Positions 1 to 33,028 of a stretch of 33,028 bases of DNA are shown here, piece by piece. Made by a program: the position numbers and the translations under genes. The stretch covers positions 1 through 33,028 of the forward strand of contig JAPOGE010000017.1 of assembly GCA_028283345.1 (NCBI GenBank). The letters are read 5' to 3'. The notes below the pieces were generated by a model. It was not told the origin of the DNA. It was given only the letters and a program-made list of their open reading frames with translations, and ran no database searches. The first letter of the stretch is position 1, and each line of letters opens with the position of its first letter. Source of the DNA: Candidatus Poseidoniales archaeon (GTDB lineage Archaea; Thermoplasmatota; Poseidoniia; Poseidoniales; Poseidoniaceae).

Positions 1-1109
1 GCTGAACAAATATCGGTGCCATCCTCAGTAATTACCCATGTATTCGTTGTTGTACCTGTAGCACTTGGTGTGATTGTTAGGTCTGTATTTTGATTCCAAG
101 TCTGGCAACCAAACCATTGAGTGCTTCCAGATGAATGCTCAATAATTACATAAAAATTATCTGCATTACAGTCCTCTTCACTTATTCCAGTAGCAATACC
201 TGAATCCAAGGTTAAGGTTGCAATAATATCACTGGTTCCTGTTGTGAACGAAGTACCTGCTGTCAATGAGAATGTCGGAATCTGTGGGCAAGGACTAGCT
301 CCATTGCCCATAATCCAATCATAGTCGGAAGTTGGAATGAAAGGTTGCAACCAAGTGCTATCCATGATGTCATAAGCAGTGATGAAATGATAACTTCCAA
401 TGGGATTGTATAGATTGGGGTCAAATGCAGACATGGTTTGTGAAGACATCCCTGTGGCGCCACCATCATCAATTGCGATTACTGTGATTGTTCTTGTAAT
501 GCTAAGCAAACAAGTAGATGGAGTCATTGACTTGTGAACGGTCAATCCTTGGTCAAGTGGTACAGCAAATAACCCAGATATCACATTTCCATTTGGGAGC
601 GTATAATCATCTTCCGAATGCACTCCGGAATTACTTGGAAGATTGATATCTATAGCATTGTCACCATCATAATCAATACCGATTTGCGAAATAGTTCCAT
701 CAATATCTTTCGCATCCCAATGTAAGCCTATTAGGCTGTGATCTGGTTCGCCATTTCCTGAAATATCGGTTACTAAACCATCATCAAGAAACCAATAATT
801 GGTTTCAACTATTGGCACTTGATTCAACACTACATTTGCACTGGAACCTCCAATTTGAACAACTTGCCATCCAGTGGACATACAAGCTTGGAAATTTGTA
901 TCGGCCTCTACATAATACAGGCGGCCGAGTATAGATGTAACACAGTTTGGCAAATCACTTGCTGATGGAACATAATATGTCGGCCAATCATCTGTATCTT
1001 CTAAAATAATATCATCACCTTCGTCAGTTTCAATATCATTTCCGCCGATACAACCAGAAAGGGATACAGTCATCATCATCAAACAAATTACAAGGGGTAC
1101 TCTTCGCAT
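1..1109 (-). CDS. Secreted lipoprotein, 3' end truncated by the window edge; N-terminal DLPNC..GRLYYV..FQAC module
   Basis: Manual reverse-complement translation from ATG at 1109 is open to the window edge (MRRVPLVICLMMMTVSLSGCIGGNDIETDEGDD...DDWPTYYVPSASDLPNCVTSILGRLYYVEADTNFQACMSTGWQVV...). Lipobox LSGC. Absent from the ORF track because no stop lies inside the window. Confidence 0.9.
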   Translation of the reverse strand, partial: MRRVPLVICLMMMTVSLSGCIGGNDIETDEGDDIILEDTDDWPTYYVPSASDLPNCVTSILGRLYYVEADTNFQACMSTGWQVVQIGGSSANVVLNQVPIVETNYWFLDDGLVTDISGNGEPDHSLIGLHWDAKDIDGTISQIGIDYDGDNAIDINLPSNSGVHSEDDYTLPNGNVISGLFAVPLDQGLTVHKSMTPSTCLLSITRTITVIAIDDGGATGMSSQTMSAFDPNLYNPIGSYHFITAYDIMDSTWLQPFIPTSDYDWIMGNGASPCPQIPTFSLTAGTSFTTGTSDIIATLTLDSGIATGISEEDCNADNFYVIIEHSSGSTQWFGCQTWNQNTDLTITPSATGTTTNTWVITEDGTDICS

Positions 1110-1315
1110 GGATACTTGTTGTTGAGGTAATCAATTAATCATTGTCCATTTATTTCAATATACCAAATAATCGAATATGGACTGTTCGCAAGGGTCTATC
1201 CGAATACCCATGCGAATGGCTTTGTTGTTTGAATGGGCTTTGCGTGGGTCCTTCGGAACGCTACCCATCCAACAGGTTAAACCCACCCCGGGCACTCAGC
1301 GGTATGTTTTTCTGT

Positions 1316-1687
1316 TCAGATCATTTCCCGGGCCGCTTCAACATCGTCGACAGTGAAGGCGATGACGCCTTGGGTTTCATCTTTTGACATGATGTAGATT
1401 GACTTGATATTGATTCCGGCATTGGCCATCGTCCGAGATAGCCCGGCCAGCGCCCCCGGCTGGTGCGGTAGGGTGACCAAGAGCACTTCCTCGACGTGGT
1501 ATTCATGTCCCAAGGAATCCAATACCGCGCAGGTCGCCTCGTAATCCTCGGTCACTATCGCCAATACCGCTCCGGTTGCGGTCATCGCCGCCGCGGTCAG
1601 GATATTTATTTGATTTTCAGCCAGGGATTCGCACAGACTCGCCATCTCTCCGGGGAGGTCGGGTAACTTGATGCAGTACTCACGCAT
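1316..1687 (-). CDS. Small tandem ACT-domain protein (putative amino-acid-binding regulator)
   Basis: MREYCIKLPDLPGEMASLCESLAENQINIL... followed by VTLPHQPGALAGLSRTMANAGINIKSIYI; two ACT-like halves with the L-P/H-x-P-G-x-L/M-A signature. Start chosen at the internal ATG 1687 rather than the long N-terminal ORF extension. Confidence 0.8.
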   Translation of the reverse strand: MREYCIKLPDLPGEMASLCESLAENQINILTAAAMTATGAVLAIVTEDYEATCAVLDSLGHEYHVEEVLLVTLPHQPGALAGLSRTMANAGINIKSIYIMSKDETQGVIAFTVDDVEAAREMI

Positions 1688-1835
1688 GCTCCCAACCCAA
1701 CACATTTCACCTATGAGGATTATTGAGGGAAAGTGGAAAAGTTCCCGTTTCGCGGCACAAACATGGTTTCGGAATAGACAAAGAGGATGACTCGCGAGCG
1801 AATCCTTGATGTTTGAGGTGCCGAGCCGGCAATTG

Positions 1836-3038
1836 ATGACCCGACCTGCCGTGGCCACCCTGTTGCTGTCCCTTCTCACCATCACCAGTTCGATGGCCGG
1901 TTGTTTCGCTGATGATGATGATGGCAGGGTAACTCTGCGAGCCGATTTCGCCTATGAGCCGAGCACCAACATCAAGGTGAGTGATTCGGTTTTTTTCAAC
2001 GCTTCGGCTTCCTTACCCCAAGATGGGACCTTAACCTATCGTTGGGATTTCAATGGCGATGGCTCGGTCGATGATACCGGTCGTACCGCCACGTGGTCAT
2101 ACCCTCTGGAGGGGAATTACAGCGTGATACTCACCGTCACCGATGGCAATAGAGATGACCAGGTGACCAAGCAGTTGACGGTTCTGGGAGCCGATGCCGC
2201 GGTGCCGACCGCCGATCCGGGAACGACCTGGGCTGAGGATGACTGCGACGGTGATGATGGCGCCAATCCCTCAAATGATAACGACCGCTATCTCATCTAC
2301 ATCTGCGAGGATAAAGATTCAACCGACAATGAGGTTGATGCCACCACCAATATCCTGCTCGACTCGAGTGCCAGTACCGCCGGTGGAGAACAGGCCTATC
2401 TCACCCAGTGGTCGTGGGACCTCGACACCAAGACCGATAGCGACGAGGATGGAATTGCTGACAATGATGACGATGCCAGCGGCGAGACCTTTGAATGGAC
2501 TGGGATTGCCCCGGGAGAATATGAATTACGGCTAAGGGTCTCCAATGACGAGGGATTCAATGATTCGATGAAATTCAAGGTCTATGTCAACTATGTGGGA
2601 ATCTGGAAAGATTTCAATCAGCCCGGCAGCACTTCGACAACCGGCAATGGCCAGCCCGGCGAGACCTGGTTTGAGTACACCGTGGTTTACGATGACGATG
2701 CCGGCAATACCATCGTCCGGGCTGAATTCTGGTTGACCTATCCCATACAGGATAGTGATTGGGTGGTCGGCGGCGGCAGTGAGCAGAATCGCAATAAATT
2801 GGATATTTACATTTTCAATGAGAGCGATGATGAGGTTTGGAATACCTCGGCAATTCCGGATGAACAGAGAACCGCAGGTGAGTGTTCCGAGGATGATTAC
2901 TGCCTGCAGACTTCGATATCCCGCTCGCAGATGCGCGACGACCGTTACAACGATGGTGAGTGGACGGTGAAGATCCACAATGACCGCTACAATGATGTGC
3001 AAGTGGTTGAGTTCAGAATCCTACTCACTTACAAATAG
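1836..3038 (+). CDS. PKD-domain lipoprotein with acidic low-complexity segments
   Basis: Signal peptide with lipobox SMAGC; PKD-like segment (FFNASASLPQDGTLTYRWDFNGDGSVDDTGRTATWSYPLEGNYSVILTVTD) and a second, related segment (ILLDSSAS...QWSWDLDTKTDSDEDGI...GEYELRLRVSND). Confidence 0.85.
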   Translation: MTRPAVATLLLSLLTITSSMAGCFADDDDGRVTLRADFAYEPSTNIKVSDSVFFNASASLPQDGTLTYRWDFNGDGSVDDTGRTATWSYPLEGNYSVILTVTDGNRDDQVTKQLTVLGADAAVPTADPGTTWAEDDCDGDDGANPSNDNDRYLIYICEDKDSTDNEVDATTNILLDSSASTAGGEQAYLTQWSWDLDTKTDSDEDGIADNDDDASGETFEWTGIAPGEYELRLRVSNDEGFNDSMKFKVYVNYVGIWKDFNQPGSTSTTGNGQPGETWFEYTVVYDDDAGNTIVRAEFWLTYPIQDSDWVVGGGSEQNRNKLDIYIFNESDDEVWNTSAIPDEQRTAGECSEDDYCLQTSISRSQMRDDRYNDGEWTVKIHNDRYNDVQVVEFRILLTYK

Positions 3039-3076
3039 CGAAGGCCACTAGGATTCGCTTCTAGGCACGGCCTTCG
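3039..3076. repeat. Inverted repeat / hairpin between convergent genes
   Basis: cgaaggcc (3039-3046) and ggccttcg (3069-3076) are perfect 8-bp inverted arms; the enclosed sequence also has ctag...ctag. Confidence 0.6.
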
Positions 3077-3088
3077 TTCAAAGGGAGT

Positions 3089-3496
3089 TTAGGCTAAAAC
3101 TGGAATTGGGATGGTACCCCTGCGGTCTTGGCTGGCTTCATCTAAGGGGACACCGAGCCGCTCGGCCAGAGCCCGGTCAATCTCGACCCTGACCGTAAGG
3201 GTCGCCTGGCCCATCGATTTACCCTGGGCATCGGTGCGCAAGGACACTGTTCCCCCACCTTGCAGGGCTTTCTCCATGATACAATTCAGTGCCCCGATTC
3301 CCGGCACCTCGTAGACCTTGATACGCCCTAGGACCTGCTCTTCCCAGGCCTCGGCCAACCAGCCGCTGGTCACCCCTTGCTTGAGCACCGGAAACCAGTG
3401 TCGTTCACGGGCGATGATGCCGATATTAACCATATCACCCTTGTCGCCGGAACGGGCGTGGGCGATTACCCCCAACGGCAGCCAGACCGTGCTCAA
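3089..3496 (-). CDS. AtuA C-terminal (ferredoxin-fold-like) domain protein
   Basis: IAHARSGDKGDMVNIGIIAR signature of the C-terminal domain of acyclic terpene utilisation AtuA-type proteins; overlaps the upstream AtuA-N gene by 4 bp. Confidence 0.8.
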   Translation of the reverse strand: MSTVWLPLGVIAHARSGDKGDMVNIGIIARERHWFPVLKQGVTSGWLAEAWEEQVLGRIKVYEVPGIGALNCIMEKALQGGGTVSLRTDAQGKSMGQATLTVRVEIDRALAERLGVPLDEASQDRRGTIPIPVLA

Positions 3497-5085
3497 TCGA
3501 CCTTCCCCCTACCGACTGGTCGCTCGAGTCCACGCAGAACCCGGCCGGCGATTCGCTTGGTGATTATACGGTTCTCATTCTCAGATATCCTTTGCAGGCG
3601 ATTGAAGACCCGAGTCTCCAAATCCGGGCGGCGCTCGGTCAAGGCCTTGCGCAGGGTTCTCAGCATCGGAATCTCAACTCTGGCTTCTACGGTCTCCCGA
3701 CTCACCAAGAGCGGTACAAAGCGCAATTGTGATCGGGGGCGCGGTCGGGCTGAATAGCCACACACCCCGGCCGGGCCGGTCAGCACCAACGGTGCCACCG
3801 ACTTGCCGAAAATCTCGACATCGGTACGGTTCGGGGATTTCACCGACCAGCGAATCATCACTTCCGGCAGGTCCTCCTGGAGTTCTATCCCCCCCTTCGG
3901 CATGGTGATTCCGGTGCCGAGGAACTCGGTGTGAATGACCAATTCATCCAGCCTCGCAAGGCGGCTGAGGAGGATGTAATCGGTCGCCTTGGCCTTGGCG
4001 ATGGCCTGCGGGCCTGGTACCAGCAGCGTTGCCGATGTGAACCAGCCGTCCAAAAAGCATGATGAGACCTTGAGATTATCGGGTCGCGGCCGCCCACGTG
4101 CCCCCGCCACCGCTACCCGGTCGGTACCGATTTCGTCGAGAGATACCGCGGTGATGTCGAGAATCACATCGGGGGTGAGATATGAAGCCGGATCGCCGAT
4201 TTCGTACAACATCTGCTCGGCGACATTGGCGCGGGTCACGGCACCACCACTTCCTTCTGGCTTGGTGATGACCGACGAACCGTCGGTGGCGATCTCAGCG
4301 ATTGGATAGCCGAGATTCACCAAGTCGGTGATATCGGCCCACGAATCGGCATTTCCACCGGTTACCTGAGCCCCACATTCGATTAAATGCCCGGCCAAGG
4401 TCCATCCGGCGATAACATCCAGCGGGTGGTGTAATTCCATCGGTGCCCAAGATTCTATCGGGCTGCAGATCGGTAACTCCGCCGCTACGGAGTTCTTCGC
4501 CCAACCCTCGGCATGTAACATCGAACCGACGATGAGGCTGGCATCCGCGACCCGCCCGCTGAGCACGATATCCGCACCCTGCTCGAGTGCTCTGGCGATA
4601 GGGCCTGCACCGATGTAGGCATGGGCAGAAATCAATTTCGCCGTCAGGGCTTCATCCACCGTTTTACCCGATAAATCGGTAAGAATCCCATCGGCGTTCA
4701 TATGCTCGATTTGTGGATGAATATCATCCCCCACCACCATCGCGATCTGGCAATCGACCCATCCCAGTGCACACGCCAGCCCGAGCACTGCCTCGGCGCA
4801 GGCACCCGGGTTAGCTCCCCCGGCATTGGTGACCAATTTGGTGTTGTTTTTCTTGAGCAATTCCAAGCCTCCGGCTTCGAGCCAATCGAACAGGTCGGTG
4901 GCCCAGCCCGAGGTTTTATCGCGCGCCTTCTGTTTGTGCATTATCGACATCGTGACTTCGGAGAGATAATCCATCGTCAGATAATCGACATCAGCCCCTT
5001 CCATCAGGGTGATTGGCGCCATCACCTGGTCACCCCAAAATCCGCCAGCACCGGCGATACGAGTGACACCTCCTTGTGCAGGCAT
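3493..5085 (-). CDS. AtuA-like (DUF1446) acyclic terpene utilisation family N-terminal protein
   Basis: RIAGAGGFWGDQVMAP...DYLTMDYLSEVTMSIM...NAGGANPGACAEAV...ILTDLSGK...AHAYIGAGPIARALEQGADIVLSGRVADASLIVG; characteristic family motifs. Confidence 0.88.
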   Translation of the reverse strand: MPAQGGVTRIAGAGGFWGDQVMAPITLMEGADVDYLTMDYLSEVTMSIMHKQKARDKTSGWATDLFDWLEAGGLELLKKNNTKLVTNAGGANPGACAEAVLGLACALGWVDCQIAMVVGDDIHPQIEHMNADGILTDLSGKTVDEALTAKLISAHAYIGAGPIARALEQGADIVLSGRVADASLIVGSMLHAEGWAKNSVAAELPICSPIESWAPMELHHPLDVIAGWTLAGHLIECGAQVTGGNADSWADITDLVNLGYPIAEIATDGSSVITKPEGSGGAVTRANVAEQMLYEIGDPASYLTPDVILDITAVSLDEIGTDRVAVAGARGRPRPDNLKVSSCFLDGWFTSATLLVPGPQAIAKAKATDYILLSRLARLDELVIHTEFLGTGITMPKGGIELQEDLPEVMIRWSVKSPNRTDVEIFGKSVAPLVLTGPAGVCGYSARPRPRSQLRFVPLLVSRETVEARVEIPMLRTLRKALTERRPDLETRVFNRLQRISENENRIITKRIAGRVLRGLERPVGRGKVD

Positions 5086-5302
5086 GGTGTTGAAGTCTGC
5101 ACTGACATACTTCTCCTTTTCGATTACTGGGCAATATTGTGAGGGTGCTTGGTAATGTGATAGAATTGAAATAAAACGTTATTTCATGACCAGAGAAACG
5201 GCTCACCTCTCTCCCTTCGAGGGAATTGGCACGACGCGGATTAATACCGGCGCGTTGAAATAGGGGATGGCTGTCGCCGGGTCGATAATTGGAGAAAATA
5301 CC

Positions 5303-6592
5303 ATGAGTTCGCGATGGGAAGATAAGAGCAAACCGCACCTGAACATAGTTTTCATCGGTCACGTCGACCACGGGAAATCGACCACAGTAGGACGAATGAT
5401 GCTGGACAGCGGTCATATCGAAGCGCACGTTATCGAGAAGTTTGAGAAGGAAGCGGCGGAGCGCGGCAAGGCCGGGTTCGGTTTCGCTTACGTCATGGAC
5501 GGATTGAAGGAAGAGCGCGAGCGCGGTATCACAATCGATGTGGCGCATAAGGAATTCTTCACCCCTAACTATTATTGGACTGTTATCGATGCTCCTGGCC
5601 ACCGTGATTTCGTCAAGAACATGATCACTGGTACCAGCCAAGCCGATGCCGCGGTACTACTCTGTGCGGCTAACGATGGCGTCAACGCCCAGACCAAGGA
5701 GCACGCTTTCCTGGCTCGTGTTCTCGGCGTCAAGCAACTCATCGTTCTGGTCAATAAGATGGATATCTCCGGTGTCGAGTGGTCTGAGGACAAGTACAAG
5801 GAATCCTGTAGTCAGGTCAGCGACCTGCTGAAGATGGCTGGCTTCAAACCAGATGACGTGCCGATGATTCCCGCCTCCGCCATTGAGGGTGACAACATCT
5901 TCAACAAGTCGGATAAGATGTCATGGTATAGTGGCCCAACCCTGTTTGAGGCGATCGACCAGATTCAGATGCCACCCAAGCCAATCGACAAACCGCTACG
6001 AATGCCAATCCAAGACGTATACAAGATCGGCGGAATCGGTACCGTGCCGGTAGGCAAGATCGAGACCGGTGTCCTTCATGCTGGAAAGACCATCGTCTTC
6101 AATCCAAGTCAGGAGAGTGGTGAGGTAAAGAGTATCGAGATGCATCACACCACGGTGCCCAAGGCCGGGCCTGGAGACAACGTCGGTTTCAACGTCCGTG
6201 GACTTTCCGCCACCGACATCCGTCGTGGTGACGTTGCTGGATATACCGACAACGAGCCGACTTTCGTCCGCCACGATGAGTCCTTTGTCGGACAAATCCA
6301 AATAATGGACATACCAAAGGCGGTTTCCGTCGGCTACACTCCGGTATTCCACTGCCACACCGCTCAAGTTGCTTGCCGCTTCCTCGAACTTATCGAGAAG
6401 CAGAACAAGGCCGGTAAGGAGACCAGCCCCAGTTTCATGAAGACCGGTGATGCTGGATTGGTTCGCTTCCAACCGACCAAGCCACTGGCAATCGAGCAGA
6501 TGGACAAGTTCCCTGAACTTTCCCGCTTCGCCATTCGTGACATGGGCAAGACCGTAGCAGCTGGTGTTTGCATCAAGATTGATAAGAAGTGA
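5303..6592 (+). CDS. tuf: Translation elongation factor EF-1 alpha (aEF-Tu)
   Basis: [21 protein letters not shown] GTPase motifs and full-length EF-1A; start at ATG 5303 ([14 protein letters not shown]). Confidence 0.98.
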
Positions 6593-6639
6593 GTCCCTGA
6601 GAATTAACTCTGATACAGGAAAGTAGGGAACGTGAATCA

Positions 6640-6969
6640 ATGGCTGGAGTCACCGTCATCAAATTGACTGGTGAGAATCACCGCGATATTGATTTCGTCA
6701 GCGACCAGATCAAGGCCATCTGCGATAGCGGTGGAGTTGAACTGCGCGGCCCGATACCACTACCTACTCGCCGTCTGATAGTCCCGTGCCGCAAGGCACC
6801 TTCCGGTGAGGGCAACGAGACCTACGACCACTGGGAGATGCGTATTCACAAGCGTCTGCTGGAGATGAAGATCAGCACCGCCAAGGACCAGACTGCACTA
6901 AGGAGCATTGCGAGGATCTCCATCCCTGACACAGTCAGTATTGAACTCAGTATGCGGACCGTCAACTGA
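6640..6969 (+). CDS. rps10: Small ribosomal subunit protein uS10
   Basis: 109 aa; IKLTGENHRDIDFVSDQIKAICDSGGVELRGPIPLPTRRLIVPCRKAPSGEG...HWEMRIHKRLLEM; directly downstream of EF-1alpha as in many archaea. Confidence 0.97.
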   Translation: MAGVTVIKLTGENHRDIDFVSDQIKAICDSGGVELRGPIPLPTRRLIVPCRKAPSGEGNETYDHWEMRIHKRLLEMKISTAKDQTALRSIARISIPDTVSIELSMRTVN

Positions 6970-7009
6970 AAGCCGTAACGTGGCCTCGCTACACCATGTC
7001 GCTTTTGGC

Positions 7010-7212
7010 GATGAATACATTCGCTACGCTCTTATCGTGTTTGTCACGTTGCGGCTTTCCAAGGTTGTAAGGGGCTGAAGTATTCGGAACGTTACTGTTC
7101 ATGCGAATTTTTCTCTACGAATTTTCCAAGGCTGTGTGGGTCCGAGGATTTGGAACCTTGGCGTCGATGCAAATAATTCGCTACGCTATAAGCGCGTACT
7201 TCAAGTTGCGGC
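7010..7212. repeat. Interleaved degenerate direct repeats (A-B-B'-A') in intergenic DNA
   Basis: A: attcgctacgct at 7019-7030 and gttgcggc at 7048-7055; A': the same words at 7176-7187 and 7205-7212 with identical 29-nt spacing. B: tttccaagg...ggaac 7056-7090; B': 7123-7156. Confidence 0.65.
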
Positions 7213-7235
7213 GCGAAGGTGTTTTCGGGTACCCT

Positions 7236-8288
7236 CTACAATGCGGCGACTTCAGCGACCCCGGCATCGACGAGGTAGGTCGCCATGTCTGCATCCAACA
7301 CGTGGATATCACCTTCTGAGAGTTTCAATCCAGCACCATCCTCGGTCAAGACTTCATCTTCTTGGCTGACGAGGATTCGAATTCGGGTCAGGACATTCGG
7401 GGCTGTCGGTTCGGCTTTGGTGGTTGCCACCGGCTCGGTTGAACTCACGGGGGATTCAGCTTTGGTGGTTGCCACCGGCTCGGTTGAACCCTCGATTAGA
7501 TTATCGAGCACGATGGTAGGTTGGGCCTCGGCTGGGGCTAGATCCCATACAGATATGTCCTCACCCCCAGGCACTGCTCGGGTTTCTGGAATAGGTTGGT
7601 TGGCCTGCTCCATCATCTCGGGAAAGGCCTCGATCTGGGCAATCAGTTCCTCCTCATCGAATTCAGGCTCCCGATATTCTTCCTCATATCGCTCCTCCAA
7701 CTCGACCGGCGGTGCCCCTTGTCCGGTCAGTCCGCCAGCCTGCTCGACGAAGTCGTCCAATTGCTTTGTACCCACGGCCAGGACCGGGATGGCGGACATT
7801 TCACCGACCCCTTGAATCATCTCTTCCCAACCGATATTACGCTTGAATCTGCTCAGCAATTGTCCAAGCCCATCGTAGAATTCTCGCTCCATCGGGTCGT
7901 AACGCGACCAATCCAAAGGCGCTAGAGGCCGGCCTCCATCGCCATTGACACTACTGCGAAGTTCGGCAGTAACCGCGTGATGCAATAGTGTCACCAGCCG
8001 CTTGCGGGAAAGGTCGGCCATCGCTCGGCGTACATTTGCTTGTCGCCGGCTGGCGGCGATGGCCGCCGATGAATGCCCTTCACCGCGCACGATTTCATTG
8101 AGATTGGTTTCGATATGGTTGAGCAGATTGCTTACTTCCTGCCAAAATTCGGATCTGGGCATCGGCATTGGATGGTTCCTCTCCAACTGCTGACGCTGGA
8201 GGGAATAGAGTTGGTCTTCGACCTTTCGGGCGCGCTCGTCGCCCATCTCAGGTAACTCTTCCCGCCCGACCATGTCGTTCGGTGGCAT
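7236..8288 (-). CDS. GINS-complex subunit-like protein (GINS51/15-like) with long acidic linker
   Basis: N-terminal helical region (RRAMADLSRKRLVTLLHHAV...DPMEREFYDGLGQLLSRFK) and a C-terminal small beta domain (TRIRILVSQEDEVLTEDGAGLKLSEGDIHVLDADMATYLVDAGVAEV), joined by a Glu/Pro-rich linker. The exact start is uncertain. Confidence 0.65.
   Translation of the reverse strand: MPPNDMVGREELPEMGDERARKVEDQLYSLQRQQLERNHPMPMPRSEFWQEVSNLLNHIETNLNEIVRGEGHSSAAIAASRRQANVRRAMADLSRKRLVTLLHHAVTAELRSSVNGDGGRPLAPLDWSRYDPMEREFYDGLGQLLSRFKRNIGWEEMIQGVGEMSAIPVLAVGTKQLDDFVEQAGGLTGQGAPPVELEERYEEEYREPEFDEEELIAQIEAFPEMMEQANQPIPETRAVPGGEDISVWDLAPAEAQPTIVLDNLIEGSTEPVATTKAESPVSSTEPVATTKAEPTAPNVLTRIRILVSQEDEVLTEDGAGLKLSEGDIHVLDADMATYLVDAGVAEVAAL
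7414..7489. repeat. Exact 31-bp direct repeat, 45-bp period, inside the GINS-like linker
   Basis: gctttggtggttgccaccggctcggttgaac at 7414-7444 and 7459-7489; encodes the repeated STEPVATTKAE. Confidence 0.9.
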
Positions 8289-8305
8289 TGCGGCTACGGG
8301 GCTCT

Positions 8306-11300
8306 ATGAATGCTCACATGGTTTCTCCTAGCGAAAGCCGATTCACAATAGACGGCCTTGGCGGGTTGTTAATATCCAGCGCCACCACTGAACAATGCGA
8401 GGGAGCGGTGGTGGTTCGACAAAAACATCTGGCGGCACTTCTAACCCTGATGATGATTTTGACCCCGGCCATGCCGCTTGTCGGTGGCGAATCGACCCCT
8501 TGGGAAGGCCAGACCCATCCTCGGCCGGCGAACCCGGGAGGTGCTGTTGAAATCTCCACCACCGGCTTCACCCTGCCCACCAACGGCACGATTACCGCTG
8601 GATGGCTCAACCTATCGACAGATTGGGACCAACCCGGCGGCAACGGCACCGGTTGGTCAGCTGGAGGCAAATCAAATTTCACCTCCGGGCAAGATTTGTT
8701 GACGACATCGTTAAGGTTTGAGGGGGCGCTCTCATTGGCACAAGACCAATCGGTCGGCTCCTACGAGGATTTCACCACCTTGGAGACGACCTTCCTCGAT
8801 TGGTTACCGGCGGGGCCGGATTCCCTGCTGTGGTCACCCAGCGACCTCAATCTGTCGGGTACCAATGTGACGGTCGGCGATGATACCGGTCTGTTCAACT
8901 CATCTTGGGGGGGGACGATTCCCGCCTTTTCGACCGAGGGGGGGATGGTGGTCTCAACTCTGGGATATTCTTTGAGTCGGGTACCGGCCGGGGCTCACGC
9001 CTGGCTTGAGGGGCCTCAGGTCAGACTGCCCAATGTGATTCGCAATTACAGTGCCCAATTCGACTACTGGATACACCTCGATGAGGGTGGGGGGTGGATG
9101 GAGTATTCCTTGGATGGTGGTCAGTGGAAGGTTCTCAATCCCGAAGGAGGTTACCCGGATGACCTACCCACTGCCTCACCGCAATTGACCGGTTTCGCAA
9201 ATGCCAGCGCCAGTGGTTGGAAAAAGGCCACCTTTGCCCTGGATGGCTTGAATGGTATTCACAGTGCTGAGCACCTCCGTTTACGCTTCGTTATCTGGAC
9301 TGACGCCAATGCCATCACAACCGGGCCAGGCTGGTTCATCGATAACCTGACCTTGGAAAATGAAGGTGAGCCGCTCGCCTGTTGGTTTCACGGGAATCTG
9401 AACGGCGCCTATGCCAATGATGCCGATGCGTGGATAGTTTTCAATTTCTCAACCACCAATCTGACCGTGCCGATGGAGATCACCGCTTCACTCGATTGGG
9501 ATCTTGAAGGGGGGTGGAACGACAACCTCTTCGTCGAGGCTAGCAATGATAACCAAACCTGGTATGAGATTTCCCTGCCGCCGGGAATTCCCGGCATCGG
9601 CCTGATAGTCAACGGCATCGCCTATGCCGACGAGACCGGCGGCTGGGTCGATATCACGATGCCTCTGCCGACTATTTTCCAGAATCAGTCGAAGGTGTGG
9701 TTGCGCTTCCGGGTCGAGACCGATTACTCGCTCGGCTACGGTGCCAGTATCAATGGCTGGGAGGGGGTGATGGTCGATGATGTGATACTGCATGCTAATT
9801 CAAGCGCCGGCAAGGTGAATATTCTGCTCGATAACTTCTCCACCAACGACAGCGTCGAAATCGGTGTGGCGGCAGGTGCAAATGAACAGTGGCAATATCT
9901 GACCGACTATGGCCATAACGGCAACAGCACCGTCATCTACGGTTTTGAGTCGACCATTGAGTTCGCCCGCGGCTGGCACCTCAACCATGAGCGAGGCAGT
10001 CCTTGGGAGATTGGGACGACCAATAACGGCAGTGGCTGGGGCCCGGGTAGCTTTCCCAATAACGGCAACGGCGCCGGCCTGGTACTGAACGGCAAATACG
10101 CGGCAAATACCCTGACCCACCTCGAGACCAAGGATTGGTCGATACCTGTCAATGCCAGTGCTCGATTGGTATTCGACAACTGGGTCTGCACCGAGGCCAA
10201 CTGGGATGGGGGGACGATTTTCATCTCCGATGATGCTGGACTATCCTGGGCTCCGTTCGCTCAACAGGAGCCCGATTTCTATGATACCCGCTCTACCGTC
10301 AATCCGTTCTCGCCGTTGTACAACCTGATGATATTTGACGGCTCGAGCAACTCGGCCGGCTGTAATGTTCAACCGTGGGTGACCAAGCAGGGCAACCTCT
10401 CGGCGTGGTCTGGGCAGAATGTTCGCTTCCGCTTCACCTTCTTCTCTGATACCTACTTGGAAGGCGCAGGTTGGTATATCGATAATGTAGGTGTCGAAGT
10501 CGATTGGTTCGAGCCGTCGGGGAAATGGCTATCACCGCCGATCAAGGTTGGGCCGAGTGGCTATGGTAGTGCCGCCATCGGCGGCCAAATTCCTTCCGAG
10601 ACCTCGGTCAGTGCTACGGTTCTCGATTCTTCAGGCACCCCAATCATTGGTTATGCAGGCCGTGATTTACCGCTCGACCTGAGGGGAATTCGCCCCGACC
10701 AACACCCGACGATTCACCTTCGCCTGCATCTGGCGACCACCGACGCTCTGCGTACCCCGGTGTTGCAGAACCTTCACGTCGGGGCGAATCTCTATCTGAC
10801 CGTCCCGGTGTTGGATTCGTCCGGATGGGAGTCTTCAGCAACCTTACCAGTGCTCTGGGATTCCGACTCCGGCGCATATGTCAGTGCAAATTCGAGCGGA
10901 AAGATGACTGCAGGAATCTCAATTCATCGACCGGCCCGCAGTATCAGCATCTGGTGTGATTGTGAAAATGTCTACCTCTCCCTCAATCCACAAGCCAGTC
11001 CCAGCACCGCTTATCTCGCGATCCTGATTCAACAACCCACCTCCAGTCTGGTTAACGGCTTGTACCTACGCGATATCCAAGACCTGAAGATAACCATCGA
11101 TCTACTGCAGAATGGCTGGGTCAAAGACCTCCGGGTCGAGGTCGAGTACAACGATATTGCCGTCAATCCCGCGGTCGACCTGAAAGGAGATGGCAGTGAC
11201 GAATGGGCACATTCTGGGCCCTTTGGTATCGCTACCGATGTAAATGGCATCAACAATCTTCAATTCTACGCCATCTATGGGGTGACCTATTCCAAGAACT

Positions 11301-14300
11301 TGGGTTACCATAATTATTCTCAGGCGTACGATGGTTTTGCCCGCTTGGGTCTCATCACCGAATCAACTACAATCACCACGATTTCACGTGGGTCATGGAG
11401 CACTCAGGTTGTCGGCTCAAACGACAATGTGGTCGTCCCCTTGCTCGATATCATCCCGGGCCAGCCGACCATCCTCCAGTTCGCCGTAAGTGCTGATACC
11501 AGCATCACCCTGTACGACAAGGCGGTACCTTTCAACCACCTTTTCACGATTCCATTGTCGGCAGATTTCCTCGCCAATATTTCTGCTGGTCTATCTGTCA
11601 ACCAAAGCACTGGAGAGTTCATCGTACCGGTTGACCTGAGGACCGAGAGCGGCGGTTTCATCGTCGGCGGAATGATTGAATGGCAGCGACTATTCACCGA
11701 TGTTTTCTATATTCCTCCTCCCTCAACCATCTATCCCGATGGCAGTTCGTTCACGATTGAGACCTACAGTTTGCACAATTTTGAGGGGGTGATTGACACC
11801 GTCCGCCTGAGCATCGGTACAAGCCGCGACCTCGATACAGCCGAGGTGGTATTTGTGGCGAGAAACACCTCCACTCCTCAGGCAACCCTCGAAGTTGAGC
11901 GCGGGGCGGAATTGATGTCACTCGATACCGCTGATTGGAATGCCGGGTTCACTGAAAATATCCGCCGAATATATTGGCGAATCACCCCGTCGCGGGACTG
12001 GGGTGACCAAGCACGGTTGTGGTGGATGCTGGAGTCCTCCAATGATGATTCCTCACCGCTCGGGCCGACCGTGGTCAGCACCGGTGGCTCAGCCGGCCCA
12101 GCCCTCGAGGTCGACCTTGAGGTGACCGACCTGGTCGTAGCCGACCAGTTCGGTAACGATATCGCCGATGAATCAAATTCCCTCTACCCGTGGTCATTGC
12201 AGGCCGATAGCAATATTTCGCTCAGCGGCTTCGTCCGCTTCCAAGGCTCACCCGATATCGCCGCTCCCGATGAGATGTTCACCCTCAACCTGTCATTGCA
12301 GGATGGGCAAGATGGAATGGGAGGTGTGGCAACCTATGTTGAGGTCGCGACCACAGATGGGCATTGGTCGGCCAATTTGACCATTCCCAGCGGAGAGGAT
12401 ATCTCAAGTGGAAGTGAGATGAAGGTCGTGACTTCTCTCGAGTTTTCAGCCGCCGAGTCGGCTAACGGGGTCAGCGATGAGACCCCGGAGGCCAAGTATC
12501 CCCGATTCATCTTTGATTCCCAAGGTCCGACTCTGGGAACCCTGTACACCATCCCTCCGGGAATGCGCCAGCCCGCCGATGGCCATGTGTGGTATGAGGG
12601 CAATCTGTTGGCTCTCTCCATCGAGGTTGGCGACGATGTCCGCCAAGGTGAGACTCTCAACCTGCACTATTGGGTCGAAGGGGTCGATGATGCCAACATG
12701 GACGGCAATGCACAAGGCGAAGAATACCGTGTGCTGAGCGAACAATTATCGCTGAACTCACTCAACCAGATTGTTGATTTCCCCTTGATTGATGTCTCGG
12801 CGGCAATTCCCGAAGGCACCTCTTGGGGTGAAGTGAGCCTGTGGCTGGATGGCGATGACCTCGCCGGAAATCCACTCATAAGTGGCGGTGCGCCCGGACT
12901 GGGGGTCGGCTCAGGTGCTGGTGTGGGGGTTGGAGGTGGAGATTTGGCGACGGTCAGGATAACCCGGGATTCGGTGGCGGAAATCGCCAGCGGCTCACTC
13001 GCTTTCGACCTCGTCAACGGGCAATTGCTGGGCGGCCATGAGCATACCTTCAGCGTCATTCTCGAAGAGGAGGATGGTTTGGTCAGTCTCGACAAATTGG
13101 TTCTCGATATCACCGGTGACCACGATGGGGAAGACTGTGCCATCATCTGGTATCCGTGGTCGGGAGTGATCGATTATTCACTCGAGTGTTTTGTCGACGG
13201 CAGTGTCAGCGTCGGATATGAGGAGATATCTGTCGGTCGTTGGCAGATTGAAATTAGTTTCATACTTCCCTGGCTCAACAGCAGTGCCTTCGGCCCGTCA
13301 GCATCGATACCTTCCTTCGCGGTGTTCGACCTCGGTCAAGACCTCGGGTTGGGATATGGGGCGATGACTCCATTTGCTTGGCAATACAATGGCGACGCCG
13401 AAATAGTAGTGGTCGAGATGAATGACCTGAGCGCGCCATTCGGGCGGCTAGTCGGCGATACATTCTACATCAGCAGTGATGATCTGATTACTGTGGGAGT
13501 GCTGGTCGTCAACACCGGTACCGACCTGCCCCTGGACCTCGAATACGGTTTTCAGATACGGGCTGCCGGGGGGATAAACCAGTCGACGGCAACCGGATTG
13601 TATGCCGGTGATGGTGAGTTGGGCTATGCGGCGATGGAATTGTACTACGATGATTTTCCGAATTTGGCCGCGACCCTGCACGTCGAGCCGCTGGCGCTGG
13701 GAAATAACACCCCACAAATATTCCACACCACCGGTGAATCATATTCGGTCGTCTTCGACAATTATGCCCCGCGCCTGGTCATCCCACCAAATCTGTACAG
13801 CGTGCATGTCGAGCGAATGGATTACCTCCCGGTGACCTTCGATATCGCCGAAGCAAATCAGATGAATCCCGAATCGGTCGTAGTTCACTTTGCCTTCATC
13901 AACGCCGATGGCCAGACCAGATATGCCGGCTCAGAGCAGGCCGAGTTGGCTTCACACAGTGGTGGTGATTGGAATTATCAGGCCATCTTGAATCTCACTC
14001 CGCCTTCCTCACAACCCGGAGTTGGGGGTGGGTTGGGGAATACTCCCCTCAATACCGACACGCTTCGTCTGTGGGTGGTAGGTGCCGACTATGCTGGTAA
14101 TCTCCTGAAGGGTGGTGGCACTGAGGAATCACCGATGTATCCAGCCTTCATCGCCCCCACTTTCACTCTCTTCCTGGAGCCCTTGGCTCAAATTGATGAT
14201 GAGGTGGAGATCGGTCATGCCATCGTGGTGCTTTCATCAATCAGCAATCTTGGGGATGGCCGTGGAAATGCTACCCTCACCCTATACATCAATGGGGTGC

Positions 14301-14620
14301 TGGTCGATTCTACCACGGTTGAATTATTACCTGAGGGAGTGGCTGAATTCCGCTTGGAATATCTCCCCGAGGCTCTCGGTCAACACCAGGTCATGGTAGT
14401 GCTTAATCAGACCGGACAGAGTGAGAACTTCAGTATCGAGGTGGTGGCATCCACACCGGTGAGTGATTCCTTCAGCGCCGCCTCGGCGGCCGGCGCCGGC
14501 CTGGCGATGTTGTTCATCTTCGCCGCAATAATCATCATCGTCCGCGGCCGGAATTCGCTGCACGGGGAATATGATGAGGACAAGGAGTTTGACGATTACG
14601 AGGATTTTGAGCAGGAGTAA
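8306..14620 (+). CDS. Giant multidomain secreted surface protein with C-terminal TM anchor and acidic cytoplasmic tail
   Basis: ~2100 aa. Signal-like segment RQKHLAALLTLMMILTPAMPLVGG; several MAM/lectin-like segments ending in GPGWFIDNLTLE, INGWEGVMVDDVILH, GAGWYIDNVGVEV; Ig-like segments with D(L/Y)AGN; CARDB-like C-terminal domain; TM GAGLAMLFIFAAIIIIVRGR and tail GEYDEDKEFDDYEDFEQE. Start could be 8306 or an internal GTG at 8408. Confidence 0.88.
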   Translation: MNAHMVSPSESRFTIDGLGGLLISSATTEQCEGAVVVRQKHLAALLTLMMILTPAMPLVGGESTPWEGQTHPRPANPGGAVEISTTGFTLPTNGTITAGWLNLSTDWDQPGGNGTGWSAGGKSNFTSGQDLLTTSLRFEGALSLAQDQSVGSYEDFTTLETTFLDWLPAGPDSLLWSPSDLNLSGTNVTVGDDTGLFNSSWGGTIPAFSTEGGMVVSTLGYSLSRVPAGAHAWLEGPQVRLPNVIRNYSAQFDYWIHLDEGGGWMEYSLDGGQWKVLNPEGGYPDDLPTASPQLTGFANASASGWKKATFALDGLNGIHSAEHLRLRFVIWTDANAITTGPGWFIDNLTLENEGEPLACWFHGNLNGAYANDADAWIVFNFSTTNLTVPMEITASLDWDLEGGWNDNLFVEASNDNQTWYEISLPPGIPGIGLIVNGIAYADETGGWVDITMPLPTIFQNQSKVWLRFRVETDYSLGYGASINGWEGVMVDDVILHANSSAGKVNILLDNFSTNDSVEIGVAAGANEQWQYLTDYGHNGNSTVIYGFESTIEFARGWHLNHERGSPWEIGTTNNGSGWGPGSFPNNGNGAGLVLNGKYAANTLTHLETKDWSIPVNASARLVFDNWVCTEANWDGGTIFISDDAGLSWAPFAQQEPDFYDTRSTVNPFSPLYNLMIFDGSSNSAGCNVQPWVTKQGNLSAWSGQNVRFRFTFFSDTYLEGAGWYIDNVGVEVDWFEPSGKWLSPPIKVGPSGYGSAAIGGQIPSETSVSATVLDSSGTPIIGYAGRDLPLDLRGIRPDQHPTIHLRLHLATTDALRTPVLQNLHVGANLYLTVPVLDSSGWESSATLPVLWDSDSGAYVSANSSGKMTAGISIHRPARSISIWCDCENVYLSLNPQASPSTAYLAILIQQPTSSLVNGLYLRDIQDLKITIDLLQNGWVKDLRVEVEYNDIAVNPAVDLKGDGSDEWAHSGPFGIATDVNGINNLQFYAIYGVTYSKNLGYHNYSQAYDGFARLGLITESTTITTISRGSWSTQVVGSNDNVVVPLLDIIPGQPTILQFAVSADTSITLYDKAVPFNHLFTIPLSADFLANISAGLSVNQSTGEFIVPVDLRTESGGFIVGGMIEWQRLFTDVFYIPPPSTIYPDGSSFTIETYSLHNFEGVIDTVRLSIGTSRDLDTAEVVFVARNTSTPQATLEVERGAELMSLDTADWNAGFTENIRRIYWRITPSRDWGDQARLWWMLESSNDDSSPLGPTVVSTGGSAGPALEVDLEVTDLVVADQFGNDIADESNSLYPWSLQADSNISLSGFVRFQGSPDIAAPDEMFTLNLSLQDGQDGMGGVATYVEVATTDGHWSANLTIPSGEDISSGSEMKVVTSLEFSAAESANGVSDETPEAKYPRFIFDSQGPTLGTLYTIPPGMRQPADGHVWYEGNLLALSIEVGDDVRQGETLNLHYWVEGVDDANMDGNAQGEEYRVLSEQLSLNSLNQIVDFPLIDVSAAIPEGTSWGEVSLWLDGDDLAGNPLISGGAPGLGVGSGAGVGVGGGDLATVRITRDSVAEIASGSLAFDLVNGQLLGGHEHTFSVILEEEDGLVSLDKLVLDITGDHDGEDCAIIWYPWSGVIDYSLECFVDGSVSVGYEEISVGRWQIEISFILPWLNSSAFGPSASIPSFAVFDLGQDLGLGYGAMTPFAWQYNGDAEIVVVEMNDLSAPFGRLVGDTFYISSDDLITVGVLVVNTGTDLPLDLEYGFQIRAAGGINQSTATGLYAGDGELGYAAMELYYDDFPNLAATLHVEPLALGNNTPQIFHTTGESYSVVFDNYAPRLVIPPNLYSVHVERMDYLPVTFDIAEANQMNPESVVVHFAFINADGQTRYAGSEQAELASHSGGDWNYQAILNLTPPSSQPGVGGGLGNTPLNTDTLRLWVVGADYAGNLLKGGGTEESPMYPAFIAPTFTLFLEPLAQIDDEVEIGHAIVVLSSISNLGDGRGNATLTLYINGVLVDSTTVELLPEGVAEFRLEYLPEALGQHQVMVVLNQTGQSENFSIEVVASTPVSDSFSAASAAGAGLAMLFIFAAIIIIVRGRNSLHGEYDEDKEFDDYEDFEQE

Positions 14621-14653
14621 GTATCAAACATACCGGGGGCCACGCCCGCTTAC

Positions 14654-14738
14654 GCAGGGGTTCCCGAGCGGTCAAAGGGGGCGGGCTCAAGATCCGCTGT
14701 CAAGGACTTCGCAGGTTCGAATCCTGCCCCCTGCACCA
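14654..14738 (+). tRNA. tRNA-Leu(CAA), CCA encoded
   Basis: Acceptor GCAGGGG/CCCCTGC, anticodon arm GCGGG-CTCAAGA-TCCGC (anticodon CAA), extended variable region, T arm GCAGG-TTCGAAT-CCTGC, ending ACCA. Confidence 0.93.
14715..14738 (+). repeat. att-like direct repeat, left copy (within tRNA-Leu 3' end)
   Basis: gttcgaatcctgccccctgcacca, identical 24 bp to 17179-17202. Confidence 0.9.
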
Positions 14739-14845
14739 TAGTCAAAAAAGCCCTATCAAAAGCATGCTATGAGTAGGGAAAAACGAGCAGGGCTGGAAGG
14801 ATTCTCAAAATATAATAACATTTTTATTTCGGTTTGAAAGTAGGG

Positions 14846-15550
14846 CTATTCCTCGCTTGAATCAATAGGGTTATTTAGGCTGGGATGATATATCTTCTTC
14901 CTGTACGTAATACCAAACTTTGTCCATACATCTCGCCATTCTCCTTCTTCGGTATTATCCACTAGAGATTCTCGTTCTTTCTCTGTAGGTAGGTACAACT
15001 TATCGTGTAACCAAATAGATACAATGTAAACAGCTAACGCGGCAATAAATCCATATAAATCACCGACCCACTCTGCAACGATGATCCAGATAGAAACAGT
15101 GGTCATAATCATACATGCAGAGAATAATATTTCGTCCACTGTTAACTTTTCTTCCTTCTGTCTATCTTTTCTAGCCATGTATATGGTGCCAAAATAGCCG
15201 GACTGTTCTGCGTATTCTTCAGTTCCATGTACCTTGACTTTTCGCCTCCTCAACACGTCCTGAAATCCTGAGATACAAATGTAGAATAGGAAAGCAGTCC
15301 AGGCGAAATAAGTATAAAATGGAGAATCTAGATAATCTAATATTACCCAAATCACAAATGAAATTGCGATGTAGCCAGCTGTCACATTTTCCTCCCATTC
15401 AGTCTCTTGAAACACCGTGGTCATATTTTTTCCGAGCTTACTTAGGGCAACATCCCTATTGTCCCAGAGAGGTATGCCGAGTATAATTATACTGAAAAGA
15501 ACTATGAAAATAGATGATGATGGAAATAACTCAAGTTGTTTCACCAACAA
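14846..15550 (-). CDS. Orphan multi-TM membrane protein
   Basis: 234 aa with several hydrophobic helices (IFIVLFSIIILGIPLW; IAISFVIWVILDYL; FAWTAFLFYICISG; ILFSACMIMTTVSIWIIVAEWV; FIAALAVYIVSIWL); AT-rich codons; no family recognised. Confidence 0.7.
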   Translation of the reverse strand: MLVKQLELFPSSSIFIVLFSIIILGIPLWDNRDVALSKLGKNMTTVFQETEWEENVTAGYIAISFVIWVILDYLDSPFYTYFAWTAFLFYICISGFQDVLRRRKVKVHGTEEYAEQSGYFGTIYMARKDRQKEEKLTVDEILFSACMIMTTVSIWIIVAEWVGDLYGFIAALAVYIVSIWLHDKLYLPTEKERESLVDNTEEGEWRDVWTKFGITYRKKIYHPSLNNPIDSSEE

Positions 15551-15789
15551 TATCTCATAAATAACTAGTGCAAGCCAAATGAATAGGACCTAATATGCCA
15601 ACGGCTGGCGTGAATAGAAATAATTTCGAATACCCCTCCACATCTACTTCGCCGAAGATATGGTAGCACATTAGATTCACGTCTATTGTGTTGTAATAAT
15701 ACGGTAAATCCCGCCTTGAGGTCGGCTTCAGGTGGTTGTAGGGTCGCCATTGGTTAGCCTAATGGTCTAAATACCGCTACAGAAGCACC

Positions 15790-17103
15790 ATGCGACGCTA
15801 TAGCACATGCATATTGATGAGCCTGCTTATGATTACCACCACCCTTGCCGGTTGCTTCGGTGGTGATGAGGAACCAGCCCCCGATGAGGGTGATGATACA
15901 CCTGAACCAACACCCACTCTAGACGACTGGGATGTGTACTATGTCACCACCAGTGACGACCTGCCAAATTGTGATGGCGATACGCTCGGCCGCCTCTATT
16001 ATGTCATAGCAGATGCTGCATTCCAAGCCTGCACTGACACGGATTGGATAACCGTTGACCTGACTGGGCCGATGGGTCCAGCGGGTGCTGATGGTGTGAA
16101 TGGAACCAATGGAACCAATGGAACCAATGGAACCAATGGAACCAATGGAACCAATGGAACCAATGGAACCGGTGGTGCGGACGGGGTCGATGGAGCGGAT
16201 GGTGCTGACGGTGCTCAAGGCGAACAGGGACCTCCCGGAGCAAACGGAACCGACGGACAGGACGGACAGGACGGAGCCAACGGAATGGACGGCCAGAATG
16301 GTGCTGACGGCAGTGCCTCGCCCAACACGATGCTCACCCGCGTGTCCGCTTCGCCAGTCTCGCTGGGATGCATCTCAGGAGGCCGCGTCATAGAACAAGG
16401 ACTCGACAACGGCGACGGAGGTGGAACTGCACAGAACGGAATCCTCGAGATAGGCGAGGTCGACTACACCACCACATACTGCAGCCGCCTCCTAGATGAA
16501 GCAGAGTTGGTTAATGACCTCTTCATCGGCACCGCCGGCGGGGGTGCCGCCAGCATCACAGTCATGGGAACCCGGCTCTACTTTTCTGCGAATGACGGCA
16601 TCAGCGGCCAAGAACTGTGGGCATACGAGACCACCAACGACTCGACCTGGTTGGTGTCCGACACCTACAGCGGCAGCGGCGGCGGATTTCCAGAATACAT
16701 CACGGTCATGGGGACTAGGCTCTACTTTTCTGCGAATGACGGCATCAGCGGGTACGAACTGTGGGCGCACGAGACGACCAACTCCTCGACCTGGCAGGTG
16801 GCCGACATCCAAAGCGGCAGCGGCAGTGGGTATGCGGATTACATCACGGTCATGGGCACGCGTCTCTACTTCGTGGCGACCTGCACATCTACGCCATTCA
16901 ACCAGTGCTCCCACGAACTGTGGGCGCACGACACCACTACCGGGGTAACCCAGCAGATGGCCAACATCTGTTATGATTGCAACGGGTTTCCGCAGCATCT
17001 CACACCCATGGGAAACCGGCTCTACTTCGAGGCGGGTGACTACAGCAGCGGCCGAGAACTGTGGGTGTACGGAATTATTGAGCACACCACCACCTACAAT
17101 TGA
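15790..17103 (+). CDS. Modular lipoprotein: DLPNC/FQAC module, collagen-like (Gly-X-Y) stalk, Cys-containing hinge, ELW-repeat head
   Basis: Lipobox TLAGC; YYVTTSDDLPNCDGDTLGRLYYVIADAAFQACTDTDW; GPMGPAGADGVNGTNGT...GQDGQDGANGMDGQNGADG; VSLGCISGGRVIEQGLDNGDGGGTAQNGILEIGEVDYTTTYCS; four GTRLYF.ANDGISG.ELWA-type repeats. Confidence 0.88.
   Translation: MRRYSTCILMSLLMITTTLAGCFGGDEEPAPDEGDDTPEPTPTLDDWDVYYVTTSDDLPNCDGDTLGRLYYVIADAAFQACTDTDWITVDLTGPMGPAGADGVNGTNGTNGTNGTNGTNGTNGTNGTGGADGVDGADGADGAQGEQGPPGANGTDGQDGQDGANGMDGQNGADGSASPNTMLTRVSASPVSLGCISGGRVIEQGLDNGDGGGTAQNGILEIGEVDYTTTYCSRLLDEAELVNDLFIGTAGGGAASITVMGTRLYFSANDGISGQELWAYETTNDSTWLVSDTYSGSGGGFPEYITVMGTRLYFSANDGISGYELWAHETTNSSTWQVADIQSGSGSGYADYITVMGTRLYFVATCTSTPFNQCSHELWAHDTTTGVTQQMANICYDCNGFPQHLTPMGNRLYFEAGDYSSGRELWVYGIIEHTTTYN
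16099..16170 (+). repeat. Perfect 9-bp tandem repeat (aatggaacc) x 8
   Basis: Eight consecutive aatggaacc units encoding (NGT)8 inside the collagen-like region. Confidence 0.95.
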
Positions 17104-17178
17104 TTCATTGCACGCGGAACCGAGTTCGAAGCATCCAAAGGTCGCTAAAAGTAGGGCTTTCCAGAATAAAAAATAACA

Positions 17179-17202
17179 GTTCGAATCCTGCCCCCTGCAC
17201 CA
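17179..17202 (+). repeat. att-like direct repeat, right copy (tRNA-Leu 3' fragment)
   Basis: gttcgaatcctgccccctgcacca; not preceded by the rest of a tRNA. Confidence 0.9.
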
Positions 17203-17350
17203 ATTTGCTCGACGATGAATCGAGTTTGGAACCAAGGTTGGCTGTGTTTCGAAAAACAATCGGTACAGTAAATTTTTCGGGCGCCCTAAAAATGACTGAA
17301 AATTATTCCCAAATTATCTATCACTGTCCCGCAGTGTCACCTTTAACAAT

Positions 17351-17378
17351 GGTTTAGGGCAACCTAAACCTTATATGG
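17351..17378 (+). promoter_or_regulatory. DtxR-like palindrome immediately upstream of a TATA-like element, FTR1 promoter
   Basis: ggtttagg-gcaa-cctaaacc (17351-17370, perfect 8-bp arms) followed by ttatat (17371-17376), about 26 bp before ATG 17400. Confidence 0.6.
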
Positions 17379-17399
17379 AAATCCACCGCCGCCGGCCTT

Positions 17400-18266
17400 A
17401 TGCTGGCAGATGTGTGGGCAGGTGGATTGATTGGCTTCAGAGAAGCGATGGAAGCGACAATCATCGTTGTGGTTTTCATATTGATTCTCAAAAAATCCGG
17501 ACGCCCGGAAATGATGAAAAATATCTGGAAGGGAGTTGGGGCCGGTGTCGTCGCCAGCATCATCACCGCGATATTGTTCAAATTGGTAATCGGCAGTTTT
17601 GAAGACAATGAGGCTTGGTTTGAAGGAGTGTTGATGCTCGCTTCTGCAGCCCTGATTGCAGTCGTGGTCTTTCATTTGATCAAGCACCATTCGAAGGAAG
17701 AGTTGGAAAGAATTGCCGAGGGTGCAATCTCGGACCAGGAAAAGGGTGCAAAGGCACTCTCGGTCATCGCCTTCTTATCGGTATGGCGTGAAGGTTCGGA
17801 AACCGTGCTCTTCATGTCCGCGGGCACTGAGACCTCTTGGGCGATTTTCGGGTTGGTAATAGGTATCTCTGCCGCAGTACTGCTGGGTTGGCTGATGCTT
17901 TCCAAGGGGGTGCGAATAGACATCAAGAGATTATTCACCATCACAACCGTACTGCTCATCTTCGTCGGTGCCGGACTGGCCGCACATGGAGTCCATGAAC
18001 TACAGGAGGGCGAAGTCGGACTGATACCGGTCTATGATGACGAGTTCTGGAATGTCAATCCACAGTGGGACGGCACAGGAGAGGCTCCGATTCTGCACGA
18101 CAAGGGATTGGTCGGTGGAACCCTGCGGGCGATGCTGGGGTGGAATGGTAACCCGACAATGTTGGAATTCTTCACCTGGGCCGGATATCTGACGGTGATG
18201 GGTATTCTCTACAAGCGAGACACTGAATCTCATACTCCAGCCGAGGAACCCGAGCCCCTGCTGTGA
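17400..18266 (+). CDS. FTR1-family iron permease
   Basis: Two REGxE-type motifs (GFREAMEATIIVVV and VWREGSETVLFMSAG) in a polytopic membrane protein. Confidence 0.88.
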   Translation: MLADVWAGGLIGFREAMEATIIVVVFILILKKSGRPEMMKNIWKGVGAGVVASIITAILFKLVIGSFEDNEAWFEGVLMLASAALIAVVVFHLIKHHSKEELERIAEGAISDQEKGAKALSVIAFLSVWREGSETVLFMSAGTETSWAIFGLVIGISAAVLLGWLMLSKGVRIDIKRLFTITTVLLIFVGAGLAAHGVHELQEGEVGLIPVYDDEFWNVNPQWDGTGEAPILHDKGLVGGTLRAMLGWNGNPTMLEFFTWAGYLTVMGILYKRDTESHTPAEEPEPLL

Positions 18267-18467
18267 AATCAGACCTAGCCAATGACCAGACGTACTCCTC
18301 CGATATTGCTTCCACTGGTTCAGCCGATACACGCTGGAATCAAGCCTGAGTTCATGAAACCGCAGAAAACAAAGCATTAGTGTAAAAAACTGCGACATCT
18401 TCGCATGGTGTCCTTTGCACAAAGTAAAGTCAGCCGCGCCATTTTGATGACCGTAGCCGGACAAAGT

Positions 18468-20429
<1,962 letters not shown>

Positions 20430-20546
20430 TGTCGGGCAGATATTTGATGAGCCGGCCGACACCCTATCGGGTACCGAATAATGCGGCGACATAGTACTCT
20501 GTAGCCGTTACAAAACATCAATCCAACGGTCGGCCGTTCCCCACAG

Positions 20547-21302
20547 TTATGTTCTGAGTTTCTTTCCAGTGATTTTGCGCCAGATCATCTTGAGGGGGTC
20601 GTAATAGCGGTCGACCACCCTTTCCTTGAGCGGGATAATCGCATTGTCGGTGATATTGATGCCGGCCGGACAGACGTCGGTACAACATTTGGTGATGTTA
20701 CAATAGTCGATTCCGAACTCGCCCTTGACCTCGGGAATCCTATCCTCCTGGTCCATCGGGTGCATCTCGAAATTTGCCAGCCGGACCAAGGTGCGAGGCC
20801 CACCGAACTCGTCGAACTTGCGATATTCACGCAGAACGTGACAGGTGTCCTGGCAGATGAAGCACTCGATACACATCCTGAACTCCTGCACTCGCTCGGC
20901 TTCGAACTGGCTGAATTTCCAATCGGGCTCATCAGGGCCTTTGATGGGGGTGACCGCCTTGGCTATCTCATAATTCCACGACACATCGCAGACCAGGTCC
21001 TTGATGTGGGGAAAAGTCCGCATCGGGCGAACGGTGATGACCTCATCCTCGGGGGTCTCGGCGATGATATCGCTCATTCTCGTCATGCACATCAGGAGTG
21101 GTTTGCCGTTGATTTCAGCACTGCACGAGCCGCACTTTCCAGCCTTGCAATTCCATCTGCAGGCGATTTCAGCATCCTGTTGGTGTTGGATTTGGTGGAT
21201 GCAGTCGAGCAATACCATCCCCTCGTCCAGTTCGACCTGATAGTCGACCAGTTCGCCTTCGCCTTCTTGGCCACGAAATAGCCGCATGGTGATTTTATCC
21301 AT
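20547..21302 (-). CDS. sdhB: Succinate dehydrogenase/fumarate reductase iron-sulfur subunit
   Basis: CRWNCKAGKCGSCSAEINGKPLLMC, CIECFICQDTC, CNITKCCTDVCPAGI cluster motifs; downstream of sdhA. Confidence 0.95.
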   Translation of the reverse strand: MDKITMRLFRGQEGEGELVDYQVELDEGMVLLDCIHQIQHQQDAEIACRWNCKAGKCGSCSAEINGKPLLMCMTRMSDIIAETPEDEVITVRPMRTFPHIKDLVCDVSWNYEIAKAVTPIKGPDEPDWKFSQFEAERVQEFRMCIECFICQDTCHVLREYRKFDEFGGPRTLVRLANFEMHPMDQEDRIPEVKGEFGIDYCNITKCCTDVCPAGINITDNAIIPLKERVVDRYYDPLKMIWRKITGKKLRT

Positions 21303-21304
21303 CT

Positions 21305-23131
21305 TCAGGCCTCCTTCTTCTTTGACCGGTCGAGTAATTTCTCCAGTTCTTCGGGGGGTTGGTCAATCTCTTCCTGGCGGATCTTGATCTCGCCGTCTTC
21401 CATCCATATCACATTGATGGTGCGTGACCACTTGCCGGTGTCGGGCTCGGGGAAGTCATCTCTGGTGTGCCCACCGCGACTCTCGGTGCGGGTCAGTGCG
21501 GACAGGGCGCAGGTGGTGGAGATGTCGACCATGTTGGTCAGGTCAAGCGCTTGGTGCCAACCAGAATTGTACAGCAAGGAATTACCGGGGCTGGCATTCT
21601 TGACGCGCTCGTGGAAAACCTTCAGGTCGACCAATGCCGATTCAAGGTCGTCATTGGTGCGGATGATGCCGACCTTGGCCTGCATCATCTCGCGCAGGTC
21701 GTCGTAGATTATGCCGGGGTTCTCACCGCCTTCACGTCCCAATGGTTCCAATGCCATGGCGACCGCTGACTCGACTTGAGCCGCGTCGAGTGCCGGCTGG
21801 GTGACTTCTGTGGCACGCTTGGCGGCGTACTCTCCGGCGCGCTTGCCGAAGACGATGAGGTCGGACAGGCTGTTACCGCCGAGCCGATTCGCCCCGTGCA
21901 GTCCGCTGGCAACCTCGCCGGCGGCGTACAGCCCTTTGACAGTCGACTCCTGGGTTTCGGGATCGACCCGCAACCCGCCCATCACGTAGTGGGCGGTAGG
22001 GCCGACCTCCATCGGCTCCTTGGTGATGTCAACCCCGGCCAATTCCTTGAATTGGTGGTGCATACTAGGTAATTTGGCGATGATCTCCTCGGCACTGCGC
22101 TGACTGGCGATATCGAGGTAGGCGCCGCCGTGGGTCGAGCCTCTCCCCTCTGCGACCTCCTTGTTGATGGCCTTGGCGACCACATCTCGGGTCAGTAATT
22201 CGGGTGGTCGGCGTACACTCGCCTTCTGGCCGGCGACGACCTGACGCACCCATTCCCTGGCTTCCTCCTCGGTCTCGGCATGGTCGTCCTTGAACATCTC
22301 AGGTACGTAATCGAACATGAAGCGTACCCCTTCGGAATTTCTCAGCACCCCGCCTTCGCCGCGTACCCCTTCGGTAACGAGGATTCCCCTGACACTGGGT
22401 GGCCAGACCATTCCGGTCGGGTGGAATTGCACGAACTCCATGTCGATTAATTCGGCTCCGGCCCACAGGGCGAGGGCATGGCCATCACCGGTATATTCCC
22501 ATGAACCACTGCAAACCGACCAACAGCGGGTGATGCCGCCGGTGGCCAATATCACCGATTTGGCACTGAAGGCATGCATCTTGCCATCGACACGGTCGTA
22601 GGCGACGCAGCCGGTACAAGTTCCCTCCGGATCTTGAAGCAGGTCGCGCACGGTATATTCCATGAATACGTCGACGCCGCTGTGGATGCCCTTCTCCTGC
22701 AGGGTGCGGATGATCTCCAGGCCGGTCGAATCGCCGACATGCGCCAGTCTCGGGTAGGTGTGTCCACCGAAATTGCGCTGGTTTATCAGCCCCTGTGGAG
22801 TTCGGTCGAAGACTGCTCCCCATTGCTCCAACTCACGAATCCGGTCGGGTGATTCCTGCGCATGGATCTTTGCCATGCGCCAATTATTGAGATATTTTCC
22901 TCCCTTCATGGTGTCCTTGAAATGGGTCTGCCAATCATCGCGGTCGTCGGCATTGGCCAGTGCCGCGGCGGCGCCACCTTCGGCCATCACGGTGTGTGCC
23001 TTGCCGAGCAGAGATTTACAGATGATTGCTGTTTTTGCCCCTTGTCGGCTCGCCTCGATGGCGGCGCGCAGGCCGGCACCACCGGCGCCGATGACGATGA
23101 CGTCGAATTCATGCGCTTGATAATCGGCCAT
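21305..23131 (-). CDS. sdhA: Succinate dehydrogenase/fumarate reductase flavoprotein subunit
   Basis: DVIVIGAGGAGLRAAIEA, HTVMAEGGAAAAL, QFHPTGM, THGGAYLDI, HGANRLGGNSLSDLIVFGKRAG. Confidence 0.96.
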   Translation of the reverse strand: MADYQAHEFDVIVIGAGGAGLRAAIEASRQGAKTAIICKSLLGKAHTVMAEGGAAAALANADDRDDWQTHFKDTMKGGKYLNNWRMAKIHAQESPDRIRELEQWGAVFDRTPQGLINQRNFGGHTYPRLAHVGDSTGLEIIRTLQEKGIHSGVDVFMEYTVRDLLQDPEGTCTGCVAYDRVDGKMHAFSAKSVILATGGITRCWSVCSGSWEYTGDGHALALWAGAELIDMEFVQFHPTGMVWPPSVRGILVTEGVRGEGGVLRNSEGVRFMFDYVPEMFKDDHAETEEEAREWVRQVVAGQKASVRRPPELLTRDVVAKAINKEVAEGRGSTHGGAYLDIASQRSAEEIIAKLPSMHHQFKELAGVDITKEPMEVGPTAHYVMGGLRVDPETQESTVKGLYAAGEVASGLHGANRLGGNSLSDLIVFGKRAGEYAAKRATEVTQPALDAAQVESAVAMALEPLGREGGENPGIIYDDLREMMQAKVGIIRTNDDLESALVDLKVFHERVKNASPGNSLLYNSGWHQALDLTNMVDISTTCALSALTRTESRGGHTRDDFPEPDTGKWSRTINVIWMEDGEIKIRQEEIDQPPEELEKLLDRSKKKEA

Positions 23132-24021
23132 CACAATCCCCCCGTAAGGACAACGTCAGTCCACCAGCCCTCGGTGCAGGCATAGACGTAGAAGTCGGCG
23201 AACATGACCCAGAACAGCGAGGTGATCGCCCACATGTTGTGCTTCTTGTTCAACTTGGTACAGCCCTTCCAGCAGGCCTCGGCAATCTGCCCACCTCCAC
23301 TGCTGAAGCGGTTGCGGATTCCCCCGACCATGTGTCGAAATGAATGACATCCCAGGGTATAGCCACCGAGAAGAATCACGTTGATGAGAAGAACCATACT
23401 TCCTACCGAGAGCCCCCAATTCAATCCCCCGGTGCCATCGTCAGCGTGGAATTGCAGTGACATGTAGACGTCGTAGGAGAGGACGAAGAGGTAGGCGACG
23501 GCCAGATACATGAAGTAACGGTGCAGATTCTGGAATAGGAATAACCTACGCTCACCATTGTAATCGCCGAAAGGTGTCGAGACCGCGCAGGCTGCCGGAC
23601 TGGCCAATAGTGAGCGGTAGTAGGCCTTGCGATAGTAATAGCAGGTGCCCCTGAACCCGGCCGGGATGATGAGGATGAACATCGCCGGACTCATCCACCA
23701 TAGGAACTCAGGAACAACCGAGCCCAATCCTCCGGCACCAGGGATGACTAGAGGGGAATACAGTGGTGATAGGACATGACTGCCGTTCGATTCGATCGCC
23801 AGGGTCTGACATTCGGTGATGACCCCGCTGGCAGCGCCGCATGCAGAGTTGCCGAAATCACTGAAAATCCAGAAATCTGCTTCCATGAAACCGCGCCAGG
23901 TCGCATAGATTATCGCCGTGCCGAGATAGCAGGCCATCGCCAGCGGCGACTTCCACCACGCATCGATGCGCTCGGTCTTACCGAAGCCCCGGGCCATCGA
24001 AAGTTGCTGTGGTTCAACCAT
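23131..24021 (-). CDS. sdhC: Succinate dehydrogenase membrane-anchor subunit (single large type)
   Basis: Polytopic ~296 aa from MVEPQQLS; GTCYYYRKAYYRSLLASPAACAV, NLHRYFMYLAVAYLFVLSYDVYMSL, LLGGYTLGCHSFRHMVGG; start codon 3 nt after a hairpin; stop overlaps sdhA start. Confidence 0.8.
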   Translation of the reverse strand: MVEPQQLSMARGFGKTERIDAWWKSPLAMACYLGTAIIYATWRGFMEADFWIFSDFGNSACGAASGVITECQTLAIESNGSHVLSPLYSPLVIPGAGGLGSVVPEFLWWMSPAMFILIIPAGFRGTCYYYRKAYYRSLLASPAACAVSTPFGDYNGERRLFLFQNLHRYFMYLAVAYLFVLSYDVYMSLQFHADDGTGGLNWGLSVGSMVLLINVILLGGYTLGCHSFRHMVGGIRNRFSSGGGQIAEACWKGCTKLNKKHNMWAITSLFWVMFADFYVYACTEGWWTDVVLTGGL

Positions 24022-24024
24022 TTC

Positions 24025-24043
24025 GCGACCCCTGTGGGGTCGC
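24025..24043 (-). repeat. Perfect hairpin (8-bp stem, 3-nt loop) just 5' of sdhC start
   Basis: gcgacccc-tgt-ggggtcgc; on the coding strand GCGACCCC ACA GGGGTCGC GAA ATG. Confidence 0.85.
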
Positions 24044-24131
24044 TTATTGGGCCAGCATTTGATAATATGCCTTGAGCAAGTAGGATATATCGCGAAGGCC
24101 GTACCTTGATGCGAATCATAGTGACCTTCGC

Positions 24132-25787
24132 TTACGACAGTGAACCCCAATCAACCTCGGCCTCGACCATTTCGATATTGTCGACATCCATCTGCGCCAA
24201 TTGCAGTTTTCCGCTCAATTCATCGTTTACAGCATGCCAGTACGAGTAGGCCTCGATGACCCAGATACCTGATTCACGGGTGCCGTTACCACTATCCTTG
24301 ACGCCACCGAACGGCAGGTGTGCCTCAGCACCGGTGGTCGAGTTGTTGATCCCGGTCATCCCCGCCTTGATTCCGGTCTTGAAGCGATAGGCCTCGAGCC
24401 GGTCGTTGGTGTAAATCGCACTCGACAGACCATATGGGCTGGCATTGGCCAAGTGTAGAGCATGGTCGAAATCGTCGGCCTTGACGATGGTGACGGCGGG
24501 GCCGAACAACTCCTCGTGGAAGCATTCCATATCCTCGGTGACATCGGAATAGACGTGCGGCCACACATAGACGCCTTCGCTGGCATCGCCGAGGAATCCG
24601 GCCGGCTTGTTGTCATTGGTGATACGGCCCTTACCGTACAACTTGGTCGCCCCGCCAGCCTCACAAGTCTGTATCGCGGCAAGGAAATCAACCGCATATT
24701 TCTCCGACAGCATCGGCCCGTAGAGCACTCCGTCATGGCGCATTGAATCGCCGATGGTCGTACTCTCGACCTCAGCCATGAACTTGGCCATGAACTCATT
24801 GTAGACGTCGGTGTGAATGATCAGGTTCCCTAGACTGGTACAGCGCTGACCGGCGGTGCCGAAGCCGGACCAGTAAGCACCGGAAACGGCATTGTCGAGG
24901 TTGGCACTGGGCATCACCACGAGCGGATTCTTGCCACCCAATTCGAGACTCACACTGACCAGGTTGCGCCCACAGACCTCGCCGATCATCTTGCCGACCG
25001 CGGTACTGCCGGTGAAACTGATTTTGTTGACCTTGCCCTCATCGACCGCGTCGACGAGGTGCTGACCGACGCCACTGCCCTTGCCGTGGACGAGATTGAT
25101 GACGCCATCGGGCAGACCGGCTTGATGCATGATACGGGCCAGGGCAAAGGACAGCAGCGGCGCATCCTGCGGGCTCTTCCACACACAGGTATTGCCGCAA
25201 ATGATGGCTGGAATCATCTTCCAGAACGGCACCGCGGCGGGGAAATTGCAGGCATTGATGATGCCGCATACCCCCAGAGGTCGGCGATAGGTGAACAATT
25301 CCTTGTCGGGCAATTCGCTGTTTACGGTCTGACCGTACAGGCGGCGCCCCTCACTCTGGAAGAACAGACAGGTGTCGATGGCTTCCTGCACCGAGCCGGC
25401 ACTCTCCTTCAGGGTCTTGCCGATCTCCCGAGTTTCCAGGGCGACGATATCGTCCTTATGCTCCATCAAGAGTCGTCCCATATTGCCGATGATCTGGCCA
25501 CGGGTCGGCGCTGGGGTTGCGGCCCAACCGGGGAAGGCGGCGCGAGCGGCGGCCAATGCCGTCGAGACATCATCCTTGGTCGAGAGGGGAAACTCTCCTA
25601 GACAATCACTCAAGCGAGCGGGGTTGTGACTCTCAAAGGTCTCTCCATCACCCGAAACCGTCAATTGGCCAGCGATGATGTTGTAGCCCCTCAACTTGGG
25701 TAGTCCGTTCGGGTTTTGGTTATCGATGAACTCCAGTCCGGTCTCTAGCACATGCGTCATTATCCCCGCGAGAATAGTTTCCACCAT
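24132..25787 (-). CDS. Aldehyde dehydrogenase family protein
   Basis: NACNFPAAVPFWKMIPAIICGNTCVWKSP, SFTGSTAVGK, SLELGGKNPLVV, GQRCTS, EELFGPAVTIVKADDFDHALHLANASPYGLSSAIYT. N-terminal start uncertain (25787 or 25760). Confidence 0.93.
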   Translation of the reverse strand: MVETILAGIMTHVLETGLEFIDNQNPNGLPKLRGYNIIAGQLTVSGDGETFESHNPARLSDCLGEFPLSTKDDVSTALAAARAAFPGWAATPAPTRGQIIGNMGRLLMEHKDDIVALETREIGKTLKESAGSVQEAIDTCLFFQSEGRRLYGQTVNSELPDKELFTYRRPLGVCGIINACNFPAAVPFWKMIPAIICGNTCVWKSPQDAPLLSFALARIMHQAGLPDGVINLVHGKGSGVGQHLVDAVDEGKVNKISFTGSTAVGKMIGEVCGRNLVSVSLELGGKNPLVVMPSANLDNAVSGAYWSGFGTAGQRCTSLGNLIIHTDVYNEFMAKFMAEVESTTIGDSMRHDGVLYGPMLSEKYAVDFLAAIQTCEAGGATKLYGKGRITNDNKPAGFLGDASEGVYVWPHVYSDVTEDMECFHEELFGPAVTIVKADDFDHALHLANASPYGLSSAIYTNDRLEAYRFKTGIKAGMTGINNSTTGAEAHLPFGGVKDSGNGTRESGIWVIEAYSYWHAVNDELSGKLQLAQMDVDNIEMVEAEVDWGSLS

Positions 25788-25927
25788 GAAACCTGCGTAA
25801 CCCATTTGTCGCCAACAAGAGTATATTCGGCGATTTATTTGCTGGAAGAAATCTCGGTTCTTCAAGCGGAACGGATTGAAGGGTTCTTAGGGGTTCATTG
25901 CTGAGGGGGTGCTATAGAGGTACTGTT

Positions 25928-28159
25928 ATGGCTGGTGGAAAAGATGACACATTGTCCTTGCGTGTGACGAAAGCGATTCCCAGCGACGTCGGTCATGGCC
26001 GCGCTCGAATCTCAGGTGATAACAAGTTGGGATTGAAGCCCGGCGACATCGTCGAAATAAAATCAGATAAGCGCACCACCGCCGCGACCTTTTGGCGCAG
26101 CCGGCCCGAAGACAACAATATGGACATCATCCGAGTCGACGGAATAATCCGCAAGAATTCCGGCGTCAGCCTCGGTGACCGTGTCACCGTGCGTAAGGTC
26201 GATGCGAAAACCTGCAAGAAACTGATGCTCTCGCCGGTGATGGCCAATAAGCAGAAGGTCAAGTTCGGCCCTGGCATCGAGAGCTTTGCCCGGCGCGGCC
26301 TGAATAACCGTCCGGTGGTGGTCGGCGACCGCATCTTCATCCCCGGCATGACCCTGTTCGCCGAGGCCCTGCCCTTCGCCATCCTGCAGACCACTCCGAA
26401 GGGAATCGTTCGGGTGACCGATGATACAGATATAGTCATCAAGGACGAATCCATCGATGCCGATGAGGTCGGCGAGGCCACCGGCATCACCTACGAGGAC
26501 ATCGGCGGTATCGGTCAGCAATTGCAAAAGGTCCGCGAGATGATTGAACTTCCTCTCAAGCACCCAGAGTTGTTCCGCCGGCTCGGCATCGACCCACCCA
26601 AAGGGGTTCTCCTGCATGGGCCACCCGGTACCGGTAAGACGATGATCGCCAAGGCGGTCGCAAATGAGACCAATGCATATTTCCATTCCATCAACGGTCC
26701 CGAGATCATCAGCAAGTATTATGGTGAATCAGAAAAACAACTGCGAGAGATTTTCGACGACGCCGCCGACAATGCTCCGGCCATCATCTTCATCGACGAA
26801 ATCGATTCCATCTGCCCGAAGCGTGAAGATGTTTCAGGCGAGGTTGAGCGCCGCGTCGTCGCCCAGATGCTGACCTTGATGGACGGCATGAAGGGACGGG
26901 AAAACGTCGTCGTCATCGCCGCCACCAACCGCCGCGATGCGATTGACCCGGCGCTGCGCCGTCCCGGCCGTTTCGATCGTGAGATCGAGATTGGCGTACC
27001 CGACCGCATCGGGCGCAAGGAGATAATCGAGGTCCATACCCGCGGCATGCCGATTTCCGAGGATTTCGATGTGGACTGGATCCTGGATAATTCACATGGC
27101 TTTGTCGGCGCCGACATTTCGGCGCTGGTACGTGAGTCGGCGATGAAGGCATTACGCCGCTATCTGCCGGAAATCGACCTCGAAGAGGAGACCATCCCCC
27201 CCGAGGTGCTGGAGAAGATGGAGGTGCGGATGGGTGACTTCAAGATTGCAATTCGCGACATCGAGCCCAGTGCCCTACGTGAGATCTATGTCGAGATTCC
27301 CGCGGTTAGTTGGGATGAGGTAGGCGGATTGGAAGAGGTCAAGGAGCGTCTCAAGGAATCGGTCGAATGGCCGCTGACAAAAGCGGATTTGTTTAAGCAC
27401 TTCGGCGTCAAACCGCCGCGTGGAATTATCCTGTTCGGGGCGCCTGGAACCGGAAAGACCCTGCTGGCCAGAGCGATAGCCACCGAGGCGAAGGCCAACT
27501 TCATTTCAATAAAAGGCCCCGAATTGCTCAGCAAGTGGGTCGGTGAGAGCGAGCGTGCAGTGCGCGAGATATTCAAGAAGGCCAAGCAATCCGCTCCATC
27601 GATCATCTTCCTGGATGAATTTGAGAGCATCGCCCACGTCCGCAGTAGTGGCCAGTCCGGGGAAGGTAGTGATGTGATGAATCGGGTCGTCAACCAATTG
27701 CTCGCCAGTATGGACGGGGTCGAATCGATGGATGGTGTCATCGTGGTAGCCGCCACCAACCGTCCTGAGTTGATAGACCCCGCGCTGTTGCGCAGTGGTC
27801 GTTTCGAGCGCGTCCTTCACGTCCCTCCGCCCGATGCCGCGGCGCGGGCCAAGATTGCCGCGATCCACACCGCACCGATGCCGCTGGGCAAATTCAATAT
27901 GGACGATATTCTCAAGAATCTCGACGGCTATACCGGTGCCGATATCGAGGCCATCTGCCGCGAAGCCGCGCTCATCGCCATGCGGGAGAACAAGAGAACG
28001 GTCAGTAAGAAGAACTTCAAGGAAGCCTGTAATCGGGTGCGGGCAACCGTTACCCCGAGTATGATGGAGTACTACAATAAGATGGAGGCCATGCTCGTCA
28101 GTGGCTTATCCAATATCAAGCGAGACAAGCGAGACTTCATTGGCATGGAAGCGGTGTGA
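25928..28159 (+). CDS. cdc48: CDC48/VCP-like AAA ATPase
   Basis: Double-psi barrel N-domain ([21 protein letters not shown]) plus two AAA modules ([34 protein letters not shown]), two Walker B ([18 protein letters not shown]). Confidence 0.97.
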
Positions 28160-28170
28160 GGTGAAGGTTG

Positions 28171-28413
28171 ATGTCGACGGGATTCGGCCACGAATTGCTC
28201 GGCCGTGAAATCGTCGACTCGCTCGGAGATACCCTCGGGCATCTCAAGGATATGCAGATCGACATCAATACCGGGCAGATCATCAATCTGCTGGTTGATT
28301 TAGAGGCCAATCTCGACCCGGCCAAACTTCCGTGGTCGATGGTCGATGGACTGATGCGGGTTCCCGCCGATCTGGTCGAGAGGGTGGCAACAAAAATCCA
28401 CTTACGTCCATAA
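28171..28413 (+). CDS. PRC-barrel domain protein
   Basis: 80 aa; LLGREIVDSLGDTLGHLKDMQIDINTGQIINLLVDLE...RVPADLVERVATKIHL. Confidence 0.8.
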   Translation: MSTGFGHELLGREIVDSLGDTLGHLKDMQIDINTGQIINLLVDLEANLDPAKLPWSMVDGLMRVPADLVERVATKIHLRP

Positions 28414-28702
28414 GCGGTGAGGGCGACCGGACAAAAGTAATCAGTACGTATGTCGCCCTGCGCCACAGGTGCCGCGAGGGCAAGCGAAGAAAATCTATTC
28501 CAGAGCAGATAATGTGATGATGAATCTGCTCGAATCGTGATTTAATGAGCGTTTTTCCCGAGCCCTCAAGGGGATGAAACTCCTGAATACGAGTGCAAGG
28601 CTGTTGCCACCAGTCCAGTGCTCTCCTTCTTCCGGCTCAGGCCAGTCTGTGCGGCCTTCGCCAAGGGGGAAGAATGAACAAGGACGGCCAATTCCCGTAG
28701 CC

Positions 28703-29242
28703 ATGACGAAGTCGTTCGGTTTGATGCTGGTTCTGTGCATTCCGCTTTTTGCGGGCTGTTTCGGTGATGTTGCCGAACCACCGGAACCGGAACCGGAGCC
28801 GACCATCTGGGTCGACCACCTGTTCACTACAGCACTGCGATTGCATGATAACGGAAGTTTCGACATTTACGGAAATGAAGGTTGGGTCAGCGCGGTTCGT
28901 ACCGAGGTCGATGATTCCAATCCGAAGATAGTCTGGGCCTACCCGGTGACCGGCGCCGGAGATGTTCCCGCCAACGAGACCTTGTTCTGCACTCGATTCA
29001 CCAATAATACCAATTCATCCGACACCTGTTTTCCCTCCCTGATGACCGAGAATACCTTTTGGCGTTCGATGATTCTTGATACCAGTGGTTGGGATACCTC
29101 GTGCATGGTCTTGGCCCGAGTTCCCACCGGCATGACGATGTCGGAAGTCGATGATGGATTTTGGCGGAATGATTGGGAAGCGATCGTTGAAGCCGAAATC
29201 ACCGCCGGACTCCAGCCATCTTGGTGTGATGACTACTACTGA
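28703..29242 (+). CDS. Small secreted lipoprotein
   Basis: MTKSFGLMLVLCIPLFAGCFGDVAEPPEPEPEPTIWVDH; lipobox LFAGC followed by a (PE)n spacer. Confidence 0.75.
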   Translation: MTKSFGLMLVLCIPLFAGCFGDVAEPPEPEPEPTIWVDHLFTTALRLHDNGSFDIYGNEGWVSAVRTEVDDSNPKIVWAYPVTGAGDVPANETLFCTRFTNNTNSSDTCFPSLMTENTFWRSMILDTSGWDTSCMVLARVPTGMTMSEVDDGFWRNDWEAIVEAEITAGLQPSWCDDYY

Positions 29243-30492
29243 ATCAATGGTTCATCGTAGGTCTTGATCTCCGGGGTGTCGTAGGTCTTGACTGCCGAGG
29301 TGGTGGCCTTCTCTTGACGCCCGGCCTTAATCGATTCAATTAACCCGGCGACCCTCTGCCATGGCACGATGAAGCGCAGAGCCGCCATGAAGGAGATGAA
29401 CAGCAGCGCCGAGATGACTAAGCCATAGGTCAGTTGTAATTCAATCGACTCACTCACCTGCGCCGCCCATTGACTCCCGGTAATCCCCTCGACCATATCG
29501 AGTAACATGCGGTGGAAGCCGAGCGCCACCATCGTCGCCAGCCCGGTGGCGCCGAGAATCGTCCCGGTGTGCCAGAGGTGGCCGGTGAGTATGTTATCCA
29601 TCTGGCGGACATATTCGGGGTCCTTTTTGCACGACTCGGGGAGTTTGTAGGCATATTCCAGATAGCGGATGACGGCGAATGCCGATTCTTGGAATATCAT
29701 CAACAGTATTGCAATCATGATGAGGCTGAACTGCTCGCTGGAAATCATGTCATAACCGAACAGACCGACCGTCGGCTCACCGATCTGGGTCTCGAGTGAA
29801 ATCAGTTGGCTGCCGACCGTTCCCAGTTGTGACTGGATGATCGGGAAGGTGAGAATTGCGTGGATGGCCAAGAAGATGAGAGTGAAGCCAATCGACCAGG
29901 CCACCGCCCGGCGAGACAGTCCCCAGATACCTTTCGCCCCCATGATGATGGGTAGGAAGTAAAAGGCGAGAATACCGATGCTGATGACCAAAGAAATCGG
30001 CCCGACCAAGGTATCCCACTGCGCATCGGTCGGAGGGTGGAAATCCCAATTAAACAACATATCCCAAGCCCATCCCAAGAGTAGACGGCCGACCAGTACC
30101 ACCATCAGAATAATCATGAAGCCGAGTTTGATGCGTCGTTGTGTGGTCGCATTCTGGAACGAGAGGAAGGCCATCCCCCCGCCCAGTAACATCCCCAGAA
30201 TAATCGGCATGTAGGTTCGCCCCAGTCCATTGTTGCCGATTCCCGTGACCCAGTCACCCAACGGCACCCGGTGTTCACCATTGCTGTTGATATCGAGGAA
30301 TTGGTCGAACAGGCTGAGCAACATCGTGTGGTCGATTGAACCGACGACATAGGTCTGGAAGATCTCAAGATACATCCACACCAGGGTCACTGTGGCTATT
30401 ACCTGTAGGGCTATTATCTGCCACTGCTTGCGCAACATGTTGAGGTGCAGGGTGCGTTGACCCTCGGCCTGAATCGCTACATCTTCTGCCAT
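29236..30492 (-). CDS. Multi-TM membrane protein, last gene of a DUF4350-DUF58-containing operon
   Basis: ~418 aa with many hydrophobic helices; start ATG 30492 lies 2 nt from the DUF58 gene stop. Confidence 0.75.
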   Translation of the reverse strand: MAEDVAIQAEGQRTLHLNMLRKQWQIIALQVIATVTLVWMYLEIFQTYVVGSIDHTMLLSLFDQFLDINSNGEHRVPLGDWVTGIGNNGLGRTYMPIILGMLLGGGMAFLSFQNATTQRRIKLGFMIILMVVLVGRLLLGWAWDMLFNWDFHPPTDAQWDTLVGPISLVISIGILAFYFLPIIMGAKGIWGLSRRAVAWSIGFTLIFLAIHAILTFPIIQSQLGTVGSQLISLETQIGEPTVGLFGYDMISSEQFSLIMIAILLMIFQESAFAVIRYLEYAYKLPESCKKDPEYVRQMDNILTGHLWHTGTILGATGLATMVALGFHRMLLDMVEGITGSQWAAQVSESIELQLTYGLVISALLFISFMAALRFIVPWQRVAGLIESIKAGRQEKATTSAVKTYDTPEIKTYDEPLIQ

Positions 30493-30494
30493 CC

Positions 30495-31748
30495 TCAGTA
30501 CCCCCGCGCGTTCAGAAGTGCCTGACTCAATTCCATATCCGGCATCCAATCGATGACCTGCGCCCCGAATCCGGCCAGCCCGGTCATGCGGTTAGCACGC
30601 TCCAGGCTCAAAACCTCGTAGGACATCCGTGGAATTCGGCTTACCAGACGCTCGAAATCAATACTGCTGGGAGAGAGGATGTTGACCTCGTGACCACGCC
30701 CGACAAGATCGCGCACCGCGTGCGGCACGGTACCATCGCCTTCGGCGCTGGAGATGATGAATACCGGGCTGCCGCGGCTGAATCGTGGGCCGATCGAGTT
30801 GGTTACTGCCTGCAACGGCATTTCGCCCTTGGGGGTGACCCCGGCCAAACTGCTGAGGATTTTGAAATACTGTTTGTCACCGGTGTCTGGTTGAAGATAT
30901 GATAATTTGTTGTCGTAGATGGTCAGAGAGACGCTGTCGCGCCGCTTGAGAAAGAAACTGGCGATGCTGGCGGCGGCGACGGTGCCCATCTCGAGGGGAT
31001 TCTTCAGCACCGTGCCGATACGAGAGATGTCGCGACTGTCGAGAATGATGTAGACGTCGGTGACCGCATCACGGCACTTCTCGTTGACCATCAACTCACC
31101 GGTGCGGGCAAAGGCCTTCCAGTTGATGCTCTTGAACGGGTCACCCGGCACATATTCGCGCAGGCTGTAGAATTCGGTGCCCGGGCCTGGAGTGCGCAGG
31201 GTCGTGGCACCGGTGTACATCTTCGGGGTGCGAGAGCGGACGAACGCCTCCTCGACATCCTTTATCTGCGGGAAGATGATGATATCGCTGTGGTGGTCGA
31301 TATACATCTCATCGGTGAACAGGTTGAACGAATTGTGGAAGCGCAGACTGACCGGGCCGAGTGAGAAGTGGCCGCGCAGAGGACAGCGCAGGACGTAGCG
31401 GATGCGGGTGGTCTCGCCTGGGCCGAGGTTGACGCGCATGCTGTTCAGGCCGCTGCGCAATTTCATCTCGTGCGGGATGTTATCGAAAATCTCCAATTGC
31501 TGGGTGCGGCGCAGCGCCTTGTTAGTTATCTCCAGTTCGACATAGAGGTCGTCACCCTTGTACAGATTGTCGGCCGATAGCATTCGCTTGACCTCGACAT
31601 CACCATGTCCCGAGAGCCACGAGTTGATGGCGATGAAGCCCATGAAACACAGACCCAGAATCATCAATTGATGATTGGATATCATCATCCCGATCAACAG
31701 CAGGGCGATGCTACCGGTAAAGGTGAAGGCGGCTTTACGAGTCCACAT
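30495..31748 (-). CDS. DUF58 domain protein
   Basis: Two N-terminal TM helices; TPGPGTEFYSLREYVPGDPFKSINWKAFARTGELMVNEKCRDAVTDVYIILD. Start chosen at ATG 31748. Confidence 0.88.
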   Translation of the reverse strand: MWTRKAAFTFTGSIALLLIGMMISNHQLMILGLCFMGFIAINSWLSGHGDVEVKRMLSADNLYKGDDLYVELEITNKALRRTQQLEIFDNIPHEMKLRSGLNSMRVNLGPGETTRIRYVLRCPLRGHFSLGPVSLRFHNSFNLFTDEMYIDHHSDIIIFPQIKDVEEAFVRSRTPKMYTGATTLRTPGPGTEFYSLREYVPGDPFKSINWKAFARTGELMVNEKCRDAVTDVYIILDSRDISRIGTVLKNPLEMGTVAAASIASFFLKRRDSVSLTIYDNKLSYLQPDTGDKQYFKILSSLAGVTPKGEMPLQAVTNSIGPRFSRGSPVFIISSAEGDGTVPHAVRDLVGRGHEVNILSPSSIDFERLVSRIPRMSYEVLSLERANRMTGLAGFGAQVIDWMPDMELSQALLNARGY

Positions 31749-33028
31749 AGGCCACCCCCCCAAGCGGATTCTTTGCCGCCCCCCAAGCCTTGATACGCTT
31801 GACGATGGTGACCATCTGTTCAAGCGAATACTGCCGCTTCTCAAAGACGAATTTCTCCAGCACCGGGTCTTTGATGAGCGATTGCAATTCACGTGCCGGC
31901 ATGGCATCGAACTCACCGCGCGTCAGACCCGAGACATTGCGTATCTTGGAGAGGAACACCTGTCGTATCTTGTTCGGCTTGGCGTAGTAGCCATAGCGAT
32001 GGGCATCGCCGAATCCGTAGTAGATGATGCTGAAGACGTGGCGCCAGGGTTCCGGGTCGAGTTTCTTGATTAAAACCGCCTCGAAGGCGACGAACAGCGC
32101 CAAGAACAGTATCAGCATCGCCATCGCTTCACTGGTGAAGTAGACCAATAGGAAGTAGACCATGTTGTAGGATTCGGCCATCATCGCATTCTGTGGGTGG
32201 CGACTCTCGTCGAACAGAACCTGCCCCTCTCCGGTGATGGAATCACCGTCCAGGATGGCCAGCGCCAAGACGTCCAGCGCCCACTTGCGGTTATCATTGA
32301 CCGGAATGTCCTTGCTCGATTCGCCATACTCGCCTCGATTGAAACCCGAATAATCGTACAGGGCGTTGGACAGCAGACTGCCATCGGCAACGAAGATGAT
32401 GCGGCCCTCCTTGCCGACCTCACACCTGGTCGTCTCACAGATCTCGACATAGAGCGGGAAATTCTGGTTGGCCAGGTCCGGAGTCTCCTCAGTCTGCTCA
32501 TTTCCAGCCCAGATCTCACCATCACCATTGACGTCGAGCGCCGCTTCACGACTGCTGTTGGATTGCACCTTTGGGGTGGCCAGAGTCGACCTCTTGCCAA
32601 TATCAATCTCAAGCGCGGTCGGCCCGTTCATCAGCAGGCGATAGGTGCCGTTATACTCGATTCGGCTGGTATCGGGATTCCAATGATGGGCGCACAACCC
32701 GGCCTCGGCGTAGGTGAAGACCGGTGCGGTCCACTTGGCGCAGGGGTGGGTGCTCTTGGCATTCTCCAGCGCCCAGGTCGGGTGGGTGCCGAACGATTTG
32801 GGGTCAAGGGTTGAGTTGTCCATGCCGCAGGGATTGGCCTGAATGCAGGCCCAGACGTAATTATAATCCAGACTGTGGGCATAGACCGTGTCATAGAGTG
32901 GGTAGCCGGTGTACTTGACCCCCAGAGTCTCGCCGAGACTGCTGGCAAAGCCGAAATCGTCGAGCACGATTACCGTTCCGTTGGCCTTGACGAAGGCGAT
33001 TATCGCATCGACCTCGGCATCCGAATAG
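31735..33028 (-). CDS. DUF4350-like membrane protein (5' end truncated by window edge)
   Basis: Reading frame open past 32967 to the edge (YSDAEVDAIIAFVKANGTVIVLDDFGFASSLGETLGVKY...), DUF4350-like; C-terminal TM (AMAMLILFLALFVAFEAVLI); overlaps DUF58 start by 14 bp. Confidence 0.75.
   Translation of the reverse strand, partial: YSDAEVDAIIAFVKANGTVIVLDDFGFASSLGETLGVKYTGYPLYDTVYAHSLDYNYVWACIQANPCGMDNSTLDPKSFGTHPTWALENAKSTHPCAKWTAPVFTYAEAGLCAHHWNPDTSRIEYNGTYRLLMNGPTALEIDIGKRSTLATPKVQSNSSREAALDVNGDGEIWAGNEQTEETPDLANQNFPLYVEICETTRCEVGKEGRIIFVADGSLLSNALYDYSGFNRGEYGESSKDIPVNDNRKWALDVLALAILDGDSITGEGQVLFDESRHPQNAMMAESYNMVYFLLVYFTSEAMAMLILFLALFVAFEAVLIKKLDPEPWRHVFSIIYYGFGDAHRYGYYAKPNKIRQVFLSKIRNVSGLTRGEFDAMPARELQSLIKDPVLEKFVFEKRQYSLEQMVTIVKRIKAWGAAKNPLGGVAYVDS

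Follow-up and report, generated by a model that had tools for sequence, protein, structure and literature searches.

How does a segment of DNA that carries no recombinase come to lie at the 3' end of a tRNA gene, bounded by copies of the end of that gene? The question is raised by a stretch of 33,028 nucleotides from a Candidatus Poseidoniales archaeon (hereafter the window), which is contig 88 of a genome of 2,135,886 bases in 201 contigs, estimated to be 91% complete (G000). All the data used here are sequences of metagenome assemblies. The window contains an intact tRNA-Leu(CAA) gene with an encoded CCA (14654-14738, plus strand; ARAGORN and Rfam RF00005). Its final 24 nucleotides (GTTCGAATCCTGCCCCCTGCACCA; 14715-14738, plus strand), which span the T-loop, the 3' T-stem, the acceptor strand and the CCA, are found again with 100% identity at 17179-17202 on the same strand, at a start-to-start distance of 2464. 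We refer to these two copies as the attL-side and attR-side cores. The length of the repeat is exactly 24, with different neighbouring bases at the two copies, and no other exact copy exists in the whole genome. The next-best matches are the ends of tRNA-Leu(GAG) and tRNA-Leu(TAG), with 2 and 3 mismatches respectively, and a reversed control pattern of the 24-mer gave 0 matches in the same genome. When the 38 tRNA genes of this genome were compared with their surroundings, exact copies of at least 13 nt of a gene's own 3' end appeared 6 times in the ca. 220 kb downstream and 0 times upstream (up to 12 kb for each gene), and because of this imbalance a chance origin of the 24-bp repeat can be excluded. 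For the other genomes of the family, no contig had a second tRNA-Leu 24-mer among the matches listed.

The comparison with close relatives consisted of one genome, Euryarchaeota archaeon UBA60 (Candidatus Poseidoniales; G001), the sole other genome of the genus examined. Its contig DARQ01000095.1 (locus L020) has the same gene order as the flanks of the window, i.e., a giant surface protein, tRNA-Leu(CAA) and then directly the downstream flank with a FTR1 permease gene. At the left junction, positions 13378-14736 of the window align with 12396-13754 of this locus (85.7% identity), and at the right junction 17179-18016 align with 13733-14570 (91.9% identity). The two flanks are therefore joined directly in the sister species, where a single core is present and the two alignments overlap by 22 bases, and nothing in the locus is a counterpart of the interval except the tRNA end itself. 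In the window, the attR-side core is the displaced 3' end of tRNA-Leu(CAA), followed by GCTCGACGATG as in the sister species, and the flank after this distal copy (GCTCGACGATGAATCGAG) is the native one. Since the flanks are joined around a single core in one genome and separated by the interval with a second core copy in the other, we conclude that 2,464 bp were inserted precisely at the 3' end of the tRNA; the inserted segment proper (14739-17178) adds this length to the empty site together with one core copy. To judge from the two sequences, this insertion is in all probability the footprint of tRNA-directed site-specific recombination. The first-pass annotation of this DNA had claimed a perfect direct copy of the tRNA-Leu(CAA) end 2464 bp downstream, which ARAGORN and the repeat comparison confirm to the base, and had read it as the attL/attR footprint of tRNA-targeted recombination, proposing that an empty site be sought in a related genome. 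Such a site is present in the sister species, clean and with one copy of the repeat, and lends support to that reading.

A repeat of this kind might also arise by homologous recombination or slippage with another copy of tRNA-Leu, or by an error of assembly. The source is, after all, a fragmented metagenome assembly of 201 contigs in which paralogues of one of the genes of the interval (the lipoprotein described below) are often found at contig ends. However, both junctions lie within one 33-kb contig, the native flank comes after the distal copy, and this copy is exactly the T-loop-to-CCA stretch of this isoacceptor, from which the other tRNA-Leu ends differ at 2-3 positions. We regard such an origin as very improbable.

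Two sizeable ORFs were found in the interval. The first (14846-15550, minus strand) is AT-rich and encodes a hydrophobic, putatively multi-pass membrane protein of 234 aa, with several likely transmembrane segments as judged by eye. It is an orphan in the collections searched, with no significant family match in Pfam, PHROGs or NCBIfam, no significant match in the PDB, and no relative in viral contigs, GTDB genomes, phage records or any other of the 170 genomes of the family (one genome per species in these scans). The left kilobase of the interval has a GC content of 38-41%, against ca. 55% in the surroundings, and the half containing the second ORF has a host-like 58%. This second ORF (15790-17103, plus strand) encodes a lipoprotein of 437 aa with a signal peptide, a lipobox (LAGC), a collagen-like Gly-Xaa-Xaa stretch and ELWxxDGT repeats (Pfam Collagen, 1e-12; NCBIfam ELWxxDGT_rpt, 6e-36). 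Its protein family gave 15 matches in the source genome and was represented in 154 of the 170 genomes, and the closest DNA relative of the gene among the genomes compared is a paralogue on contig 122, with 78% identity from just before the start codon onwards. No close relative was found in viral contigs. Its PHROG matches to tail fibres rest solely on the collagen-like stretch and were set aside. Paralogues of the gene lie at the ends of contigs 122, 25, 112, 150 and 160 of the source genome, and our results suggest that this repetitive lipoprotein family breaks the assembly. Going by composition and homology, the cargo pairs a membrane gene that is AT-rich and looks foreign with a surface lipoprotein whose family has been amplified in the host lineage.

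No recombinase was found in the interval, either among its ORFs or with Pfam, PHROGs and NCBIfam, and no integrase fragment came up among the ORFs or in a search that read through stops. This is in agreement with the contents described by the first-pass annotation (a surface lipoprotein and an orphan membrane protein, no recombinase). The outcome that it had set against its own interpretation, namely relatives that keep both genes and both repeats with ordinary composition, is not what we see: the membrane ORF is missing in the other family genomes searched and the left half of the island is AT-rich. It had also proposed that other tRNA 3' ends in the genome be searched for an integrase with the same att core; we found no non-Xer integrase and no further exact copy of the 24-mer in this genome. 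The sole PF00589 protein of the source genome (C115, 361 aa) has archaeal XerA as its best model, slightly under the cut-off; it is probably a XerA-like housekeeping enzyme, and it is the only tyrosine recombinase found in this genome. Across the family, PF00589 matches are almost all to one Xer-type protein per genome, which nearly all of these genomes possess, and the SSV-type archaeal integrase domain PF16795 is absent from the 170 genomes. In the sister species, a Xer-type recombinase (G001:C85:17930-18388) has a TAG stop inside the matched frame, which may be a sequencing error. One candidate helper, an integrase beside a tRNA-Leu on a contig of another genome (G146:C33, locus L157), was discarded as irrelevant because the contig is that of a T7-like phage binned into an archaeal MAG; it carries an RNA polymerase, a terminase-like protein, the integrase and the tRNA-Leu, and represents contamination of that MAG. 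We also discarded the idea that GTAGGGCT repeats near both ends of the island are arm-type integrase sites, the top 9-mer being no commoner than in shuffled sequences. Rfam gave only the tRNA above threshold in the island.

We think it highly likely that site-specific recombination brought a small integrative element (a genomic island) into the 3' end of tRNA-Leu(CAA). The T-arm/acceptor end of the tRNA would have served as attB, and the donor, circular or excised, would have carried the same 24-bp core as attP; recombination between the two would rebuild the tRNA, with the original 3' end displaced by 2464 bp to form a direct repeat downstream. The reaction was presumably performed by a tyrosine integrase supplied from outside the present segment, i.e., from a co-resident integrase-bearing element or from an integrase gene that has since been deleted. 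tRNA genes are common targets of archaeal integrases, and the sites used include those that run from the T stem-loop to the acceptor end; the T-loop with its flanking stem, the region inside the 24-bp repeat, is one of three tRNA-gene regions used by integrases (PMC8371274). Against this explanation, our searches found no integrase, integrase remnant, attP-bearing donor or proven arm-type site, and two further points count. One is that gain can be told from precise loss only by the orphan gene and the duplication of the tRNA end, as there is a single close relative, 86-92% identical at the junctions. The other is that an integrase could be missing from an assembly of 201 contigs and 91% completeness.

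There are two ways in which the island could have come to its present state. One would be that it arrived without an integrase, to which we give a little under an even chance; the other, which we hold to be possible to a slightly smaller degree, is that the integrase was lost later. In the latter case it would be the decayed remnant of a larger autonomous element, similar to a plasmid, a virus or Charybdis, that brought its own integrase to this site; internal deletion would then have removed the integrase and the backbone, so that two cargo genes remained between the att sites. Decay to an attL-cargo-attR structure is the usual route to a CIME (PMC5704250), elements of the Charybdis clade P, circular and integrase-bearing with ca. 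4.6 kb, do integrate beside tRNA genes of Poseidoniales (PMC12324425), and the left part of the island is AT-rich and foreign-looking. However, not even a fragment of an integrase was detected in the stop-tolerant and ORF searches, and as the junctions are perfect and the repeats identical, the insertion looks young. We consider this remnant a real possibility that falls short of being the probable one, and because the repeats are perfect and no fragment of an integrase was found, we lean slightly towards a unit moved in trans over a trimmed remnant. The integrase-bearing Charybdis elements beside Poseidoniales tRNA genes would be a plausible type of helper. A search of IMG/VR found no Charybdis-type helper with this att core and no exact match to the 24-bp core in its viral contigs, and no attP-bearing donor for the island was found.

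The island is not the only insertion at tRNA ends in this genome. Directly behind about one third of its tRNA genes, and about one half of those in G023, a genome of another genus, there are inserts of 70-180 bp, each of which repeats the 3' end of the tRNA that precedes it, in both inverted and direct orientation. In the source genome the inverted copy starts mostly at +18 to +31 (10 of 36 tRNAs at p<=0.01) and the direct copy lies at about +60 to +180 (11 of 36); the corresponding numbers for inverted and direct copies are 16 and 14 of 29 tRNAs in G023, 3 and 1 of 32 in the sister species, and 2 and 3 of 30 in G136, with ca. 0.3 per genome expected by chance. When the copies were compared with all tRNAs, the tRNA next to them was the best match in 10-15 of 29-36 cases (source genome and G023), against an expectation of 1. 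The loci concerned are L093, L096, L107, L108, L111, L113, L117, L118, L120, L121 and L123 in the source genome and L180, L186, L190, L196, L202, L205, L259, L262 and L263 in G023, where tandem units are found behind tRNA-Arg(TCG), Gly(GCC) and Leu(CAA). Insertions relative to the sister species, the one genome on which the count of proven cases rests, were identified at tRNA-Lys(CTT) (+117 bp), Cys (+131), Arg(TCG) (+71), Ala(GGC) (+70) and Thr(CGT) (+265). In the tRNA-Lys insert the duplicated stretch is ca. 38 bp, tRNA end plus trailer. At L121 (8078-8140 and 8238-8296) and L120 (minus strand), tRNA-Leu(TAG) and tRNA-Leu(TAA) have behind them, respectively, 24-bp perfect and 22-bp near-perfect inverted copies of the tRNA end, and the whole unit of tRNA end, spacer and inverted copy is then repeated; the tRNA-Leu(TAG) region folds far better than shuffles (z -15).

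Many of these small inserts hold a hairpin with a conserved loop (CTTCCCTCG...CTCAGTCCAG) and covarying stems (alignment A2; L279, L308, L280 and others). Changes on both sides of the stem were found in 10 of 12 pairs, and the covariation score was reached by 0 of 500 shuffles; as the alignment was built manually on the motif, this evidence is strong but not independent. The hairpin model derived for it (R1) has 33 copies in the source genome, 11 in G023, 8 in the sister species, and no more than 5 in any one of 26 further genomes. About one third of the copies in the source genome are located behind known tRNAs, and several others adjoin a tRNA-Glu-like 3' end without a full tRNA. At L309, L312, L313 and L315 (contigs 135, 16, 118 and 124) the hairpin lies away from annotated tRNAs, accompanied by a tRNA-Glu-like 3' end (CGGCACGAGC) and its inverted copy. 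It looks as if the hairpin unit may have moved together with the tRNA-Glu end. Rfam returned only the tRNA above threshold for the five loci with small elements that were searched, and we found no description of the inserts in the literature searched, which is not proof of novelty. Time and again these tRNA genes hold inserts fitted to their own 3' ends, and the inserts are polymorphic between the sister species; this points to an active, apparently undescribed tRNA-directed process, the enzyme of which could now be sought.

It is tempting to ask whether the machinery of the small hairpin elements also placed the island, as a gene-carrying version of them. Both are found in the same genome, at the same position of the tRNA 3' end and with the same type of direct own-tRNA copy, there are small insertions relative to the sister species at five other tRNA genes, and near its left end the island has a stretch (GCAGGGCTGGAAGGATTC; 14787-14804, minus strand; +49 to +66) that weakly matches the tRNA 3' end in inverted orientation. 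For this match the island's own tRNA-Leu(CAA) ranks first among all tRNAs, with p=0.004-0.01 against shuffles, uncorrected for the number of tRNAs, and it may be due to chance. However, it begins at +49, against about +18 to +27 in the small elements, the hairpin model has no match inside the interval, and the duplication of the island ends at the CCA, lacking the 20-bp trailer duplication, when well-resolved small elements also duplicate ca. 15-22 bp of trailer. A shared machinery thus appears unlikely to us. The broader idea, that some Poseidoniales carry undescribed small structured insertion elements (own-tRNA inverted and direct copies around a covarying hairpin, sometimes in tandem) behind many tRNA genes, with the island as a gene-carrying cassette moved by the same enzyme and tRNA genes anchoring the cassette system, we find equally doubtful as a whole. 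With no hairpin, no trailer duplication and only a weak inverted match, we have treated the island as a tRNA island of the ordinary sort, whose host genome has unusually busy tRNA ends. When 90 tRNA genes from three genomes were scanned for up to 12 kb downstream, or as far as the contig allowed, no other distant, kilobase-scale copy of a tRNA end was found.

What we have, then, is a minimal tRNA island in an abundant, uncultured group of marine archaea; its empty site is clean, and no recombinase is visible in it. It offers a compact system in which to ask how an element without its own enzyme can move a cargo of surface genes. No relative of the island or partner integrase was found in viral contigs, GTDB genomes or its own genome. 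Casposons, which are archaeal too, also lie next to the 3' ends of tRNA genes and show a target-site duplication, but they have Cas1, PolB and terminal inverted repeats, and no more than 4-7 nt of the tRNA fall within their target (PMC4046053); the ORFs of the island gave no match to Cas1 (casposase) or PolB in Pfam, PHROGs or NCBIfam. The Charybdis elements of clade P share the host order, the small size and, in several cases, the position beside tRNA genes. However, they have ca. 4.6 kb, ca. 10 genes and an integrase in all integrated forms (PMC12324425), and the island, with 2.46 kb, two sizeable ORFs and no integrase, is set apart from them by description. As in the Islander collection of tRNA-gene genomic islands, a regenerated tRNA and a displaced 3' fragment mark the ends, although those islands are attributed to a tyrosine integrase (PMC4383910) and ours has none and measures only 2.46 kb. 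CIMEs, cis-mobilizable elements that have kept attL and attR and lost the genes for integration and transfer, were defined from bacterial ICEs or IMEs that have decayed, and accretion has been shown for some of them (PMC5704250). The island likewise lacks a recombinase, its cargo is enclosed by two att copies at the 3' end of a tRNA, and it is CIME-like in its att sites and cargo. In its present form the segment would best be described, as far as its sequence tells, as a CIME-like, integrase-less mini-island, with att sites and cargo and no mobility gene. The kind of element is already known, and the island is a further case of tRNA islands.

Follow-up and report, generated by a model that had tools for sequence, protein, structure and literature searches.

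In light of a dense series of potential N-glycosylation sites encoded in a marine archaeal gene, we became interested in whether these sites define a glycosylated stalk or reflect another property of the sequence. The gene is part of a stretch of 33,028 nucleotides (GenBank assembly GCA_028283345.1, contig JAPOGE010000017.1, positions 1 to 33,028), hereafter termed the window, which originates from a Poseidoniales (Marine Group II) archaeon. It comprises an open reading frame for a lipoprotein of 437 amino acids with a collagen-like stalk, which we regard as complete because its C-terminal xIEHTxTY motif is common to most homologs in the family alignment. Its features are:

15790..17103 (+): collagen-like ELW-repeat lipoprotein gene, 437 aa (open reading frame, Pfam, TIGR04534, family alignment)
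15790..15855 (+): signal peptide and lipobox LAGC with Cys22 (M1, G21 and C22 invariant in the family alignment)
15922..16065 (+): N-terminal domain DWxVYYV..DLPxC..LGRLYYV..FQxC..W, common to five paralogous loci and members of the order
about 16066..16317 (+): collagen-like stalk of 28 uninterrupted Gly-X-Y triplets, residues 93-176 (PF01391)
16099..16170 (+): perfect array of eight 9-bp units, (NGT)8 (Tandem Repeats Finder)
16333..16482 (+): DUF7151-like domain, residues 182-231 (sub-threshold score, conserved in homologs)
16555..17079 (+): ELWxxDGT repeats (TIGR04534; 144-bp DNA repeat)

The signal peptide and lipobox, with the sequence MRRYSTCILMSLLMITTTLAGC, contain the motif TTLAGC at residues 17–22, whose cysteine is invariant in the alignment, and on this reading of the sequence the protein is a lipoprotein, in agreement with the first-pass annotation of the window. 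The stalk scores 48 bits against the Pfam collagen family PF01391 (cut-off 27.2) and the C-terminal repeats 122.3 bits against TIGR04534 (cut-off 65). The domain between them reaches 20 bits against DUF7151 (PF23657), below the cut-off of 27.2, and is hence only termed DUF7151-like, and none of the cut-offs of the NCBIfam equivalogs for SclA, SclB and Lcl is reached (33.6 vs 500, 51 vs 325 and 38.7 vs 400, respectively). An AlphaFold2 model from the single sequence is uninformative, with a mean pLDDT of 35, and literature searches for ELWxxDGT and for collagen-like proteins of Marine Group II returned nothing. The described organization suggests a lipid-anchored, elongated protein that would reside at the cell surface, with a stalk that presumably trimerises and would extend over roughly 24 nm, and a head of ELWxxDGT repeats that, judging from the type of family, probably binds surfaces, polymers or particles.

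Within the stalk, we find eight perfect AATGGAACC units (period 9, 8.0 copies, 100% match in Tandem Repeats Finder), which are in frame with the 437-residue protein. The initial description of this region as a 9-bp minisatellite that encodes (NGT)8 and at the same time reads as Gly-X-Y is thus accurate, as the array is embedded in the uninterrupted triplets recognized by PF01391, and the segments GPMGPAG and GQDGQDG do flank it. Its proposed boundaries, 16087–16320, required correction to 16099–16170 for the array and to about 16066–16317 for the entire Gly-X-Y run. Besides the eight consecutive N-G-T sequons of the array, the protein contains N152-G-T in the stalk and further sequons at N283 and N331 of the C-terminal domain. 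All eight units are encoded as AAT-GGA-ACC, whereas several synonymous codons are in use outside the array, and under the codon usage of this remainder of the gene the codon choice of the array has a probability of about 1e-10. The homogeneity of the units at the level of DNA is therefore not a matter of chance, and their identical codons indicate a recent expansion of the 9-bp unit by slippage or recombination, which we consider the simplest reading. Such slippage or unequal recombination would have lengthened the stalk, whose extension would be set by the number of repeats.

Some part of the protein is matched in 78 of 98 related genomes of the order, and the combination of lipobox, collagen-like stalk and ELWxxDGT repeats recurs across Poseidoniales. 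In the genome of the window, the signal peptide and N-terminal domain are also encoded at five other loci (on contigs C122, C25, C150 and C160 and at 843–1094 (-) of the window), three of which run on into a Gly-X-Y stalk in the available sequence. The locus at 843–1094, near the start of the window, encodes a further lipoprotein that shares the N-terminal domain but has no collagen stalk. The closest paralog, on C122, shares 77% DNA identity over 308 nt and at the corresponding place contains ordinary Gly-X-Y triplets and no array, which is thus specific to the window copy. Among 319 genomes of the order, arrays of at least four NGT units are confined to four, the one described here (eight units), G195 (four), G248 and G252 (seven each), and their codons differ. 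The arrays of G248 and G252, which belong to two Poseidonia species, are orthologous by their surrounding sequence. They constitute the only orthologous pair found and have the same number of units despite differences at wobble positions, and at least one array has thus kept its length between species. In the assembly of G252, the first unit reads AAC TGA ACC (N-stop-T; L182:7319-7362 and L684), which breaks the frame.

These observations bear on the possibility that the array acts as a contingency locus, where in-frame changes in copy number would tune the length of the stalk. There is precedent in the Legionella protein Lcl, where the number of Gly-X-Y repeats varies and is correlated with the capacity for binding and for biofilm formation (PMC6460258), and the perfect 9-bp units, their homogeneous codons and the different copy numbers of non-orthologous members (8, 4, 7 and 7) are all in line with it. 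The only orthologous pair is, however, of equal length, and copy number itself may be approximate in the assembly: four of the five paralogous loci (C122, C25, C150 and C160) are located at contig ends, which suggests assembly breaks near such genes and may render assembled copy numbers, including that of the array, unreliable. Although an influence of stalk length on function is plausible by analogy to Lcl, we thus regard a contingency locus as a possible but rather unlikely account of the array.

The interpretation of the array as a stalk designed for dense N-glycosylation requires the presence of an oligosaccharyltransferase. A search for AglB in the same genome, which had been suggested as a check of this proposal, identified such a gene on contig 136 (P0003). 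Its product contains the motif WWDYG, as part of SWWDYG, and scores 66.3 bits against PF02516 (cut-off 24.5), with the archaeal and eukaryotic oligosaccharyltransferases 3waj and 6c26 as best relatives of known structure, and 166 bits against TIGR04154, which is below the cut-off of 450. Some of the asparagines in the array may consequently be N-glycosylated, as an incidental result of the presence of AglB. In the ELW repeats of the protein and its homologs, many repeats carry an N-X-S/T sequon at one position (as in TSNHSTW and TTNSSTW), and these are perhaps better candidates for glycosylation than the stalk.

In a broader survey, we found runs of at least five NGT units at no fewer than 119 loci in public bacterial and archaeal genomes. 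All 80 examined loci are in the Gly-X-Y register, with up to 13 units, and many NGT arrays are also found in viral contigs and likewise in phages. An STT3-type oligosaccharyltransferase had no match in 25 of 27 bacterial genomes carrying such arrays. We then quantified how frequently asparagine in the Y position is followed by threonine in X, counted over non-redundant four-triplet contexts. In the stalks of Poseidoniales this coupling exceeds expectation 2.2-fold (43 of 93 vs 19.5 expected). It amounts to 3.4–5 times the expected value in viral collagen runs, which were chosen solely by Gly-Ala-Asp or Gly-Gln-Asp-Gly-Ala-Asp, and to 2.8 times in bacterial runs without long arrays drawn from array-bearing loci, both being sets gathered by DNA patterns rather than random samples. 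The succession of asparagine by serine, which generates the alternative sequon NGS, is enriched in none of the Poseidoniales, viral and bacterial sets. With coupling found also in the viral and bacterial sets, it is not a specific sign of sequon selection.

It would still be conceivable that the array was selected for N-glycosylation, with AglB-transferred glycans along the stalk forming a shielded, rigid bristle. The oligosaccharyltransferase with its WWDYG motif, the eight consecutive NGT units with one more in the stalk, the coupling in Poseidoniales and the (NGT)7 arrays of the two Poseidonia species, whose length was kept while wobble codons changed, could be viewed in favor of this proposal. 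They are opposed by the stronger coupling in viral runs, the absence of enrichment for NGS, which is equally a sequon, the arrays in bacteria without detected STT3, and the restriction of arrays to four of 319 genomes of an order where both members tested (2/2) contain AglB. Moreover, inefficient occupancy is expected for sequons at a spacing of only three residues. We thus consider selection for a glycan array improbable. As arrays are found in bacteria without STT3, coupling is found in viral runs and NGS is not enriched, N-glycosylation is not needed to explain the NGT runs. Since the coupling is real within Poseidoniales, selection for sequons could have acted there, although it is not required. 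The design of a densely glycosylated triple helix, as put forward in the first-pass annotation, is for the same reasons not sustained. Instead, NGT, or GTN in the collagen register, looks like a commonly expanded, slippage-prone triplet of prokaryotic collagen-like sequences, whose sequons would follow from the triplet itself and incidentally occur in an organism with AglB.

A second peculiarity concerns the location of the gene downstream of a tRNA, where the surrounding features are:

14654..14738 (+): intact tRNA-Leu(CAA), the insertion target (ARAGORN; Rfam tRNA 50.3 bits; 83/83 identical to G001)
14715..14738 (+): left 24-bp att-like repeat, the tRNA 3' end (100% identical to 17179-17202 in a repeat search)
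14739..17178 (no strand): insert of 2,464 bp, measured repeat-to-repeat, which the congener G001 lacks
14846..15550 (-): orphan open reading frame, 234 aa, TTG start (about 39% GC, hydrophobic stretches)
17179..17202 (+): right 24-bp att-like repeat, a displaced tRNA 3' fragment (in the empty site of G001, the sequence runs on here without a break)
17400..18266 (+): FTR1-like iron permease gene (PF03239; adjoins the tRNA in G001)

In the congener G001 (locus L102), the tRNA-Leu runs straight into the FTR1 flank, with positions 13378–14736 of the window corresponding to 12396–13754 and positions 17179–18016 to 13733–14570 of L102. The 24-bp repeats together with this empty site define the 2,464-bp segment as a precise insertion at the 3' end of the tRNA. 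On the other side of FTR1, between this gene and that of an acetyl-CoA synthetase, G001 contains a different reading frame of 1062 residues with a lipobox-like VGCLGG motif (L102:14834-18022) that is absent from the window. As an alternative, the repeated tRNA tail could be a remnant of a second tRNA-Leu gene instead of a scar of integration, for which tandem tRNA-Leu genes at another locus of a relative (L087) provide a parallel. Yet, no tRNA body precedes the copy at 17179–17202, and the single tRNA of the congener continues into the FTR1 flank without the whole 2.46 kb, which makes this explanation highly improbable.

The insert contains two reading frames, the collagen gene (54–60% GC) and the orphan of about 39% GC, whose hydrophobic stretches suggest a membrane protein and for which searches of 98 genomes, of viral contigs and of phages identified no relatives and Pfam no match. 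No integrase is encoded within the insert. Genes of the Phage_integrase family are present in each of eight genomes tested, at least one per genome (one in seven and two in the eighth), and the sole match in the genome of the window resides on another contig (C115). Both reading frames would have arrived together by site-specific insertion at tRNA-Leu(CAA), presumably catalyzed by a tyrosine recombinase that acted in trans or has since been lost. Exact duplications of a tRNA tail were found neither at other tRNAs of the genome (about 33) nor at those tRNAs that neighbor further members of the family (L068, L072 and L076) or the loci of collagen-stalk paralogs in Poseidoniales. A wider association between lipoprotein genes and the 3' ends of tRNAs received no support, with such genes within 2 kb downstream of 10 of 98 tRNAs and upstream of 6, in a count where one locus is included twice and some loci had been retrieved because of such genes. 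Downstream of a tRNA-Leu(TAG) on contig C134 of the same genome (L138:1014-1300), the 3' end of this tRNA recurs in inverted copies, and about 159 bp further there is a second near-identical unit of tail and inverted tail.

Taken together, we consider it likely that the locus encodes a lipid-anchored protein with a collagen stalk that was lengthened by slippage, whose sequons are incidental and whose gene was delivered by insertion at a tRNA. A more elaborate scenario, where an AglB-decorated stalk would co-vary in length and glycan number via the 9-bp array and be exchanged at tRNAs on a cassette without integrase, appears to us quite improbable. The parts of this system are of known kinds, and its setting in a tRNA-gene insertion is the less expected feature. 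NGT arrays are a widespread feature of collagen-like proteins in organisms for which no enzyme of N-glycosylation was detected, and sequon density alone is hence no proof of a glycosylation design. Our analysis further documents the architecture of a lipid-anchored surface protein with collagen stalk and ELWxxDGT repeats in uncultured marine Poseidoniales, and the presence of one family member on a small tRNA-flanked insertion bears on the exchange of surface proteins within this group.

Genomic islands that target tRNAs are defined by an intact tRNA and a displaced 3' fragment at their ends (Islander, PMC4383910), and the described insert shares both marks and has an empty site in a congener. 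With a size of just 2.46 kb and no tyrosine integrase of its own, it does not qualify as an active island in this classification. Among Poseidoniales, paralogs (C122, C25, C150, L039, L040, L043 and L683) share the lipobox, Gly-X-Y repeats and, where the contig reaches, the DUF7151-like domain and ELW repeats, but most lack an NGT array and they are found at other loci. With ELWxxDGT proteins (TIGR04534), the protein has the repeats in common, whereas it differs by its collagen-like stalk and lipobox. Finally, it resembles Legionella Lcl and streptococcal Scl1 and Scl2 in its N-terminal secretion signal, Gly-X-Y stalk and non-collagenous domain, while being archaeal and lipid-anchored, with an ELWxxDGT head and (NGT)8 instead of the repeat units of Lcl or Scl.
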